Shown piece by piece: positions 1 to 64,000 of a DNA stretch of 64,000 nt. The notes under the pieces were generated by a model, which saw nothing but the letters and a program-made list of their open reading frames with translations, was not told the DNA's origin and ran no database searches. Within the stretch, counting starts at the first letter, position 1, and the number at the start of each line of letters is the position of its first letter. The position numbers were made by a program, and so were the translations under genes. Origin of the DNA: Dethiobacter alkaliphilus (lineage in GTDB: Bacteria; Bacillota; Dethiobacteria; DTU022; UBA8154); the NCBI GenBank assembly GCA_016841605.1, contig JAENYV010000003.1:197064-261063 (forward strand), in the 5' to 3' direction.

Positions 1-815
1 GCGATAGCTAAATTCAGGCGCCGGATGGCGAGGGGATACTCGGCCCGGCAGTAAATGTATCCTTCATCAGCGCCAATGGCGTAGCCCGCGATCATCATCC
101 CCTCAAGCACGGAGTGGGGGTCACCCTCAAGGACGGACCTGTCCATGAATGCGCCGGGATCGCCTTCGTCGGCGTTGCAGACGGCATATTTTTTGTCGCC
201 GCGAGCGTCGTAAACAAACTGCCATTTGGTGCCGGTGGGAAATCCGCCGCCGCCACGTCCTCTCAGGCCGGATTTTTTGATTTCATCTATGATAGCCGGG
301 CGTTCAACCTGAAGGGCTTTTTCAATGCCTTCATAGCCGCCGGTAGCGATATAGTCAATGATGCTCTCGGGGTTGGTGCGGCCGAGCCGGGAGGTTACGG
401 AGCGCACCTGTTTTTCATAATAAGCGGATTTTTCCATTATGTCGATACCCTCATAAGGAGTGGCTTCGCCGGGAATCTGGATAACCGCCCACTCGTATAC
501 CGGGGTTTTGTTGACAATATGGCTTTCAATAAGCTTTTCTACTTTGTCGGCAAAGATGTCGCCATATATAACGCTGGGAGCGCCGGCAAGCGCAATTTCG
601 ACCATGGGCTCGCGGTAGCACATACCGATACAACTGGTAAAGTCGATTTCGACGTCGAGCCCGCGGGCCGCAACTTCTTCTTTGACGTTCTGCATGACTT
701 TGTCACCGCCTGCGGCAATACCGCAGGTGCCGAGCCCTACAACGATACGGTTCTTACCGAGTTTCTGCTTGTACTGCTCCTGGTATTTCAGGCGTACCTG
801 ATCAAGGTTTTTCAT
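1..815 (-). CDS. NuoF-like NADH-binding flavoprotein subunit (C-terminal part outside window)
   Basis: Diaphorase subunit expected to oxidise NADH through FMN and pass electrons to iron-sulfur clusters in a cytoplasmic formate dehydrogenase, hydrogenase or related complex. The ATG at 815 follows GGAGGTGGAGAAGC. The first ~100 residues are the thioredoxin-like [2Fe-2S] domain of long NuoF/HndC proteins (VGLGTCGIAAGG, then FTSCIGMCYREP). The glycine-rich NADH site LRGRGGGGFPTGTKW and the following CNADEGDPGAF, typical of the NuoF core, are present. The gene runs off the left edge after about 271 codons, so the FMN region is incomplete and the N3-cluster cysteines are not seen. It starts 16 bp after nuoE. 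The neighbouring formate channel makes a formate-linked role plausible, but this is inference. Confidence 0.9.
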   Translation of the reverse strand, partial: MKNLDQVRLKYQEQYKQKLGKNRIVVGLGTCGIAAGGDKVMQNVKEEVAARGLDVEIDFTSCIGMCYREPMVEIALAGAPSVIYGDIFADKVEKLIESHIVNKTPVYEWAVIQIPGEATPYEGIDIMEKSAYYEKQVRSVTSRLGRTNPESIIDYIATGGYEGIEKALQVERPAIIDEIKKSGLRGRGGGGFPTGTKWQFVYDARGDKKYAVCNADEGDPGAFMDRSVLEGDPHSVLEGMMIAGYAIGADEGYIYCRAEYPLAIRRLNLAI

Positions 816-830
816 GCTTCTCCACCTCCT

Positions 831-1316
831 CTACTCGTAACTGTCGAGTATACCGCCAACCTGTTTCGGCACCAGGCGGCCATGGGTATCATCGTTGATC
901 ATCATACAGGGTGACAGGCCGCAGGCGCCGATGCAGGCAACTGTCTCCAGGGTAAACTTCAGGTCTTCCGTGGTCTCACCATGGTCTATCCCCAGATGTT
1001 CCTTGGCGGCTTCGAATATCTTGGAGCCGCCCCGAACGTGGCAGGCGGTACCCAGGCAAACCCGGATAATATTGCGGCCGCGCGGTTTTAAGTGAAACTG
1101 GGCGTAAAAGGTGCATACTCCGTAGACCTTGCTAAAAGGTATGCGCAATTCTTTGGCGATTTGCTGAAGTACTTCCTTGGGCAGGTAGCCGTAAATATTT
1201 TGCGCCTCCTGCAGTACTGGAATAAGTCCGCCCTTATAATCACGGTACTTGTCAAAAAGTTTTTGCATCGCTACTTCCTGACTTTCAGCATGTTCGCCGC
1301 ACGTACAGGATGACAA
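831..1316 (-). CDS. NuoE-like thioredoxin-fold [2Fe-2S] subunit
   Basis: Small electron-transfer subunit that partners NuoF in NADH-oxidising complexes (NuoE/HndA/HymA family). At 161 aa it has the usual length. The four cluster cysteines are visible: VCTFYAQF and VCLGTACHVRG region supplies the first pair, and ETVACIGACGLSPC the second. The N-terminus has an extra short Cys-containing tail (MSSCTCGEH). Spacing of 15 bp to nuoF indicates co-transcription. The complex served (formate dehydrogenase, bifurcating hydrogenase or another) cannot be told here because the catalytic subunit would lie beyond the left edge. Confidence 0.92.
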   Translation of the reverse strand: MSSCTCGEHAESQEVAMQKLFDKYRDYKGGLIPVLQEAQNIYGYLPKEVLQQIAKELRIPFSKVYGVCTFYAQFHLKPRGRNIIRVCLGTACHVRGGSKIFEAAKEHLGIDHGETTEDLKFTLETVACIGACGLSPCMMINDDTHGRLVPKQVGGILDSYE

Positions 1317-1344
1317 TTGTTATTCCTCCTCTCGGTTCCTTCGA

Positions 1345-1824
1345 TTATTTACCACTTAACTTCTTCATTTTGATACCCCATATCTTTTTATCTTTCGAGA
1401 ACCCAAATGGCCGCAGGGTACCGACAGCTTCTACCCTGTCTCCGGTCTTAATATCCTCAAACGGTGCCGTAAACATTATAATGCTAATCAATCCGGTCCC
1501 GTCATCAAGCAGGAAATGCGGACGGTTCAGCCATTTGAATGAAGTTGATTTCACATTGCCGCGAACACGAACCGAAGCCCCTGTATCATATTTTTCCAAA
1601 TCCTTAATCTTACACAGTCGAAACCTGTGCGTTTCAATATCGATAATATTATTTACATGCCGCCTGTTCAACGCATTTAAGATAAGAGGTATCGCGGCTA
1701 AAGGCACCAGCATCGGTAGAACTATTAACAGAATTCTTGAATCGGGATTCACTGCATATGCAAACATTACTATAAATATGGCAAATCCTAAGCTGATGTA
1801 TGCTGGCACGGACATTCGCACCAA
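1345..1824 (-). CDS. small membrane protein with an OB-like soluble domain, unknown function
   Basis: Not recognised as a named family. Residues ~8-55 form two hydrophobic membrane segments (ISLGFAIFIVMFAYAV and ILLIVLPMLVPLAAIPLIL). The remaining ~95 residues are rich in short beta-like stretches (VRVRGNVKS, FLLDDGTGLISIIMF, GDRVEAVGTLRPFG), resembling an OB-fold of the NfeD or nucleic-acid-binding type, with the domain probably cytoplasmic. The start is TTG at 1824 or GTG at 1821, because AGGAGGT lies 6-9 bases upstream; the first ATG (1815) is too far from it. It sits between focA and nuoE on the same strand, so it may be co-transcribed and assist a membrane-linked formate/electron system; this is inference. 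Confidence 0.7.
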   Translation of the reverse strand: MVRMSVPAYISLGFAIFIVMFAYAVNPDSRILLIVLPMLVPLAAIPLILNALNRRHVNNIIDIETHRFRLCKIKDLEKYDTGASVRVRGNVKSTSFKWLNRPHFLLDDGTGLISIIMFTAPFEDIKTGDRVEAVGTLRPFGFSKDKKIWGIKMKKLSGK

Positions 1825-1846
1825 TAAATACCTCCTCTTTAAGCTG

Positions 1847-2782
1847 TTACTTACTTACTGATTTGCCTGTAGTCGCCGGGGCGGGAGTATTCAAAGACAA
1901 TTCATCGCGGAAGCAGAAGTAGTAAACGACTCCGATGAATATCATACCGCCCACAATATTACCAATAGTTACCGGAATAAGGTTCCACAACCACACATCA
2001 CCCCAGGACAGCCCGCCATTATTGGCCAGCAATGGATTCCAGGGGTTGCCGTCGACCATTTTAGTAGCCAGACCCGGAAATTTCTGAGTCAACCAAAGGC
2101 CTGCAGGGAGAAAGTACATGTTAGCCACACAGTGCTCAAAACCGGTTGAGACAAAAGCCATGATCGGGAACCAGATGCCGAAAAATTTACCAATAACATC
2201 TTTGGCCGCAATACCAAGCAGAATGGCAACATTAACCAGGAAGTTACAACCGATAGCGGACAGGAAACACGACCATAAACCGGATGAGCCTACTGACTTG
2301 TAGGTCAATGTTTTTCCTACAGCGATAGCTACCGCGCTCATACCGAAAGCATTAGGCTCAGCAGCACCGAAATTACCGGAAGTAAAAGGGCCGTTTACCA
2401 TTATGTAAGCATAGGCCAGAGAACCAATCAAGTTTCCGATGTAGACCCATATCCAGACATTTAAGACCTTACCCCAGGTGCTTCTGCCAAGCATCGTCGC
2501 AAGGGGCACCAGCATGGCATCACCGGTAAACAGTTCCATACCGGTAAGGACGATAGCAATAAGACCTACCGGGAAGACCGCCCCGGCAATTAGTTTGCCG
2601 ATACCAGCCCCAAGATAACTTGAAACCGACGTACTACAGACTGTACATAAAGCCCCACCGACCGCGATATAAACACCGGCCATAAAACCACGCAGTAAGA
2701 GCTGTCCGACAGGTAGATTACTCTTATATTTACCGGCATTGGCAGCTGCGTCGACTATTTGTACAGGAGTGTTAAGACCCAT
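1847..2782 (-). CDS. focA: formate/nitrite transporter family channel (FocA/FdhC type)
   Basis: Inner-membrane pentameric channel for formate or a similar small anion. At 311 aa it is slightly longer than the usual 270-290. Family signatures are seen: the re-entrant loop region GMELFTGDAMLVP, the central-pore motif GFEHCVANMYFLPAG with the conserved histidine, and six to seven hydrophobic segments. The ATG at 2782 follows a GGGGGG run about 13 bases upstream. It lies upstream of a small membrane protein and NuoE/NuoF-like genes, so formate uptake or export linked to an NADH-dependent formate dehydrogenase is the natural reading. Specificity for formate rather than nitrite is inferred from context. 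Confidence 0.93.
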   Translation of the reverse strand: MGLNTPVQIVDAAANAGKYKSNLPVGQLLLRGFMAGVYIAVGGALCTVCSTSVSSYLGAGIGKLIAGAVFPVGLIAIVLTGMELFTGDAMLVPLATMLGRSTWGKVLNVWIWVYIGNLIGSLAYAYIMVNGPFTSGNFGAAEPNAFGMSAVAIAVGKTLTYKSVGSSGLWSCFLSAIGCNFLVNVAILLGIAAKDVIGKFFGIWFPIMAFVSTGFEHCVANMYFLPAGLWLTQKFPGLATKMVDGNPWNPLLANNGGLSWGDVWLWNLIPVTIGNIVGGMIFIGVVYYFCFRDELSLNTPAPATTGKSVSK

Positions 2783-3253
2783 AAATTTAAAAACCCCCCA
2801 TTTTACTAAAAAATTAATAAATAGCTACATTTTTTCCTCAACAGTAACTCAAAATAGAATTATTACTTGGAATAATTTAAAATTATTACTATTTTTCCCA
2901 GTTGACTAATTAACACCTCCCTCCGGCATTCGGCATTCTTAAAATTGAAATAGTCTATTATCACCCCCCAGGCCTTTCTTCTTTCAGATCTTTCAAGTTT
3001 ATTAAACTAAGGGGAATATTCATTTAATTTAGGTTGTGAATTATTTATCAATAATTCGCCGAAAATACTTTGTGAAAATTTCTCTTTGTTATCGATTACA
3101 ACGGAAACATCCATAAATATCCGTCCGAATCCGTCCGAAAAACCTCTTGTCAAACAAATTTGATAAAAAAATCACAAAAAAAATTAAAAACCTTGTTAAG
3201 TTTATCACATTTACTTGCCTTTGTCTTTACTTTTTTGGTTTTTTTTTTGTTTT
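2783..3253. promoter_or_regulatory. AT-rich upstream region of the formate channel with Rex-like sites
   Basis: This 471-bp stretch separates the PHP gene from focA and holds no convincing gene. Two sequences resemble operators of the NADH/NAD+ sensor Rex (TTGTGAA-N4-TTCACAA type): TTGTGAATTATTTATCAA at 3034-3051 and TTGTTAAGTTTATCACAT at 3193-3210. Both are imperfect in the right half. A GGAGGGAGGTG ribosome-site-like sequence on the minus strand near 2915-2925 precedes only a 17-codon frame. A tandem GGCATTC repeat lies at 2924-2937. Regulation by redox state is inference. Confidence 0.3.
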
Positions 3254-3943
3254 TTATGATAATCTTTGAATAATGGAATTTGATGAGAGCTCACCTACGA
3301 AAAGAAAGCTTTCGCGCTCCAGAATATCCGCAAGACAGTGAGCATCTGAAGAAAAAAGATAAGAAATTTTATTATCATGGGAAATTATTCCTGAACAGCT
3401 TTTGGATACTTCCAATGTGTTAAACCCGAGTTCCGGAGGAATAAATCCCAGTTGAGACAAAATGCTGTACGAAGGTCGATCTACATGGGCGGGTACTACC
3501 ACTCCGCCACGTTTTCTAACTTCCAAAACAACTTCTTCGATAGACAAATCAATAGAGGAAATTAACAATTCTCTTTTCTCGCCAACTACCTCATCCCTTT
3601 CATTTATAATTAGCTGATGCCCGAAACGCTGGGGATCGTTTGCCGGCGCCTGAAAATGATGCCTGACGACTGACTCAAACCTGTTAAGGGCTGCCAAATC
3701 AGTAAAATAACAAAGAAGATGAACTTCTTCCCTGCTCTGCACTTCCATCCCCGGGAGAATTAATAATCTAGACCCGGCCGCCGCTATGGCGGCCCCGACA
3801 TTATCGCAACTATTATGATCCGTAATGGCAATGGTATCCAAACCCTTTAGTACTGCCATATTTACAATATTGTTGGGAGTCATATCGTTCTGCGCACAGG
3901 GTGACAGGGCAGAATGAATATGAAGATCAACGGCGATCCTCAC
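3254..3943 (-). CDS. PHP-domain metal-dependent phosphoesterase
   Basis: PHP (polymerase and histidinol phosphatase) fold protein, probably a metal-dependent phosphatase or nuclease acting on a small phosphorylated substrate. Metal-binding motifs appear in order: DLHIHSALSPC at the N-terminus, AITDHNS, a central PAHVDRPSYS and a C-terminal FSSDAHCLADI. I place the start at GTG 3943, 6 bases after a GGGGGGAGAGG ribosome site and 13 bases beyond the upstream stop; an in-frame ATG at 3976 would overlap the upstream gene. It is the last gene of the hydrogenase-like signalling operon, where a PHP protein often accompanies DRTGG proteins. The true substrate is unknown. Confidence 0.85.
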   Translation of the reverse strand: MRIAVDLHIHSALSPCAQNDMTPNNIVNMAVLKGLDTIAITDHNSCDNVGAAIAAAGSRLLILPGMEVQSREEVHLLCYFTDLAALNRFESVVRHHFQAPANDPQRFGHQLIINERDEVVGEKRELLISSIDLSIEEVVLEVRKRGGVVVPAHVDRPSYSILSQLGFIPPELGFNTLEVSKSCSGIISHDNKISYLFSSDAHCLADILERESFLFVGELSSNSIIQRLS

Positions 3944-3956
3944 GGCCTCTCCCCCC

Positions 3957-4298
3957 TCATTCACTGAATATCCCAAAAGAATATAATCTGCCCGACAGTG
4001 TATAGGCAGATAAGGGGCTTGATAAAATTACCACATGTTCCTCTTCCGCCTTGGCGAGAGTCTTTTCGTCCACAGCAATATCCTCCGGTATCATGATACA
4101 GGCCATCTCCAACAGGGTGGCAACGGCAACAATATTAACATGCGTCTGGATGGTAATCCACAGGCTGCTTTTTGAACTTTTTGCCATTACCCTGCTCAAT
4201 AAATCGCCGCAATATACCGAAGATATCTCTCGTTTTAAATGATCTCTTCCCGTTAATACCTTTAAAGATAATTCCTTTACAATTTGTTCCACTATCAT
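3957..4298 (-). CDS. DRTGG-domain protein (second copy)
   Basis: A single DRTGG domain of 113 aa, the regulatory domain also found next to CBS domains and in phosphotransacetylase-type proteins. Features of the fold are the N-terminal helix IVEQIVKELSLKVLTG, the conserved region YCGDLLSRVMAKSSKSSLWIT, and LSSPLSAYTLSGRLYSFGI near the end. No catalytic residues are evident, so it probably binds a ligand or a partner. It overlaps the upstream hydrogenase-like gene by 4 bp, which implies translational coupling. It is about the same length as, and related in pattern to, the DRTGG protein at the head of the same operon. Confidence 0.85.
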   Translation of the reverse strand: MIVEQIVKELSLKVLTGRDHLKREISSVYCGDLLSRVMAKSSKSSLWITIQTHVNIVAVATLLEMACIMIPEDIAVDEKTLAKAEEEHVVILSSPLSAYTLSGRLYSFGIFSE

Positions 4299-5635
4299 TC
4301 CTTAACATCCTCCTCGCTTGTTGTTTCCTTGCCGAGAGGAATTTTTTCAGACAACTCAATCATTTCCTGAGCCAACATTTTAACTTTTTCTTTTAATTTA
4401 AAAATACAGTCCATCTCTGTGGCATATCCCCTGACAATATCCTCTGCCAGGGCCCGACAATTTGGGGAACCGCAGGAACCGCAATCCAATCCGGGCAGTT
4501 GTTCATATATTGTATTCATCTCTTCCATTTTTTTAATTGCCACAGATATATCTTCCGCAAGTTTCATGACAGGCTTGGAAGTAATTTCCGTTTGAAATCT
4601 CCATACGATAGAAGACACCTCTTTTTCCACTTCCTCGCAGGTAAGGGCATTACCTTGAGCGCTGGATTTCAGCTCTCTCACTCTATTTTGCGCTACAAAA
4701 CTGTTCTCAAAAACTAAAGGACCTCCCACACACCCACCCACACAGGAAAGGCCCTCAAAAAAATCCAGATCACTGAGCTTGCCGTTCTCAATTTCTTCAA
4801 GAACTTTAATGACATTATGGATACCGTCCACTGCCAGAAAATTATTTTTGTGCAAAGAACGTCCCTCTCCACCGGCATTGGCCCATCCAACCCCAAACTC
4901 TGTGGCCATATGCAGGACGTCTTCACTTTTTGCCTTTTTTATCTTGCTGCACAAAGGGCCATAAATGTCCATAATGGAAATACAACCATCAACAAAAGAT
5001 TTGTCCATCCCGATAGGATTTCGAACGACGGTCATTTTAGCAGCACAGGGCGTAATAAAGAAAGCCCCCACCTCTTCCGGTTTGACACCCCTTTTTTCAC
5101 AAAAAGTTCTCTTGGCAATCTGAGCGGCAATTTCCATTGGAGACGAAATGGGAATAATATTTTTGATTAATTCTGGGAAACGTACCTGAATTAGCCTTAC
5201 AATGGCCGGACAGGCAGAAGAAATAAGAGGTTTAATCCTTCCCCTATTTTCCTCCATTTCCCTTTTGATAAAGGCTGCGGTATAATCGGCAGCTCTGGCT
5301 ACTTCATACACTTCATCAAACCCCAACATTTTTAAACCGGCAAGAACTTTCCCAAATTTATCCACCTTTTCAAATTGGCCATATAAACTGGGAGCAGGAA
5401 GGGCAATCTTATATTTAAAAGCGTTTATCGATGACAGAGAATCCGTAACTGCTACCTTGGCATGATAGGGACAAACACGTATACACTCGCCACAGTCGAT
5501 ACAGCGTTCACCAATAATTCTGGCCTTACCGTCGGCAAATCGAATGGCTTCTGTTGGGCATCGCTTAATGCAATTTGTACACCCCTTGCACTTTCCCCGA
5601 TCCAGTGTAACTGAATGGTAATACTGCTCCAACAC
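4295..5635 (-). CDS. [FeFe]-hydrogenase-like iron-sulfur protein, putative sensory (group C/D-like)
   Basis: 446-aa protein with an N-terminal 2x[4Fe-4S] ferredoxin domain (Cys16/19/22/26 and 45/48/51/55), an [FeFe]-hydrogenase H-cluster domain and a C-terminal four-cysteine [4Fe-4S] domain (LDCGSCGSPNC, Cys385/388/393, and Cys410). H-cluster cysteine positions are retained: L1 SSACPAI (Cys142), L2 TPCAAK (Cys197) and L3 GLSCVGGC (Cys298 and Cys302). Ala141 occupies the place of the proton-transfer cysteine of catalytic enzymes, and the L2 methionine is Thr; both changes are known in sensory hydrogenases. It is too short for a catalytic HydA with accessory domains. The GTG start follows AGGAGGTGGTTC. 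Its neighbours (ATPase, DRTGG, PHP) support sensing over H2 turnover. Confidence 0.85.
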   Translation of the reverse strand: MLEQYYHSVTLDRGKCKGCTNCIKRCPTEAIRFADGKARIIGERCIDCGECIRVCPYHAKVAVTDSLSSINAFKYKIALPAPSLYGQFEKVDKFGKVLAGLKMLGFDEVYEVARAADYTAAFIKREMEENRGRIKPLISSACPAIVRLIQVRFPELIKNIIPISSPMEIAAQIAKRTFCEKRGVKPEEVGAFFITPCAAKMTVVRNPIGMDKSFVDGCISIMDIYGPLCSKIKKAKSEDVLHMATEFGVGWANAGGEGRSLHKNNFLAVDGIHNVIKVLEEIENGKLSDLDFFEGLSCVGGCVGGPLVFENSFVAQNRVRELKSSAQGNALTCEEVEKEVSSIVWRFQTEITSKPVMKLAEDISVAIKKMEEMNTIYEQLPGLDCGSCGSPNCRALAEDIVRGYATEMDCIFKLKEKVKMLAQEMIELSEKIPLGKETTSEEDVKE

Positions 5636-5707
5636 GAACCACCTCCTTTCAAAATTATAAAATATAAAATAATAAGATATTATTAATTTAAACTACTTTT
5701 AAATATT

Positions 5708-6145
5708 TTATGATAGATTAAAGGACAACTCTACTTCCGTTCCCTTTCCCTCTTCAGATCGAATAACAAATCGATCTGCACACCGTTTCATATTGGGAAG
5801 CCCCATCCCTGCTCCAAATCCAAGTTCCCGCGCCGTATCCGGCGCTGTGGAATATCCTTCCTTCATGGCGAGCTCAATGTCCTTGATGCCCGGGCCGTCA
5901 TCCTGAGCAATAATAGTAATTACCTTCGGATTAATCTTAAAAATTAAGCGGCCTCCGTTTGAATGAATCACCAGGTTCATTTCAGCCTCGTACGAGGCTA
6001 TTGCTACTTTTTTAACCAGAGCAGCATCTATTCCCAATTGTTTGAGATTATTTTTTATTTGTCCCGCCGCTTCTCCGGCAAGAGTAAAATTTCCCGCCTC
6101 AATGGAGTAATATTGGCACATCGTTACATTATCTGTTGTCTCCAT
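5708..6145 (-). CDS. RsbW/SpoIIAB-like anti-sigma-type ATPase (HATPase_c)
   Basis: Small (145 aa) GHKL-fold ATPase resembling serine-protein kinases of the RsbW family. The ATP-binding signatures are visible: SYEAEMNLVIHSNGG (N-box), DDGPGIKDIELA (G1), and GFGAGMGLPNMKRCAD (G2). There is no sensor or dimerisation domain, so it probably needs partner proteins in the same operon. The ATG at 6145 is fused to the upstream stop as TAATG, and 72 bp separate it from the hydrogenase-like gene. Known relatives phosphorylate or sequester anti-sigma antagonists; its partner here is unknown. In this context it would carry the hydrogenase-derived signal onward. Confidence 0.88.
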   Translation of the reverse strand: METTDNVTMCQYYSIEAGNFTLAGEAAGQIKNNLKQLGIDAALVKKVAIASYEAEMNLVIHSNGGRLIFKINPKVITIIAQDDGPGIKDIELAMKEGYSTAPDTARELGFGAGMGLPNMKRCADRFVIRSEEGKGTEVELSFNLS

Positions 6146-6492
6146 TATAGCACCTCACCCCTGAGGCCGGACTGATAAAGCAGCCCACAGGCTACAAACA
6201 ATGAATGACGTGTCATCAAAACAGCGATATTCCTGTCGGCAGCCATTTGTATAATCTCCTCCGACGGCCTTTTACCACGCACAAAGACAATAGCAGCAAT
6301 ATCCATCATTTCCGCGGTTCGTATAACATGTGGGTTGGTTAGTCCTGTCAGTAAAATCGTATGATCTTTAACAAAAGCCAACACATCACTCATCAAATCA
6401 GAACCGCATGCGGAAAGGATATCTTTATTAAGCATATCTTCTCCACAAAAAAGATCCGCTTCTAAAATATTAATAATTTCTTGAATAGTCAA
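6145..6492 (-). CDS. DRTGG-domain protein (first copy)
   Basis: 115-aa single-domain protein at the head of the sensor operon. The pattern MTIQEIINILEADLFCG, then ACGSDLMSDVLAFVKDHTILLTG, then MTRHSLFVACGLLYQSGL matches DRTGG domains. It has no evident catalytic residues. A purine-rich ribosome site (TAGGAGGT) lies just upstream of the ATG. Its stop overlaps the start of the ATPase gene, so the two are translationally coupled. It shares the domain with the copy at 3957-4298, giving two DRTGG proteins per operon, possibly forming a heterodimer; this is inference. Confidence 0.85.
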   Translation of the reverse strand: MTIQEIINILEADLFCGEDMLNKDILSACGSDLMSDVLAFVKDHTILLTGLTNPHVIRTAEMMDIAAIVFVRGKRPSEEIIQMAADRNIAVLMTRHSLFVACGLLYQSGLRGEVL

Positions 6493-6829
6493 GAGGATAG
6501 ACCTCCTATAATCAAATTTGCCGCATCCAAAAGTCTGTATTCTTTTTACCGTGCTGAAATCTTGAATTATTTATTTACTTTTTTATTTCTACGATGAACG
6601 ATAAATCCCTGCAGGCATTTTTTCTAGATATTTTTTTTGCTTCAAAAAAATATTATTTGATGTTATAATGTATGCAAAATTACATAACAGCTGACCTGTT
6701 GGTTACTTTTTACGGCAGGAAGGTATGATCCTTTTTAGCTATTCCTGAGATAAGGGGGGAAATGTGTTCTCTGAAGATAAGGGAAAAGCATAACCCTGCT
6801 TTTTCTTAGAGAGAAGGCAGGATTTTTAA
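6493..6829. promoter_or_regulatory. divergent promoter region and structured leader
   Basis: This 337-bp divergent region serves the sensor operon (minus) and the TM1266-type gene (plus). For the plus direction a TATAAT box lies at 6664-6669 with TTGCTT at 6638-6643 (21-bp spacing, long). The RNA that would follow can fold as CCUGUUG...CGGCAGG (6695-6719), or as CAGGAA...UUCCUG (6716-6747), and ends with a terminator-like hairpin. The same element GGCAGGA occurs at 6714-6720 and 6816-6822, so alternative pairings with the CCUG segments are possible. I do not recognise a known riboswitch class. Confidence 0.5.
6795..6828 (+). terminator. terminator-like hairpin in the leader
   Basis: CCTGC (6795-6799) pairs with GCAGG (6817-6821), extended by wobble-containing pairs between TTTTT and AGAAG, and is followed by ATTTTTAATT. 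The hairpin ends just before the coding region at 6830, so it can act as an attenuator of the regulator-ABC operon rather than a gene-end terminator. Confidence 0.55.
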
Positions 6830-7102
6830 TTGAAGGGGGGTAACAGCATCGAAACGCGTATGGGAATCGTGGGAATTTTGGTTCAGGAAAAAAATGAACC
6901 GACAATAGCACGCATAAATCACATTTTAAATGAACATTCCGGCGTTATCGTAGGGCGGATGGGCTTACCGTACAGGGAAAAAGATGTGGCGGTTATATCT
7001 TTAATTGTCGACGGAACTACTGATGAAATTGGAGCTATGACGGGTAAGTTGGGCAATATTCCGGAAGTTAAAGTTAAGTCTGCCTTTATTAAAAAGAAAT
7101 AA
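6830..7102 (+). CDS. TM1266-type putative iron-only hydrogenase system regulator
   Basis: Small (90 aa) ACT/NikR-C-like protein of the family named 'iron-only hydrogenase system regulator' and typified by Thermotoga TM1266. The conserved body is clear: GIVGILVQEKNEP, INHILNEHSGVIVGRMGLPY, and SLIVDGTTDEIGAMTGKLG. It probably binds a ligand as a dimer. The start is uncertain: TTG at 6830 is preceded by AAGGCAGGA; the ATG at 6860 has poor spacing; and the ATC at 6848, which aligns with the usual METR start, lies 7 bases after AAGGGGGGT. It is followed within 30 bp by an ABC transporter, and lies divergent to the sensory hydrogenase operon. Confidence 0.88.
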   Translation: MKGGNSIETRMGIVGILVQEKNEPTIARINHILNEHSGVIVGRMGLPYREKDVAVISLIVDGTTDEIGAMTGKLGNIPEVKVKSAFIKKK

Positions 7103-7128
7103 ACGATGTGTATAAAGGGGGAAGAATA

Positions 7129-8142
7129 TTGGCAAGAAAAATTTGGCTTTGCTTATCTCTTGTCATTATGCTTTTTGTCCTGGTTGGATGCGGAGGAACA
7201 AGCCCTGTGGATCAACCCGGACCGAATGAGGGAGCAACAGAAGCAACAAATGAAGACGAAATACCGAATGATGGAAAACCAATAAATATTGCCGTATTAA
7301 AAGGCCCGACAGGTATGGGAATTGTTAAACTTATGGGGGAAGAAAACTATAATATTCAAGTTCTGGGAAGCCCGGATGACCTGATCGGCAAAATTATTAC
7401 CGGTGAAGTTGACCTGGCTGCAGTGCCGCCCAATCTTGCTGCCATTCTTTACCAAAACACGAGACAAAAAATTAAACTGCTCGCCGTTCATACCCTCGGG
7501 GCTTTATATATACTGGAAAATGGCGAAAATATTACGTCACTGGAAGATCTCCAAGGAAGGACATTATATGTCAGCGGTAAAGGCGCGACACCTGATTATG
7601 TAATTCAATACTTGCTGAAAGAACATGGATTAGTTCCCGGAAAAGACGTTACTCTTGATTACATCTCTCAGCATACGGATCTCGCGGCAATTATGGCCGC
7701 GGGACAGCATGACCTTGCTTTACTGCCTCAGCCTCATGTAACAAGTGTTCTCATGCAAAATAAGGATGTTAGAATTGCTCTTGATTTAAACAAAGAATGG
7801 AAAAATGTCCTAAATAAAGAGCTTACCATGGGAGTCCTCATCGGACAAAAAGATTTTATCGACAATAATCAAAACACTTTAGTCGCTTTTCTGCAAGAAT
7901 ATGAGCAGTCTATTCAATTTGTGAATAACAATATGGCGGAAGCAGCAGAACTTATCGCGCAAAACGGAATTCTGCCGAATGCTGAAATTGCCGAAAAAGC
8001 CATTCCTTACTGCAATATTGTCTATATTGATGCTCAGCAAGGCAAAGCATATTTAGAAAACTTTTACAGCATACTATATGACTTTAATCCTGACTCAATC
8101 GGGGGAAAAATTCCGGATGATGAATTTTACTACTCACAATAA
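7129..8142 (+). CDS. NMT1/THI5-like ABC transporter substrate-binding lipoprotein
   Basis: Extracytoplasmic solute-binding lipoprotein of the NMT1/THI5/SsuA superfamily. The TTG at 7129 follows AAAGGGGGAAG and begins a lipoprotein signal with lipobox LVGC; a Gly/Glu/Asn-rich linker follows. The binding domain contains INIAVLKGPTGMGIVKLM, VDLAAVPPNLAAIL and GRTLYVSGKGATPDYVI, typical of proteins binding small planar or sulfonate-like ligands. About 337 aa. Its gene is followed by overlapping permease and ATPase genes, so this is a complete importer. The ligand is unknown; linkage to a hydrogenase-system regulator hints at a cofactor precursor or metal-chelate, which is inference. Confidence 0.88.
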   Translation: MARKIWLCLSLVIMLFVLVGCGGTSPVDQPGPNEGATEATNEDEIPNDGKPINIAVLKGPTGMGIVKLMGEENYNIQVLGSPDDLIGKIITGEVDLAAVPPNLAAILYQNTRQKIKLLAVHTLGALYILENGENITSLEDLQGRTLYVSGKGATPDYVIQYLLKEHGLVPGKDVTLDYISQHTDLAAIMAAGQHDLALLPQPHVTSVLMQNKDVRIALDLNKEWKNVLNKELTMGVLIGQKDFIDNNQNTLVAFLQEYEQSIQFVNNNMAEAAELIAQNGILPNAEIAEKAIPYCNIVYIDAQQGKAYLENFYSILYDFNPDSIGGKIPDDEFYYSQ

Positions 8143-8890
8143 AAAATTTCTTTTTAATCTCGTCGCCATCCTTTTCTGGCTTGCCGTCTGGCAGGCCATT
8201 TATCTTGTTGTGCAAAATAATATTTTAATCCCTGCCCCCCTTGAAGTGTTCTCTCGTCTCAGAGAGCTGGTTTTACTGAAATCTTTTTGGCTTAATATCA
8301 TTTTTACTATCTACAGAGTTTTTGTGGGAGTCTGTCTGGCGCTTGCTCTGGGTACTTTTTTAGGTATTTTATCAGGAGTAAACCGCTTCTGTTATGAACT
8401 GCTCTCACCTCTGGTGGTTGCCGTTAAATCTACACCTATTATGTCCTTCATCATTGTTGCCCTGGTGTGGTTCGGCTCGCAAAACGTTCCCATCTTTATT
8501 TGTTTTTTGATTGCTTTTCCCATAATTTGGACGAACATACAAGAAGGAATTACCAATGTAGATAGAAAACTGCTGGAAATGGCCGCAATCTTTCAGGTTT
8601 CCAAACTCATGATCCTCAAAAATATCTATCTGCCGGAAATAAAGCCCTATTTTATTTCCGGGTTTCTAACCATTATCGGCCTTGGTTGGAAGGCTACCGT
8701 AACCGCAGAGGTCTTAAGCCTGCCTGTCCATGCCATTGGAAGCAGGCTTTATGATGCCAGGGTTTTCATTAATGCTGTCGATTTGTTTGCTTTGACCCTG
8801 GCGATTATCGGAATCAGCATGCTCCTTGAAAATATTATTATTAGATTATTTGTCAACTTGCGGGGGAGGAAAATTAACAGTGCCAATTGA
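8117..8890 (+). CDS. ABC transporter permease (SsuC/ThiX-like)
   Basis: Integral membrane subunit with about six hydrophobic segments of the binding-protein-dependent transport family. The EAA-type cytoplasmic loop is seen as LEMAAIFQVSKLMILKNIYLPEI, which docks to the ATPase. The start is ATG 8117 or 8120, 11-14 bases after GGGGGA at 8101-8105; both lie within the 3' end of the lipoprotein gene, so translation is coupled. About 257 aa, normal for the family. It ends 11 bp inside the downstream ATPase gene. Confidence 0.88.
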   Translation: MMNFTTHNKKFLFNLVAILFWLAVWQAIYLVVQNNILIPAPLEVFSRLRELVLLKSFWLNIIFTIYRVFVGVCLALALGTFLGILSGVNRFCYELLSPLVVAVKSTPIMSFIIVALVWFGSQNVPIFICFLIAFPIIWTNIQEGITNVDRKLLEMAAIFQVSKLMILKNIYLPEIKPYFISGFLTIIGLGWKATVTAEVLSLPVHAIGSRLYDARVFINAVDLFALTLAIIGISMLLENIIIRLFVNLRGRKINSAN

Positions 8891-9461
8891 AATTAAAAAT
8901 TTAAACAAATCATATAACGGCCTGCAAGTAATTAAAAACTATCATTTTACCTTTCAAGAAGGCAAGATCTATTGTCTCTATGGACCTTCGGGATGCGGAA
9001 AAACGACTCTTCTGCATATTATTGCAGGAATTCTTCCCTTTAATAGCGGCACAATTACGGGAACGGAAAAAAAAAGAATTGCCGTAGTTTTTCAGGAAGA
9101 CCGCTTATTGCCCTGGCTTACGGCAGAGGAGAATATAAAATTTGTTCTGGGCAACAAACATTTTGACGCAGGAAAATACCTGGAAGTCGTGGGTCTCAAG
9201 GAATTTAAAAAATATCATCCCCATCAGTTAAGCGGAGGGATGAAGAGAAGAGTAGCGATAGCGAGAGCACTCGCTTATCATGGTCAAGTCCTGCTGATGG
9301 ATGAACCTTTTAAGGGGATTGACGAAGAAGTTAAAAGATATATTATGGATAGCATTTTAAAAGAAAAAGAGCAAATCGTTATTTTCTCCACACATAATCT
9401 GCAAGAAGCCGCCTACATGGCTCATGAAACAATAAAATTTACTAATAAAATACACAACTAA
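8880..9461 (+). CDS. ABC transporter ATP-binding protein
   Basis: Nucleotide-binding subunit that powers the importer. Seen: Walker A GPSGCGKTT, Q-loop VFQEDRLLPWLT, signature LSGGMKRR, Walker B VLLMDEPFKGID, and H-loop STHNLQEA. GTG at 8880 is preceded by GGGGGAGGA and gives about 193 aa, shorter than the usual 240-260 of SsuB/TauB relatives, mainly because the C-terminal extension is absent. All catalytic motifs are intact. It is the last gene of the operon and converges with acpS. Confidence 0.9.
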   Translation: MPIEIKNLNKSYNGLQVIKNYHFTFQEGKIYCLYGPSGCGKTTLLHIIAGILPFNSGTITGTEKKRIAVVFQEDRLLPWLTAEENIKFVLGNKHFDAGKYLEVVGLKEFKKYHPHQLSGGMKRRVAIARALAYHGQVLLMDEPFKGIDEEVKRYIMDSILKEKEQIVIFSTHNLQEAAYMAHETIKFTNKIHN

Positions 9462-9469
9462 TATACCGG

Positions 9470-9856
9470 TTAGCAATCGTCTTTATAGGCAACAGCTGTC
9501 GCGGCCGCATATAAACCGTCATGACTCATGGAGACGTGCACTCCTTTAATCCCGTTTTTTCCCGCCCAGGATGCTGCCTTTCCCCCTAAAAAAACAACCG
9601 GTTTACCCCGGGAATCAGGAAATATTTCGATCTCTCGCCAGTTGATTAAGCCGATACCACATCCCAGAGCTTTGGCAACGGCTTCCTTGGCGGCAAATCT
9701 AGCCGCAATGGAAGGAAAGGGATTTCTTTTTTTTACGAGGGACTCCATCTCTTTTTCAGTAAACAGTCTTTTAAGAAAACGCTCCGGCCTTCGTCGGCAT
9801 GCTTGAGTTACCCGCTCAATCCGAATTAGATCTATCCCGACTCCTTTAACGGGCAA
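9470..9856 (-). CDS. acpS: holo-[acyl-carrier-protein] synthase
   Basis: Transfers the 4'-phosphopantetheine arm of CoA to apo-ACP for fatty acid synthesis; a cytoplasmic trimer in known relatives. The 128-aa protein shows the metal-binding GIDLIRIERV motif, FTEKEM, and RFAAKEAVAKALG, which are diagnostic. TTG at 9856 is the likely start, with AGGAGGGGG about 8 bases upstream. The gene converges with the ABC operon and lies downstream of the interrupted YyaL-type gene on the same strand, 150 bp away. A weak hairpin followed by a T-run (about 9946-9965) lies in that gap. Confidence 0.95.
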   Translation of the reverse strand: MPVKGVGIDLIRIERVTQACRRRPERFLKRLFTEKEMESLVKKRNPFPSIAARFAAKEAVAKALGCGIGLINWREIEIFPDSRGKPVVFLGGKAASWAGKNGIKGVHVSMSHDGLYAAATAVAYKDDC

Positions 9857-10006
9857 AGTAATACCCCCTCCTGGCGGTAAAAATCGTAAAAATGCATTGC
9901 CTGTTATTCTACAGGGAGGCGAGGAGCTCCTTAATAATTTAAAAAAGCGGCGCAGGCATCTCCCCGCATCTCTGCAAAATTATGTCAACCATTCTTCGTT
10001 GTTCTC

Positions 10007-12137
10007 TTATTTCGGCTGCCGGCTCCTGACCCCTTGAGCAGTTAGGATTTTCTCCAACTCATCCGGACTGGTAAGAGGTGCCCGGCAGGAAAAATTCTCA
10101 CAAATGTAGAGAGCCGGTTTTCCGTCCACAAACCCTTTCTCCTTAACCGGAGGGGAAATCTTTTCGAGCTCATAACCTGCCTTTTGCTCAGGACTGTGGA
10201 AAAGAAATACCTTGCGGGGGAGAAAACGCTTTTGAATAACTCGCAGCAGTTCCCGGACACGATCTTCCTCCGTGCCGGTTCCCACCAACACCATCTCCCG
10301 GACAGGACCCAGGGAAAAATCAAGGGCAGTGAGCATGGCAGTATAATTGGATGGGGCCCGGTTTATAAAAGCAGAAAAATACTCCATCAACTGGAGCGCC
10401 TTATTTCTCATCTCTTCTTCTCCGGTAAAAGATGCAATGCGGAGCATATTCTGCGCTGCAACGGAATTTCCCGAAGGCAAGGCTCCATCATAAGCATCTT
10501 TGTCTGTAAGGGGAAGTTCCTCTTCGGTCTGTTTACTGCTAAAAAAAAGACCTCCGTTTTGCTCATCCCAGAAAAGTTCCATCATGCGACTGTTCAAAGA
10601 AAGAGCTTCAGCAAGGTAACGGGGCTGCAAATCTGCTTCATAAAGATCCAGCAAGCCGGCTACCAGAAAGACGTAATCTTCGAGAAATCCCTGAAAAGCA
10701 GCTTCCCCCTGGCGATAGCGGTGTAAAAGACGGTTATCCCTTTGCAAATGGGAGAGGATAAAATCCGCCGCCCGGGAGGCTGAACGGGTATAAATATCTC
10801 CTCCTAAAACCTGTCCTCCCCTGGCCAGGGCACTGATCATTAACCCGTTCCAGGATGTGAGAATTTTGTCATCGAGAGAAGGCCTGACCCTTTCGGCTCT
10901 CTTCTGCAATAATGTTTTACGGGAATCTTCCAGGAGAAAAAACCACTGTCTGGCGTTTATATTGCGCTCTCGGATAAAAGATGACTCCTCTTCCGGTAAA
11001 AATAGGACATTATTTCCCTCTTCAAAATTGCCTTCTTCCGTAACACCAAAAAAGGAACAGAACAATTCTCCCGCCTCTGCTCCCAATATTTTTAGGATTT
11101 CGGACTTTTTCCAGACGTAATACTTGCCTTCAACCCCTTCACTTTCCGCATTCTCCGCGGTATAAAAGCCTCCCTCCGGAGACTGCATCTCTTCCAAAAC
11201 GTAAGTAAAAATCTTGCTTGCCGTATCGGCAAAATCCCTTTTACCTGTTATCTGGAAAGCGTCCAGGTAAACCATGGAGAGCAGGGCCTGGTCATAAAGC
11301 ATCTTTTCAAAATGGGGGACCAGCCACTTTTCATCCACACTATAGCGGTGAAAACCATATCCCAGTTGATCAAAAATACCTCCTCTTGCCATAGCCTCCA
11401 GGGTATGGAGCACCGCTTTTAAGGCGCCCTCATCTCCGCTACGGTCCCACCAGCGGAGCAGAAACGCAGGAACGGAAGGAACGGGAAACTTGGGTGCTTT
11501 ACCAAAACCGCCGTTTACCCTGTCATATTGCCCCAGTATCTCTTCGGCTGCCTTTTCAAGCGTTTCTTCTCCCGGCATGTGGTCAGGACGGTTTTCACGT
11601 CCACTTTCCCGCAGGGCCTCAAAAATTTTCGTTCCTGCTTCATCCAGGCCGGAACCTTCCGATACCCAGGTTTCCACAATCTTGAGCAGAACTTCTTTTA
11701 AACCGGGTAGATTAAATTTTCGCTCCTTGGGAAAATAAGTCCCGGCAAAAAAGGGATTTTTTAAAGGGGTCAGAAAAACGGTGAGAGGCCACCCCCCATG
11801 GCCATTGAGGGCCTGACAGACCTTCATATAGATATTATCAATGTCCGGACGTTCCTCCCTGTCTACTTTGATAGATATGTAATGTTCATTGAGAATCGCG
11901 GCGATTTCCTCATCCTCGAACGATTCTCTGGCCATATTATGGCACCAGTGACAAGTCGATTATATGTATACCACCTCACGAATACCCAATAGACAGGAAA
12001 ACAGGCTTACCTTCTTCTTGTGCTGTCTTAAATGCTTCTTCACCCCAGGGATACCAGTTTACGGGATTATAAGCGTGCTGAAGAAGATAAGGTGACTTCT
12101 CATTGATAAGTCTATTGGGTTTACCGTTTGGTTTCAT
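10007..12137 (-). pseudogene. YyaL/DUF255 thioredoxin-domain protein gene interrupted by a 22-bp insertion
   Basis: Family with an N-terminal thioredoxin-like domain (DUF255) and a (alpha/alpha)6-barrel C-terminal region, like B. subtilis YyaL and eukaryotic SPATA20. The true start is ATG 12137, behind AGGAGGTGGTGCCCA. The frame reads through [19 protein letters not shown] and FLSIGYS, then meets TGA. Removing 22 bp (11957-11978) restores GYSTCHWCHNMARESFED, the family's active-site motif, and gives an unbroken 702-codon gene. The remaining 642 codons show no other disruption. It is therefore either a very recent pseudogene, an assembly artefact, or a gene read by ribosomal bypassing. Function of intact relatives is poorly defined. 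Confidence 0.85.
11957..11978 (-). other. 22-bp interrupting insertion with matched TCG codons
   Basis: In the coding direction the gene reads TAT TCG, then the inserted TGAGGTGGTATACATATAA, then a second TCG, then ACT TGT CAC TGG TGC. The gap begins with a stop codon and is bounded by identical TCG triplets (CGA on the plus strand), equivalent to 19 bp plus a 3-bp duplication. It contains a Shine-Dalgarno-like GAGGTGG. It falls exactly before the CxxC motif. Confidence 0.8.
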
Positions 12138-12509
12138 TGGGCACCACCTCCTAAATAATTTTTATTTTATTATAATACCCTGTATCTTTTATTCCATAAG
12201 TGACCGGCAGTAATTTCAGCCACTCACCTGATTTTACTTCATAGATTCAGCATGGGTCAAGCATTGAATCCTCAATGGAGCAAGTAAAAATCGTCCTTTT
12301 TAAAGTATACAGAAGCTTAATTATTTTTGTATCTGATAAAGAGCGTATCTTTTCAAAAAAATAAAAAATGCGCATTTATTAGCGCGGTTAATTCATATTT
12401 CGTTTTTTAGTACTATACATATAGAACGATAATTTATTGACATAATTGTGCGATAAACATATTATATTAGTGTAACAATCATAATAAAATCCGTAAGGAG
12501 GCTCTTATC
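12138..12509. other. non-coding stretch upstream of the toxin-antitoxin pair
   Basis: 372 bp without a supportable gene. It holds the ribosome site of the YyaL-type gene at its left end, a 12-bp perfect palindrome AAATGCGCATTT at 12366-12377, and the promoter of the toxin-antitoxin operon at 12437-12465. Base composition is AT-rich towards the right. Confidence 0.5.
12437..12465 (+). promoter_or_regulatory. sigma-A-type promoter of the toxin-antitoxin operon
   Basis: TTGACA (12437-12442) and TATTAT (12460-12465) are separated by 17 bp. The antitoxin start lies 45 bp downstream. ATTGT (12445-12449) and ACAAT (about 12475-12479) form a loose inverted repeat around the -10 box that could serve autoregulation. 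Confidence 0.7.
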
Positions 12510-12728
12510 GTGATCATTACTGCCACCGAATTAAAAACAAATATCGGCAAATACCTTCAATTGGCGGAAACAGAAGATATCATAATCACTAAAAACAACA
12601 AACCGGTTGTTAAGCTGACGAACTTAAAGGAAAATAAGCTCGAGCTACTTGATAGCCTTGTGGGGATCGCGAAGGACGACGGCTATACATTGGATGACGC
12701 CAAAAAGGAGCGGTTATCCGAACAATGA
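12510..12728 (+). CDS. Phd/YefM-type antitoxin
   Basis: 72-aa antitoxin. The N-terminal DNA-binding half has the Phd/YefM pattern (MIITATELKTNIGKYLQLAE, then IIITKNNKPVVKLTNL). The C-terminal tail (residues ~45-72) is charged and probably neutralises the toxin. GTG at 12510 follows AAGGAGG at 12495-12501. It overlaps the toxin start by 4 bp, the usual arrangement for such pairs. Relatives repress their own promoter, and a good promoter is present upstream. Confidence 0.88.
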   Translation: MIITATELKTNIGKYLQLAETEDIIITKNNKPVVKLTNLKENKLELLDSLVGIAKDDGYTLDDAKKERLSEQ

Positions 12729-13153
12729 AGATATTTATCGATACCAATATCGTTCTTGATGTATTATTACACCGCACTGATTTTTTTGATGCCTCCTATA
12801 ATGTGTTAAAGCTGGCTGCCCTCGACAAAACTAAAGCCTTCGTTACCGCCAACAGCATCACCGACATTTATTACATTTTGCATCGGGCAAACAAGGATCA
12901 CGTAAAATCTAAGGATGCCATTGTTAAGTTGCTAAGCCTTGTCGGTATTGCTGACGTACTTGCTTCCGATATTATAAACTCACTATTAAGCAAAGTGACA
13001 GATTTTGAAGACGCTCTAGTCGGGGCAATTGCCAAAAGAGTAAAAGCTCATTATATCGTTACCCGCAATACAAAGGATTTTGAAAAATCTCCGGTGCCTG
13101 CCATCGACCCGCAAGACTTCCTCATAAAGTTAGAAAGTGGAGGGCAGGCTTGA
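12725..13153 (+). CDS. PIN-domain toxin (VapC-like ribonuclease)
   Basis: 142-aa PIN-domain protein, expected to cleave RNA when not held by its antitoxin. Acidic metal-binding positions are visible: Asp6 in FIDTNIVLD, a mid-protein acidic position in TANSITDIYYI, Asp in FEDALVGAIA, and Asp in TRNTKDF. The start ATG overlaps the antitoxin stop (ATGA). The pair stands alone on the plus strand between two minus-strand operons, consistent with independent acquisition. Biological target is unknown. Confidence 0.88.
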   Translation: MKIFIDTNIVLDVLLHRTDFFDASYNVLKLAALDKTKAFVTANSITDIYYILHRANKDHVKSKDAIVKLLSLVGIADVLASDIINSLLSKVTDFEDALVGAIAKRVKAHYIVTRNTKDFEKSPVPAIDPQDFLIKLESGGQA

Positions 13154-13238
13154 ATTGTGCATTGTTGTTGTTCTCTAAAAATCGCTCACCGATTAGTTTA
13201 TTTTGGAAAGATCTCTATTGACTGGTTCTGGATAATTT

Positions 13239-16200
13239 TTAACGTGTCCCCAAATTATTCTCCGACTTAGAACTTTCATCAGCATTTTGCCGGGACTCTC
13301 TCCGGTATTTCTCCGTCAGACTTCTTAGCTTCCCGGCAAGTTCCTCCGTAAGGACGCCTCCCGGAAAACGCCAGAGCCAGTTTCCTTCCGCGGTTCCCGG
13401 AGTATTCATACGTGCCTCGGAATCCAGCCCCAGGATATCCTGCAAAGGGATAATGACTGTCCGCGCATCGCTGCGCATGGCAAGCTCAATAAAGTACCAG
13501 GAAATTTCCGTTTTATCCGCCGGTGTCTTCGCGGGCCGGCCTTTCCTCTCCTTTTCGTACCATCCCACAAGCGTATCGTTATCATGGGTTCCCGTATAAA
13601 GGAAAGTCTCTTTTTCGGAAAGGGGAAAGGCAAACCGCCGGTCCATCCGGGGTTTCATCATGAATTGCAAAACCTTCATTCCCGGGAAACCCAGTTTTAT
13701 TTTCATTTCTTCCACTTCCGGGGTAATATCTCCCAAATCCTCCGCGATAACAGGAAAATCACCCAAAGCTTCTTTCAAACGGAAGAAAAAGTCTTCTCCC
13801 GGACCTTTAACCCAATGACCTTTGACGGCATCTTTTTCGCCCGCTGGGACTTCCCAATATGCTTCAAAACCCCGGAAATGGTCAATGCGGACGATATCCA
13901 CCAGTTGAAAAAGGACCCGGAAACGCTCCTTCCACCAGCGATAATCGTCTTTTTCCATCTCCGCCCAGCGGTAGTGAGGATTACCCCACAACTGACCAGT
14001 CTCGCTGAAATAATCCGGGGGCACTCCCGCCACTTTTAAAGGATTCCTATTTTGATCCAGTTCAAAGAAAGCAGGGTTGCACCAGACATCACTGCTGTCA
14101 TGGCTGACAAAAATAGGAAGATCTCCGATAATCTTAATGCCTTTTTCCCGGGCACTCTCCTTTAACTCTTTCCACTGGCTGAAAAAGATAAACTGCAGAA
14201 ATTTATGGTACTCAATTTCAGTAGTTAGAGTATTACGATGGGTATTTAGCGCTTCTTCTTCCCGGAAGGCAATGGATTTTTCCCACTGGTTCCACGGTTT
14301 TCCTCCAAACGACTCTTTTAAAGACATAAAGAGAGCATAGTCTTCCAGCCACCCGGCATTTTGCTCACAAAATTCCACATACGCAGGGTTTTGAGGAAGG
14401 GAAGCAAACTTGTGAAAAGCCTTTCTTAAACACTCGCCTTTAATTCTTTTAGCTTCCTCATAATCCACCCGGTCCTCCGGGAAATCCGGAATATTTTCCT
14501 GCTCCAAGCCCGTCAATAATCCCTCATCAACCAATTTTTCAAGGTCAATCAGCATTGGGTTGCCGGCGAAGGCTGAAAAACACTGGTAGGGAGACTCCCC
14601 TGACCCGGGCGGGTTCAAAGGGAGCACCTGCCAAAATTTCTGTCCGCTTTGTACCAAAAAATCAATAAATTGAGAGGCCCCTCTTCCCAGATCTCCGATT
14701 CCGAACCTGGAGGGGAGAGAGGTCGGATGAAGAAGTATGCCGCTTTCTCTGGCGTAATTCAAGTTGGCTGACCACCTGTCACTTAGAAGTAACCTGCATT
14801 CAAGAGGTTTCATAGTCAATTGCAAAGCACCGTTCTGAAGGGAAATTTCCCGGTAATCATCGAAAGGATCAACTACTGATCCGCGGCACCACTGCCCCAG
14901 CTCCAGGGAAACGGGAATATCCTTCTGCAAGTCCCTGTTGAGCAGTATGATGGCGAAATTGTCCATGGCTTTTTTTCCAGTGGCGCCCCGGCCGTTTTCC
15001 AGGAACCTTCCAAAACAGTACAGGCTCCCGGAAGCATAAAGGGAACTCCACCAACCGCTTCGCAGGACATCATAATGATTTCTCAGGGCGATAAGGGTCC
15101 GGTACCATCCCAAAATATTTTCATCTTCCCTGCCCCAGGGATAAGTCCCCCGGTTTAAAGGATCTTCCCCTCCCCCCAGTCCCGCCTCATCACCGTAGTA
15201 AATACAGGGAACACCGGGAAAGGTCATCTGCCAGAGAGAAACCATTTTCAGCCGTTTCACGCTCAATTCTTTTTTCTCCGGCCAGGAAAGCTCACCGGGA
15301 AGTCCGTCTTCCAGTACCGTCAAAATTCGTGCCGTATCATGGCTGCCGATCAGGTTCATAGTACTGTAAAAAGAATCCGGGGGATAATTCTCATAAAGGC
15401 TCATCAGGGCAAGATGAATAGCACCGGCATCCCGCCGGCCCAGGACAAAATCCAGGATAATATTGCGCAGGGGATAATTGGTTACTCCGTCCAGTTCTTC
15501 TCCCAGCAAATACTTCCTTCTCTCTCCATAGCTGATCTTGTTGGAGGCATCATCCCAAACCTCACCGATCAGGATGGAATCAGGGTCCTGCTCTTTTATT
15601 TCTTGATGGAGTTTTTGCAAGAACTCTCCGGGAAGTTCATCGGCCACATCCAGGCGCCACCCCTTAATTCCGGCGCTCATCCAATGTTTCAGGACACTAT
15701 TATCCCCGGAAATGATAAAATCTATGTAGGAGGGGTCCAGTTCATTTACATTGGGAAGGGTATCGATCCCCCACCAGCAGTCGTAGCACGAGGGATACTC
15801 CGTAAAGCGATACCAGTTAAAATACGGTGATCCTTGAGATTGGTAAGCGCCTGTGCCGGGGTAGCTCCCTTCCTTATTAAAGTAGATGCTGTCACTTCCC
15901 GTATGGCTGAAAACACCATCCAGGATGATGTTAATACCCATCTGTTCAGCCTCCGCGCAAAGCTTGGAAAAAAGCTCGTTATCGCCAAACATGGGATCAA
16001 TCTTGTGGTAATTTGCTGTATCGTATTTATGATTGCTCGGTGATTCAAAAATAGGATTAAAGTAGAGCAGGGATACGCCCAGGTTTTTCAGGTAGGCAAG
16101 TTTTTTCCTTACCCCTTGCAGATTGCCCCCAAAAAAATCCCAGCGGATTACTCTGCCTGAAGAAAGATCGCGGATATAAACAGGTGTATTATCCCAGTGG

Positions 16201-16730
16201 GAATGAAGTAAGCTGTTTTTTTTCGGATTGAATATTTTCCCGTCTTCAGAACCGTTAAAAAAACGATCGGGAAAAATTTGGTACATAATTGCTTCCTTAA
16301 ACCACTGGGGTGTAGAAAGATCTTTTCTGTATACGGTGATCTGGTAAGATGGAGGCACATGGACGGCAGCACAGCCTACCCCACCGGTATTTTCCGGAGC
16401 GTTGCCGAAGTACCAGGTTTCCCCTTTTCCCCGGATAATGAAATAATACCAGATTAAACACGGCTGGGACGGGGCGAAGATCTCCTTCCGGAAAACTTTC
16501 TCTCCGTTTTTTTCTTCCTCCAGATCCATGACCAGTTCTTCTTCGCTGCTTCCCCCGGTCAGTTCTTTGATCAGAAAAAGAGAAACGGTCTTATCCGCAT
16601 AACCAGTACCCGGGGCAGCTTCGGCTCCGACCTTAAACCTGAGCACAATTTTTCCGGCACATGGGACCGCACCAAAGGGGCTGCGAAAAAAAAGATCGTG
16701 GGAATTATGCAGCAGGAGCTCCTCCGCCAA
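13239..16730 (-). CDS. fusion of GH13 alpha-amylase-type glycosidase and GH77 4-alpha-glucanotransferase
   Basis: 1163-aa bifunctional enzyme. Residues ~1-130 are an N-terminal beta-rich domain. Residues ~145-650 are a GH13 barrel of neopullulanase type with DGVFSHTG (~271), nucleophile Asp361 in GWRLDVADE, acid/base Glu390 in IGEVWDD, and Asp465 in IGSHDTAR. From ~657 a complete amylomaltase follows, beginning ARESGILLHPTSLPSR, with VRIDHFRG, VIAEDLGD and YTGTHDNDT. It would trim and rearrange maltodextrins released by glycogen phosphorylase. As last gene of the glycogen operon, 30 bp after glgP, it substitutes for separate debranching and MalQ enzymes. Confidence 0.93.
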   Translation of the reverse strand: MAEELLLHNSHDLFFRSPFGAVPCAGKIVLRFKVGAEAAPGTGYADKTVSLFLIKELTGGSSEEELVMDLEEEKNGEKVFRKEIFAPSQPCLIWYYFIIRGKGETWYFGNAPENTGGVGCAAVHVPPSYQITVYRKDLSTPQWFKEAIMYQIFPDRFFNGSEDGKIFNPKKNSLLHSHWDNTPVYIRDLSSGRVIRWDFFGGNLQGVRKKLAYLKNLGVSLLYFNPIFESPSNHKYDTANYHKIDPMFGDNELFSKLCAEAEQMGINIILDGVFSHTGSDSIYFNKEGSYPGTGAYQSQGSPYFNWYRFTEYPSCYDCWWGIDTLPNVNELDPSYIDFIISGDNSVLKHWMSAGIKGWRLDVADELPGEFLQKLHQEIKEQDPDSILIGEVWDDASNKISYGERRKYLLGEELDGVTNYPLRNIILDFVLGRRDAGAIHLALMSLYENYPPDSFYSTMNLIGSHDTARILTVLEDGLPGELSWPEKKELSVKRLKMVSLWQMTFPGVPCIYYGDEAGLGGGEDPLNRGTYPWGREDENILGWYRTLIALRNHYDVLRSGWWSSLYASGSLYCFGRFLENGRGATGKKAMDNFAIILLNRDLQKDIPVSLELGQWCRGSVVDPFDDYREISLQNGALQLTMKPLECRLLLSDRWSANLNYARESGILLHPTSLPSRFGIGDLGRGASQFIDFLVQSGQKFWQVLPLNPPGSGESPYQCFSAFAGNPMLIDLEKLVDEGLLTGLEQENIPDFPEDRVDYEEAKRIKGECLRKAFHKFASLPQNPAYVEFCEQNAGWLEDYALFMSLKESFGGKPWNQWEKSIAFREEEALNTHRNTLTTEIEYHKFLQFIFFSQWKELKESAREKGIKIIGDLPIFVSHDSSDVWCNPAFFELDQNRNPLKVAGVPPDYFSETGQLWGNPHYRWAEMEKDDYRWWKERFRVLFQLVDIVRIDHFRGFEAYWEVPAGEKDAVKGHWVKGPGEDFFFRLKEALGDFPVIAEDLGDITPEVEEMKIKLGFPGMKVLQFMMKPRMDRRFAFPLSEKETFLYTGTHDNDTLVGWYEKERKGRPAKTPADKTEISWYFIELAMRSDARTVIIPLQDILGLDSEARMNTPGTAEGNWLWRFPGGVLTEELAGKLRSLTEKYRRESRQNADESSKSENNLGTR

Positions 16731-16760
16731 ATTATCTCACCTTCTTTGCCTTTAACAAAA

Positions 16761-19190
16761 TCACCGAACCAAAACGGGCTTTAATCCCCAGATCTCCCCG
16801 GCATACTGCGAAATGGTGCCGTCACTGGAAAACTTGCCTGAATGAGCGGTATTAAGAATAGACATCTTCAACCATTTACTGCGGTCCCTAAAAGTTTCCC
16901 CAACCATCTCCTGAACATATACATACGAATGAAAATCTTTCAAAACAAAAAACTCATCGTTTTGCTGAATTAAAGAATCGCAAATCGCATTGAATTCTCC
17001 CCGGCATGCCGTATAAAAACCGTCTTGAATCTGACCGAGAATCCTCTCAATCCTGGGATCATTCCGGCAGATATCCGCTGCATTGTAGCCGCCGTAGCTG
17101 TAATAACTCAGAACCTCGCTGGGAGAGAGTCCGAAGATTAACATATTATCATAGCCCACTTGCTCAAGGATCTCAATATTCGCCCCATCAAGGGTTCCCA
17201 GCGTTACAGCGCCGTTCATCATAAATTTCATATTTCCCGTTCCGGATGCTTCCTTGCTCGCTGTCGAAATCTGCTCGCTTAAATCCGCCGCGGGAATAAT
17301 CTTTTCAGCCAGGGAAACGCGGTAATTATCCAAAAAGACCACTTTAATTTTATCGTTAACTGCCTTATCTCCATTGATCGTCGCGGCAACCGTATTGATC
17401 AGTTTAATCGTTCTTTTGGCCAGGTAATAACCTGGCGCCGCCTTTCCGCCAAAGATAAAGGTACGGGGATAAATAACGAGATCCGGGTTGTCTTTCAACC
17501 GGTTGTACAGATCAATGATATGAAACAGGTTTAATATCTGCCGTTTATAGGCATGAATTCGTTTGACATGGACATCAAAGATGGAATCCGCATCCACGGA
17601 AATGTTATATTTTTCTTTGATGTAGGAGGCCAGTTCCAATTTATTTTGTCGTTTGATCTTAGCAAACTTTTCCTGAAAAGACGCCTCCCTGGCATAAGGT
17701 TCCAGTCTCACAAGATCAGTGGGGTTGCAGATCCAGGAAGAACCGATCGTCTCAGTGATAAGCTCTGACAAGCGGGGATTGGCCTTGAGGAGCCACCGGC
17801 GGTGCGTAATCCCGTTCGTTTTGTTGTTAAATTTATGGGGATATAAATCGTAAAAATTTTTCATCTCCCGCTTTTGCAAAATTTTGGTATGAATTTTAGC
17901 CACCCCGTTGACACTGTGACTACCTACGATGGCCAGATGGGACATTTTCACCCTGCCGTCCGCGATAATAGCCATTTTTCTGACTCGCTCCGGGTCTCCG
18001 GGATAAAGCTCCTCAAGCTGCCGGCAAAAACGCTTGTTTAATTCTTCCACGATCTGATAGATCCTCGGAAGCAGAGCGTTAAAGAGATCCACTGGCCATG
18101 TCTCCAATGCCTCGGCCATTGTTGTATGATTTGTATAGGAAACCGTCCGGCAGGTAATTGCAAAAGCTTCATCCCACCCCAGTCCTTCATCGTCCATAAG
18201 AATACGCATTAATTCAGGAACTACCAGCGCGGGGTGAGTATCATTGATATGAAAAGCATTTTTCTTATAAAAATCCGACAGGGGATATTTCCGCCTTTTG
18301 TACCAGCGTATAATGCTTTGGATCCCCGCTGAAACAAAAAAATATTCCTGTTTTAAACGGAGTAATCTTCCCTCGTGATTCGTATCGTCGGGATAAAGAA
18401 ACTGGGAAATTGATTCTACAGAATACTTATATTCAAGAAATTTCTGCTGATTATTATAAGCAGGCTCCGGGATATCGCTGTCCTGCGAAGCTCCTTCCGC
18501 ACTCCAGAGCCTGAGAGTATTTACGGTTTTATTTCCGAAACCGATAATAGGCAGATCATAAGGAACAGCCAGGACGGTTTCACAATTTTCGTGATGAACA
18601 AGAAGCCTTCCCACTTGTTCTTCAAAGCGGACATAACCACCGAAACGGACCTCCACAGCCCTGTCCGCTTTGCGAATTTCCCATACATTGCCGTCTTTTA
18701 ACCAGTACTCGGGAAGTTCAACCTGATAACCTTCTACAATTTTTTGCTCAAAGAGGCCGTACTTGTAGCGTATCCCACAACCGTGCCCGGGGAGGGAGAG
18801 CGAAGCAAGAGAGTCTAAAAAACAGGCTGCCAGACGGCCCAGGCCGCCGTTGCCCAACCCCGCATCCGGTTCCTGGAGTTCCAGGTTTTTGAGATTGACC
18901 CCCAATTCTTGCAGTCCCTGCTCGCATATCTTATAAAAGTCCAGGTTTATCAAATTATTCCCCAGCAGCCTTCCCAGAAGAAATTCCATGGAAAAGTAAT
19001 AGGCCTGTTTTTCTCCGCTTTCTTTATACCTGTTGTTCGTGGCAATCCAGTTTCGGGCGACATACTCCCGGATCATCGTCCCGAGAGTTAAATACTTATC
19101 CATATCCGTTGTATCATCGATACTTTTCCCGTGCATTGTTTCCAGCTTCTCAAGAAAAGCGTGCTTAAAGCTTTCTTTCTCGGTGAACAT
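16761..19190 (-). CDS. glgP: glycogen/alpha-glucan phosphorylase
   Basis: Phosphorolyses alpha-1,4 ends of glycogen to glucose-1-phosphate with pyridoxal phosphate. At 809 aa it has the bacterial GlgP length. The PLP lysine motif EASGTGNMKFMMNGA is intact, as are the active-site GNGGLGRLAACFLDSLA and HINDTHPALVVPELMR segments and KRIHAYKRQILN. It starts 13 bp after glgA, so it is co-transcribed. Presence of synthesis and breakdown genes in one operon suggests that flux is set by metabolites rather than separate transcription. Confidence 0.96.
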   Translation of the reverse strand: MFTEKESFKHAFLEKLETMHGKSIDDTTDMDKYLTLGTMIREYVARNWIATNNRYKESGEKQAYYFSMEFLLGRLLGNNLINLDFYKICEQGLQELGVNLKNLELQEPDAGLGNGGLGRLAACFLDSLASLSLPGHGCGIRYKYGLFEQKIVEGYQVELPEYWLKDGNVWEIRKADRAVEVRFGGYVRFEEQVGRLLVHHENCETVLAVPYDLPIIGFGNKTVNTLRLWSAEGASQDSDIPEPAYNNQQKFLEYKYSVESISQFLYPDDTNHEGRLLRLKQEYFFVSAGIQSIIRWYKRRKYPLSDFYKKNAFHINDTHPALVVPELMRILMDDEGLGWDEAFAITCRTVSYTNHTTMAEALETWPVDLFNALLPRIYQIVEELNKRFCRQLEELYPGDPERVRKMAIIADGRVKMSHLAIVGSHSVNGVAKIHTKILQKREMKNFYDLYPHKFNNKTNGITHRRWLLKANPRLSELITETIGSSWICNPTDLVRLEPYAREASFQEKFAKIKRQNKLELASYIKEKYNISVDADSIFDVHVKRIHAYKRQILNLFHIIDLYNRLKDNPDLVIYPRTFIFGGKAAPGYYLAKRTIKLINTVAATINGDKAVNDKIKVVFLDNYRVSLAEKIIPAADLSEQISTASKEASGTGNMKFMMNGAVTLGTLDGANIEILEQVGYDNMLIFGLSPSEVLSYYSYGGYNAADICRNDPRIERILGQIQDGFYTACRGEFNAICDSLIQQNDEFFVLKDFHSYVYVQEMVGETFRDRSKWLKMSILNTAHSGKFSSDGTISQYAGEIWGLKPVLVR

Positions 19191-19203
19191 CTGCGCTCAT
19201 TCC

Positions 19204-20643
19204 TCACATTTCAAGTAAACGCCCGTATAAGGCACAATACTCCCGGGCGGATTTATTCCAGCTGTAATCGGATTGTACTGCATTATTAACTAAATGAGAC
19301 CAAATTTCTTTATCCCTGTACAGTTGCAAAGCTCTTTTTATGACAAAAAGCATATCATGGGCATTGTATCTGCTGAAACAAAAACCGTTTCCCTCTCTGC
19401 TGTTTTCATCAAAGGGGATGATGGTATCTTTTAAACCGCCCGTCTCCCTCACAATGGGGATACTGCCATAGCGCAGGGCAATTAGTTGCGCGGTTCCGCA
19501 GGGCTCAAACCGCGAGGGAAGAAGAAACAGATCCGAAGCGGCATAGAACTTCCGGGCCAGAGATTCGTCGAACTTAAAAACAACAGCCATTTGTTGGGGG
19601 TAGCGGGCCGCCAATTCTCCCAAAAACCGCTCATATTTCTCTTCCCCTGTTCCCAGAATGACAAATTGTACTCCCAGGTTTAATATTTCATCCAGGACAT
19701 GTTCAATTAAGTCAAGTCCTTTTTGCTCCACAAGCCGGTTGACAAAAGCCAGCAGAGGGGTATCTTCAGAGGAAGGAAGGCCGAGAACTTCCTGCAGTTT
19801 AAGCTTATTAACCTGTTTTTTGAGCGGGGAGTTTTTGTAGGGAAAAAAGATATCCGGATCATTCCCGGGATCATACTGCGTATAGTCGATTCCGTTTAAA
19901 ATTCCCGCCAGGCTGTCTTTCCTTTTCTTTAAAAGTCCGTCCAGCCGGACGCCAAAGTAGGGAGTTTGGATCTCTTCAGCATAAGTTTTGCTGACTGTAT
20001 TCAGTAAATCGGAATAAACCAGCCCCCCTTTCAGATAGCTTCCCCGGCCGAAGAATTCCAGCGTCTCCATGGTAAAATATTCAGGTCCCAAATCCAGCAA
20101 TTCCTCCAGCAGTTCCCGGGGGAAATTGCCCTGATAATGAAGATTGTGAATGGTAAAAAGCGTGCGTATATCTTGATAAAAAGGGTTATTCAAATAATGT
20201 GATTTTAAAAAAACGCTGATCAGCCCCGTATGCCAGTCATGGCAATGAAGAATGCGAGGTTTAAATTCCAGAAAAGGAAGTGCTTCCAGGACAGCCCGTG
20301 AGAAGAAAGCAAAACGTTCGGCATCATCAGCAAAGCCGTATATCCCGCTGCGGTTAAAGTAATATTCGTTCTCTAAAAAGTAATAAGTTATCCCCCTGTG
20401 TTCCAGCTGTCCAATCCCACAATGCTGAAATCTCCAACCCAGAGAAACTGTAATTCTTTTTTTAAAGATTATTTTCTTCTGAAAAACCGCGGGGATATCC
20501 CTGTATTTTGGAATGACGACCCTGGCATCCACGCCCAGTTTGATCAGTTCTGATGGAAGAGAACCCACTACATCGGCCAGCCCCCCGGTTTTAATAAACG
20601 GGAAACTTTCTGAGGCGACAAAAAGTACTTCCATCCGGTTCAT
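19204..20643 (-). CDS. glgA: glycogen synthase (ADP-glucose type)
   Basis: Elongates alpha-1,4-glucan from ADP-glucose (GT5). The 479-aa protein has the N-terminal KTGGLADVVGSLP donor-binding motif and GT-B fold landmarks: HCHDWHTGL, TIHNLHYQG, LNGIDYTQY and the C-terminal PSRFEPCGTAQLIALRYGS. Start MNRMEVLFVASES is a typical N-terminus; the CDS begins 4 bp after the glgD stop. It acts on product from the GlgC/GlgD pair next to it. Confidence 0.96.
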   Translation of the reverse strand: MNRMEVLFVASESFPFIKTGGLADVVGSLPSELIKLGVDARVVIPKYRDIPAVFQKKIIFKKRITVSLGWRFQHCGIGQLEHRGITYYFLENEYYFNRSGIYGFADDAERFAFFSRAVLEALPFLEFKPRILHCHDWHTGLISVFLKSHYLNNPFYQDIRTLFTIHNLHYQGNFPRELLEELLDLGPEYFTMETLEFFGRGSYLKGGLVYSDLLNTVSKTYAEEIQTPYFGVRLDGLLKKRKDSLAGILNGIDYTQYDPGNDPDIFFPYKNSPLKKQVNKLKLQEVLGLPSSEDTPLLAFVNRLVEQKGLDLIEHVLDEILNLGVQFVILGTGEEKYERFLGELAARYPQQMAVVFKFDESLARKFYAASDLFLLPSRFEPCGTAQLIALRYGSIPIVRETGGLKDTIIPFDENSREGNGFCFSRYNAHDMLFVIKRALQLYRDKEIWSHLVNNAVQSDYSWNKSAREYCALYGRLLEM

Positions 20644-20647
20644 CTCC

Positions 20648-21766
20648 TTATAGCTTTTTTCTTTTGCCGATCACTACAGGACCATTCTCCCGCCCAATTA
20701 TTTCCTTCCCTCTGGAGACAGTTACCTCTTTATCCAGGATGGCATACTCCACTCTGGCATCTTCCTCAATTTCACTCTTCTGCATAATAATGCTATCCTT
20801 AATGAAGGCTCCCTTTTTAACTTTTACTCCCCTGAATAAAATACTGTTTTCGACTGTTCCTTCCACCAGGCAGCCGTTGGCAAGAAGAGAATTAAAAACA
20901 TTGGAGCCGGTTGCATATTTGGTTGACGGTTCATCTTTGACCTTGGTATAAATAGGGCCCGGCTGGAAAAAGAGATTTTGCCGGATTGCCGGATTTAACA
21001 AATCCATATTGGCCCGATAGAAGCGTTTGATGGAATTAATTGCGGCAAAATAACCCCTGACAGGGTAAGCATAAATATTTAATTTATCCCGGTCCTTCAG
21101 AATCACGTCCTGGAACAGGTCGCCCGCTCCGTTCAAAATACTGTTTTCAATGGTTTCCAACAGGAAAAGCTTCGACATTATAAAGATCTCCACCAGCACC
21201 TTGTTCCCCTCTAAAGTTCCGGGTTCTTCTTCGAGTTCCAAGACACGGTTGTTTCTACTTACTTTCAGCTTGCGTTTCCAGGGGAAATCCGGCTCATATT
21301 CGGCATCTTCCCGGTAAAAAACAGTAACATCTGCGCCGCTTTTCCGGTGAAAAGCGATAGCTTCCCGAAGATCCAGGTTGCAGACCAGATTTCCCGGAGA
21401 GATGATCACATCCTTTTGTTTGCTGTGCTCAAAGAAGTCCATCTGGCTGTAAAAGCTCCTGATATCACCCGGATAACTGGTTTGCGAGTAATAAAAAACA
21501 TTGGGAGGAAGAATGTACAAGCCATCCTCTTTGCGGTTTAAATCCCAGGACTTCCCCGTTCCCAGGTGATCCATCAGGGAGCGGTATTTATGCAATGTAA
21601 AAACGGCAACTTTTTGGACACCCGAATTGGTCATGCTGGAGAGAATAAAATCGATCAGGCGGTATCTCCCTCCGAAAGGGACGGAGGCAATGCAGCGGAA
21701 ATCAGTAAGCACCCTGATAATATCATCCTGGATCCTCACATTAACGATGCCCATTACATCTTTCAT
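20648..21766 (-). CDS. glgD: GlgD, regulatory subunit of glucose-1-phosphate adenylyltransferase
   Basis: 372-aa GlgC paralogue that forms a heterotetramer with GlgC in Firmicutes and raises its activity. It keeps the nucleotidyltransferase fold (FGGRYRLIDFILSSMTNSG) and a C-terminal left-handed beta-helix (GCLVEGTVENSILFRGV). It lacks the N-terminal GGxGxRLxxLT pyrophosphorylase loop that is present in GlgC, starting instead MKDVMGIVNVRIQDD, which fits a non-catalytic subunit. It lies directly downstream of glgC. Confidence 0.95.
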   Translation of the reverse strand: MKDVMGIVNVRIQDDIIRVLTDFRCIASVPFGGRYRLIDFILSSMTNSGVQKVAVFTLHKYRSLMDHLGTGKSWDLNRKEDGLYILPPNVFYYSQTSYPGDIRSFYSQMDFFEHSKQKDVIISPGNLVCNLDLREAIAFHRKSGADVTVFYREDAEYEPDFPWKRKLKVSRNNRVLELEEEPGTLEGNKVLVEIFIMSKLFLLETIENSILNGAGDLFQDVILKDRDKLNIYAYPVRGYFAAINSIKRFYRANMDLLNPAIRQNLFFQPGPIYTKVKDEPSTKYATGSNVFNSLLANGCLVEGTVENSILFRGVKVKKGAFIKDSIIMQKSEIEEDARVEYAILDKEVTVSRGKEIIGRENGPVVIGKRKKL

Positions 21767-21819
21767 TGGAACTGACCCTCCCGTATTTAGATAATTACGC
21801 CTAGGGAAAAAACCCTCAC

Positions 21820-22995
21820 CTACGGGGAAGTCGTCCTGATAACGGAGTTTTCCGGAAGAATCATATTCTCCCTTACCAGTATAATTTCAGGAGGGTCTTT
21901 TCTTTCACTGCAAATGAGACATTCATCCCCAATAATCGCATTTTCATCAATAATTGCCCTTTCGATCCTCGCATTCCGTCCTATCCTCACATTGGTCATA
22001 ATAACGGAATCTTTAATTACCGTTCCCTCACCAATATGGACGCCGGTAAAAAGAACCGAATTGCTGACCTCTCCGAAAATCTCACAGCCTTCATTGGCCA
22101 GAGAGTTTTCAATTTTTGCCCCGGGAGCGATAAAATGCGGGGGTTGATTTTGATTGACCGTATATATTCTCCAATTGCGATCAAAAAGATCCAGCCCGTT
22201 TTCACTGGAAAGCAAATCCAGATTGGCTTCCCAGAGGCTTTCAATTGTTCCGACGTCTTTCCAGTAACCCTGAAAGGGATAAGCAAAAATCCGGCAACCC
22301 TCATCAAGCATTAAAGGAATAACATCTTTCCCGAAATCATTGCCGGATCCGGCTCGCTCATTATCTGCCTGCAAATATTGCTTTAAGATTTCTGTACCAA
22401 AGATATAAACACCCATGGAAGCAAGATTTCCCTGAGGATGAGCCGGTTTTTCCTGAAACTCTGTAATTCTTCCTTCGCTATCCGTATGCATGATGCCGAA
22501 ACGGCTCGCCTCGTTCCACGGCACTTCAATTACGGCTATGGTCAGATCCGCCTGTTTTTCTTTATGAAATTTTAACATAAGGGAATAATCCATTTTATAA
22601 ATATGATCCCCGGAAAGAACCAGCACATAGTGCGGGTCGTACTTATCAATAAAACAAATGTTTTGATAAATTGCATTTGCTGTCCCTCTGTACCATTTAC
22701 CCTCCTCCCCATACTTGAGAAAAGGAGCTAAAATGGAGACGCCGCCATGCTTCCGGTCAAGATCCCAGGGAATACCGATTCCGATATGAGCGTTCAAGAT
22801 TAAAGGCTGGTATTGCGTCAGCACACCAACCGTGTCGATTCCGGAATTAGTGCAATTGCTAAGGGCAAAATCAATAATGCGGTACTTGCCTCCAAAGGGC
22901 AGCGCCGGCTTAGCCATCTCCGATGTTAAAAAGCCGAGCCTCTTCCCTTCCCCACCTGCCAGGAGCATCGCGATCCACTCTTTCGTTGTTCCCAT
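21820..22995 (-). CDS. glgC: glucose-1-phosphate adenylyltransferase, catalytic subunit
   Basis: Makes ADP-glucose from ATP and glucose-1-phosphate, the committed step of glycogen synthesis. The 391-aa protein has the loop [28 protein letters not shown] region (residues ~11-34), the sugar-binding [20 protein letters not shown], and a C-terminal beta-helix for allosteric control. It begins 12 bp after glgB and is followed by glgD after 53 bp. An intact catalytic core makes it the active half of the pair. Confidence 0.96.
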
Positions 22996-23007
22996 ATTTT
23001 TTCCCCC

Positions 23008-24912
23008 TTACTCCTGCTTAAGTTGCACCTCTAATATGATTATAGCCAGCGGAGGAACTGTAATTTCCAGGCTAAAAGGCCGGTTGTGCCATTCATCCTC
23101 CGATGCTTTCAAGCAAGCATCGTTTTTTTGCCCTGACCCTCCATAAAAAGTTAGATCACTATTAAAAATTTCTCGATACTCCCCGGGATACGGGACACCG
23201 ATTCTGTATCCGTGGTACACCACCGGAGTAAAATTACATAAAATGATACAGGCCCTGCCCCTCTCTTTTCCTCTTCTGAGAAAGGATATGATACTCTGGT
23301 TGTAATTATGAGCATCGATCCATTCAAAACCTTCCGGATCAAAATCCAACTCCCAGAAACTGTTTTCTTTTTGGTAAAAAAAGTTTAACTCCCTGACATA
23401 TTTTTGCATCCTGCGGTGCAGATCGAACTGCAGAAGATTCCAGTCCAGACTCCCCCACTCTTTCCACTCAGCAAACTGGCCCAACTCTCCCCCCATAAAG
23501 AGAAGTTTTTTCCCGGGATGGACCATCATATAGCCGAAAAGAAGTCTCAGGTTGGCAAATTTTTGCCGGTAATCCCCCGGCATTTTGTCTAACAATGCTT
23601 TTTTACCGTGAACCACTTCATCATGCGATAAAGGAAGGACAAAATTTTCTGCATAGGTATACCAAAAGGAAAAAGTGAGAAGATCATGATGCCATTTACG
23701 GTGAACCGGCTCTATCTGCATATATTGCAAAATATCATTCATCCATCCCATATTCCACTTAAAGTTAAAGCCCAGGCCTCCCAGGTAAACCGGAGAGCTT
23801 ACCAGGGGCCACTGTGTTGATTCCTCGGCAATCATCAAAGCAGCGGGATACCATTTGAAAACCTGTTCGTTCAGCTTTCGTAAAAAAGAAATCGCTTCAA
23901 TATTTTCCCGTCCTCCATATTGGTTGGGGAGCCATTCACCTCCTCTTTTCCCGTAGTCCAGGTAAAGCATACCGGCCACAGCATCCACTCTCAGACCATC
24001 CACATGATAAAGATCCATCCAAAAAAGAGCGTTGGAGATAAGAAAACTATTTATTTCCGGTTTGCCCAGATCGAATTGCAGGGTATCCCATTCCGCGCTT
24101 TCGCTCTTGCGGCTGTCTTCATACTCATAGAGGGGGTACCCGTCAAATTGCCGCAGTCCATGGGCGTCTTTGCAGAAATGACCCGGCACCCAATCCAAGA
24201 TTACTCCGAGACCTTTTTGATGGCAAAGATCTACAAAATACATAAAATCCCGGGGTGTTCCAAAACGGCTGGTTACGGAAAAGTATCCCGTAGCCTGATA
24301 ACCCCAGGAAGCATCCAGGGGATGTTCGGCCAGAGGAAGTATTTCCAGATGTGTATAACCCATCTCCAAAGCATAATCAACCAATTCTTTTGCCAAATCC
24401 CGGTATGTAGAAAAACTGCCGTCTTCTCTGCGCTTCCAGGAACCCAGATGGACTTCATAAATTAAGAGGGGTTCATTGTAAACAGTGCGGTTTTTTTTCT
24501 CACGTTCCCAAAGGTCATCATTCCACTGATACCCTTCAAGAAAACAAACACGGGAAGCAGTCCCGGGCCTCATTTCCGAGAAAAAAGCGTAAGGATCGCT
24601 TTTTAAAAAAATATCACCCCGGGGGCTGTGAATCTCATATTTATAAAGATCCCCCTCTCCTGCGCCGGGGACGAAGACAGACCAGACACCTGAATTCTCG
24701 ACCTGTTTTAAAGGGTGAAGATGACCCTGCCATCCGTTAAAAGTCCCGGCCACTCCAACCTTTACCGCGCGTGGAGCCCATACCGTAAACCTGACTCCCC
24801 GCACACCGTCCTGCTCCTGCCGGTGAGCTCCAAAAACCCGGTAACTTCGAAAAAGGCTCCCTTCGTGGAACAGGTAGAGGTCATAACTGCCGGGCATTTC
24901 CGGATGATTCAT
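23008..24912 (-). CDS. glgB: 1,4-alpha-glucan branching enzyme
   Basis: GH13 enzyme that creates alpha-1,6 branches. From ATG 24912 (behind GGGAGAGATCAGCT) it has about 634 aa; an in-frame upstream ATG at 24987 lacks a good ribosome site and is not favoured. An N-terminal CBM48 (FTVWAPRAVKVGVAGTFNGW) precedes the barrel. Catalytic signatures: DWVPGHFCKDAHGL, GLRVDAVAGMLYLDY (nucleophile Asp), MIAEEST (acid/base Glu) and LPLSHDEVVHGKK. It is the first gene of the glycogen operon, with a recognisable promoter upstream. Confidence 0.95.
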   Translation of the reverse strand: MNHPEMPGSYDLYLFHEGSLFRSYRVFGAHRQEQDGVRGVRFTVWAPRAVKVGVAGTFNGWQGHLHPLKQVENSGVWSVFVPGAGEGDLYKYEIHSPRGDIFLKSDPYAFFSEMRPGTASRVCFLEGYQWNDDLWEREKKNRTVYNEPLLIYEVHLGSWKRREDGSFSTYRDLAKELVDYALEMGYTHLEILPLAEHPLDASWGYQATGYFSVTSRFGTPRDFMYFVDLCHQKGLGVILDWVPGHFCKDAHGLRQFDGYPLYEYEDSRKSESAEWDTLQFDLGKPEINSFLISNALFWMDLYHVDGLRVDAVAGMLYLDYGKRGGEWLPNQYGGRENIEAISFLRKLNEQVFKWYPAALMIAEESTQWPLVSSPVYLGGLGFNFKWNMGWMNDILQYMQIEPVHRKWHHDLLTFSFWYTYAENFVLPLSHDEVVHGKKALLDKMPGDYRQKFANLRLLFGYMMVHPGKKLLFMGGELGQFAEWKEWGSLDWNLLQFDLHRRMQKYVRELNFFYQKENSFWELDFDPEGFEWIDAHNYNQSIISFLRRGKERGRACIILCNFTPVVYHGYRIGVPYPGEYREIFNSDLTFYGGSGQKNDACLKASEDEWHNRPFSLEITVPPLAIIILEVQLKQE

Positions 24913-24975
24913 AGCTGATCTCTCCCTGGGAGATTCATTAGTATAGTCAAATGTGATATCTCCTGTTATAATTAT

Positions 24976-25005
24976 ATTATAAATCAAAATATTCTAACTT
25001 ATCAA
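24976..25005 (-). promoter_or_regulatory. probable promoter of the glycogen operon
   Basis: On the minus strand TTGATA (25005-25000) and TATAAT (24981-24976) are spaced 18 bp apart in AT-rich DNA, giving transcription start about 50 bp before the glgB ATG. No operator was recognised. Confidence 0.55.
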
Positions 25006-25078
25006 CCTTATTATTATTACATTCTTCATAAATCGGCCTGTTTCCTGCATCTATCCAAGTATTTTCATATTTAGGAGT

Positions 25079-26062
25079 TTATTGTTGGAGTGAATATCCC
25101 TGAAAGGTTCCGCGGGATTTAAGCTCATCTTCCACATGCCGGCTGAAACCTGTCCGCGAATCTTGCCACTGAGGGGCAAGCAGAAGTTCCCTATTTGTAA
25201 CTTCGTTTAACAGGCGGTGAACAACAATATCCCCCCGCAAAATTTCCAGTTGGTCAGAGACGATCCCCAGATAGTCTTCTTCAGTCAAAACTCCGATTTC
25301 TCCCCGGAAATAAAGCTGCGCCAACGGGGTCCCCTGTAAAACCTGAAGCTGATGAAATTTAATACCCTGAACAGGAAGCACATTCATCCTTTGTATGGTT
25401 TCCAGCATTTCTGCCCGGTTCTCTCCCGGGAGCCCGTTAATAATATGTGCACAAGTATAAATTCCTCTTCCCTCGGTTGCCTTTACTGCTGCGGCAAACT
25501 GCTCGAATGTGTGCCCCCTGTTTATACGCTCCAGGGTCCTGTTATGGGAACTTTGCAGGCCGATTTCCAGCCAGACATGATAATCACGGGAAAAGGATTC
25601 CAACAAATTTAGAATCTCAGAACTTAAGCAATCAGGCCTTGTCCCTATACTGAGCCCGATAATACCCGGAAGAAAAAGGGCTTCCTCATACTTTCTTCGA
25701 AGGGTTTTTACGTCCCCGTATGTATTGGTGTAAGACTGGAAATAAGCAAGGTATTTCCTCCGGGGAATAAAATTGTCCGGAGGAAACGAAAATTGCTCTC
25801 TTAACCTCTTTTTCCCTCCCTCGGATCTCCACTGAAAAGAACGAATTTGCTCGCTGAGAGACTTTATTTCCCCTTTAGTTTCCCTCTCCAGGGAAGCGGG
25901 ACTAAAACTGGGGTTATAACAGAAAATACACCCCCCTGTGGAGAGGGTTCCGTCCCTGTTCGGGCAGGAAAAACCGGCATCCAGGGGAATTTTATAGATT
26001 TTTTCCCCAAAATTCTCGCGAAAAAAGCTGCTTAGACGATAGTACCATCCGGGAACAGGCAT
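25079..26062 (-). CDS. radical SAM protein, TIGR01212/YhcC-YtqA family
   Basis: 327-aa radical SAM enzyme of unknown reaction, related to Elp3-like proteins. The cluster-binding motif is CPNRDGTLSTGGCIFC, as in this family, and the SAM-binding glycine-rich and HIINGLPGE segments follow. ATG 26062 begins MPVPGWYYRLSSFF; the conserved KIPLDAGFSC then leads to the cluster. It lies alone between the glycogen operon and mnmG, with 114 bp and ~90 bp gaps. A role in tRNA or small-molecule modification is possible but not shown. Confidence 0.9.
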   Translation of the reverse strand: MPVPGWYYRLSSFFRENFGEKIYKIPLDAGFSCPNRDGTLSTGGCIFCYNPSFSPASLERETKGEIKSLSEQIRSFQWRSEGGKKRLREQFSFPPDNFIPRRKYLAYFQSYTNTYGDVKTLRRKYEEALFLPGIIGLSIGTRPDCLSSEILNLLESFSRDYHVWLEIGLQSSHNRTLERINRGHTFEQFAAAVKATEGRGIYTCAHIINGLPGENRAEMLETIQRMNVLPVQGIKFHQLQVLQGTPLAQLYFRGEIGVLTEEDYLGIVSDQLEILRGDIVVHRLLNEVTNRELLLAPQWQDSRTGFSRHVEDELKSRGTFQGYSLQQ

Positions 26063-26176
26063 GATCCTCTTTCTCCCTTATACTGTGTTGTTAATCACCA
26101 TTTTTAGCTGTAGTGATAATCAGGTCCTCAGAATTCCGTATCCGGCAGATAACGTTCTTTTTATTCCGGCTCCCGT

Positions 26177-28078
26177 CTAGCCGGCTCCTGTTTCCTTCTT
26201 TTTTAAAGATCTCTTTTCCAGGTAAAGGGCCAGATAGGAAACATCCGCCGGGGTTACTCCTTCCACACGGGCAGCTTGCCCCAGCGTCTGCGGCCGGATT
26301 TCGCTCAACTTTTGCTTCGCCTCAGTGGAAAGATTAACAAGCCGGTCATAATTAAAATCAGGGGGGATTACCTTGGTCTCTATCCTGGCCATCTGTTTAA
26401 CATGGGCTTGTTGTTTGTCAATGTACCCTTCATATTTTACCTGGGTTTCCACTTCCGCGATTATCCTTTCGTCCCGGGAAAGCTGCGGCCCCTCCCCTTC
26501 AGCCAGCAGGTTCCGCATTTTACTATAATTTACTTCCGGCCTTTTCAGAATCTCGGCAAGAGTTTGCGGCTTGGAGAGAGGAGCAAAACCTTCTTTTTCC
26601 AGAGTTTCATTAATAGAAGAGGTGGGAAGAAGACGAAAATTTTCCAGCTTCTTTTTTTCCTCGGCAATTAACCTTTTTTTCTCCTGAAAGCGTTCGAAAC
26701 ATTCGCCGGAAATCAGCCCCAGGCGGTAACCCTTCTCCGTAAGGCGAAGATCCGCGTTGTCATGACGGAGAAGAAGCCTGTATTCACAACGGGAAGTGAA
26801 CATGCGGTAGGGCTCACTCACACCTTTGAGAATCAGATCATCAATGAGAACACCGATATATGCTTCATTTCTTTGTAGAAGAAATGAAGTTTCACCCCGG
26901 CAAAGCAAGGCGGCATTAATACCTGCCATCAACCCCTGAGCAGCCGCCTCCTCATAACCCGTGGTGCCGTTAATTTGACCGGCAAAAAACAGTCCGTTTA
27001 TCTTTTTTGTTTCCAAGGTGGCCTTCAACTGTGTCGGTGGAAAGAAATCGTACTCGATGGCGTAAGCCGGCCGGGTAATAACAACTTCTTCCAAACCGGG
27101 GATTGTTCGCAAAAAAGCTATTTGATATTCCTCCGGAAGTCCGGTAGAGACCCCCTGGAGATACATCTCTTCACTTCCCTCGCTTTCCGGTTCAATAAAA
27201 ACAGGATGTCTTTCCCGATGGCGAAAGCGGACTACTTTATCCTCAATAGAAGGACAGTAGCGGGGACCTTTTCCTTTAATCAAACCCGAATAAATCGGTG
27301 CATAGTTAATATTATCCAAAATAAGACGATGGGTTTTTTCCGACGTATAAGTCAGGTAACAGGGAATTTTTTTGAAGCACCTTTGCTCCGTCGCAAAGGA
27401 AAAACTCCCCACATTCTCTTCCCCTTCCACAGCATCAAGTCTTTCAAAAGCAATACTGTTCCTGTAAACTCGCGGAGGGGTTCCCGTTTTTAAACGCTCC
27501 ATCTGAAAACCAAGAGAAAGAAGATTTTCCGCCAGGTCGGTTGAAGGAGACTGGTTTCCGGGTCCCCCCGGATAATGAGAATGGCCGACAAAAATCTCTG
27601 AACGAAGATAAACACCGGCAGCCAGAATAATAGCTCCGGAAAGATAGCGGCTACTCTGACGAGTGACAACGCCCCGCACCTTATCTCCCTCAACTAAAAT
27701 TTGCACGGCAGCTCCTTCGCGAAGAAAGAGAAGGGGCTCACCTTCCAAAATTTCCTTCATTCCTTGCTGATAGGTTTGTTTGTCAATCTGTGCTCTCAGG
27801 GCTTGAACCGCCGGCCCCTTGCTGGTATTAAGCCTGCGCATCTGCAAAACATTCCGGTCTCCGTTTAAACCCATGACTCCGCCGAGGGCATCGAGCTCCT
27901 TAATTAAATGTCCTTTACCCGGTCCGCCCAGGGACGGATTACAGGCCATCAGAGCAGGATGGTCAAGGTTTGTCGTTAAAAGCATGGTCCGACAGCCCAT
28001 ACGGGCCGCTGCCAGCGCGGCTTCACAACCGGCATGTCCTGCTCCGATGACGATCACATCATAATTTTCTTCTTTCAT
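26177..28078 (-). CDS. mnmG: tRNA uridine-5-carboxymethylaminomethyl modification enzyme MnmG
   Basis: FAD-dependent partner of MnmE that installs the (carboxymethyl)aminomethyl group on wobble uridine 34 of tRNA. At 633 aa it is full length. The FAD-binding [17 protein letters not shown], the catalytic-region [15 protein letters not shown], the NAD-domain and the C-terminal [16 protein letters not shown] and [11 protein letters not shown]-like ([11 protein letters not shown]) motifs are present. mnmE is not in this window, so this gene is separated from its usual partner. Start is ATG 28078 with TAAGGAG upstream. Confidence 0.97.
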
Positions 28079-28237
28079 TTATGAAACTCCTTATCTAGCT
28101 AGTTCCTTTAACCTTTATCAACTATTATATTTCATCTAAAAAGAAAAAAAATCCTGCAAATAACTAAAACAGAACTTATATCTTTCTCATGTTACAGTTT
28201 TTGGCAGGGTAGACCACCCTATTAAATCTAACACAAA

Positions 28238-28414
28238 TCAGTAAGCAATAATACCTTCAATAATTTGCGACCCACCGATTGCTGCCGAAATTGCAATGGT
28301 CCATGGCGACCACCCGAAAAGAGCAGGGGCTATTACTAGTGCAGCACCCAACGTCAGACGGATAACCCGATCTAGCGGGCCAATATTTTTTTCGAGATAT
28401 AATGATCTTTCCAA
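28238..28414 (-). CDS. small DUF2892/YgaP-type membrane protein
   Basis: 58-aa protein read from TTG 28414, which is preceded by GGAGGAAGG at 9 bases. The sequence begins MERSLYLEKNIGPLDRVIRL, matching the N-terminus of DUF2892 inner-membrane proteins (KNVGxxDRxIR). Two hydrophobic segments follow (LGAALVIAPALFGW and WTIAISAAIGG) and it ends QIIEGIIAY. Cysteines common in the C-terminal part of this family are absent. Function is unknown; some relatives are fused to rhodanese domains. It sits after the amt-glnB terminator, so it needs its own transcription. Confidence 0.75.
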   Translation of the reverse strand: MERSLYLEKNIGPLDRVIRLTLGAALVIAPALFGWSPWTIAISAAIGGSQIIEGIIAY

Positions 28415-28453
28415 TATGTTTTCCTTCCTCCAACAAGTTATTTTATTTTACCC

Positions 28454-28490
28454 AAAAAAATCGCCCTGTATTCTCCATAAAATGGAGGGC
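28454..28490 (-). terminator. terminator downstream of amt-glnB
   Basis: On the minus strand GCCCT (28490-28486) pairs with AGGGC (28467-28463), enclosing a nested CTCCAT/ATGGAG stem, then GATTTTTTT follows. It closes the amt-glnB transcript. Confidence 0.75.
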
Positions 28491-28561
28491 ACAAGGCTTA
28501 AAATATAACACAATGCGAAACCCGCGTAGTAAGGGGTGAAACAGATAACCCGGGAAGAAGA

Positions 28562-28930
<369 letters not shown>

Positions 28931-30286
28931 TTACCGGGGAACAAAGTCCGCATAAGCATCCATGCCATGTTCCTTAATATCCAGACCGCGAATTTCCTCT
29001 TCCCGGCTGACCCTCAATTTACCCAATGCTTTCAGAACTCCGAAAAGAATTGTTGCCGTAATACCCACCCAGACCATGGTCCCCAGAACACCGAGAACCT
29101 GCACGCCGAGCAAGGTAGCACCACCGCCGTAGAATAGTCCTCCTTCGACGGCAAAAAGCCCGACCATAATTGTTCCAAAAGCCCCGCAGGTCCCGTGCAC
29201 GGAAACAGCACCCACGGGATCATCGATTCTGATTTTCTTATCAAGGATATCCACGGAATAAACAACCAGAATACCGGCGATCACACCGATTATGGCCGCA
29301 CCGACGAAATTAACGGAAGCACAGCCGGCGGTTATGGCCACCAATCCTGCCAGCCCCCCGTTTAAAGCCATACTTACATCAGGTTTCCGGTACTTCAACC
29401 ATGTGACAACCATGGACATTACCGCAGCCGCAGCGGCTGAAATATTCGTGTTGACGATGACCAGGCCAAGACCGGGGTCAAAGGCGGAAAGTGTACTCCC
29501 GCCGTTAAAACCGAACCAGCCAAACCACAGCAGGAAGACTCCCAAAGCGCCCATGGTAATACTGTGTCCCGGTATTGCGTTGGCAGAACCGTCTTCGTTA
29601 TATTTACCCAGGCGAGGACCCACAAAGTAAGCACCAATCAGGGCAGCACAACCACCGACAAAATGGACGACCGTTGATCCGGCAAAATCAATAAAACCCC
29701 TTTCGCTGAGCCAGCCTCCGCCCCAGACCCAGTGGCCTACAACCGGATAAATAAGGGCAGTAAGAACAATACTGTAAATTAAGTAGGAAGAAAAACGGAT
29801 CCGTTCAGCTACTGCACCGGAGACAATAGTCGCGGATGTGGCTGCAAAAACAGTTTGGAAAATGAGAAAGACATAGAGCGGGATACCCAGTCCTAGATGC
29901 TCCCAGTTCCCACCCAGTGACACTCCTGAACCGATAAAGCCCCCTTTACTGATCCCAAACATCAGCAAGAAACCTATTAAAATAAAACTGAGGCTACCGC
30001 CACTAAAGGTCATAAAGTTTTTCATAATGATGTTTCCGGCATTTTTGGCCCGTGTAAAACCCGTTTCCACCATTGCAAACCCCGCATGCATGAGAAAGAC
30101 CAGCGACGAGGCAATAATGACCCAGATACTATCCAGCGCCAAAGAAATATCCGCTCCATCAGCGGCAAAAACAACAGTTGCCGGCAACAAAACGGCCGCC
30201 AGGGTCAAGATAAAAAGCCACCTTACCCCGTGCTTTTCTTTTGTTTTTAGGCATACTCCAACACTTGAAATTTTGCCGAATAACAT
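28931..30286 (-). CDS. amt: ammonium transporter Amt
   Basis: Trimeric ammonium channel with eleven membrane segments after a signal-like N-terminus (LTLAAVLLPATVVFAADGA). The start is ATG 30286, 9 bases after GGGGAAGGA, giving 451 aa; a longer reading frame upstream runs through the terminator and is not favoured. Motifs: LVFLMHAGFAMVETGFTRAKN, the twin-histidine region VHFVGGCAALIG and HGTCGAFGTI, and DDPVGAVSVHG. It is separated from glnA by an intrinsic terminator and followed by glnB. Confidence 0.95.
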   Translation of the reverse strand: MLFGKISSVGVCLKTKEKHGVRWLFILTLAAVLLPATVVFAADGADISLALDSIWVIIASSLVFLMHAGFAMVETGFTRAKNAGNIIMKNFMTFSGGSLSFILIGFLLMFGISKGGFIGSGVSLGGNWEHLGLGIPLYVFLIFQTVFAATSATIVSGAVAERIRFSSYLIYSIVLTALIYPVVGHWVWGGGWLSERGFIDFAGSTVVHFVGGCAALIGAYFVGPRLGKYNEDGSANAIPGHSITMGALGVFLLWFGWFGFNGGSTLSAFDPGLGLVIVNTNISAAAAAVMSMVVTWLKYRKPDVSMALNGGLAGLVAITAGCASVNFVGAAIIGVIAGILVVYSVDILDKKIRIDDPVGAVSVHGTCGAFGTIMVGLFAVEGGLFYGGGATLLGVQVLGVLGTMVWVGITATILFGVLKALGKLRVSREEEIRGLDIKEHGMDAYADFVPR

Positions 30287-30304
30287 AAATATCATTCCTT
30301 CCCC

Positions 30305-30344
30305 AAAAAATAGAAAAAGCGCCCAGAGAGTAATTTCTGAGCGC
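30305..30344 (-). terminator. intrinsic terminator between glnA and amt
   Basis: On the minus strand GCGCTCAGA (30344-30336) pairs with TCTGGGCGC (30327-30319), 9 bp with one wobble, and is followed by TTTTTCTATTTTTT. It lies 28 bp after the glnA stop and 19 bp before the amt start, so amt-glnB expression depends on readthrough or a separate promoter. Confidence 0.85.
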
Positions 30345-30371
30345 CTTTGCTCTGAAAATCCGGTTTTTTTC

Positions 30372-31700
30372 TTAGAATTTGGAGAGGTAGTTCTCCACTT
30401 CCCAGGCATGAACCTGCATTCTATAAGAATCACATTCAATCTTTTTGGCTTCTTTAAAACGTTCCCAGATATGGTCCCCGATGGCATCAAGGATTACTGC
30501 ATCGTTTTCCAGGTTCTTCATTGCTTCCTCCAGGCTGCCGGGAAGACTGAATATTTTCCGTTCCAGTCTTTCTTCGGCTGTCATGGCATAAATATTGCGG
30601 TCTTCCGGTTCCGGCGGGTTGAGTTTACGTTTCATCCCGTCAAGACCTGCTTTCAGCATGACCGTCAGGGCCAGATACGGGTTGCAGGATGGATCCGGGC
30701 TTCTTAACTCGATTCTGGTCCCCGTCCCACGCCGGGCAGGAATCCTGACCAGAGGGCTCCGGTTCCTTTGAGACCAGGCGATATAGACCGGGGCTTCATA
30801 ACCCGGTACCAACCTCTTGTATGAATTAATTGTAGGGTTCGTTATCGCCGTAAAGGCCGGAGCATGTTCAAGAAGTCCGGCGATATAATTAATGGCCTCT
30901 TCACTTAACTCGTACGGGCTGTTGGGATCATGGAAAATATTTTTTTCTCCTTTAAAAAGAGACTGATGCGTATGCATCCCTGAACCGTTAATCCCGAAAA
31001 TCGGTTTGGGCATAAAGCTGGCATGAAGTCCATGTCTCTGAGCAACGGTCCTGATTACAAAACGAAAAGTCGCCAGGCTGTCGGCAGTTGTCAGGGCATC
31101 ATTATATTTAAAATCGATTTCGTGCTGTCCCGGCGCCACTTCGTGGTGGGAAGCCTCAATTTCAAAGCCCATTTCCTGGAGTGTTAAAACCATATCACGG
31201 CGAGCGCTCTCTCCCAGGTCTACAGGTGTAAGGTCAAAATATCCGGCATTATCATGGGTCTGCAGGGTAGGAAGCCCGTCCGCATCGGTATGAAAAAGGA
31301 AAAATTCCGCTTCAGGTCCGGCATTCATAAATAAACCCATCTCAGCTGCTTCAGCAATTACTTTCTTCAGTCTCCCGCGAGGACAGCCGATAAACGGGGT
31401 CCCGTCACAATTGTAGACATCACAGATCAAGCGGGCAACAGCACCCTCCTTCGGTTTCCAGGGAAACAGGACAAAGGTATTGGGGTCGGGGACGAGGTTC
31501 ATGTCCGACTCTTCAATACGGAGAAAGCCTTCAATAGAAGAACCGTCAAACTGAATTTCCCCTTCGAGCGCCTTGGAAAGTTGTTCAACAGGAATGGCGA
31601 CATTTTTCAGAATACCAAAAATGTCGGTAAATTGAAGACGAATAAATCTAACATTCATCTCCTCGGCCATCCGTAATACATCTTCTTTTGTCAGTCCCAT
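30372..31700 (-). CDS. glnA: glutamine synthetase type I
   Basis: Makes glutamine from glutamate, ammonium and ATP; dodecamer in the cytoplasm. From ATG 31700 (behind GGAGTGATTTTA) it is 442 aa, the GSI-alpha length. An upstream in-frame extension to 31883 covers the leader hairpins and is rejected. Motifs: [21 protein letters not shown], and [22 protein letters not shown]. The adenylylation-site region of GSI-beta enzymes is not evident, so control is likely by RNA attenuation and feedback. It feeds the split glutamate synthase encoded upstream. Confidence 0.95.
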
Positions 31701-31757
31701 TAAAATCACTCCTTTTATAAATCCTATTCTTAAACCTAAAAAATTATGGAAAAAAAC

Positions 31758-31796
31758 AAAAAAAAGCCCCTCAACTCCACAGAATAGAAAGGAGCT
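31758..31796 (-). terminator. attenuator terminator in the glnA leader
   Basis: On the minus strand AGCTCCTT (31796-31789) pairs with GAGGGGCT (31772-31765), followed by a run of eight T. An alternative CAGCTCC/GGAGTTG stem is possible. It lies about 60 bp upstream of the glnA start and just downstream of the ANTAR-like hairpins, so it is placed to be prevented by the antiterminator. Confidence 0.8.
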
Positions 31797-31800
31797 GCCA

Positions 31801-31879
31801 GGGCACCATTGCCCTAAAACAAAGGAGACTATCCCTTTCTTCAGATTTACGCTGTGCTTTCCTTGCACAGTTTCTGAAG
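31801..31879 (-). promoter_or_regulatory. ANTAR-type two-hairpin leader element
   Basis: First hairpin: CTGTGC (31870-31865) and GCACAG (31857-31852) with loop AAGGAAA, inside an outer CTTCAG/CTGAAG stem (31879-31874 and 31844-31839). Second hairpin: GGGC AATGGT GCCC (31814-31801). The second has a hexaloop with A at position 1 and G at position 4, the recognition pattern known for ANTAR antiterminators; the first loop is 7 nt with the same A1/G4. It follows an ANTAR gene and precedes a terminator. Confidence 0.7.
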
Positions 31880-31910
31880 ACATCTTGGTACTTTTTCCCC
31901 TATTTTAGTT

Positions 31911-32492
31911 TTAATTCGTCTTTTTTAAAAAATTTCCTTTAAATATAGTTTCGGCAACTTCTTTAAGCGGTAAACGCAAGTCCATGCTTTTTTTCTGTAA
32001 AAACCGATAGGCCTGCTCTTCGCTAAAAGAAAACTCCTTCATAATGACGCCTTTAGCCCTTTCTACAATTGTCCGGGCCTGTAGTTTGGCACGCAGGGCT
32101 GAAATTTCCTGCTGCATTTTTTGCCGGCGTTTAAACTCCATATAGAGCACTTCCACAACAGAATTTAAAAGCATTTCCTGCACAGGCAGTTTTAAAATAA
32201 TAAAAGTACTACGGTTTAAATTAACTACATTCCTTTTACTTCTCTTTCCCTCTAGAAGAAGCAATGCAGCCAGACACTCCTGATCGATAATTGCTGCAGT
32301 TTCTAAAACATTTCCCGGCAAGGCCAGATCTAAAATTGCCAGTTGTGGTTGAACCGTTCGTACTACCCGTAAAAAATGTCCGCCGTCATATCCTTCCCCC
32401 ACACAGGACAACCCGTTGAGAGAAAGTGCAGAGATAACCGCCCTTCTATCTACAGGATCCGGAACTCCCAGGCAATATTCCAGGGTATTCAT
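31911..32492 (-). CDS. ANTAR-domain antiterminator response regulator
   Basis: 193-aa protein with an N-terminal receiver-like domain (residues ~1-120; LAILDLALPGN carries a candidate phospho-acceptor Asp), a connecting coiled coil (~125-150), and a C-terminal ANTAR domain (VERAKGVIMKEFSFSEEQAY, then RFLQKKSMDLRLPLKEVAET). ANTAR proteins bind paired hairpins in nascent leaders and stop terminator formation. Such hairpins occur immediately downstream before glnA. It has its own strong promoter overlapping the nadE 3' end. No partner histidine kinase is encoded nearby; the ligand or phosphodonor is unknown. Confidence 0.9.
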   Translation of the reverse strand: MNTLEYCLGVPDPVDRRAVISALSLNGLSCVGEGYDGGHFLRVVRTVQPQLAILDLALPGNVLETAAIIDQECLAALLLLEGKRSKRNVVNLNRSTFIILKLPVQEMLLNSVVEVLYMEFKRRQKMQQEISALRAKLQARTIVERAKGVIMKEFSFSEEQAYRFLQKKSMDLRLPLKEVAETIFKGNFLKKTN

Positions 32493-32544
32493 TTCACCAA
32501 CCTCCTGAAATTTTCCCGACCCTGTGAATTTTTATTGTCATGTA

Positions 32545-32573
32545 ATCTTAACACAGATATCTTTTCCTGTCAA
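32545..32573 (-). promoter_or_regulatory. promoter of the ANTAR gene
   Basis: On the minus strand TTGACA (32573-32568) and TAAGAT (32550-32545) are 17 bp apart. It overlaps the nadE stop codon and yields a leader of about 45 nt before the ANTAR start. Confidence 0.75.
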
Positions 32574-34282
32574 CATGTTTTGGAATAGGTTTTCGTATTA
32601 TGGAAAAACCCTCTCGCCAGGGGAATACGCCTCCCGCTGCCAAAAGCCTTTGTCGTAATCCTTAAAACCGGAGCCGCCTGGAACCGTTTGTATTCCGACC
32701 GATCAATTTTGGTAACAATGCTTTCAACCAGTTCCCGCTCATAGCCCATCGCCACAATTTCCTCAATATGTTTGTTCTCTTCCACATAATAATGTAGTAA
32801 TTGATCCAGTATTTCGTAAGGAGGGAGTGAATCCTGGTCCAATTGATCCGGACGCAACTCGGCCGAAGGAGGTTTTGTAATGACAGATTCCGGAATCAAC
32901 TCTTTTCCGGCCAGGGAATTCATATAGCCGGCCAGGCGGTAAACCATCTGTTTGGGTACGTCAGCCAAGACCGCCAGGCCCCCGCACATATCCCCGTAAA
33001 GAGTACAATAGCCCACCGCCATCTCGGACTTATTTCCTGTGGTTAAAACCATCCGATTGTCCCTGTTGGAAATGAACATGAGAATATTGCCCCTAATCCT
33101 GGCCTGCAAGTTTTCCTCAGCCAGATCCATGGACGGTTTCCCTTTTTCATTAAGGCTTTCAATAAACTGTTGAAAAGGACCCTCAATGGGGATCAACAGG
33201 TTTTCCATTTGCAGATTATCAGCAAGCCGGCGGGAATCTGCAATGCTGTGGTCGGAAGAATAACGGGAGGGCATCATAACGCCGAGAACCTTGTCGGGAC
33301 CCAGAACCGCCACCGCCAGCGCAGCTGTTACAGCAGAATCTATTCCTCCGCTCAGTCCGATAACAACTCTCTCAAAACCCGTCTTTCTCAGGTAATCGGT
33401 CAAGCCTCGCTGCAGCGCACCATAAACCCAATTGACATTCTCTGCCTGTAAATAATCCGGGACTCCGAAGAAACGGGAAGAATTATCTTCAACCCGGACC
33501 GGAGTAATCTTGAAGTTCTCTGTTTCACAGTAAAACAAGGCTTCCTGAAATGGCTCAGCCTGGTAATAAAAATCACCGGACCCTGAACAGACTACACTGC
33601 TCCCGTCAAAGAGCAACTCATCATTACCGCCAACCTGGTTTACGTAAAATAACGGCACCTTGTATTTACCTGCCAGGGCACGGAGCATCTTTTCCCTCTC
33701 ACCGGCCTTGCCCAGATGATACGGAGAAGCGGAAATATTGATCAATAGCTCTGCTTCCTGCCGAAAAAGTTCTTCCAGGGGATCATCCGGGTAAAGTCGT
33801 CTTTCCCAGTAGTCTTTATCATTCCAGATATCCTCACAAATGGTTACCGCGATTTTCACCCCGTTCACTGTCACAGGATTCCTCATGGTTGCAGGAATAA
33901 AATACCTGCGCTCATCAAAAACGTCATAATTAGGCAGCAGGGTTTTATCATGCCTGGAGATAATATTTCTATCCTTTAACACCAGGGCCGCGTTATAAAG
34001 AGAGGATTCGTCCCGGTCTTTCTCTCTCCAGGGTGCTCCCAGCAGAACAGTAATACCTTCTGTCAGAGGGATAATATCTTCATAAATGATCTTTTCTACC
34101 TGATCGAGAAAAGCATTATAAAGAAGCAGATCACGGGGAGGATAACCGGTAATTGCCAGTTCAGGAAAGATAATCAGGTCCACATTGTCTCCCCGTGCTT
34201 TGCGAATAAAACGCTGCATTTTTTCGCTATTCCCCTGAAGATGGCCAATTGTAGGATTAAGTTGTGCGACGGCTATTTTCAT
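32570..34282 (-). CDS. nadE: glutamine-dependent NAD+ synthetase
   Basis: Last step of NAD synthesis, using glutamine-derived ammonia. ATG 34282 (behind AAAGGTGAAGAA) gives 570 aa. The N-terminal nitrilase-type glutaminase (FPELAITGYPPRDLL, VAVTICEDIWND with the nucleophile Cys) joins a C-terminal ATP-pyrophosphatase synthetase (VIGLSGGIDSAVTAALA, TGNKSEMAVGYCTLYGDM). It lies between glutamate synthase and the ANTAR-glnA block on the same strand, tying NAD formation to glutamine supply. An upstream extension of the frame into the glutamate synthase gene is not likely used. Confidence 0.95.
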   Translation of the reverse strand: MKIAVAQLNPTIGHLQGNSEKMQRFIRKARGDNVDLIIFPELAITGYPPRDLLLYNAFLDQVEKIIYEDIIPLTEGITVLLGAPWREKDRDESSLYNAALVLKDRNIISRHDKTLLPNYDVFDERRYFIPATMRNPVTVNGVKIAVTICEDIWNDKDYWERRLYPDDPLEELFRQEAELLINISASPYHLGKAGEREKMLRALAGKYKVPLFYVNQVGGNDELLFDGSSVVCSGSGDFYYQAEPFQEALFYCETENFKITPVRVEDNSSRFFGVPDYLQAENVNWVYGALQRGLTDYLRKTGFERVVIGLSGGIDSAVTAALAVAVLGPDKVLGVMMPSRYSSDHSIADSRRLADNLQMENLLIPIEGPFQQFIESLNEKGKPSMDLAEENLQARIRGNILMFISNRDNRMVLTTGNKSEMAVGYCTLYGDMCGGLAVLADVPKQMVYRLAGYMNSLAGKELIPESVITKPPSAELRPDQLDQDSLPPYEILDQLLHYYVEENKHIEEIVAMGYERELVESIVTKIDRSEYKRFQAAPVLRITTKAFGSGRRIPLARGFFHNTKTYSKTC

Positions 34283-34308
34283 TTCTTCACCTTTATTTAA
34301 AATAATAC

Positions 34309-36585
34309 TTATCTTGGAACCATGCGAATAACACCTCCCAGGCAGGTCGCCGCACAGGTGCCGCAACCTCCGCAGAGAGAAAGGTCAACATTAATTGTCT
34401 CCCCGTCCCGGGTCAGAGCCCCTCTGGGACAGGCCTCCACACATTTATCACACTGAACACAAATCCCGCAATGCAAACAGCGGTCATATTCTTCTTCAAT
34501 GTTTAACTCATCATCCGCCACGGGAGAAGCCTTTTGGGGCTTCAGGAAGACTGCATCCTGAGGATCTTTCACTTCCGGCAGGTACTCCCGTCCTTGCAGC
34601 AGTGCATCAACTTCCAGAGCACACTGCCGCCCTCGCCCGATATTCGTGGTAACAAGACCCTGGCCCTGGATATCTCCCGCCACAGAAATCCTGGGATGGA
34701 CAGAGCGGAAACTTTCTTCCTTTTCCCGGCTGTAAAAACCCCTCTGATCCAGACCGGAAAGCACTTCCTCCGGAAGAAAATCCAGCTGCGGCCGTTCATT
34801 AATAAAGACCAGAACCAGAGTTGCGGGGAGAAATGTTTCCTGCCCCATAATATCCTTGACAATAATACCCTCTTTGTTCGCTTCCTGCAGGAAAAGGGGG
34901 TAACGGAAACGGACGCCTTCGGTTTCCAGTCTGTGGCGATCCTCTATTTTGGCCGACGGTTTTTTAATATCGATAACTGTAATATGGCCGGGGGCCACAC
35001 CAAGGGCTATGAGAGCTTCAATACCATCGACCGCCGCGTCACCGCCCCCTACCACCACGACATCACTGTCCGGCTTCAGGTTTAAAAAATTACTGTTACG
35101 TCTTCCAAGGTTATATTCTTTGAGAAAATCAAGACCGGCCTGCAGATGCTCCGCGCCCTTGACCGGAGGTATAAGGGGCTGGTGAGCACCTACTGCCACG
35201 ACAACATATTGATATTCTTTCAGTATATTATCCATCATACCCTTGTTTACGCGCGTATTCAAGACAAATTTTACTCCCAGACGCGCAATTTTTTGCAGGT
35301 CATGTTCCAGGCTTTCCAGAGGAAGACGGGTGCGGGAGATAACCTGGTACAGTTTTCCTCCGGGACGATCTGACTCATCAAAAACCGTAACCGGATAACC
35401 TCTGCGCGCCAGCTGGTAGGCTGTGCTCAAACCCGCGGGACCTGCCCCGATAACGGCAATTTTTTCTTCTTTTACTTCTTCTACCTCCACAGGAAGGTCA
35501 TTTTTATAGTACCTGGCCAGTTGTTCACTCTGCACGGGAAAGTCCACCTGACCCCTGGTGCAGTTTTCCATACAGATATGCGGACAGATAAAACCACAGC
35601 AACTATAGCGCAAAGGGGTATACTCATCCAGCAAACGGATAGCTTTCTCCGTCTCTCCCAGGCGCAGCAAACGCAAAAAACGGCCTGTGGGAATACCGGC
35701 AGGACAACTGGCTTCACAGGGTGAACATTTCTCCACATGCTCCGGTTTTAAACCCGTGTCCACCGGGTAAGAAGGATAATAGAACCTGGCAAAAGGCCTT
35801 TTTCCTGCGGGAACGATTTTAAATAGCTCCCTTTCCAGAAGAGGAGCAGCCTTCATCTGAAAAACCCGTGAAAATTCCCGGACATAAGGCTCAACTTTTT
35901 GCAGGTCATCCCGGGTAACCGGAGTCAGGACAGCCCCGATCCCTAAAAGATAAGGAGGAATTTCATAGCCATAAATAAAAAGCTCTCCCCCATGTATTCC
36001 TGTCGCCAGAGTCTTGTCGGAATTTCCGGCAACTGATTCTTTGACATTATCCTTGTTCAGGAGAATAATTAACCCGCCGGCCATGTACTCCCCCAGGTAG
36101 TCTCCGGATGTGCCGCCGATGACCAGCACCGGTACTTTGCTGCGGTATTCCTTCATGTGGATACCGACGCGATAACCCACATCATCGCGGATATATAACT
36201 GCCCGCCCCTCATCCCGTAGGCCAGAGCATCTCCTCCCAAACCGTGAACAATGATTTTGCCGTCATCCATCGTATTTGCCACGGCATTCTGGCTGTGTCC
36301 CAATACCTCAATAGTGGGACCATTGAGATTGAAGCCGAGATCTTCCCCGGGAATCCCCTGTACCTGCAGATAAAGATCGGGAAAGGAGAGGCCTGCTCCC
36401 AGGTAACGCTGTCCCCGGACTCCTTTTAAAATAATCCGGCGTTCTCCGTCCAGAGCAAGCCGGCGAATTTTCTCATTTAATTCACGGTAGTAAATACCCC
36501 CGGCTTCGATTACTACGGTTTTCTTTGCCTCTTGCCCTTTACTCGCCGGCGTGTTGAACTCCAAGGATGGATAATTCCCGGTCAT
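34309..36585 (-). CDS. glutamate synthase GltB3-type GXGXG domain fused to GltD-like oxidoreductase and ferredoxin
   Basis: 758-aa fusion. Residues ~20-250 form the GltB3 GXGXG beta-helix domain (GDALAYGMRGGQLYIRDD, GGTSGDYLGEYMAGG). Residues ~275-700 are a GltD-like NAD(P)H:acceptor flavoprotein with iron-sulfur cysteines (CSPCEASCPAGIP, CCGFICPHICMENC), FAD loop VIGAGPAGLSTAYQLA and nucleotide loop VVVVGGGDAAVDG. The end is a 2x[4Fe-4S] ferredoxin (CLHCGICVQCDKCVEACP, CGGCGTCAATC). ATG 36585 follows AGGGGAGTGGGATTAA and overlaps the upstream gene by 47 bp. It supplies electrons to the split synthase. Confidence 0.9.
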   Translation of the reverse strand: MTGNYPSLEFNTPASKGQEAKKTVVIEAGGIYYRELNEKIRRLALDGERRIILKGVRGQRYLGAGLSFPDLYLQVQGIPGEDLGFNLNGPTIEVLGHSQNAVANTMDDGKIIVHGLGGDALAYGMRGGQLYIRDDVGYRVGIHMKEYRSKVPVLVIGGTSGDYLGEYMAGGLIILLNKDNVKESVAGNSDKTLATGIHGGELFIYGYEIPPYLLGIGAVLTPVTRDDLQKVEPYVREFSRVFQMKAAPLLERELFKIVPAGKRPFARFYYPSYPVDTGLKPEHVEKCSPCEASCPAGIPTGRFLRLLRLGETEKAIRLLDEYTPLRYSCCGFICPHICMENCTRGQVDFPVQSEQLARYYKNDLPVEVEEVKEEKIAVIGAGPAGLSTAYQLARRGYPVTVFDESDRPGGKLYQVISRTRLPLESLEHDLQKIARLGVKFVLNTRVNKGMMDNILKEYQYVVVAVGAHQPLIPPVKGAEHLQAGLDFLKEYNLGRRNSNFLNLKPDSDVVVVGGGDAAVDGIEALIALGVAPGHITVIDIKKPSAKIEDRHRLETEGVRFRYPLFLQEANKEGIIVKDIMGQETFLPATLVLVFINERPQLDFLPEEVLSGLDQRGFYSREKEESFRSVHPRISVAGDIQGQGLVTTNIGRGRQCALEVDALLQGREYLPEVKDPQDAVFLKPQKASPVADDELNIEEEYDRCLHCGICVQCDKCVEACPRGALTRDGETINVDLSLCGGCGTCAATCLGGVIRMVPR

Positions 36586-38047
36586 TTAATCCCACTCCCC
36601 TCAAGATAAGTCTGTTTCCCCGGAAAGAACCGATATCATAAATGCCGTTAAGACCCATGATTTCCTGCATTTCATGATGCCATCCCTCAATGAGATTTGT
36701 GATCCGCTCTTCAGCCCAGTCCACGTCCAGACGCTGGGCCAGTTTCTCATCGTTGGTCGTTATACCCCAGGGACACTTGCCGCTGCTGCACCTCTGGCAG
36801 GCATGACAGCCGCAGGCCAAGAGTGCAGCTGTTCCGACAGCCACGGTATCCGCTCCCAGAGCAATCGCCTTCATTACATCGGCACTGCTGCGTATCCCCC
36901 CGGCAGCCACAATCGATGCCTGATGCCTGATTTTTTCATCCCGCAAGCGCTGATCCACCGCGGCCAGGGCCAGTTCAATGGGGATCCCGACATTATCCCG
37001 GACAACGGCAGGCGTGGCCCCGCTTCCCCCGCGGAAACCGTCCAGGTAGAGCATATCCGCCCCGGCCCGCACAATACCGCTGGCAATAGCCGCCACATTA
37101 TGCACCGCAGCAATTTTGACACAAACGGGCTTATATCCGCTCGCCTCTTTAATAGCATAAATTAACAGCCTCAAATCCTCTATGGAGTAAATATCATGCT
37201 GGGGCGCCGGAGAGATGGCATCACTCCCCAGGGGAATCATCCTGGTCTCGGAAATCCCTTCGAGAACTTTTTCTCCGGGAAGATGCCCTCCTATACCCGG
37301 TTTCGCACCCTGGCCGATTTTAATCTGGTAGGCGCGGCCTACTTGCAGATATTCCGGGCTGACCCCAAACCGTCCGGAGGCAACCTGCAACACCACATGA
37401 TCGCTATAAGGATACAACTTACGATGAAGACCGCCTTCTCCCGAATACCAGAGCAGCCCCTTCTTTTTAGCCACCCTGGCGAGAGCGAGTTGAAAATTAA
37501 GGTTAATACTTCCATACGACATGGGAGCGAAAACCAGGGGCATATTTATTTTAATCAGTGACTTTCTCAGACGGCGTGGATCTTCCAACTCCTGGGATGA
37601 GGAGGGTTTCTTCCCCAACCAGGTAATTGTCTCCATCCTTTCTCTCTGGGGGTCAATGGAGGGATTGGTCACCTGGCAGGCATTAAAGAGCAGATGGTCC
37701 CAGTAAACGGGAACTTTCGTCTCCGCACCCATCCCCGTCAGGGCAACCGAGCCTGAAGCTGCCTGCAGATGAATACGGTGTATTTTATCTCTCTGCCAGA
37801 GCCCGTGTTCCCGCAGGGCCATTTTCTTTTCCACAATATCAATCGCGCCCAGAGGACAGGTATACTCGCAGCGGTGACACGCTCCACAGGAACGGCCGTT
37901 GGCAACAGGGATTTTTTTATCACCCCTGGTTTCCATACGAATTTCATTAAAAGAACATTCCTCGGCACATTGTCCGCAACCATTGCAGATATCCAGATCG
38001 AACACCGGGCGGAACTGCGACCGGAGTCCCGGTTTTGTCAACAGCAT
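36539..38047 (-). CDS. gltB: glutamate synthase FMN/iron-sulfur subunit (GltB2 type) with N-terminal ferredoxin
   Basis: 502-aa catalytic subunit that forms glutamate from 2-oxoglutarate and ammonia. It begins with two [4Fe-4S] motifs (CNGCGQCAEECSFNEI, CGACHRCEYTCPLGAI). The FMN-binding barrel has KPGIGGHLPGEKV, DGFRGGSGATPAVV and AAGGIRSSADVMKAIALGAD, and a cysteine cluster CGCHACQRCSSGKCPWGI. This is the archaeal-type split arrangement rather than the 1500-aa bacterial GltB. It begins next to the stop of the amidotransferase gene (TAGGATG), showing tight coupling. Confidence 0.92.
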   Translation of the reverse strand: MLLTKPGLRSQFRPVFDLDICNGCGQCAEECSFNEIRMETRGDKKIPVANGRSCGACHRCEYTCPLGAIDIVEKKMALREHGLWQRDKIHRIHLQAASGSVALTGMGAETKVPVYWDHLLFNACQVTNPSIDPQRERMETITWLGKKPSSSQELEDPRRLRKSLIKINMPLVFAPMSYGSINLNFQLALARVAKKKGLLWYSGEGGLHRKLYPYSDHVVLQVASGRFGVSPEYLQVGRAYQIKIGQGAKPGIGGHLPGEKVLEGISETRMIPLGSDAISPAPQHDIYSIEDLRLLIYAIKEASGYKPVCVKIAAVHNVAAIASGIVRAGADMLYLDGFRGGSGATPAVVRDNVGIPIELALAAVDQRLRDEKIRHQASIVAAGGIRSSADVMKAIALGADTVAVGTAALLACGCHACQRCSSGKCPWGITTNDEKLAQRLDVDWAEERITNLIEGWHHEMQEIMGLNGIYDIGSFRGNRLILRGVGLNDRELSILGVQHAGE

Positions 38048-38048
38048 C

Positions 38049-39161
38049 CTAGACCCCCCTTTTCTCGTAAGGCATATCTTGACTGCCGGCTATCTTTTCT
38101 CCATCTGCACAATTCAGAAAAACCGCGTAAGGCTGCCCGGCTCGCGGCGTAAAAACTCTTTCCAGATTCTCTTCCATCTCGTATAAAGCTGAAACTTCAC
38201 TGGCATAAAAGCTGTAGTCTCCCGCCAAACCGACGGTCATCGGCCGAAGCTTCGTATTGTCGGTAATACTGAAAAGGCCCCCGTCAAAGGCGGCAAGAAC
38301 GGCAAAAGGTCCATTTAACATTGCCGATTCGTAAATAACCTTGAGGGCAACCAATCTGTCCTGCAGTTCCATATTCTCCTCCCGCTCTACTGATGACCAG
38401 TATGGCGGAGCAAGAACTTCTGCGGCATCATAAATGGAAAGACCGTGCCTGCGAATAAGCAGGTCCAACAGGTAGGCAATAACTTCACTATCTGTCTGCA
38501 TACGGCAAAAATAGCCAAAACCATCGAGATAACGGCGGTTTATACCATACGAAGAAATTTCACCGTTATGCACAATAGAGTATCCCAACAAATTGAAAGG
38601 ATGGGCGCCTCCCCACCATCCCGGGGTATTGGTGGGAAAGCGATTGTGAGCCAGCCAGATATATCCCTCATATTCATCCAGACGGAAAAAATCATAGATA
38701 TCCGCCGGGGTACCGACACCTTTAAAAACTCCCATATTTTTCCCGCTAGAGAAAACAAAAGCCTTGCTGTTGGAAGCATTAATGTTCATGACCTTTTCAA
38801 TGGTGAAATCATCCTCACTAATCCCCGGCTTCAATTGTTCCATTTTATCCCCTTCCGGCTCGACAAAAAAACGCCGGCACAGAGGATAATCAGTTATTTT
38901 TTTCTCCCAAATGGGGATATCTTCCACATAATGAACGGCAAAGTTTTCTTTCAGCACCTTCTCCACTGCAAACATACCGGCAGAATCTTCCGACATTACA
39001 TGCAGGGCATAAAAATCTGCAAACTTCGGGTATATACCATACGCGGCGTACCCGGCACCCAAACCGTTACCCCGGTCATTTTGTAAAACAATGCCCTTGC
39101 GAATTCTTGCGCCGTTTTCTTTTACCATATTATGGCTAATTAAACCGGCTATCCCACACAT
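38049..39161 (-). CDS. glutamate synthase amidotransferase subunit (GltB1 type)
   Basis: 370-aa class II glutamine amidotransferase. The nucleophile Cys2 is seen in MCGIAGLISH, and the glutamine-binding features NRFPTNTPGWWGGAHPFNLL and HNGEISSYGINRRYL follow. It hydrolyses glutamine and hands ammonia to the FMN subunit encoded next. It is the first gene of the operon; the ferritin transcript ends in a terminator upstream. Length and context fit archaeal-type glutamate synthase rather than asparagine synthetase. Confidence 0.92.
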   Translation of the reverse strand: MCGIAGLISHNMVKENGARIRKGIVLQNDRGNGLGAGYAAYGIYPKFADFYALHVMSEDSAGMFAVEKVLKENFAVHYVEDIPIWEKKITDYPLCRRFFVEPEGDKMEQLKPGISEDDFTIEKVMNINASNSKAFVFSSGKNMGVFKGVGTPADIYDFFRLDEYEGYIWLAHNRFPTNTPGWWGGAHPFNLLGYSIVHNGEISSYGINRRYLDGFGYFCRMQTDSEVIAYLLDLLIRRHGLSIYDAAEVLAPPYWSSVEREENMELQDRLVALKVIYESAMLNGPFAVLAAFDGGLFSITDNTKLRPMTVGLAGDYSFYASEVSALYEMEENLERVFTPRAGQPYAVFLNCADGEKIAGSQDMPYEKRGV

Positions 39162-39238
39162 TTCTTACACCTTCTTTGCCAAATAGTGAAAAGCTTTTCC
39201 ATATTCAAATTCACGAAACGAATCAGACGTTTTCTATC

Positions 39239-39313
39239 CGGCTTCCATATGTAAAGAAGCCGAAAAAAAAAGAAAAATCTACCTGGCCGCAACGTAAAGG
39301 AGAGCCAGGTAGA
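39239..39313 (-). terminator. terminator of ferritin and adjacent inverted repeat
   Basis: TCTACCTGGC (39278-39287) and GCCAGGTAGA (39304-39313) form a perfect 10-bp stem. Read on the minus strand it is followed by TTTTTCTTTTTTTTT (39277-39263), ending the ferritin transcript. A second inverted repeat CGGCTTC/GAAGCCG (39239-39245, 39256-39262) follows the T-run in the glutamate synthase leader. Confidence 0.8.
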
Positions 39314-39382
39314 CAAATTGTAACATTATACACCAACGGTGTCAACGTTTTCGGAAAGAGTTTTTACATCGTGGAATTAAAC

Positions 39383-39895
39383 TTATTTATCTTCAGCTGG
39401 AGGAGTAAAGGTTCTCAAAGATAGTTCTTTGTCCAGATGATAAATTCCCTCCCCGTTCTCGCCCAACCGTTTAATTTTACTCAAAATGTCGGACATACTT
39501 GCTTCTTCTTCCACCTGTTCGTCAATAAACCATTTTAAGAAACTGATGGTTGCATGCTCCCTCTCTTCGTTGGCCAAATCCATCAGGGTGTAAATTCTTT
39601 CTGTTACAAATTTTTCATGATTTAATGCCAGTGTGAAAATTTCCTCCAACGATTTATAATCGTTTTTAGGTTCGTCCAAAGCGCTGATAAAAACGCGTTC
39701 TCCCCGTTCATCTAGGAAATGAAAGAATTTCATAGCATGAAAACGCTCTTCCTCAGCTTGAACAATAAAGAAATTAGAAAATCCGTTAAAGTCCCTGGAA
39801 GCACAAAATGCTGCCATGGCCAGGTAATAATTTGCTGAAAAAAACTCGTATTTAATCTGTTCATTCAATTCCTTTATTAATTTCTCAGAAAGCAT
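39383..39895 (-). CDS. ftnA: ferritin (non-haem, FtnA-like)
   Basis: 170-aa four-helix iron-storage protein assembling as a 24-mer. The di-iron centre residues are seen as EQIKYEFFSANYYLAMAAF (Glu near residue 17), AEEERFHAMKFFHFLDE (EExxH), and NEEREHATISFLKWFIDEQ. Ferroxidase function protects from Fe(II) and peroxide. It has its own promoter (39937-39965) and terminator, so it is monocistronic. The start follows AGGAGGAT. Confidence 0.94.
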   Translation of the reverse strand: MLSEKLIKELNEQIKYEFFSANYYLAMAAFCASRDFNGFSNFFIVQAEEERFHAMKFFHFLDERGERVFISALDEPKNDYKSLEEIFTLALNHEKFVTERIYTLMDLANEEREHATISFLKWFIDEQVEEEASMSDILSKIKRLGENGEGIYHLDKELSLRTFTPPAEDK

Positions 39896-39936
39896 AGTAA
39901 TCCTCCTAATAATAATTTATTTTTGATATATCATTT

Positions 39937-39965
39937 ATCATATCCGGCAGAGATATCTCCGTCAA
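39937..39965 (-). promoter_or_regulatory. ferritin promoter
   Basis: On the minus strand TTGACG (39965-39960) and TATGAT (39942-39937) with 17-bp spacing. GAGATATCTC lies in the spacer as a perfect palindrome and could be an operator; no Fur or PerR box was clearly matched. Confidence 0.6.
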
Positions 39966-40047
39966 CTTCTTCCAGCAAAAATATTTATTATTCTAATGCA
40001 CACCAATTCTTTCCTGAATTTTGTTATCGTTAAGCTATAACAGGACC

Positions 40048-40076
40048 TTGAATTAATTGGCAATTATTGATATAAT
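40048..40076 (+). promoter_or_regulatory. promoter of the CoA-disulfide reductase-like gene
   Basis: TTGAAT (40048-40053), 17 bp, TATAAT (40071-40076). The coding start is 35 bp downstream with AAAGGAGAT as ribosome site. Confidence 0.75.
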
Positions 40077-40111
40077 TTTTTAAATTCAAAAGGAGATACA
40101 ATAAAACAATT

Positions 40112-41458
40112 ATGTCGAAAAAACGGGTTCTTATAATCGGAGGTAACGCAGCGGGCTTAAGCGCAGCCAGCCAGGTTAAAAGACTTAAGCCGGATTGGGA
40201 GGCAATAGTTTTTGAAAAAGGAAAGTATATTTCCTATGCCGGATGTGGAATGCCTTACCACATTGAGGGCATCGTTCCAAATTTGGCGGATCTCATTGAA
40301 ATCACACCGGAGGTTGCGGTTCAGGAACGAAAAATCGATCTCAGGCTTAACTGTACTGTTGTAGCCGTCAATCCTGAAAAAAAAGAACTTCGGGTAAATA
40401 CCCCTGCGGGAACCCGCACGGAAAGGTTTGATTTTCTTCTCATCGCCACGGGAACCGTCCCTATGACAGAGGGCATCCGTTTTGAAAAAACAAAGAGAAT
40501 TTTTACACTGAAAAGTTTATCCGACACAGAAGATATTCTCCGCTTTATTGATGAAGAGAAACCACAAAAGTGTGCTGTTATTGGAGGCGGGTATATCGCC
40601 GTTGAAATGCTGGAAGCATTTCGGGGACGGGGACTGGAAACCCATCTTATTCACCGGCGCAATGATCTGGCCAAAACCTTTGAAAAAGAGATCTCCACAA
40701 TTATTAAAAATAAAATGCAGGAAAAAGGTATCATTTTAAATTTAAACAAATCTATCGAGGAGTTGCTGGAAAAAGATAATCATGTCATCGTCAGGACCGC
40801 TACGGAAGACATCCGTTACGATTTTGTCCTGGTCGCGACAGGTGTAAATCCAAATACCGAATTGCTGACGGAAACCCCTATTCAATTGGGAATCAAAAAT
40901 GCGGTCAAAGTAAACAAATTCCTGCAAACCAACTACGATTATATCTACGCGGCAGGAGATTGTACTGAAACCATTAATCTTATCACCGGGAAACCGGCTT
41001 ACGTCCCCCTGGCCCCCAAAGCCAACAAAGAAGGTTTCATTGCGGGGATAAATATTTGCGGAGGCAAAGAAGAATTTCCGGGGGTCCTGGAAACGGCTGT
41101 TACAAAATTTTTTGATCTGGGAATTGCCAGGACGGGGCTTTCTCTGGAAGCAGCAGAAAAACATGACCAGAGCACGGTCAAGTTCACTTTTTCCTCCCGA
41201 AGCAGGGCAAAATATTTTCCGGGGGGAGGAAAACTTAACACTGTCATTATTATGAGCAAAACCGACGGAAGGATTCTGGGAGCCCAGCTGGCAGGCCCCC
41301 TGGATAGTGTAAAAAAGATTGATGTTTTTTCTGCTGTCATTACCAATAGAATGGCTGTTAACGACGTATTTAAACTGGATCTTGCCTACTCTCCCCCTTT
41401 CTCCCCGGTCTTTGACACCGTAACCCTGGCAGCAAGACTTGGACGAAAGTATCTCTGA
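40112..41458 (+). CDS. CoA-disulfide reductase / NADH-dependent flavoprotein of the Nox/CDR family
   Basis: 448-aa FAD- and NAD(P)H-binding enzyme. FAD loop [14 protein letters not shown] (residues ~10-23), single active-site cysteine Cys45 in [10 protein letters not shown], second Rossmann [13 protein letters not shown], and FAD motif YAAGDCTE. The lone Cys at this place defines CoA-disulfide reductases, persulfide reductases and NADH oxidases. There is no rhodanese extension, so it is the short form. In an anaerobe it could reduce CoA disulfide, polysulfide or oxygen. The DnaJ-like gene follows within 16 bp. Confidence 0.88.
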
Positions 41459-41474
41459 TTGTGAGGTAAAAAGA

Positions 41475-42515
41475 ATGGCTGTTAAATTTCAGGATTATTA
41501 TCAAATATTAGGCCTTGATCGGAAGGCAACGGAAAAGGAAATTCGAAAGGCCTACCGAAAATTGGCACGGGATTATCACCCCGACCTACAACCCAAAGAA
41601 AAACAGAACGAAGCCGAGGAAAAATTTAAACTGATCAACGAAGCTTATGAAGTTCTCAGTGACCCGCAAAAACGAGAAAAGTATGACCATTTAGGCGCCA
41701 ACTGGCAGCATGGAGACGATTTTGCCGCTTACCGGAACTATCAGCAGAGGAGACAGCGGCCGGGTGCCGGAAAAGGTTTTGGAGAGGCTCCGGGCGGATT
41801 TTCTTTTCATTTTGGCGATGGTGAGGGCACAAACAGCTTCAGTGATTTTTTTGAAGCCATCTTCGGCGGAGGTTTCAAGGGTGAAGATATCGGAAACACT
41901 CGCAAGACGCGCCGACCAAGGCGTGGTATTGACGTGGAAGCAGAGATGGAGGTAACCCTGGAGGAAATATTTTTTGAAAAAGAAAAACATCTGCAATTCT
42001 CCATTCAGGATCTCTGCACCCGTTGCGGAGGAACCGGTATCATCGACACTAGCTTTTGTCCTTTATGCGGTGGAAGCGGGCATATCCCCGGAGTTAAGAA
42101 TATAAAACTTAAAGTTCCCAGGGACACCCGGGATGGAAAAAAAATTCGTCTTAAAGGCCAGGGAGGCGAAGCAGAGCCTGGAGGAGATTCCGGCGATCTT
42201 TACCTTAAAATAAAAGTTCTTCCTCATCCCCGGTTTCTCCTTAAAGAAGATAACCTGGAGGCCGAACTGACAGTCTTCCCCTGGCAGGCTGTTTTGGGAG
42301 ACAAGGTGCCTGCCCCGACGATGGAAGGAACAATTCGGGTCAAAGTACCTCCCCGCACCAAATCGGGACATAAACTTCGGCTGCGCGGAAAAGGTATGCC
42401 CAGTAAAGACCACAGCAGGGGCGATCTCATTTTAAAGGTTATTATTGATATTCCCCAGGAGATTAAACCTGAAGAAGAAGAATTGTACCAAAGACTGGCC
42501 GCACTGCAAAACTGA
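41475..42515 (+). CDS. DnaJ-type co-chaperone with a single-zinc finger
   Basis: 346 aa. N-terminal J-domain ([23 protein letters not shown] intact in RDYHPDLQ), Gly/Phe-rich linker (~75-135), then a shortened zinc finger with only two CxxC motifs, CTRCGGTG and CPLCGGSG, followed by the C-terminal substrate-binding domain. Canonical DnaJ has four such motifs and CbpA none, so this is intermediate. ATG 41475 has GAGG 9 bases upstream; the longer frame from 41439 overlaps the previous gene. It presumably works with DnaK, not in this window. Confidence 0.9.
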
Positions 42516-42580
42516 GCATGCATACGTCAAATAATAAATGTCAAAAGTCTAATGGTCATGACTTTTAATTAGAACAACTC

Positions 42581-42633
42581 AAAAAAAATTCCCCTCAAAA
42601 GTGAAAGAGGGCAACCGTAAATCCGATTGCCCT
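42581..42633 (-). terminator. terminator region after the TRAP solute-binding gene
   Basis: AGGGCAA (42608-42614) and TTGCCCT (42627-42633) form a 7-bp stem. On the minus strand a second pairing CCCTC/GAGGG (42611-42607, 42596-42592) is followed by AATTTTTTTT. A weak AAAAGTC/GACTTTT hairpin (42543-42566) may end the plus-strand dnaJ-like transcript. Confidence 0.6.
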
Positions 42634-42671
42634 ACTATTTCTGACTATATTCCGGAAAATTTGTATACGTA

Positions 42672-43796
42672 TTAATCTACATAAGGAGCAAAATCCGGAT
42701 ACAGTTCGTTATATTTATCAGCCAAATCCTTCATTTGCTGGAGAATCTCCTCTCCCGGAAGTCCCCTGCCATTTAAGAATTCCACATAGGCATCATGAAT
42801 AGGCGGCAATTTCTCTGTCCATCTTTCTGTTTCCTCCGGGGAAAGAGTTGTAATTTCAACGGTCTTCAACTCTTGAACATAATCTAAACCACCCGTGTTA
42901 ATCTCGTTCCACAAAGTCGGCAGATGATCGGCATAATATTCTTCGGTAGCTTTTGTAAATGTTTCTTGAAGATCGGAAGGTAATGAATTCCAGGTATCGA
43001 GGTTCATAACATTGAAGAACAACTGGTTATACAGAAAAGGAGTAAGAGTAACATAATCAGCAGTGACTTCACCCAGCCGGAACCCCAGCATTGACTCAAG
43101 GGGAGCAACGCCGCCGTCCATTACGCCCCTGGAGAGAGCTTCATACCACTCGCTCATGGGCAAGATTACCGGCGTGGCGCCAAGGGCTGCCAGTCCATCG
43201 GCACGGGGACCGGCGGTAGCTCCGATTTGAAGCCCGCTTATATCTTCCAATTTTTTTATCGGTTTTTTGGTAAATAAATCTGCCGGTCCCGAACCCCAGG
43301 TCCAGACGTGATGGACATCCTGGAGCTCCTCAAGATTCATTGTCTCAATGGCTTCCATAGCTGCCCAGCTTGAGGCTTCGGAGTTATAAAAACTTACTCC
43401 GGGTAAAAGCAGTGTCTCAAGAACGGGAAATCTCCCTCTTGTATAAGCATACACAGAGACTCCGATATCGGCAACACCCTGGACAACACCCTCATAAGTC
43501 TCCGCTGCCTTAATCAGAGTTTCGGCCGGATAACTGTTAATTTTAATCCGTCCATTAGTTGCTTCGTCGACGGCCGCAATCCAACCCTGAATAATATCTA
43601 CCTCCACCCTGTGGTTGGATGGGAAGAAATGGGCAAGACTTAATTCATAAACAGTATCATCCCCTTGGGGAGTTGGTTCGGCCCCCTGATTTTCAGCCGG
43701 AGTTGAAGATGAGCAACCGGCAAATACACTTACTAACATTAATAAACTTAACAGCAATGCCGCGATTTTATAATGCCTGGAAATCTTTTTCAACAT
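42672..43796 (-). CDS. dctP: TRAP transporter solute-binding lipoprotein (DctP)
   Basis: 374-aa extracytoplasmic solute-binding protein. A lipoprotein signal ends in the lipobox FAGCSSS. DctP marks are ELSLAHFFPSNHRVEVDI at the start of the mature domain and QIGATAGPRADGLAALGA, where the conserved arginine binds the carboxylate. ATG 43796 follows AAAGGAGAGAAAAA. It is downstream of a long leader with a G-rich repeat. The small and large permeases lie about 9 kb away (53071-54866), so it may be paired with them or be an extra binding protein. The ligand is unknown. Confidence 0.92.
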   Translation of the reverse strand: MLKKISRHYKIAALLLSLLMLVSVFAGCSSSTPAENQGAEPTPQGDDTVYELSLAHFFPSNHRVEVDIIQGWIAAVDEATNGRIKINSYPAETLIKAAETYEGVVQGVADIGVSVYAYTRGRFPVLETLLLPGVSFYNSEASSWAAMEAIETMNLEELQDVHHVWTWGSGPADLFTKKPIKKLEDISGLQIGATAGPRADGLAALGATPVILPMSEWYEALSRGVMDGGVAPLESMLGFRLGEVTADYVTLTPFLYNQLFFNVMNLDTWNSLPSDLQETFTKATEEYYADHLPTLWNEINTGGLDYVQELKTVEITTLSPEETERWTEKLPPIHDAYVEFLNGRGLPGEEILQQMKDLADKYNELYPDFAPYVD

Positions 43797-43829
43797 TTTT
43801 TCTCTCCTTTACTGCAATAATTTCATTTT

Positions 43830-43876
43830 CCCCTTGCATTAACCCCCTTGTACTAATCCCCTTGAAAGTTACCCCC
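43830..43876 (-). repeat. tandem G-tract repeat in the dctP leader
   Basis: On the minus strand the motif AAGGGG(G) recurs four times with periods of 13-15 nt (C-tracts on the plus strand at 43830-43833, 43843-43847, 43858-43861, 43872-43876), and a further GGGGG lies at 43930-43926. The unit resembles AAGGGGnTTAATnC. It lies 34-80 bp before the dctP start. Confidence 0.75.
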
Positions 43877-44064
43877 TTAATCAACATCACTATGTATAAG
43901 AACTTTTCTGTGTTTTAATAGCATTCCCCCTTCTCTCTAATTTTTTAATAATACATATAGTATCTATATTTTTGTTTTCCAAAATATTAGGTAATAAAGT
44001 AATACAGTTAAGATAATGAACTATAATAAATGTTTTTTTTACTTTAAAACTTTATGTTTTTAAA

Positions 44065-44094
44065 ATTATCCCACATTTATATTTATTTTGTCAA
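44065..44094 (-). promoter_or_regulatory. probable dctP promoter
   Basis: On the minus strand TTGACA (44094-44089) and GATAAT (44070-44065) are spaced 18 bp. The resulting leader would be about 260 nt. Confidence 0.65.
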
Positions 44095-44124
44095 GGATAT
44101 CTAAAATATATATTACAAATCTTT

Positions 44125-45369
44125 TTAACTGATTTTTTCTTCCCCTATTCTCTCGAGATGTTTTTTATAATCTACCGACTCAAGCAGAAAGGAAAATAAG
44201 CAGCCGCTGACAAGTCCCCAGAAAGCGGACCCGATATTAAAAAAGGCGACATTGGAAACAGTCACAAGAAAGGCAACCAGCGCACCAAGAAGAAAGCTTC
44301 CCTTAAATGCACTCTGAAAGGCATCCATAAGAACACGCATCAAGGCCAGACCACCCAAGAGGGCAATCAGATCCCCGGGGGCCATGAGGGCCAAACCGAT
44401 GGCCACCGGAGCAAAAAGTCCGGATAAAAAAAGTAAAAAGCCGAAAACAATACTTCCGGCATAACGGGATTCTCTTTTTCCCGAAGAATTTAAAATTGCA
44501 CTAACCGGTCCTGTAATACAGGTCGGCACACTGCCCAGAACCCCCATGATAATAGAACCGATGCCACAGGAAAAAGTCATTACATTTGTAGGGGGAGTAA
44601 AACCCTCTTTTTTTAAAATACCGATTCCCTGCGTGTTATGTATGCCTATAACAGAAATTGTCAGGGGGAAAACAAGCTCAAGGAGCGCATTAAGTTCAAA
44701 TTCCGGTTTGTAGAAAACCGGATTAGTAAAGGAGAAGCTGACGGTTGAGGGATTGAAATCCCCACGAAAGGCGATTAAAATACCACCTGCCACAGTAGCC
44801 ACAAGAATCGGGGGAATGAGTTTGGCCGGTATTCTACCGGAAGAAAATAAAAAAAAGACCCCGATGGTTAATGCTGCAAGCCAGGGATCAACAGTAAATG
44901 TGGAAACAAGCTTTAAAACAAAGGGCAGAAATACTCCGGCGATCATACCCATAATAATCGGCAGAGGGATAAAGTCCATGGTTTTTCGTGCCACACCCGT
45001 AACGCCAATAATCGTAATAATAACTCCCGTGACAATATAGGCCCCAATCACCTGAGGGAAAGTAAGATGTCCGAGGGAAGCCCCGACGATAGCCGCTGCA
45101 GGCAGAGACCAGGCGGCAGAAATGGGTTGCCGGTACAGCAACGATAAAAAGATGGTCAGCAGACCTCCCAGTCCATATCCTGCAAAAAGCCAGGTAATCA
45201 TCTCCTTATCAGTCAGGCCTCCGGTCTGGGCGGCACTTAAAAGAATAGCGATAGGACCGGTCTGGGTAAATAAAAAAGCAACCAGCGCGTTGCTTAACGA
45301 ATTACGATCCGTGTCTTTTATAAAACTCTTTAAAGTAGGAATTTTGGCAAGGGGTTTCTCAAAGATCAT
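44125..45369 (-). CDS. BenE-family proton symporter (benzoate/aromatic acid type)
   Basis: 414-aa membrane protein with about 12 hydrophobic segments. The BenE/NCS2 signature is seen in AWSLPAAAIVGASLGHLTFPQ and in the conserved TQTGPIAILLSAA and GPVSAILNSSGKRESRYAG regions. ATG 45369 follows GGAGGATGCAGCT; an in-frame ATG at 45384 would place that site inside the gene. The family name comes from benzoate uptake, but substrates of most members are untested. It has its own promoter upstream. No aromatic degradation genes are seen nearby. Confidence 0.88.
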   Translation of the reverse strand: MIFEKPLAKIPTLKSFIKDTDRNSLSNALVAFLFTQTGPIAILLSAAQTGGLTDKEMITWLFAGYGLGGLLTIFLSLLYRQPISAAWSLPAAAIVGASLGHLTFPQVIGAYIVTGVIITIIGVTGVARKTMDFIPLPIIMGMIAGVFLPFVLKLVSTFTVDPWLAALTIGVFFLFSSGRIPAKLIPPILVATVAGGILIAFRGDFNPSTVSFSFTNPVFYKPEFELNALLELVFPLTISVIGIHNTQGIGILKKEGFTPPTNVMTFSCGIGSIIMGVLGSVPTCITGPVSAILNSSGKRESRYAGSIVFGFLLFLSGLFAPVAIGLALMAPGDLIALLGGLALMRVLMDAFQSAFKGSFLLGALVAFLVTVSNVAFFNIGSAFWGLVSGCLFSFLLESVDYKKHLERIGEEKIS

Positions 45370-45492
45370 AGCTGCATCCTCCATTATAACAAAATCTTGA
45401 AAGCTTGCTTAAAGTAATTCTGAAGACCGGCCGGTAACTTACGAATGACAAAATAATTCAGTTTAGAATAAATTGCGTGACTGGTTAGAATA

Positions 45493-45521
45493 ATTATCCC
45501 AAATACCGATTACCTTGTCAA
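45493..45521 (-). promoter_or_regulatory. promoter of the BenE-family gene
   Basis: On the minus strand TTGACA (45521-45516) and GATAAT (45498-45493) with 17-bp spacing, about 115 bp before the coding start. Confidence 0.65.
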
Positions 45522-45589
45522 GTAAATAAATGGAGGACATGGAGGACCTTTGGGTCAGGTTTACTCAAAAATTTTTATGGCATATTATA

Positions 45590-46366
45590 CTAAAATTTAT
45601 CTTTTTTCTCCTTTTTTAAAAAGCGCTCAATTCCTTTCCTGGCATCATCGGAAACAAAGCAGGCCAGTCCGCTAAGAGCTTCATGAATAAATGCCTTACG
45701 CATATCGGCAGTCTGATAGTCATTAACAATTTGCTTGACCCATTTTACTGTCTGGTATCCTTTTGCGGCTATGGTTGCAATAAGCTGCTCGGCTTCGCCC
45801 AGGAGAGTTTCTCTGGAGACAATCTGCGTTATCAAGCCCATTTCCAGCGCTTGAGCTGCCGTCATGGTTTTACCCGTTAAAACAAGCTCCAATGTCTTTG
45901 CCCGGCCGAGTATTCTGGACATAAACAGGATTCCTCCCCAGCCCGGCAGAAGTCCGTGATCCAGTTCCGGTAAGCCCAAAACCGCTTCCTTTACTGCCAG
46001 ACGAAAATCACAAGCCAGGGCGAGTTCACAGCCTCCGCCAAAAGCCAGACCGTTTATAGCGGCAACAGTCGGTACGGGCAAATTCCATATCCCTTCCCAC
46101 ACTTCATAAGAAACTTCGATAAATTGGAGGTAATCCTTCGGGCCCATCTCTGAAAGATTTTTTAAATCAGCTCCCGCGCAAAAGGCTTTCTCCCCGTCCC
46201 CTGTAAAAATCAGGCCTTTCAAGCCTTTTTCTCTTTTAATAAAATTCATCGCTCTTTCCATTTCAATCAACGTATCAACGTTCAGAGCGTTTAATGAATT
46301 CGGACGGTTGAGGGTCAGGAGAGCAATTCCCTCTTTTTCCCGGACAGAAATCAGTGCATAACTCAT
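45590..46366 (-). CDS. enoyl-CoA hydratase/isomerase family protein
   Basis: 258-aa crotonase-fold enzyme. The oxyanion-hole segments KAFCAGADLKNLSEMG and AINGLAFGGGCELALACDF and the motif LPELDHGLLPGWGG are visible. The Glu of LPEL stands near the position of a catalytic glutamate, whereas the usual second Glu is not clearly conserved, so hydratase activity is not certain; isomerase or hydrolase roles are possible. It lies alone between the BenE gene and the divergent EAL protein, with AAGAGGAGT upstream of ATG 46366. Confidence 0.92.
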   Translation of the reverse strand: MSYALISVREKEGIALLTLNRPNSLNALNVDTLIEMERAMNFIKREKGLKGLIFTGDGEKAFCAGADLKNLSEMGPKDYLQFIEVSYEVWEGIWNLPVPTVAAINGLAFGGGCELALACDFRLAVKEAVLGLPELDHGLLPGWGGILFMSRILGRAKTLELVLTGKTMTAAQALEMGLITQIVSRETLLGEAEQLIATIAAKGYQTVKWVKQIVNDYQTADMRKAFIHEALSGLACFVSDDARKGIERFLKKEKKDKF

Positions 46367-46446
46367 ATCATCAACTCCTCTTAAATTTAACTTATTGTCA
46401 ATAATTATTTAACAACATTTTAATATACTTTTAAAACAGAAGCAGT

Positions 46447-48831
46447 ATGATTATTATAACGGTGGTGAATGAGATGCAACAGGGTTTTTTACAAAAAATG
46501 TTTGATCAAACCCGTCAGTTGCTCAACCTGAATAGAAGAACTACATCCAGGCACCTTTTTAATCACCAAAATCTTACCGACTCCAACCTGCTAAAAAAAC
46601 TGGAAGCCGACCTGGAGAAAAAAAACACCATTATCGTCCTTTATTTTGACATCAACAAATTTCATGAGGTGGAACAGCTTAATGATACCAGTACGGCTAT
46701 ACGTATTTTAGCCAAGTTTAAAAACGCCCTGGAAACCGAAATTCTGCAAATCTTTTGGAATACCCGTTTACTGGCTCTGGAAAACCTTTGGGGCGATGAC
46801 TTTATTGTACTCCTCTCCGCAGAGAGATCTCCTCATCTTAAAGCTTTACAGGATATCGCCGTTGCCTGTCGCATCGCGGTAAGAGAACGCTTAAAAAATG
46901 ATATGCTCCGCATGACCGGGAAACCCCTTGATGTTCACGTCGGCTACTCTTTATTACAATACAAACCGGAAAACATTAAAGTCCAGCTTTATCGTGCCGT
47001 AAAAGATGCCCAGGAACTGGCAAAGGGAACCATAGATTTACAGACAGCACATCTTTTACTGGAATTTAAAACAATTCTGGATAATATGAGCATTACCCCC
47101 CTGTTTCAGCCCATCTTTTCTTTAAAAAACGGGGAAATACTCGGATGGGAAGCACTCTCCAGGGGTCCTGAAGACAACTATTTTTACAGCCCCAATGTTC
47201 TTTTTTCCTTTGCCGAAGAAGTCGGTTTGCTCTTCCCCCTGGAGAAAATCTGCCGTCAGATTAGTATGGAAAAAATCGGAGAACTGGGAAGCGAACAAAA
47301 ACTTTTTCTGAATATCCACCCCAATACCATCAGTGACCCTCAATTTGCCCGGGGGGAAACATTAAAGTTACTACAAAATCAAAATTTAAATCCTCAAAAT
47401 ATTGTTTTTGAGATAACGGAAAGGCACAGTATTCACGATTTTACTTTTTTAAACAGGACAATGGACCACTACCGCGGCCAGGGATTTATGGTAGCCATAG
47501 ACGATGCCGGTTCAGGATTCTCTTCATTGCAATCCATTGCCGAACTCAGACCGGATTATATTAAAATCGATATATCACTCCTTAAAAATATAAATACAGA
47601 TGCCGTTAAACAAGCCCTGTTGGAGACACTGGTTATTTTCGCTGAGAAAATCGGCAGTTTTATTATTGCTGAAGGTATAGAAACTCAAGAAGAACTGAAC
47701 ACAATTGTTAACATGGGAGTCCATTTTGGACAAGGTTTTTTACTGGGAAGGCCTGCCTATCCCAAAGTAGCCCCATCCGAAGAAACTATCAGTAAATTGA
47801 TACGGCCAGCGAACGATCGTAACAGAGTATTGAAAAACGCTTTCCCCATCCGGGAAATAACTGAGAACGCATTTTTTGTAAACCGTAACATATCTGTCCG
47901 GGAAGTCTATAGAATAATGGACCGCAAAGACTTTTTTCCCGGTATCGTCGTTGTTGATGAAGGAAAACCGGTCGGCCTTGTTATGCGCAATCACCTGCAC
48001 CGCCAGCTGGGTTCCCAGTTTGGAGTTTCCCTTTATTTTAATAAACCTATTTCCGTGCTTATGGACCACCAACCCCTTACAATTGAAGAGGATACCCCCA
48101 TTGAACAAGCTTCCCGGTTAGCGATGAACAGAAAAAAGGGAAAGTTATATGACTCCATTATTGTTGTAAATAAAGAAAAATTGCTGATTGGGGTTGTTTC
48201 CGTGCAAAGCATTCTGGATACCATCACTAGATTGAGAGTGGAAATTGCCAGGGGCGCCAACCCTTTAACCGGTTTGCCGGGAAGTATTGCCATTGAACAG
48301 GAACTTTACAGGCGGAAAAATGAAGGCACTCCTTTTAGTTTTATTTATATCGACCTTGACAACTTTAAAGCTTACAATGATAGGTATGGTTTCGAAAGGG
48401 GGAACGGTATTATCCTTTTTACGGCAAATCTGCTAAACAGCGTCTTACGAAAATACGGATTAGGGGACGACTTTCTCGGACATATAGGAGGGGATGATTT
48501 TGTTCTTGTCACGGGAAGGACAAACCCTGAAGGGCTTTGCTGCGCCATCATTCGCTATTTTGATCGCCTGATTAAATCTTTTTACGACCCGGAAGACAGG
48601 ATCGCCGGAGGCATTTACAGTATTGGGCGCTACAGCGGTCAAAATGGAAAATCGGAAAACTACGAAAAAAAATGGTTCCACTTTGTTTCGATTTCTATGG
48701 CATTAATCGAGTATGATGAAAGAGCAAATCCCGACATGAAAACAATATCAAAAAAAGCAGCCCAGCTGAAACATTATGCCAAAACAATAGCCGGGAGCGT
48801 TTATGTCCGCGACAGAAGAGGAAACGGCTAA
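46447..48831 (+). CDS. EAL-CBS-GGDEF cyclic-di-GMP signalling protein with degenerate N-terminal GGDEF
   Basis: 794 aa. Residues ~50-180 are a GGDEF-like domain with degenerate signature WGDDF. Residues ~205-440 are an EAL phosphodiesterase with intact catalytic motifs: WEALSRG, FLNIHPNTIS, EITERH, AIDDAGSGFSSL, IKID and AEGIETQEE. Two CBS motifs follow (~455-590; FFPGIVVVDEGKPVGLVM, SIIVVNKEKLLIGVVS). The C-terminal GGDEF (~600-790) carries GGDDF and lacks an upstream RxxD inhibitory site. It has no membrane segment. It probably degrades, and may also make, cyclic-di-GMP under nucleotide control by CBS. Start is 46447 or ATG 46474, the latter behind GGTGGTG. Confidence 0.92.
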   Translation: MIIITVVNEMQQGFLQKMFDQTRQLLNLNRRTTSRHLFNHQNLTDSNLLKKLEADLEKKNTIIVLYFDINKFHEVEQLNDTSTAIRILAKFKNALETEILQIFWNTRLLALENLWGDDFIVLLSAERSPHLKALQDIAVACRIAVRERLKNDMLRMTGKPLDVHVGYSLLQYKPENIKVQLYRAVKDAQELAKGTIDLQTAHLLLEFKTILDNMSITPLFQPIFSLKNGEILGWEALSRGPEDNYFYSPNVLFSFAEEVGLLFPLEKICRQISMEKIGELGSEQKLFLNIHPNTISDPQFARGETLKLLQNQNLNPQNIVFEITERHSIHDFTFLNRTMDHYRGQGFMVAIDDAGSGFSSLQSIAELRPDYIKIDISLLKNINTDAVKQALLETLVIFAEKIGSFIIAEGIETQEELNTIVNMGVHFGQGFLLGRPAYPKVAPSEETISKLIRPANDRNRVLKNAFPIREITENAFFVNRNISVREVYRIMDRKDFFPGIVVVDEGKPVGLVMRNHLHRQLGSQFGVSLYFNKPISVLMDHQPLTIEEDTPIEQASRLAMNRKKGKLYDSIIVVNKEKLLIGVVSVQSILDTITRLRVEIARGANPLTGLPGSIAIEQELYRRKNEGTPFSFIYIDLDNFKAYNDRYGFERGNGIILFTANLLNSVLRKYGLGDDFLGHIGGDDFVLVTGRTNPEGLCCAIIRYFDRLIKSFYDPEDRIAGGIYSIGRYSGQNGKSENYEKKWFHFVSISMALIEYDERANPDMKTISKKAAQLKHYAKTIAGSVYVRDRRGNG

Positions 48832-48875
48832 TTTAATAGAATACCAGAATACCGTAGACAATTCTACATAATCAT

Positions 48876-50378
48876 TTATTTTTCCAGGATTCTTTCTACC
48901 AGTCCCCGGATCTCTTTTTTTTCACAAACAGTCCGGTGCAGAACAGGTTTTTGCTCCAGGTCCCTGAGCCCGGGATGAAGTGATATCCCGTCAAGCTCTT
49001 CCAGTTGATGCAAAATGGTGAATTCATCCTTTCCCTGAAGGTAGCCCCTGCCCCGGAGGGCTTCCAGAACACTACTGCCGAATTTACACGGATTGGCAGT
49101 CGCATTAAGGACCGTTACGGTTTTATCTCCACTTTTTCTGCAGTAATCCTCATATACCCAGTATCCGACCGCTGTGTGGGGGTCCATGATATAACGATGG
49201 GAGTCAAAAGCTTCTCTGATAGCATCCATCGTCTCCTCTTCCCGGGCAAAACCGGCTGAGATAACTTCCCCCATAAGTTTCCGGGTTGCGTCATCTACCT
49301 GAAAAACTCCCTTCTCCTGAAGATCCGTCATCCACCGGGTAATTTTACCTGTATCGTGATCGGTTATTTCAAAAAGGAACCTTTCCAAATTGCTCGAAAT
49401 AAGAATATCCATAGAGGGGCTACTGGTCTGCCTGAACTCCCTGTTGCGGTTATAAAAACCGGTTTGAAAGAAATCCGTTAAAACCTTGTTCTCATTGGAT
49501 GCACAGATTAGCTTGTGAACCGGCAGCCCCATCTTTCCCGCATACCAGCCGGCAAGGATATTCCCAAAGTTTCCGGTCGGAACGACAAAGTTAATTTTCT
49601 CCCCCGGTAATATCACTTTTTTGGCGAGAAGCCTGGTATATGCCCAGAAATAATAAACTATCTGGGGAACCAGGCGGCCCCAGTTAATAGAATTTGCAGA
49701 AGAAAGCTCAAAGCCTTTTTCAGCCAGGGTTTGGTTAAAAAACCTGTCGGCAAAAATATCTTTGACAGCATTCTGGCAATCGTCAAAATTACCTATAACT
49801 GCTACAACATACGTATTGTCACCATCAGTCGTCGTCATCTGCAGTTCCTGAATCCGGCTTACTCCCCGATAGGGGTAGAAAACAATAATTTTTGTTCCCG
49901 GAACGTTTTTAAAACCTTCCAGAGCGGCCTTTCCCGTATCTCCCGATGTGGCCACCAGGATAACGATCTCTTTTCTGTCGGGCATTTTTGCCGCAGACCG
50001 GGTTAAGAAAAAAGGCATGACCTGAAGAGCAAGATCTTTAAAAGCAGCCGTCGGACCATGCCAAAGTTCCATTATATGTAAACTGTTACTTAAACTACAC
50101 ACAGGCGCAACAAGAGGATGATAAAAGTTGTTGTCCAGGTATGCCGGCTGCAGACATTCCTGTAGTTCATCGGCAGAAAAATCGTCTAAAAATGGAGCGA
50201 TAATTTCCATTGCCGTAGAGATATAATCATACTTCGTCAGAGCTAAGAGCTGTTTTTCCGAAATAACAGGAATTTCACCGGGAACAAAAAGCCCTCCAGC
50301 CGGAACCATGCCGACCTTAATTGCTGTTGATGCAGAAACAGGCGGAAAATTACCCCTCGTGCTAATATATGCTGTCAT
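48876..50378 (-). CDS. thrC: threonine synthase
   Basis: PLP enzyme converting O-phosphohomoserine to threonine. At 500 aa it is the longer fungal/E. coli-type form. PLP lysine motif HGPTAAFKDLALQ, phosphate-binding SGDTGKAALEGFK, and VVPTGNFGNILAGWYAGK are present. Start MTAYISTRGNFPPVSA at ATG 50378 follows GGAGGAGAAGAG. It is downstream of the sensor gene and a small open frame, and convergent with the EAL protein gene. thrA and thrB are not nearby. Confidence 0.95.
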   Translation of the reverse strand: MTAYISTRGNFPPVSASTAIKVGMVPAGGLFVPGEIPVISEKQLLALTKYDYISTAMEIIAPFLDDFSADELQECLQPAYLDNNFYHPLVAPVCSLSNSLHIMELWHGPTAAFKDLALQVMPFFLTRSAAKMPDRKEIVILVATSGDTGKAALEGFKNVPGTKIIVFYPYRGVSRIQELQMTTTDGDNTYVVAVIGNFDDCQNAVKDIFADRFFNQTLAEKGFELSSANSINWGRLVPQIVYYFWAYTRLLAKKVILPGEKINFVVPTGNFGNILAGWYAGKMGLPVHKLICASNENKVLTDFFQTGFYNRNREFRQTSSPSMDILISSNLERFLFEITDHDTGKITRWMTDLQEKGVFQVDDATRKLMGEVISAGFAREEETMDAIREAFDSHRYIMDPHTAVGYWVYEDYCRKSGDKTVTVLNATANPCKFGSSVLEALRGRGYLQGKDEFTILHQLEELDGISLHPGLRDLEQKPVLHRTVCEKKEIRGLVERILEK

Positions 50379-50685
50379 CTCTTCTCCTCCGGCTTTTAGA
50401 CTGAATGGTTAATTCTACACAAGGAGCGCCAATCCCTTTTCTCATCTCAAGCCTCTCATCTTAATTTAAATTACTTTGCCGTTAACCTTTTTACAATTGA
50501 ACTTTTCCAGCGATAAAGCGATAGATCAATCACCGTACCTGACCTGATACCGGAAAGCCAGGCTTTGAAGCAGCGATTAGTCCCAACAAACCCCATTATA
50601 CGCATATTATTTCCCCCTATCTCTTTACAAATTAATTTCCTTTAAAGAATCATTATTATATTAGGGAAATAATATGCACCTTTGC
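50379..50685. other. region between the sensor gene and threonine synthase
   Basis: 307 bp upstream of thrC. It contains one small frame with a ribosome site (50471-50605) and an AAAGCC/GGCTTT inverted repeat near 50554-50566. No T-box signature or other leader class for threonine was recognised. Confidence 0.4.
50471..50605 (-). CDS. possible 44-aa hypothetical protein or leader peptide
   Basis: Reading from ATG 50605, with AGGGGGAAATAAT as ribosome site, to TAA at 50471 gives 44 residues beginning MRIMGFVGTNRCFKAW. It is basic, has no hydrophobic segment, and has no run of threonine or isoleucine codons, so it is not an evident attenuator peptide. It lies in the thrC upstream region. I do not recognise it; coding is uncertain. 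Confidence 0.3.
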   Translation of the reverse strand: MRIMGFVGTNRCFKAWLSGIRSGTVIDLSLYRWKSSIVKRLTAK

Positions 50686-51552
50686 TCAGAAAAACTTGGA
50701 TACGTTTTCAATATTTTCTGCCGCAGAGGCAAGTTGTTGCACAGAGGCCGATATCTCTTGCGAAGCTGCCGCCTGGTGCTGAGAAATATCGGAAACCTTT
50801 TTCGTGGCATTATCTATCATTGCTACCTTTCCTTTAATCTTCTCAATAATATCCCTGATCTCTTGGACGGAATTTGCACTGCTATCCGCCATTTTTCGTA
50901 TTTCAGTGGCTACAACTTCAAAGCCCCGACCGTGTTCACCTGCCCGGGCCGCCTCAATACTGGCATTCAGACCGAGCAAGTTGGAGTTTGCGGCAACTTT
51001 GTTAATAAAATTCAACATCGTATCGGTCTTGTTAACCTGTTCGATCATTTCGTTCTGCAACAGAGACAAAGATTCCATCTCATTGGAGAGCTCCTGGGCT
51101 GAAGCGGCAAGTTCTTCCGTTGTTGCGGCTACTTCTTCTGATGTTGCCGCAAAGGATTGAACGGCTTCCGTTAAAATTTCTTGTTCTTTCAAACTCATAC
51201 CCAGGCCTATCCCACCGATAATATTGCCGTTTTCATCATTTACGGGGACACCTGTCGCCCGAAAAGGAATACCAAAAGTTTCTTTAGGAACAGTTAGCTT
51301 CTGAATCGTCCCCGTACGTAATGCTTCGTAGAGCGGGTCCCCTTGGGGAACCTTTGTCCCGACAACATCGCCCAGGTTAACATCTTTCGATGGAACATAA
51401 GCCAAATATTCATTATTTTTATTACTTATACCGATCATACAATCAAAAGGAAACAGTTTCCGGATTACTGGAGCCACCATGGATAGGACCTCCATGATGC
51501 TGTATTTTTTTTCATCTTCATTACTGTACTGTAAAGCATTTTCTTCAACCAT
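50686..51552 (-). CDS. soluble methyl-accepting-type sensor protein (paralogue 1)
   Basis: About 288 aa from ATG 51552 (behind GAGGAGGAAAAAA). Residues ~1-125 form a PAS/Cache-like sensing domain (EVLSMVAPVIRKLFPFDCMI, then GIPFRATGVPVNDENGNIIG). Residues ~130-288 are an MCP signalling domain, with the hairpin-tip sequence LLGLNASIEAARAGEHGRG, which contacts CheA/CheW in chemoreceptors. There is no membrane segment and the domain is short, so it may signal to a cytoplasmic kinase rather than to flagella. Nearly the same MCP domain is encoded by the next gene upstream. Confidence 0.88.
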   Translation of the reverse strand: MVEENALQYSNEDEKKYSIMEVLSMVAPVIRKLFPFDCMIGISNKNNEYLAYVPSKDVNLGDVVGTKVPQGDPLYEALRTGTIQKLTVPKETFGIPFRATGVPVNDENGNIIGGIGLGMSLKEQEILTEAVQSFAATSEEVAATTEELAASAQELSNEMESLSLLQNEMIEQVNKTDTMLNFINKVAANSNLLGLNASIEAARAGEHGRGFEVVATEIRKMADSSANSVQEIRDIIEKIKGKVAMIDNATKKVSDISQHQAAASQEISASVQQLASAAENIENVSKFF

Positions 51553-51753
51553 TTTTTTCCTCCTCATTCTACAATCTCTGCAATGTCTTTTTACTTTTCA
51601 TCTATAATTTCGACAAACTCCTGATAAAACCTTTTAACCCTGCCTTATTAAGAAAAAACTTTATAAACGGCCATAAAGCTTTGATTTAACATCAGATTGA
51701 TAAAAATAGAAGAACAATAGAAAAACGTTATTTTTCGGAGGGTACTGCCTATA

Positions 51754-51793
51754 TAAAAAAATAACCGCCTTTCCTGCATATTGGAAAGGGCGG
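51754..51793 (-). terminator. GC-rich terminator after sensor paralogue 2
   Basis: CCGCCTTTCC (51765-51774) pairs with GGAAAGGGCGG (51783-51793), with one bulge. On the minus strand it is followed by TTATTTTTTT. It ends the 51843-52700 transcript. Confidence 0.8.
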
Positions 51794-51842
51794 CTCTAAA
51801 AAAACTTACGTTAGTAAGGATATTCGTTTTGATATAAAGAAC

Positions 51843-52700
51843 CTAGAAAAGCCTGGATACTTTTTCAATATTTCCCGCGGAAGAGGCAAGTTGCTGCATG
51901 GAAGCGGATATTTCCTCCGAAGCTGCCGCCTGATGCTGTGCAATATCGGATACTTTTGTCGTTGCACCGTTTATCCCCGCTACTTTTTCTTTAATCATTT
52001 CAATAATTTCCCGGATCTCCTTGACGGAATTTGCACTGCTATCCGCCATTTTTCGGATTTCAGTGGCCACAACTTCAAATCCCCGACCGTGTTCACCTGC
52101 CCGGGCCGCCTCAATACTGGCATTCAGACCGAGGAGATTGGAATTTGCGGCAACCTTGTTAATAAAATTCAACATTGTATCGGTCTTATTAACCTGTGCA
52201 ATCATTTCTTTCTGCAGCACAGCCAGAGATTCCATTTCATTGGAGAGTTCCTGCGCCGATGCGGCAAGTTCTTCCGTTGTGGCGGCTACTTCTTCTGATG
52301 TTGCGGCAAAAGATTGGACTGCTTCCGTTAAAATCTGTTGTTCTTTTAAGCTCATTCCTATGCCGATCGCACCGATAACATTACCATTTTCATCTTTTAC
52401 AGGAACAGCTCTCGATTTAAAGAGAACACCATAAGCCTCTCTGGCAGGTTTATCCTGCATCATTCCCGTATTTGCAGCCTCGTAAATGGACCCTTTGGGG
52501 AGCTCCATCCCGACTGCAGCTCCAATGTCAACATTTTTCCCGGGAACATAGGCTAAATATTTCTTTTTATCACTAACACCGATCATCGAATCAAAGGGAA
52601 TCAGTTGCTGAATAACTGAAGCCGTCATGGCCAGGACTTCCATAATGCCGTATTTTTTTTCACCTTCATCCCTATCCTCTAAAACTCTATCCTCAACCAT
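51843..52700 (-). CDS. soluble methyl-accepting-type sensor protein (paralogue 2)
   Basis: 285 aa; start MVEDRVLEDRDEGEKKYG with AGAGGGGGA upstream. Architecture matches paralogue 1: a PAS/Cache-like N-terminal half (SVIQQLIPFDSMIGVSDKK, then GVLFKSRAVPVKDENGNVIG) and a C-terminal MCP signalling domain (LLGLNASIEAARAGEHGRG, EIRKMADSSANSV). The MCP half is nearly identical to paralogue 1, while the N-terminal halves have diverged, suggesting duplication and change of ligand. It lies next to the TRAP permease genes, so transport substrate sensing is possible but unproven. Confidence 0.88.
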   Translation of the reverse strand: MVEDRVLEDRDEGEKKYGIMEVLAMTASVIQQLIPFDSMIGVSDKKKYLAYVPGKNVDIGAAVGMELPKGSIYEAANTGMMQDKPAREAYGVLFKSRAVPVKDENGNVIGAIGIGMSLKEQQILTEAVQSFAATSEEVAATTEELAASAQELSNEMESLAVLQKEMIAQVNKTDTMLNFINKVAANSNLLGLNASIEAARAGEHGRGFEVVATEIRKMADSSANSVKEIREIIEMIKEKVAGINGATTKVSDIAQHQAAASEEISASMQQLASSAGNIEKVSRLF

Positions 52701-53070
52701 TTTTAAATCCCCCTCTAAAATTTTCTACCTATGAAGGCAACATTGTTTTTTTAAAAAAAAGCAAGATATAGACTTTTTATTCAAATAACACTAATATTAA
52801 ATTTAGTATAGTAACATTAATCGGTCAATAACTTAATTGGTGGAATTTATTTCGTTTCTTTAAGCCAATTTTGGTAAAATATATATACAAGAGCCGCCTT
52901 TCAAAAGGAAAAGCGGCTCTTGTAAAGTAAAAATATTCCATCATTTTCTAATAAATTTTTACGCTCTCACCATCCCTAACATTGATAAAAACACTTGGCT
53001 TTAATTCCGTAACGAGGAAGAAAAACTCCTTTCAAAATAGAATCGCAAGCGCAATTATTATTTATTCACC
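52701..53070. other. spacer between sensor paralogue 2 and dctM
   Basis: 370 bp without a supportable gene. It holds the hairpin at 52888-52922 and AT-rich sequence where the sensor promoter should lie (TTGACC near 52827). Nothing else was recognised. Confidence 0.45.
52888..52922 (-). terminator. GC-rich hairpin between TRAP permease and sensor paralogue 2
   Basis: CAAGAGCCGC (52888-52897) and GCGGCTCTTG (52913-52922) are a perfect 10-bp stem. On the minus strand it is followed by TATATATATTTT, so termination of the TRAP transcript is likely though the T-run is weak. The stem core resembles the hairpin at 51765-51793. Confidence 0.6.
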
Positions 53071-54387
53071 TTATTTCATCAGCACTGACGGTAAAAACGT
53101 AGCGATTTGGGGAAAGATAAGTAAAATTCCGCAGCATACTACGGCCGCGATTAAAAACGGCCAGACTCCCCTGAAAATTACTTCCAGCGGGATTTCCTTG
53201 GCGACTCCTTTTACAACATAGGCATTAATACCCACTGGAGGCGTAATAACACCCATAGCTACAACCAGAACGATAATCACACCGAACCAGATGGGATCAT
53301 AACCCAAAACATCTACGACAACCGGATAAAAGATGGGGACAGTCAGCAAAATAAGAGGAATCATTTCAATAAATGTTCCAAAAAAGAGATAGATAAACAA
53401 AATAAAAATTAGCACAAGAAAAGAAGGCAACGGAAGATTTCCCACCCAACTGGCCAACTCAAAAGGTATCCGGCTAACGGCCATAAAGCGGCTGAAAATC
53501 ATTGCTCCCGCCACAAGAAAAAGAATCATGGCCGATGTCCTGGTTGTATCGGCAAGCGCGTTATTAAATTTTTTCCAGTTCATCGACCTGCCGATAACAG
53601 TAACCAGCAGAACACCCGCCGCGCCGACACCTCCTGCTTCCGTCGGCGTAAACAAACCTGCAAAGAGTCCCCCGATGGAAATCGCGAAAACAATAAAGAC
53701 TTCCAGCAGACCGCCTTTAAGAGAGAGTAGTATCTCCTTAAGGGGAGGACGGGGGCCCGGTCCCGGAGGCCCGAGGGCCGGATTACGCCGGGTCATAATC
53801 CAGATTGTCGCCATATAGAGCAGGGTCAGCAGAATCCCGGGCAAAATGCCCGCAAGGAAAAGCCTCGAAATGGACTGTTCCGTGGAAATTCCATAAATAA
53901 CAAAAATGGTGCTGGGAGGAATTAAAATTCCAATAGCACCGCCTGCAGCTACGCTTCCAGTGGAAAGAGAACTGCTGTACCCGTATTTTTTCATTTCAGG
54001 AATAGCGATTGAGCCGATGGTTGCTGCCGTAGCTGTACTGGAACCGCAAACAGCGCCGAAAATTGCACAGGCCACCTCACTGCTCATCGCCAGGCCACCG
54101 GAAAGATGCCCGAAGGCTTTATAAGCGAAGGAATAAAGCTTCGAGCCGATTCCCGCATGATAGGCCAGAAATCCCATTAAAACAAACATGGGGATTACGC
54201 TGAGAGAATATGAAGCGAAAGAGGTATAAACATCGGAAGAAAGTATTCGTAAGGCTGCACTGGTTGTTTTAACAGAGCTGAAACCGATAATCCCTACTAG
54301 TCCCATTGCCACAGCGATGGGCATTCTGAACATCAGGAGTAATAAAAAGGCAAGTATACCGATAAGACCAATGGTAAATGGGCTCAT
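53071..54387 (-). CDS. dctM: TRAP transporter large permease (DctM)
   Basis: 438-aa membrane protein with 12 or more hydrophobic segments that catalyses sodium-driven uptake of an organic acid with DctP and DctQ. Family motifs: MFVLMGFLAYHAG, EVACAIFGAVCGSSTATAAT, GGAIGILIPPSTIFVIYG and FTPTEAGGVGAAGVL. ATG 54387 overlaps the dctQ stop by 4 bp, so the two are coupled. No solute-binding gene is adjacent; the only dctP in the window is at 42672-43796. Confidence 0.93.
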   Translation of the reverse strand: MSPFTIGLIGILAFLLLLMFRMPIAVAMGLVGIIGFSSVKTTSAALRILSSDVYTSFASYSLSVIPMFVLMGFLAYHAGIGSKLYSFAYKAFGHLSGGLAMSSEVACAIFGAVCGSSTATAATIGSIAIPEMKKYGYSSSLSTGSVAAGGAIGILIPPSTIFVIYGISTEQSISRLFLAGILPGILLTLLYMATIWIMTRRNPALGPPGPGPRPPLKEILLSLKGGLLEVFIVFAISIGGLFAGLFTPTEAGGVGAAGVLLVTVIGRSMNWKKFNNALADTTRTSAMILFLVAGAMIFSRFMAVSRIPFELASWVGNLPLPSFLVLIFILFIYLFFGTFIEMIPLILLTVPIFYPVVVDVLGYDPIWFGVIIVLVVAMGVITPPVGINAYVVKGVAKEIPLEVIFRGVWPFLIAAVVCCGILLIFPQIATFLPSVLMK

Positions 54388-54866
54388 TTCTTCACCGCCT
54401 TTGCAAAATTATCAAGTATGTCCCCTATAAGTACCAGACAATAAGCTAGAATACCAAGAGCAATAGTATAAACAAACGGATAGTAGGGTGTTTGAGTAGT
54501 CAGCGAGACCTGCCCTGTCAAGAACATGCTGAGCCCATAATTATATAACCTTGAAAAGGTCAGCACAAGAAACGCTAAAACGATCAGATCGATAATAATA
54601 TCGACGGCAAGCTGGAGCGACTTGTTAAACCTTTCCACAAAGAACGTAACAAAAATATGACCTCCTTTGGTTGCGCAATAAGCCAGCGCCAAACCAATAG
54701 TAATTGCATTTAAAAATTCCACAAATTCAAAAGTCCCTTGAATAGGGGCTCCAAATATACGCATAATTACATTTCCCACAACAAGCAACATGAGGGCTGC
54801 TAACACCCAACGAGCCAGGTAGTCAAGAAAGTAACTTACTTTAAGTGCTGTTCTTTTTATTATCAT
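54384..54866 (-). CDS. dctQ: TRAP transporter small permease (DctQ)
   Basis: 160-aa protein with four hydrophobic helices, the size and layout of DctQ. The conserved region is FGAPIQGTFEFVEFLNAI, following the first helix, then CATKGGHIFVTFFVERF, which fits the GHIxVD-like motif. ATG 54866 is behind GGAGGTGCGCAAAGGTA. It is the first gene of the dctQM pair and has a long AT-rich upstream region. Confidence 0.9.
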   Translation of the reverse strand: MIIKRTALKVSYFLDYLARWVLAALMLLVVGNVIMRIFGAPIQGTFEFVEFLNAITIGLALAYCATKGGHIFVTFFVERFNKSLQLAVDIIIDLIVLAFLVLTFSRLYNYGLSMFLTGQVSLTTQTPYYPFVYTIALGILAYCLVLIGDILDNFAKAVKK

Positions 54867-55425
54867 TACCTTTGCGCACCTCCAAAACGTAATCTTCCTG
54901 AGACCCCATCTGTATTTTTAAAACAAATTAGTATGCTCTGATTTCTTCCACCCCCTTTCGTAGACTACTTGCTTCATTGTCACCTGACTTGCGGACCAAT
55001 TGATGCCAACGCGCAAGCTTCTTGTTTTTTATTTTATTTACAAAGAACGCGCATCAAAACAAAACGTTTTCGCAAGCATCGGTTCCTTTTGTCTCTTGGA
55101 AAAAGTCTATTTATGTTTAATTGTGATTAGATTAACTTAATATTATGTAAAAATTTTGTCGTTTTTTTATAATATACTTAATTAATTTTTTTAGCAAAAT
55201 AATCATTTTACGTTCTGGTTAATATCTTATCACAATTTTACGTATTGGAAAAGGTAAATATCTTCTATTAATACTAAATAGGAAAAGATATCTGCCTTCA
55301 AAAAATAACATGATTTTTAAATAAAGTGGGAAAATTTACGACAATATGAAACCCCGGCTTCATAAAATTTCTTCATAAAATCTACGGAAATAAAATGAAA
55401 CCGGGGTTGTGTTTTTTTAACACGC
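54867..55425. promoter_or_regulatory. long AT-rich region upstream of dctQM
   Basis: 559 bp with no supportable gene. A direct repeat ATTTTACGTnnTGG occurs at 55205-55218 and 55235-55248, exactly 30 bp apart (three helical turns), so it may bind a regulator. AAAACGTTTT near 55058 is palindromic. Near the right end is a large inverted repeat (55350-55408). The dctQ promoter was not clearly resolved. Confidence 0.4.
55350..55417 (+). terminator. inverted repeat with a plus-strand T-run
   Basis: AACCCCGG (55350-55357) pairs with CCGGGGTT (55401-55408), with TTCAT/ATGAA extending the stem; TTTTTTT follows at 55411-55417. It has terminator form on the plus strand, although no plus-strand gene precedes it. 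It can also end the DUF212 transcript on the minus strand. A CTTCATAAAAT direct repeat fills the loop. Confidence 0.55.
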
Positions 55426-55845
55426 TTACAGGAAAAAAGGATAATAGCCCACAAGAAATCCTAAAAGAATGCCGGCAAAAACCTGAAGGGGAGTATGTCC
55501 CAGCAATTCTTTTAATCTCTTATCGGTTACATGCTTGTGCTGCATCAACTCGTCAACAATTTTATTTAAGACGGCCGCCTGTTTTCCAGCCGCTCTGCGC
55601 ACGCCTGCAGCGTCATAAAGTACAATTAAGGTAAAAACGAAAGAAATAGCCACCAAAGGATCATGAATACCGAAGTCTCTCCACAGAGCAGTAGTCAGGG
55701 CTACAGTAATTGATGCATGTGTGCTGGGCATACCTCCGGATCCGGCAATACGCCTCCAATTGATTCGTTTATATTTGAAAGCCTCGATCCCAATTTTTAG
55801 CAACTGGGCAAGCAGCCAGGCAATCAAAGCTTGCAGAAGATACAT
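55426..55845 (-). CDS. DUF212 divergent PAP2-type membrane protein
   Basis: 139-aa membrane protein. The conserved block SGGMPSTHASITVALTTAL resembles a PAP2 phosphatase motif (PSxH), and LYDAAGVRRAAGKQAAVLN and GHTPLQVFAGILLGFLVGY are typical of DUF212. Three to four hydrophobic segments. Divergent PAP2 proteins are suspected lipid or undecaprenyl phosphatases, but activity is unproven. It follows the LiaF-like gene by 20 bp and is probably in the same transcript. Confidence 0.9.
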   Translation of the reverse strand: MYLLQALIAWLLAQLLKIGIEAFKYKRINWRRIAGSGGMPSTHASITVALTTALWRDFGIHDPLVAISFVFTLIVLYDAAGVRRAAGKQAAVLNKIVDELMQHKHVTDKRLKELLGHTPLQVFAGILLGFLVGYYPFFL

Positions 55846-55865
55846 ACGAAAATACTCCTAAACAA

Positions 55866-56783
55866 TTATAATTGAATTCCCTGGGGGGATAAGACATCCA
55901 CTTCAAAATTACCGACAGCAACTTCCAGATCAAGATCGATGCGGGACAAAGCCTCTTCATAACCCGGAGAAACATAATAATTATCTACGATGGGCCACCC
56001 CAGTTCATCCAGGTTAGTATTGGCGAGGGCACCTTTAACACGAATACGGATACCTGTTTCCCCGTCAACTTCAACCCGGACATTGGAGGCACCGGCCTGC
56101 ATTTTTACCTCTCCGTATTCCCCATTGTTGCCGAATTTAAAACGAAAATCACCGGCACCCAATTTCGCGTTTAACTGCTGAATTTCCAGATCAGTAAAAT
56201 CAAGATCTCCTTCCGCGGCCCCGGCATCCATTGTTATTTTCCAGGGCAAATTAGGGGAGAGATGTACTTTCCAGTCATTAATAAAATGGCGCTGGGGATA
56301 CCAGATTCCTTCGGCCTGCCTGATAAAAATTTTAATCTCATTATTATACCTGTCTACTGAAGTTGCAGCCCCGGCAGCTCCCCGGAAAAGTCCTTCAACG
56401 AGCTGCTCTGTTTCGGAATCCAGTAAAACTTTTCCCCCGCCGAATTTCATCTCAACTTCACCCGAGGTTACCCCTTCATAGCGTGAACGATCGACAACAA
56501 GCGTTGTTTCTCTTTGCCCCTGTGAAAGATCAAAAGAGGAAGTGGGATTTTGTATGGCCAGGACGACAATACCGCCGGAAAGGGCAATAATAAGCAATAT
56601 GCCCAACCAGCGGGGCATTACTCCTCCCCAGAAAATGCTAATCCCGATCAGGATAAGAAGAACCGGCCAGAACCTGTACAATTGCTCAACGAAAGTCCAG
56701 GACCCATAACCAATATTAGCCAGAAAAATTATAAGTCCTATGATAATTAGGACCAGTCCCGCAAGAAATGTTCCAATTCTCAT
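55866..56783 (-). CDS. LiaF/toastrack-type membrane protein
   Basis: 305 aa. Residues ~1-80 hold three to four membrane helices (FLAGLVLIIIGLIIFLANIG, FWPVLLILIGISIFWGG, WLGILLIIALSGGIVVLAI). The C-terminal ~200 residues form a beta-solenoid 'toastrack' domain with repeats such as VEMKFGGGKVLLD and AKLGAGDFRFKFG. In LiaFSR systems LiaF restrains the sensor kinase in envelope stress; no kinase is adjacent here. Its ATG overlaps the stop of the PspC gene (ATGA). Confidence 0.88.
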   Translation of the reverse strand: MRIGTFLAGLVLIIIGLIIFLANIGYGSWTFVEQLYRFWPVLLILIGISIFWGGVMPRWLGILLIIALSGGIVVLAIQNPTSSFDLSQGQRETTLVVDRSRYEGVTSGEVEMKFGGGKVLLDSETEQLVEGLFRGAAGAATSVDRYNNEIKIFIRQAEGIWYPQRHFINDWKVHLSPNLPWKITMDAGAAEGDLDFTDLEIQQLNAKLGAGDFRFKFGNNGEYGEVKMQAGASNVRVEVDGETGIRIRVKGALANTNLDELGWPIVDNYYVSPGYEEALSRIDLDLEVAVGNFEVDVLSPQGIQL

Positions 56784-57262
56784 TTCCCGGCCTCCTTCCC
56801 GTCACGTAAAAGAAGAAAAATTCCGGCTGCAATAATCAACAAAGGCCAGAGATAGTGAAAAAAAGGACCGACAATTAGACGGGCCAGAAAGATAATACCC
56901 AGGCCGATTAGTAACAGGCCGGCATTACGGCGCCTTTTAAACCGGCACTGGTTTTCTTCTGCAGGATGAGAAAAATTTATTCCGCCTTCCTCATGTAAGA
57001 CCTTCGCTTCATCTTGCTGTTCACCCAGACCGGAATCACCATCGCGCTGCCTGATTTTTTCCTTTTCACCAGCATAAAAGATTCTCTCCTCAGGAATAAC
57101 AATCCAGGCGATAAGATACGCCAGGATCCCTCCGCCACCGACAAAAGCGGCGACTATCCATAATAAACGAATTAAAACAACATCAACTTCAAAATACTCC
57201 GCCAGTCCACCGGCTACACCGCCGATAATCCGAATTCTACGAGACCGAAATAAACGGTTCAA
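56780..57262 (-). CDS. PspC-domain membrane protein
   Basis: About 160 aa. The PspC domain is at the N-terminus (LFRSRRIRIIGGVAGGLAEY, then LLWIVAAFVGGGGILAYLIA), ending IVIPEE. A charged linker of ~50 residues leads to a second hydrophobic pair (AGLLLIGLGIIFLARLIVG, YLWPLLIIAAGIFLLL). TTG 57262 is preferred: it aligns with usual PspC starts and has AGGAGG 11 bases upstream, whereas GTG 57274 abuts the site. It pairs with the LiaF-like gene, suggesting envelope-stress sensing. Confidence 0.88.
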   Translation of the reverse strand: MNRLFRSRRIRIIGGVAGGLAEYFEVDVVLIRLLWIVAAFVGGGGILAYLIAWIVIPEERIFYAGEKEKIRQRDGDSGLGEQQDEAKVLHEEGGINFSHPAEENQCRFKRRRNAGLLLIGLGIIFLARLIVGPFFHYLWPLLIIAAGIFLLLRDGKEAGK

Positions 57263-57302
57263 CGTCCCTTGCACCTCCTGTTTGCTTTTGCCGATATGTT
57301 AT

Positions 57303-59261
57303 TTACTCTTCCGATGGAAGTTCATCCAGCAAAAGACCAAGTTTTTCCCATTCTTCATATAGTGCCCCGACTTGGTCTTTGATCTGCGTTAACTCTTCCA
57401 CGAGCCGGCGCGCCCGGTTAAAATCATCGTATATCCCCGGTTCGGCCAACTGTTCTTCCAGGCAGCTTATTTTATTCTCCCCAAGGGCAATTTTTTCTTC
57501 CATCTCTGTTATTGACCGGGATAAATTGCGCCTTTTGCGTCGTAAAGCCATAATTTCCTCTCTTTTGGCCTTCTCTATTTCCTTCTTATCGCGGCGCTGC
57601 TTTTTCTTCAATTCATTGGAAGGGTAAATATCATTATTTTCTTTCTCCTTCTCTTTCAACTTTATTTCCCGGTATTCTAAGTATGACCCTTTGTAAAGTT
57701 TTACACGCTTATCGCTGACCTCCAAAATTTTTGTGGCTGTATGTGAAATAAAAAAACGGTCATGAGATACAATAAGAAGTGTCCCGGGAAAGCCGGCAAG
57801 TGCGGTTTTAAGCTCCTCGATCCCCCAGATGTCCAGATGATTGGTAGGTTCATCCATAATAATAAAATTACTATCCTCCAGGGACATTTTGGCCAGAGCC
57901 AAACGGCTTTTTTCACCGCCGCTTAAAGCCTGCACTTTTTTAAAAACTTCTTCTCCGCGAAACAGGTAACCCCCCAGATAGCTACGTGCCTCGGACTCTC
58001 CCATTCCGGATGCTTCCATAATATTTTCCAAAACACTAAATTCGGATTTTAAAGTTTTCTGCTCCTGGTCAAAATAGGCGATTCTACTGCCGGACCCAAT
58101 CCGGACAATACCTGATTCAATAAATTCCTCACCGGTTATTATGCGCAACAAAGTCGTCTTTCCCGCACCATTGGGACCGACAACGGCAACCCGATCTCCC
58201 CAGTTTATCTCGAAGGAAGCGTCTGTAAAAATCGGGGAGCGGCCAAAATATTTTGAAACTGCTTCGAAAGTAACAACACTCCGGCTTCCCCTCCCTGCAA
58301 AATCAAAGCGGGCCTTCCAGGAGGGAGCTTTTTCCGGCTTTTTTACAAGATCGAACTTTTCCATGCGCTTCTCCCTGCTGCGGGCCTGACGTTTTGTTCT
58401 CTGATCCGCGGAGGCATTACGAATAAAAGCTTGATCTTTTTTTACTGCCGCTTCTTGCTTTTTATATGCTTTTTCCAGCGTGTTTCTTTCCAGTTCCCGC
58501 TGGACGAGGCAACTGGAAAAATTCCCCCGATACGAACGTAATGACCTGTTTTCCATAACCGCAATTTGACCGACAATGCGGTCGAGAAAAAAGCGATCAT
58601 GAGAGACAAGCAGAAGGGCCCCCCGCCAGTTGCCGAGATAATTTTCCAGCCATTCTACCGATTCGGCATCAAGACTGTTAGTGGGCTCATCCAGGAGAAG
58701 AAGATCCGGTTCACGAAGCAGCAGTGCTGCAAGCTGTGTTCTTGTTTTTTCTCCCCCGCTAAAGCTATCCACCTGACGCTGCAGGTCAGCCTCTTGGAAA
58801 CCCAGACCCAGGGCGATCATCTTCAGACGGTTCTCAAGGAGATAACCTCCTTTTTCCTCATAAATATGGGAAAGCTCTCCGTATTTCTCTATAAGCGGGT
58901 TTAAAACTGTTTCCTTCTTTATTACGGATAAAGACATCTCTTTTTCCAGGCGAGCCATTTCATCTTTGATCAGATAAACTTCTTTCAGAGCTTCCGTTAA
59001 AACATCCTGCAAGCTTACCTGAGGCAGAAAACCCGCTTTCTGGCTTAGATAACCAAGAGATAAACCTTTGCCGATAAATACTTCCCCTTTATCCGGTTCT
59101 TCAACACCTGTTATAATTTTCAGCAGCGTGGTTTTGCCGCTACCGTTCGTCCCGACCAGCCCAATTTTCTCACCTGGATTTATCTGCAGGGAGACCCCTT
59201 CCAGGATACTTTTGTCGGCATAAGTCTTATAAATGTTGCGTACATCTAGTAGAGCCATCAT
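57303..59261 (-). CDS. ABC-F family ATPase
   Basis: 652-aa cytoplasmic protein with two ABC cassettes and no membrane segment. First cassette: GTNGSGKTTLLKI, SFSGGEKTRTQLAALL, LLLLDEPTNSLD. The ~80-residue linker (ELERNTLEKAYKKQEAAVKK onwards) inserts near the ribosomal P-site in relatives. Second: GPNGAGKTTLLRI, ALSGGEKSRLALAK, FIIMDEPTNHLD. A charged coiled coil of about 90 residues ends the protein, as in Uup/YdiF types. Members help stalled ribosomes or give antibiotic resistance; which applies here is unknown. Start MMALLDVRN. Confidence 0.93.
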   Translation of the reverse strand: MMALLDVRNIYKTYADKSILEGVSLQINPGEKIGLVGTNGSGKTTLLKIITGVEEPDKGEVFIGKGLSLGYLSQKAGFLPQVSLQDVLTEALKEVYLIKDEMARLEKEMSLSVIKKETVLNPLIEKYGELSHIYEEKGGYLLENRLKMIALGLGFQEADLQRQVDSFSGGEKTRTQLAALLLREPDLLLLDEPTNSLDAESVEWLENYLGNWRGALLLVSHDRFFLDRIVGQIAVMENRSLRSYRGNFSSCLVQRELERNTLEKAYKKQEAAVKKDQAFIRNASADQRTKRQARSREKRMEKFDLVKKPEKAPSWKARFDFAGRGSRSVVTFEAVSKYFGRSPIFTDASFEINWGDRVAVVGPNGAGKTTLLRIITGEEFIESGIVRIGSGSRIAYFDQEQKTLKSEFSVLENIMEASGMGESEARSYLGGYLFRGEEVFKKVQALSGGEKSRLALAKMSLEDSNFIIMDEPTNHLDIWGIEELKTALAGFPGTLLIVSHDRFFISHTATKILEVSDKRVKLYKGSYLEYREIKLKEKEKENNDIYPSNELKKKQRRDKKEIEKAKREEIMALRRKRRNLSRSITEMEEKIALGENKISCLEEQLAEPGIYDDFNRARRLVEELTQIKDQVGALYEEWEKLGLLLDELPSEE

Positions 59262-59481
59262 CTGCCCCCGAAAATTACTTTATTAAATGTCATTTGTCTT
59301 GTTTTTTCCTTATATTATCTTAACCGTCATCCTCCAAGATGTAAAGCGATGGCCGTGATAATTATACATCCTTCTATTACTATTTTTCGCTGTAGTGTTA
59401 CTCAGATTTTTTTGCAACAAAAAAGCTTTTTATTCGTCTATCTTAATAGAGTACGATATAAAGAAGAAGGAGAGAAGCTCA

Positions 59482-60228
59482 ATGAAAAAATTCTTATTCT
59501 TGCTAACAGCGACCTTATGCGCTATATTATTGGGGGTGACAGGGTGCAGCCCGACCACCGTTCCGGAAACTCAGCCTGACGATAGCGATAACGAACCGGG
59601 TGCAGAAATAGTGGAATATGAAATCTGGGAAAATGAAAGAGCATTTCCGCAGGAATTATCACCGGAAATGCAGAATATTATTGCAAAGCTGAAGGCAGAA
59701 AGGGGATATTATGCTTTCGATCCGCAGGATTTTCAAACCGGGGATGATCTTTTTATCTTAATATCTTCCGGCCCGAAGCCCACCGGGGGATATTCCATGA
59801 CAGCAAAAAATGTTCAAGCCTCAAACGGCACCCTGGAGATTACAATGGAAGAAAGAGAGCCTGCAAAAGAAGATGCCGTCATTCAAATTCTCACTTACCC
59901 GGTAGCGCTTCTGAAAATAAAGGCCTTATATAATTTTTTTGACATAACAAATACCTCAGGCGATACATTTTCACCCATTCTCCCGGAAGAAAGTCCGGAA
60001 AATGCTACGGCAGAAAGAGAGAATGTCATTCATAACTGTAGAGGAACCCTGGTGGGAAGAATTGACAGCAATAGTGTGGAAATAGAAAGTAGCGGAAAAA
60101 CGCTTGCTTTTTATCTGTCTGAACAAAGTTTAATCGAAAATTTTAAAGACGGAGAAACAATTATTTTCGATTACTATCAAGACCAATATGACCGGCTAAT
60201 AATCAATAAGCTGGAAAAAGACAGCTAA
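59482..60228 (+). CDS. lipoprotein with PrcB-type C-terminal domain
   Basis: About 248 aa. The signal MKKFLFLLTATLCAILL ends in lipobox VTGCS, so the protein is anchored outside the membrane. After an acidic linker, residues ~90-180 carry a PrcB_C-like domain (ISSGPKPTGGYSMTAKNVQ, and PVALLKIK). A C-terminal beta-rich portion (RGTLVGRIDSNSVEIESSG) follows. PrcB partners the PrtP protease in spirochaetes; no protease is adjacent. ATG 59482 is preceded by AAGGAGAGAA, and a longer frame from 59395 is not needed. Function here is unknown. Confidence 0.85.
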   Translation: MKKFLFLLTATLCAILLGVTGCSPTTVPETQPDDSDNEPGAEIVEYEIWENERAFPQELSPEMQNIIAKLKAERGYYAFDPQDFQTGDDLFILISSGPKPTGGYSMTAKNVQASNGTLEITMEEREPAKEDAVIQILTYPVALLKIKALYNFFDITNTSGDTFSPILPEESPENATAERENVIHNCRGTLVGRIDSNSVEIESSGKTLAFYLSEQSLIENFKDGETIIFDYYQDQYDRLIINKLEKDS

Positions 60229-60270
60229 CACTCCTCTGTATTTGTATAAATTGGAGAAAGGAAGTACTTA

Positions 60271-61437
60271 ATGGCGGAAGACAATATTACCAGGATAGAT
60301 ACTAATGGTAAGGAAATTATTCTTATTGGAACTGCTCATGTATCCAAAAAAAGCGCGGATCAAGTGAAGGAAATTATTGAGGCGGAAAAACCGGACTCTG
60401 TTTGTATAGAATTGGATGAACAAAGATATCAGTCCATTATGGACAGGCAAAGCTGGAAGAATATGGACATATTTAAGGTTATTAAAGAAAAAAAAGCCCC
60501 TCTTCTTTTAATGAACCTGCTCATTTCTTCCTTTCAAAAAAGGATGGCTAAGCAATTTGGCGTTAATCCCGGGGAAGAAATGGTTCAGGGCATTAAGTCA
60601 AGCAAAGAAATAGGAGCCGGCCTAGTCTTGGCTGATAGAAATATTCAAACAACCTTTGCTCGTATCTGGCATAAAATAGGATTTTGGGGGAAGCTTAAGC
60701 TCCTCTTTATGGTTTTCTACAGCATTTTCGATAACCAAGAAATTTCCGAAGAAGAAATGGAAAAAATGAAGTCTCAAGATATGCTTAACGCACTGCTGAA
60801 TGATTTTACTGCCTCATTCCCGAAGTTAAAAATTCCTTTAATTGATGAACGGGATCAGTATCTGGCCCAAAAAATTAAAGATGCCCCCGGAAAAAAAGTT
60901 GTTGCTGTTCTGGGAGCTGCCCATGTCCCCGGTATTACGGAAGAAATAAAAAAAGAACATGATTTGGAAGCCTTATGCCTGGTCCCTGCCAAATCCAAAA
61001 CAATAAAGATTATCCCCTGGTTAATACCCTTACTGATTCTTATGATTATCGGCTATACTCTTTATACAAATCCTTCTGCCGGAATGCAGCAAACGATGAG
61101 TTGGGTACTCTGGAACGGTTCTTTTTCCACACTTGGAGCTGCTCTCGCTTTTGGACATCCCCTTACCATGCTTACAGCCTTTATAATGGCTCCATTGACT
61201 TCCTTAAATCCCCTCATGGCCGCCGGCTGGTTTGCGGGAATTGTTCAAGCCTATATCCGCCGGCCAAGTGTAGAAGATTTTGAAAATCTGGCAACGGATG
61301 TTTATTCTTTAAAAGGTTTTTGGAACAATAGAGTAACGCGTATTCTTCTTATAGTTGCCTTAACCAATTTAGGCAGTACCTTGGGAACAGTGATCGGCGG
61401 AGCCGACGTGGTCCGTTTATTCCTGGAAAATTTATAA
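60271..61437 (+). CDS. TraB/PrgY-family membrane protein
   Basis: 388 aa. The N-terminal domain (~1-235) has the TraB/TIKI hallmarks IILIGTAHVSKKSADQV, DSVCIELDEQRY and VVAVLGAAHVPGI, with conserved GxxH and metal-type residues, resembling metalloproteases of the EreA/ChaN/TIKI superfamily. The C-terminal ~140 residues contain about five hydrophobic helices (IIPWLIPLLILMIIGYTLY and others). Relatives inhibit peptide pheromones in enterococci; in other bacteria the role is unknown. It starts 42 bp after the lipoprotein gene, with GGAGAAAGGAAG upstream, so the two are probably co-transcribed. Confidence 0.9.
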   Translation: MAEDNITRIDTNGKEIILIGTAHVSKKSADQVKEIIEAEKPDSVCIELDEQRYQSIMDRQSWKNMDIFKVIKEKKAPLLLMNLLISSFQKRMAKQFGVNPGEEMVQGIKSSKEIGAGLVLADRNIQTTFARIWHKIGFWGKLKLLFMVFYSIFDNQEISEEEMEKMKSQDMLNALLNDFTASFPKLKIPLIDERDQYLAQKIKDAPGKKVVAVLGAAHVPGITEEIKKEHDLEALCLVPAKSKTIKIIPWLIPLLILMIIGYTLYTNPSAGMQQTMSWVLWNGSFSTLGAALAFGHPLTMLTAFIMAPLTSLNPLMAAGWFAGIVQAYIRRPSVEDFENLATDVYSLKGFWNNRVTRILLIVALTNLGSTLGTVIGGADVVRLFLENL

Positions 61438-61495
61438 CCGCTTTCTCTATAAAATTGAAAAACCCTTTACACCTTTTTAATTAATATCTGTTTTT

Positions 61496-61771
61496 TTACA
61501 TGCGGGTCTTTAACAATAAAGAGGTTAAGCGCTTCATGGCTTTTTCCGGCCCTCCCTCCTTTTCTTTGCTTTCTTCCATACATTCCCATATATAGCCGGC
61601 TACAACCAGCTTAGTTGCTCCTTCCAAAGCTGAATGGACAGCACTGAGCTGCATGGCAATATTTTCGCACTGCTCACCTTCTTTAATCATCTTCTGAACC
61701 GCTCTGATCTGTCCTTCCAGGCGAGAAAACCGGTGTAATATCTCTTTTTTTTTCTCCTCAGGCATATTCAT
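61496..61771 (-). CDS. CsoR/CstR-family repressor (DUF156), persulfide-sensor-like
   Basis: 91-aa all-helical repressor. The pattern LHRFSRLEGQIRAVQKMI and MQLSAVHSALEG is diagnostic. Cys34 (GEQCENI) and the later cysteine in GYIWECMEE are retained, but the histidine that binds copper in CsoR (four residues before the second Cys) is Tyr. CstR persulfide sensors also lack this His and use the Cys pair, so CstR-like function is more likely than copper sensing. It overlaps the upstream polyferredoxin gene by 4 bp and presumably binds the palindrome at 62576-62611. Confidence 0.9.
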   Translation of the reverse strand: MNMPEEKKKEILHRFSRLEGQIRAVQKMIKEGEQCENIAMQLSAVHSALEGATKLVVAGYIWECMEESKEKEGGPEKAMKRLTSLLLKTRM

Positions 61772-62559
61772 TTAATAACCTCCTCTGTAGTACTATAAAC
61801 TGCCTCTTCTTCCCATGGCTGCGGATGACCTTTTGTTACCTTCCCTTGTCTCAACTTTAAAACACCGGTGGGACAGTGCCGCACACAGGTGCTGCAGCGG
61901 ATACATGCCCCGAAATCAAAACTCTTGTTTTCCAGATAATCCGGGTAGGGTTTTAATTGCATCGGACAAACCCTGGAACATCGCCTGCAGGAGACACAAT
62001 CCTCTTTGTTTGCCGCAGCGAGCCGCATATCGCTTTTACGGTTCACACCCAACCAGGAGCCCAACCGGTAAAGTAACAGCTGAAAAGTTCCCATAGGGCA
62101 AATTGTGCACCAGGCCCGCGGGTTGGACCCAAGGGCAAGCACCGTGCCCAGCACGGTTACTGCCAAATAATTCAATACAAAGACAAAACCCAACCTGTCT
62201 AAGAAACCCGCCTCACCCAAAGTGTAAAAAACAGTCACCAGACGATTAACGAGCATAAACATAAACCAGACAAAAAGTAGTCCTGCTAAAATTTTTGAGC
62301 GTAAAAAAGCAGGAATTTTCTTGTTACGGCTGATGTGTAAAAGAATACCGTCAAAAAAACTGCCGTGGGGACACACATTCCCACACCAGTATTTCCCTTT
62401 GGCAAAACCCATAATCATTAATGCTACCATTAAGGGGATCATAAAAAGCCCCAGTTTTGGAATCCATAAACCTCCGACAGCCACTACGAAAACAAACAAC
62501 CAGGCATAGCGTTTTAATGGAGTAAACACCCTTTCGGCTTTGGAATCAATCTGCATCAT
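61768..62559 (-). CDS. NapH/YccM-type membrane polyferredoxin
   Basis: 263-aa membrane protein with about four helices and two sorts of iron-sulfur motif. Cytoplasm-facing CxxxCP motifs YWCGNVCPHGSF and AWCTICPMGTFQ mark the NapH/NosR/YccM family, and a C-terminal 2x[4Fe-4S] ferredoxin follows (CVSCRRCSRVCP, CIRCSTCVRHCP). It would move electrons between membrane carriers and soluble partners. ATG 62559 is preceded by AAGGAGC. Being controlled by a CstR-like repressor suggests a sulfur-linked or stress role; this is inference. Confidence 0.9.
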   Translation of the reverse strand: MMQIDSKAERVFTPLKRYAWLFVFVVAVGGLWIPKLGLFMIPLMVALMIMGFAKGKYWCGNVCPHGSFFDGILLHISRNKKIPAFLRSKILAGLLFVWFMFMLVNRLVTVFYTLGEAGFLDRLGFVFVLNYLAVTVLGTVLALGSNPRAWCTICPMGTFQLLLYRLGSWLGVNRKSDMRLAAANKEDCVSCRRCSRVCPMQLKPYPDYLENKSFDFGACIRCSTCVRHCPTGVLKLRQGKVTKGHPQPWEEEAVYSTTEEVIK

Positions 62560-62575
62560 GACGGCAACAGCTCCT

Positions 62576-62611
62576 TTTTAATGTTATACCCCTAGGGGTA
62601 TAACATTAAAA
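62576..62611. promoter_or_regulatory. 36-bp perfect palindrome, CsoR/CstR-type operator
   Basis: The core TTATACCCCTAGGGGTATAA has the C-tract/G-tract form of CsoR-family operators, and perfect symmetry extends outward to TTTTAATG...CATTAAAA. It overlaps the -10 box of the polyferredoxin-repressor operon, so binding would block transcription. Confidence 0.88.
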
Positions 62612-62636
62612 TAAAGCAATCCCTTGCGTCTGTCAA
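62608..62636 (-). promoter_or_regulatory. promoter of the polyferredoxin-repressor operon
   Basis: On the minus strand TTGACA (62636-62631) and TATTTT (62613-62608) with 17-bp spacing. The start of transcription falls inside the palindrome. Confidence 0.75.
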
Positions 62637-62651
62637 GTTACGATTTTTACT

Positions 62652-63299
62652 TCAGTTTTTTTTAAAATACAATGCTCCCACCGGGCAAGCTTCCACACAG
62701 AGTCCGCACTCAGTACAGGGGGATTGAGCCAACTCACGGTCGGCAAAGGTGGTTATCCGACGGTGAATGCCGCGGCGGGAAAAACCGATGGCCCCCACTC
62801 CGGCAATCCGATGATCCGCCCAGACACAACGGCCGCAGAGAACGCACCGGCCGGCGTCAAAGGCAAAAGATCGAGGGCTGTCGTCAATTATAACCTTTTT
62901 AGACAGCGGCTTCAGCCGGTGCAAATTCAGCTTCAGACCTCTCTCCCGGGCAATTTTTTGAAGCTCACAGCTTCCGTTTTTGGGACACTCCCCGCAGTTT
63001 AAACGATGCTCCGACAATAACAGTTCAAAAGCTGTCCGGACCAGGCGGTCTACCGCCGGGGTGCGGGTTTTTACCGTCATCCCCGCCTTCACGGGTTGCG
63101 TGCAGGCCGTTACCGGATTGCAAGTTCCCTCGATCTCCACAAAACAAAGACGGCAGCCGGCAGTTGGTCTCTCCTGCTCCTTTACAGCGCACAGATGGGG
63201 AATATATACTTTGTTTTCCAAGGCAACCCAGAGTAATTTTTCTCCTTCACGAGCAGTAATTTTCTGCCCGTCTATGATAATGACAACCTTCCTGTTCAT
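62652..63299 (-). CDS. NuoG/HoxU-like iron-sulfur subunit
   Basis: 215-aa electron-transfer subunit matching the N-terminal part of NuoG or HoxU. [2Fe-2S]: Cys37, 49, 52 and 66 (IPHLC, AGCRLC, VTAC). His-Cys3 cluster: His98, Cys102, 105 and 111. Ferredoxin part: Cys152, 155 and 158 with Asp162 where the fourth Cys is expected, then Cys195, 198, 201 and 205. So one cluster lacks a cysteine ligand. It overlaps the upstream NuoF-like gene by 4 bp. The subunit likely bridges NuoF to a catalytic subunit such as a formate dehydrogenase or hydrogenase, not seen in the window. Confidence 0.9.
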   Translation of the reverse strand: MNRKVVIIIDGQKITAREGEKLLWVALENKVYIPHLCAVKEQERPTAGCRLCFVEIEGTCNPVTACTQPVKAGMTVKTRTPAVDRLVRTAFELLLSEHRLNCGECPKNGSCELQKIARERGLKLNLHRLKPLSKKVIIDDSPRSFAFDAGRCVLCGRCVWADHRIAGVGAIGFSRRGIHRRITTFADRELAQSPCTECGLCVEACPVGALYFKKN

Positions 63300-64000
63300 T
63301 TCATTTCCCTCTCCCTCTCCTCAACCAGGCCGGGAGGAGATACTTTAATCACCGCGGAATACTCGGGAGGGCACGCTTTTAAGCAGTTGTCGCATTTGAC
63401 GCATTTATCCCGGTTGATGGCTTTCAAACCGTTATCCCGGGTATAAATAGCTTCCACCGGGCAGCTCCCCACGCAGATATTGCAGAGCTTGCTGCACTTG
63501 TCCGGTTCAATAAAGTAAGCAATTAAGTCGGGGCACTTCAGGGAGGGGCAGCATTTTCCCTTAATATGCGCTTCGTATTCATCCCGAAAATATTTCAGTG
63601 TTGTCAGAACCGGGTTTGGAGCCGTCTTCCCCAAGTTGCACAAAGAACCGGTTTTGACATCTTCCGCCAGTTCCCGGAGAGTTTCCAGAGAAGCCATATC
63701 ACCCTCCCCCCGTGTAATCGCCTTGAGAATTTCCAGCATATGTTTAGTTCCCAGACGGCAGAAAGTACACTTTCCGCATGATTCCTGTTGGGTAAAGTTT
63801 AAGAAAAAGCGGGCCATCCCGACCATACAGTCGTCCTCGTCCAGGACGACGAGCCCGCCGGAACCCATCATAGCTCCTGCTTCCTCAAGAGAATCAAAAT
63901 CAAGAGGAATATCCAAAGCCTGCTCCGGCAGGCATCCACCCGAAGGACCGCCGATCTGCACAGCTTTAAACTTTTTATTCCGGGGGATACCCTCTCCCAC
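63296..64000 (-). CDS. NuoF-like flavoprotein subunit with C-terminal ferredoxin (N-terminal part outside window)
   Basis: C-terminal ~234 residues of a long NuoF/HndC-type protein, truncated by the right edge. It contains IGGPSGGCLPE, the N3-cluster cysteines ESCGKCTFCRLG and GSLCNLGKTAPNP, then a 2x[4Fe-4S] ferredoxin (CSKLCNICVGSCPVEAI, CVKCDNCLKACPPEYSAVIK), typical of bifurcating hydrogenase or NADH-dependent formate dehydrogenase subunits. It is followed by the HoxU-like subunit. It is not the other half of the NuoF fragment at 1-815, since about 150 core residues would be missing between them. Confidence 0.92.
   Translation of the reverse strand: MGEGIPRNKKFKAVQIGGPSGGCLPEQALDIPLDFDSLEEAGAMMGSGGLVVLDEDDCMVGMARFFLNFTQQESCGKCTFCRLGTKHMLEILKAITRGEGDMASLETLRELAEDVKTGSLCNLGKTAPNPVLTTLKYFRDEYEAHIKGKCCPSLKCPDLIAYFIEPDKCSKLCNICVGSCPVEAIYTRDNGLKAINRDKCVKCDNCLKACPPEYSAVIKVSPPGLVEEREREMK

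Follow-up and report, generated by a model that had tools for sequence, protein, structure and literature searches.

Group D (M2e) [FeFe]-hydrogenases, here called HydS, and their usual place beside energy-conserving enzymes are already known. Reports from 2012-2013 placed group D genes ahead of bifurcating hydABC, separated from it by a kinase gene (Carere et al., 2012, PMC3561251; PMC3608648). The published examples Cthe_0335, Athe_1292 and Teth39_1463 lie upstream of trimeric bifurcating hydrogenases and share with the locus described here a sensory M2e gene, a kinase gene and hydABC; the parts of these reports drawn on here note the kinase and hydABC but do not analyse the complete unit or its fusions. 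The group D protein of Thermoanaerobacter mathranii, TamHydS, was characterised between 2020 and 2026 (PMC8163306, PMC10407848, PMC13104023): it converts H+ and H2 reversibly, at low rates and with sensor-like properties (PMC8163306), and H2 triggers a change in its secondary structure (PMC13104023). The same three papers pose the signal relay of group D as a question, as there is neither a PAS domain nor a known partner, and in the sections consulted they do not describe DRTGG proteins, PHP proteins, fusions or CBS swapping. Our search for literature tying DRTGG to a hydrogenase found nothing relevant.

The locus, its conservation and its natural fusions

Within the window (the whole stretch of 64,000 nucleotides that was analysed), the genes for DRTGG1, HATP1, HydS, DRTGG2 and PHP occupy positions 3254-6492 of the minus strand and form an apparent single operon (Table 1). 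All five open reading frames are located as in the preliminary description, and their families score above the Pfam cut-offs. That description had counted five gene boundaries, one of them a 72-base gap; the gap is real and separates HATP1 from HydS, but five genes have only four boundaries. DRTGG1 and HATP1 overlap by 1 base and HydS and DRTGG2 by 4 bases, while DRTGG2 and PHP overlap by 20 bases if PHP starts at TTG or are separated by 13 bases if it starts at GTG. The ribosome-binding site of DRTGG1 (AGGAGGT, window 6507-6501) was graded good. Promoter and terminator scans gave matches no more numerous than in shuffles, and no Rfam families were found within the window.

Table 1. Positions of the genes and of selected features within the window.
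Feature	Position	Strand	Evidence
DRTGG1, stand-alone DRTGG domain, 115 aa, TTG start	6145..6492	-	Pfam PF07085 31.3 bits (cut-off 25.2)
Ribosome-binding site AGGAGGT of DRTGG1, ahead of TTG start	6501..6507	-	read from sequence
HATP1, GHKL ATPase / putative Ser-Thr kinase, 145 aa	5708..6145	-	PF02518 (HATPase_c) 36.2 bits, PF13581 34.3 bits
HydS, group D (M2e) [FeFe]-hydrogenase, 446 aa	4295..5635	-	PF02906 (Fe_hyd_lg_C) 130.8 bits, PF04060 46.8 bits
HydS Ala141 (proton-transfer Cys position) and Cys142 (H-cluster ligand)	5210..5215	-	
HydS L2 motif Thr195-Pro-Cys197: Thr at M353 position, Cys an H-cluster ligand	5045..5053	-	
HydS L3 motif Cys298 to Cys302, H-cluster ligands	4730..4744	-	
HydS C-terminal [4Fe-4S] domain C385x2C388x4C393x16C410	4406..4483	-	PF04060; cysteines invariant
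DRTGG2, 113 aa	3957..4298	-	PF07085 28.7 bits
PHP-domain hydrolase, 240 aa from TTG; GTG start at 3943 alternative	3254..3976	-	PF02811 29.8 bits

The operon is widespread: among the loci for which both flanks were available, 59 of 68 have the full set of five genes in unchanged order, an arrangement far more frequent than expected by chance. Co-occurrence was counted by profile searches with strict cut-offs in 249 genomes, of which 98 contain HATP1; the DRTGG family is found in 91 of the 92 genomes with a group D HydS versus 9 of the 157 without one (raw counts, kinship ignored). Generic [FeFe]/ferredoxin matches (60 relatives) were dropped for counting the unit because they are mostly ferredoxins. 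DRTGG is missing from three minimal loci (L100, L101 and L105), and thus is not strictly needed by HydS-HATP1.

Every adjacent pair among the first four genes is fused naturally in some locus: DRTGG1 to HATP1 in L174-L177 and L182, HATP1 to HydS in L171, and HydS to DRTGG2, with DRTGG2 at the HydS C-terminus, in L008, L009, L088, L183 and L184. These fusions name the direct partners of HydS, with HATP1 on its N-terminal side and DRTGG2 on its C-terminal side, beside the C-terminal [4Fe-4S] domain. Because the linker in the predicted model of the fused HydS-DRTGG2 protein is of low confidence and its DRTGG part is weaker, we make no docking claim from it. The idea that the five products act together is supported by the natural fusions and by the conservation of the unit.

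HydS belongs to group D

In our tree the 19 group D rows, including HydS and the Thermoanaerobacter wiegelii orthologue of TamHydS, form one clade (support 100/100), with group C as its sister (98/91) and group A far off. That HydS did not group with the catalytic group A enzymes supports the sensory-type reading of the preliminary description, which had invoked signalling groups C and D; we narrow this to D because HydS has no Pfam match to a PAS domain and carries Ser/Thr at the M353 position. By its sequence, then, HydS is a group D (M2e) sensory-type [FeFe]-hydrogenase; its identity to the TamHydS orthologue of Thermoanaerobacter is 57%. The nine TamHydS residues C20, R30, R32, K35, K58, D378, C379, D403 and C404 (PMC13104023) all match in the T. 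wiegelii protein (L066; 9/9). Assignment to the other groups was rejected: for group A, the proton-transfer Cys and Met353 are absent and HydS falls outside the A clade; for group C, it falls outside the C clade and has no PAS or kinase/phosphatase-linked C-terminal region; for group B, the B1 model is the top NCBIfam score but falls far short of its cut-off, and in the tree B branches outside C+D.

The active-site features first noted from the DNA all hold. The H-cluster cysteines are kept (C142, C197, C298 and C302), the proton-transfer Cys is replaced by Ala141, the Thr of the L2 motif is Thr195, and the extra C-terminal [4Fe-4S] domain matches PF04060 with the spacing CX2CX4CX16C. Across 84 orthologues, position 141 is Ala in 81 and Ser in 3, so that the proton-path Cys is replaced in every one (84/84), and position 195 is Thr in 59 and Ser in 25. 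The N-terminal ferredoxin-like domain, with two [4Fe-4S] clusters, is intact according to Pfam. The window genome also encodes a HydF maturase (569 bits), which is only permissive for H-cluster assembly.

HATP1, the DRTGG proteins and PHP

The N, G1 and G2 boxes of HATP1 are invariant in 22 orthologues (E53, N57, D82, G84, G86, G109-G115), and HATP1 appears from its sequence to be kinase-competent. Its closest solved relative is SpoIIAB (E 3e-5). The earlier label "RsbW-like" is apt for the GHKL fold, the boxes and the catalytic Glu but not for the RsbW pathway: it names a fold, because the kinship is at the superfamily level only and the unit has no STAS partner gene. We found no gene for a STAS protein or sigma factor in the unit, nor any for a DHp domain, receiver or response regulator, and a two-component system was rejected on the latter grounds. 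A sixth gene, encoding a second HATPase (HATP2), accompanies the unit in most genomes and is located within the hydABC operon.

DRTGG1 combines a Pfam DRTGG match above cut-off with a DRTGG fold: its AF2 model has a pLDDT of 91.7, and the best Foldseek matches are 2ioj and the CBS-DRTGG pyrophosphatase 3l2b. Its conserved residues are D32xxS35, T49, R72-G73-K74 and T94; among 202 DRTGG domains, D32 is present in 199, S35 in 201 and T49 in 200. The DxxS motif appears specific to this module. As an alternative to S35 being a phosphorylation site, the near-invariant S35 and T49 could line a nucleotide pocket. In PHP, the metal-ligand residues H19, H21, D53, H54, E78, H86 and H164 are found in at least 95% of orthologues and D211 and H213 in 85-95%; all of its NCBIfam matches fall far below cut-off. 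The DRTGG and PHP proteins may be the "output modules" that the preliminary description made of them.

Sensor replacement and genomic neighbours

In nine loci, a tandem CBS pair is fused to HATP1 (Pfam E ~1e-31 in the five loci scanned), and HydS is absent from seven of these nine; the CBS pair either replaces or supplements HydS. The targets of the CBS-HATP1 loci include rnf as well as hydABC. The swap points to HydS as one input domain within a broader module, which faces Rnf as well; together, the natural fusions and a second sensor type able to replace HydS suggest a plug-in signalling module with a putative output, and we infer that the unit is a sensor-swappable kinase module.

Of the 62 loci whose downstream sequence extends for 7 kb or more, 47 have hydABC immediately downstream of the unit; in L173, L199, L161 and L198 it is rnf that follows directly, while L162 and L197 are stand-alone copies with no HydABC/Rnf-type enzyme adjoining. 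In the window genome hydABC is on the same strand (C11:186878-190830), but here, unlike in the case of TamHydS, formate-channel (focA) and formate-dehydrogenase (fdh) genes intervene. HydS is thus encoded near a group A bifurcating hydrogenase, as expected for group D, and in relatives the two are directly adjacent. No conserved transcription factor was found beside the unit across the loci. Two candidates for a general output were rejected: Rex neighbours the unit only in certain clades (L065, L163, L168, L174), and TM1266 is beside the unit only in the close kin L006, L039 and L112.

Proposed function and its alternatives

We consider the unit to be a cytoplasmic H2/redox-sensing module, with HydS as input, HATP1 as kinase and the DRTGG proteins as partners, at a probability of about one half. 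HATP1 would be under HydS control; DRTGG1 and DRTGG2 would probably be its substrates or ligand-binding regulators, and PHP and, in most genomes, HATP2 would complete the set. H2 would reduce the H-cluster and an N-terminal [4Fe-4S] cluster and so change the conformation of HydS, as measured for TamHydS, and this would alter the activity of HATP1. In analogy to the phosphorylation of the STAS serine by GHKL kinases, HATP1 may then phosphorylate the DxxS serine, which lies where helix 2 of DRTGG begins. Whether or not DRTGG is phosphorylated would in turn tune how much of the neighbouring ferredoxin/NAD(H) enzymes is made or how active they are. PHP might dephosphorylate DRTGG or use a nucleotide ligand as substrate, and the CBS versions would read adenylate charge alongside, or in place of, H2. 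A broader proposal is offered only tentatively: anaerobic Bacillota would have an undescribed sensor-swappable signalling module whose GHKL kinase, with interchangeable input (H2 through a group D hydrogenase, adenylates through a CBS pair, or the two together), phosphorylates stand-alone DRTGG at the DxxS serine in place of STAS and sets the level or activity of HydABC or Rnf.

The placement of the unit next to hydABC or rnf would also suit a module that, gated by redox state or energy, acts post-translationally on the assembly or activity of large Fe-S flavoenzymes (HydABC, Rnf) and in which chaperone-like GHKL ATPases would work with DRTGG and PHP proteins that handle a nucleotide or cofactor. 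The location of HATP2 within the hydABC operon, the lack of a conserved transcription factor beside the unit, and the DRTGG domains of the CBS-pyrophosphatases, which belong to nucleotide-regulated regions, are all in keeping with this. We think it rather unlikely, given the two stand-alone copies and a HATP1 that is single-domain and SpoIIAB-like, not Hsp90-like.

The kinship of HATP1 with SpoIIAB, which extends to an NCBIfam spIIAB score of 53 bits (below the cut-off of 135), raises the case of classical partner switching, in which HATP1, as anti-sigma factor or switch kinase, would target STAS proteins and sigma factors encoded elsewhere and the DRTGG proteins would be scaffolds or antagonists. 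The window genome even has group C hydrogenases with SpoIIE-like genes (L037, L038), a candidate opposing phosphatase arm; however, the unit has no STAS or sigma gene, and HATP1 is genetically tied to DRTGG instead, and we rate this explanation as improbable. About as improbable is a reading in which HydS works as a slow catalytic hydrogenase or relays electrons (poising ferredoxin, for example), its neighbours being merely co-transcribed hyd operon regulators: the intact ferredoxin-like domain and the reversible turnover reported for TamHydS (PMC8163306) would allow it, but the proton-path Cys is replaced in all 84 orthologues, that same report gives low rates and sensor-like properties for TamHydS, and an input role agrees better with the fusions joining HydS to a kinase-type ATPase or to DRTGG2 and with the loci in which CBS takes its place.

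If HydS does act as the input of a sensing module, the group D "putative sensor" becomes a matter of simple tests in tractable hosts, and these bear on how clostridia of industrial relevance control their H2 output.

Comparison with known systems

The group C hydrogenases (TmHydS type) resemble HydS in being putatively sensory, in lying upstream of hydABC, and in combining a C-terminal FeS domain with changes around the active site, but they differ in an additional region at the C-terminus (a PAS domain in the published ones) and in their link to a SpoIIE-type phosphatase or histidine kinase. Like SpoIIAB, RsbW and RsbT, HATP1 is an ATPase of one compact domain that has the N, G1 and G2 boxes together with the catalytic Glu; unlike them it has no STAS substrate gene, is linked to DRTGG and a hydrogenase, and has a longer insert before the G2 box (ELGFGAGMGLPN). 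The CBS-DRTGG inorganic pyrophosphatases (3l2b, 3l31) share with the unit the DRTGG fold and its functional association with adenylate-binding CBS domains, but there CBS and DRTGG are on one polypeptide and regulate a pyrophosphatase, whereas in the unit DRTGG stands alone and the CBS pair, when present, is carried by the ATPase.

The unit and its hydrogenase

The preliminary description of a five-gene sensory unit stands, with each ORF lying where it had been placed and supported by Pfam, except that it counted five gene boundaries where there are four: in gene order, an overlap of 1 bp, a gap of 72, an overlap of 4, and either an overlap of 20 or a gap of 13, according to which start codon PHP uses. 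A canonical ribosome-binding site precedes DRTGG1, and promoter and terminator patterns in the unit region were not above their frequency in shuffled sequences. The divergent neighbor belongs to the TM1266 family ("iron-only hydrogenase system regulator"); only close relatives (L039) share its adjacency to the unit, and a more distant copy occurs at L112. Adjoining it are genes for an NMT1/THI5-like substrate-binding protein, a permease-like ORF and an ATP-binding-protein-like ORF, together an ABC importer, at which no riboswitch was found.

Features of the unit and of related loci (L numbers denote individual loci; L036 and contig C11 belong to the window genome)
Feature	Coordinates	Strand	Support
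DRTGG1	window 6145-6492	minus	Pfam, above curated cut-off
HATP1 (GHKL ATPase)	window 5708-6145	minus	Pfam, above curated cut-off
HydS	window 4295-5635	minus	Pfam, above curated cut-off
DRTGG2	window 3957-4298	minus	Pfam, above curated cut-off
PHP	window 3254-3976	minus	Pfam, above curated cut-off
TM1266-family regulator	window 6830-7102		
ABC importer genes	window 7108-9461		
Formate dehydrogenase, catalytic subunit	L036:9247-11943 (G000:C11:192246-194942)		
hydABC operon with HATP2	C11:186878-191381		
HATP2	L036:7834-8382		
Group C hydrogenase	L037:10592-12268		
Group C hydrogenase	L038:7757-9475		
HydS remnant	L163:5158-5400		

HydS has the H-cluster cysteines C142, C197, C298 and C302, with Ala141 at the position of the group A proton-transfer cysteine and Thr195 at that of group A Met353. 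In 84 orthologues (the best 80 of 494 relatives from a whole-collection scan, plus 4 from a genome search) the four cysteines are invariant (84/84), position 141 is Ala in 81 and Ser in 3, and position 195 is Thr in 59 and Ser in 25, confirming the retained cysteines and the Ala141 and L2 Thr substitutions first read from the single sequence. In a maximum-likelihood tree that included group A, B and C proteins of the window genome and five others, HydS falls in the group D clade (support 100/100), with group C as sister (98/91) and group A on a long 100/100 branch; its separation from catalytic group A supports the sensory-type reading. Because a T. wiegelii orthologue in the same clade, 57% identical to HydS, has, at identical numbers, each of the nine residues treated in the TamHydS work (C20, R30, R32, K35, K58, D378, C379, D403 and C404; numbering from PMC13104023), HydS is, judged by sequence, an orthologue of that characterized group D (M2e) protein of Thermoanaerobacter mathranii. 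The window genome also encodes the HydF maturase.

Conservation, fusions and linked operons

Gene content was counted in the 68 loci with both flanks, again from the best 80 of 494 relatives plus 4. HATP1 is present in 68/68, DRTGG1 in 63, and DRTGG2 and PHP in 62 each, with all five genes in the same order in 59. NuoE and HydA come next downstream in 47 of the 62 loci of that 84-locus set with at least 7 kb of downstream sequence, the usual order being NuoE–HATP2–Trx-like–HydB–HydA, a bifurcating hydrogenase. Profile searches of 249 genomes of the phylum, with counts that ignore kinship, found group D HydS in 92, a DRTGG match in 91 of those 92 versus 9 of the 157 without HydS, and HATP1 in 98 overall. 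Minimal loci carry HATP1–HydS only (L100, L101, L105) or DRTGG1–HATP1–DRTGG2–HATP2 only (L165, L166). At L163, upstream of hydABC, the unit is decaying: an 80-aa HydS remnant lies between intact DRTGG1 and DRTGG2, and PHP is also a remnant.

Each neighboring pair among the first four genes occurs fused somewhere: DRTGG1–HATP1 (~270 aa; L174, L175, L176, L177, L182), HATP1–HydS (626 aa; L171) and HydS–DRTGG2 (~565 aa; L008, L009, L088, L183, L184). These fusions are evolutionary evidence that the four products act in one complex, and they set DRTGG2 beside the C-terminal [4Fe-4S] domain of HydS. An AF2 model of one HydS–DRTGG2 fusion had a mean pLDDT of 87 and pTM of 0.74, with HydS block means mostly >90; since the linker was disordered and the DRTGG part weaker, we claim no interface from it. 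In one clade (L174, L175, L177, L182) a Rex-type redox repressor gene, Pfam-confirmed for L174, lies directly upstream of or overlaps the DRTGG1–HATP1 fusion.

In the window genome, hydABC lies further on along the same strand as the unit; between the two are genes for a formate channel and an OB protein, together with a formate dehydrogenase set whose catalytic subunit, just outside the window, has an in-frame TGA at the selenocysteine position (CARL-U-HAPT) and adjoins NuoE/NuoF-like genes. HATP2, an uncharacterized second HATPase encoded within the hydABC operon, accompanies the DRTGG/HATP1 module also in loci that lack hydABC (L162, L167, L173, L197, L199, L200) and is therefore best regarded as the unit's sixth component. 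The same genome encodes two more sensory-type hydrogenases, both of group C and both with a SpoIIE-type phosphatase-like gene after them; the one at L037 lies, in addition, between an upstream Rex-like gene and a downstream hydABC set. One H2 sensor linked to a phosphatase and another linked to a kinase could act against each other within a cell.

Exchange of the sensor

Inspection of genomes with DRTGG1 and without HydS revealed that the HydS sensor can be swapped for a tandem CBS pair at the N-terminus of HATP1. Four loci keep the module in this form (L161, L162, L167, L168; 303–324 aa, CBS E ~1e-31), as do L197, L198 and L200, and CBS-HATP1 occurs together with HydS in L173 and L199. The CBS forms occupy two positions in a tree of HATP1, an eight-member clade (97/95) and L168, which has a long branch and an unsure placement. 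The linked operon is hydABC in L168 and rnf in L161, L173, L198 and L199 (RnfC and RnfD Pfam-confirmed in L161 and L173); in L173 and L199 the group D HydS module lies directly upstream of rnf, in the stead of hydABC. DUF134 genes adjoin L167 and L200, and no obvious linked operon was seen at L162 and L197.

A possible relay

HATP1 looks active, as E53, N57, D82, G84, G86 and G109–G115 are kept in every aligned orthologue. Its nearest solved relative is SpoIIAB (E 3e-5), and at 53 bits against a cut-off of 135 for the SpoIIAB model we reject its identification as RsbW or SpoIIAB. PHP keeps its metal-binding residue set and reached the cut-off of none of the PHP subfamily models.

The predicted DRTGG1 structure (pLDDT 91.7) best matches AF1212 (2ioj) and the CBS-DRTGG region of the C. 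perfringens pyrophosphatase, followed by the N-domain of HPr kinase. Across 202 DRTGG domains of these modules (DRTGG1 and DRTGG2, with HydS or CBS), S35 is kept in 201, D32 in 199 and T49 in 200; the DxxS motif was not seen in AF1212 by profile alignment. R72-G73-K74 and T94 are kept in DRTGG1 and mostly lost from DRTGG2. SpoIIAB-type kinases phosphorylate a STAS serine, and we propose S35 as a phospho-acceptor because its position, where helix 2 begins (residues 34–40 of the DRTGG1 model), recalls that serine. The main alternative is that S35 and T49 form part of a nucleotide pocket instead.

The TamHydS papers (PMC8163306, PMC13104023) report that H2 reduces TamHydS and alters its structure. 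In the relay proposed here, HydS would control HATP1, HATP1 would phosphorylate DRTGG at S35, and the DRTGG state would control HydABC or Rnf, with PHP reversing or tuning that control and CBS adding adenylate sensing. Taken broadly, a HydS-gated kinase module has in our view a probability of about 0.5, and we consider the version with DxxS phosphorylation rather doubtful. What the preliminary description observed was correct, and its interpretation broadly right.

Comparison with known systems

Later papers cite Calusinska et al. (2010) as the source for this gene layout, of which the window locus itself is a further case. We found no papers on the DRTGG or PHP genes of the unit in a literature search that covered few subscription journals. 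Group D M2e genes lie upstream of trimeric bifurcating hydrogenases, often with a histidine/serine kinase between (Carere et al., 2012; PMC3561251); the order group D gene, kinase, bifurcating hydrogenase holds for all Thermoanaerobacter (PMC3608648); and a histidine-kinase-like ATPase flanks TamHydS, raising the question of how the signal is relayed (PMC8163306). The interest of the present locus lies in what its relatives show of how such sensors relay their signal.
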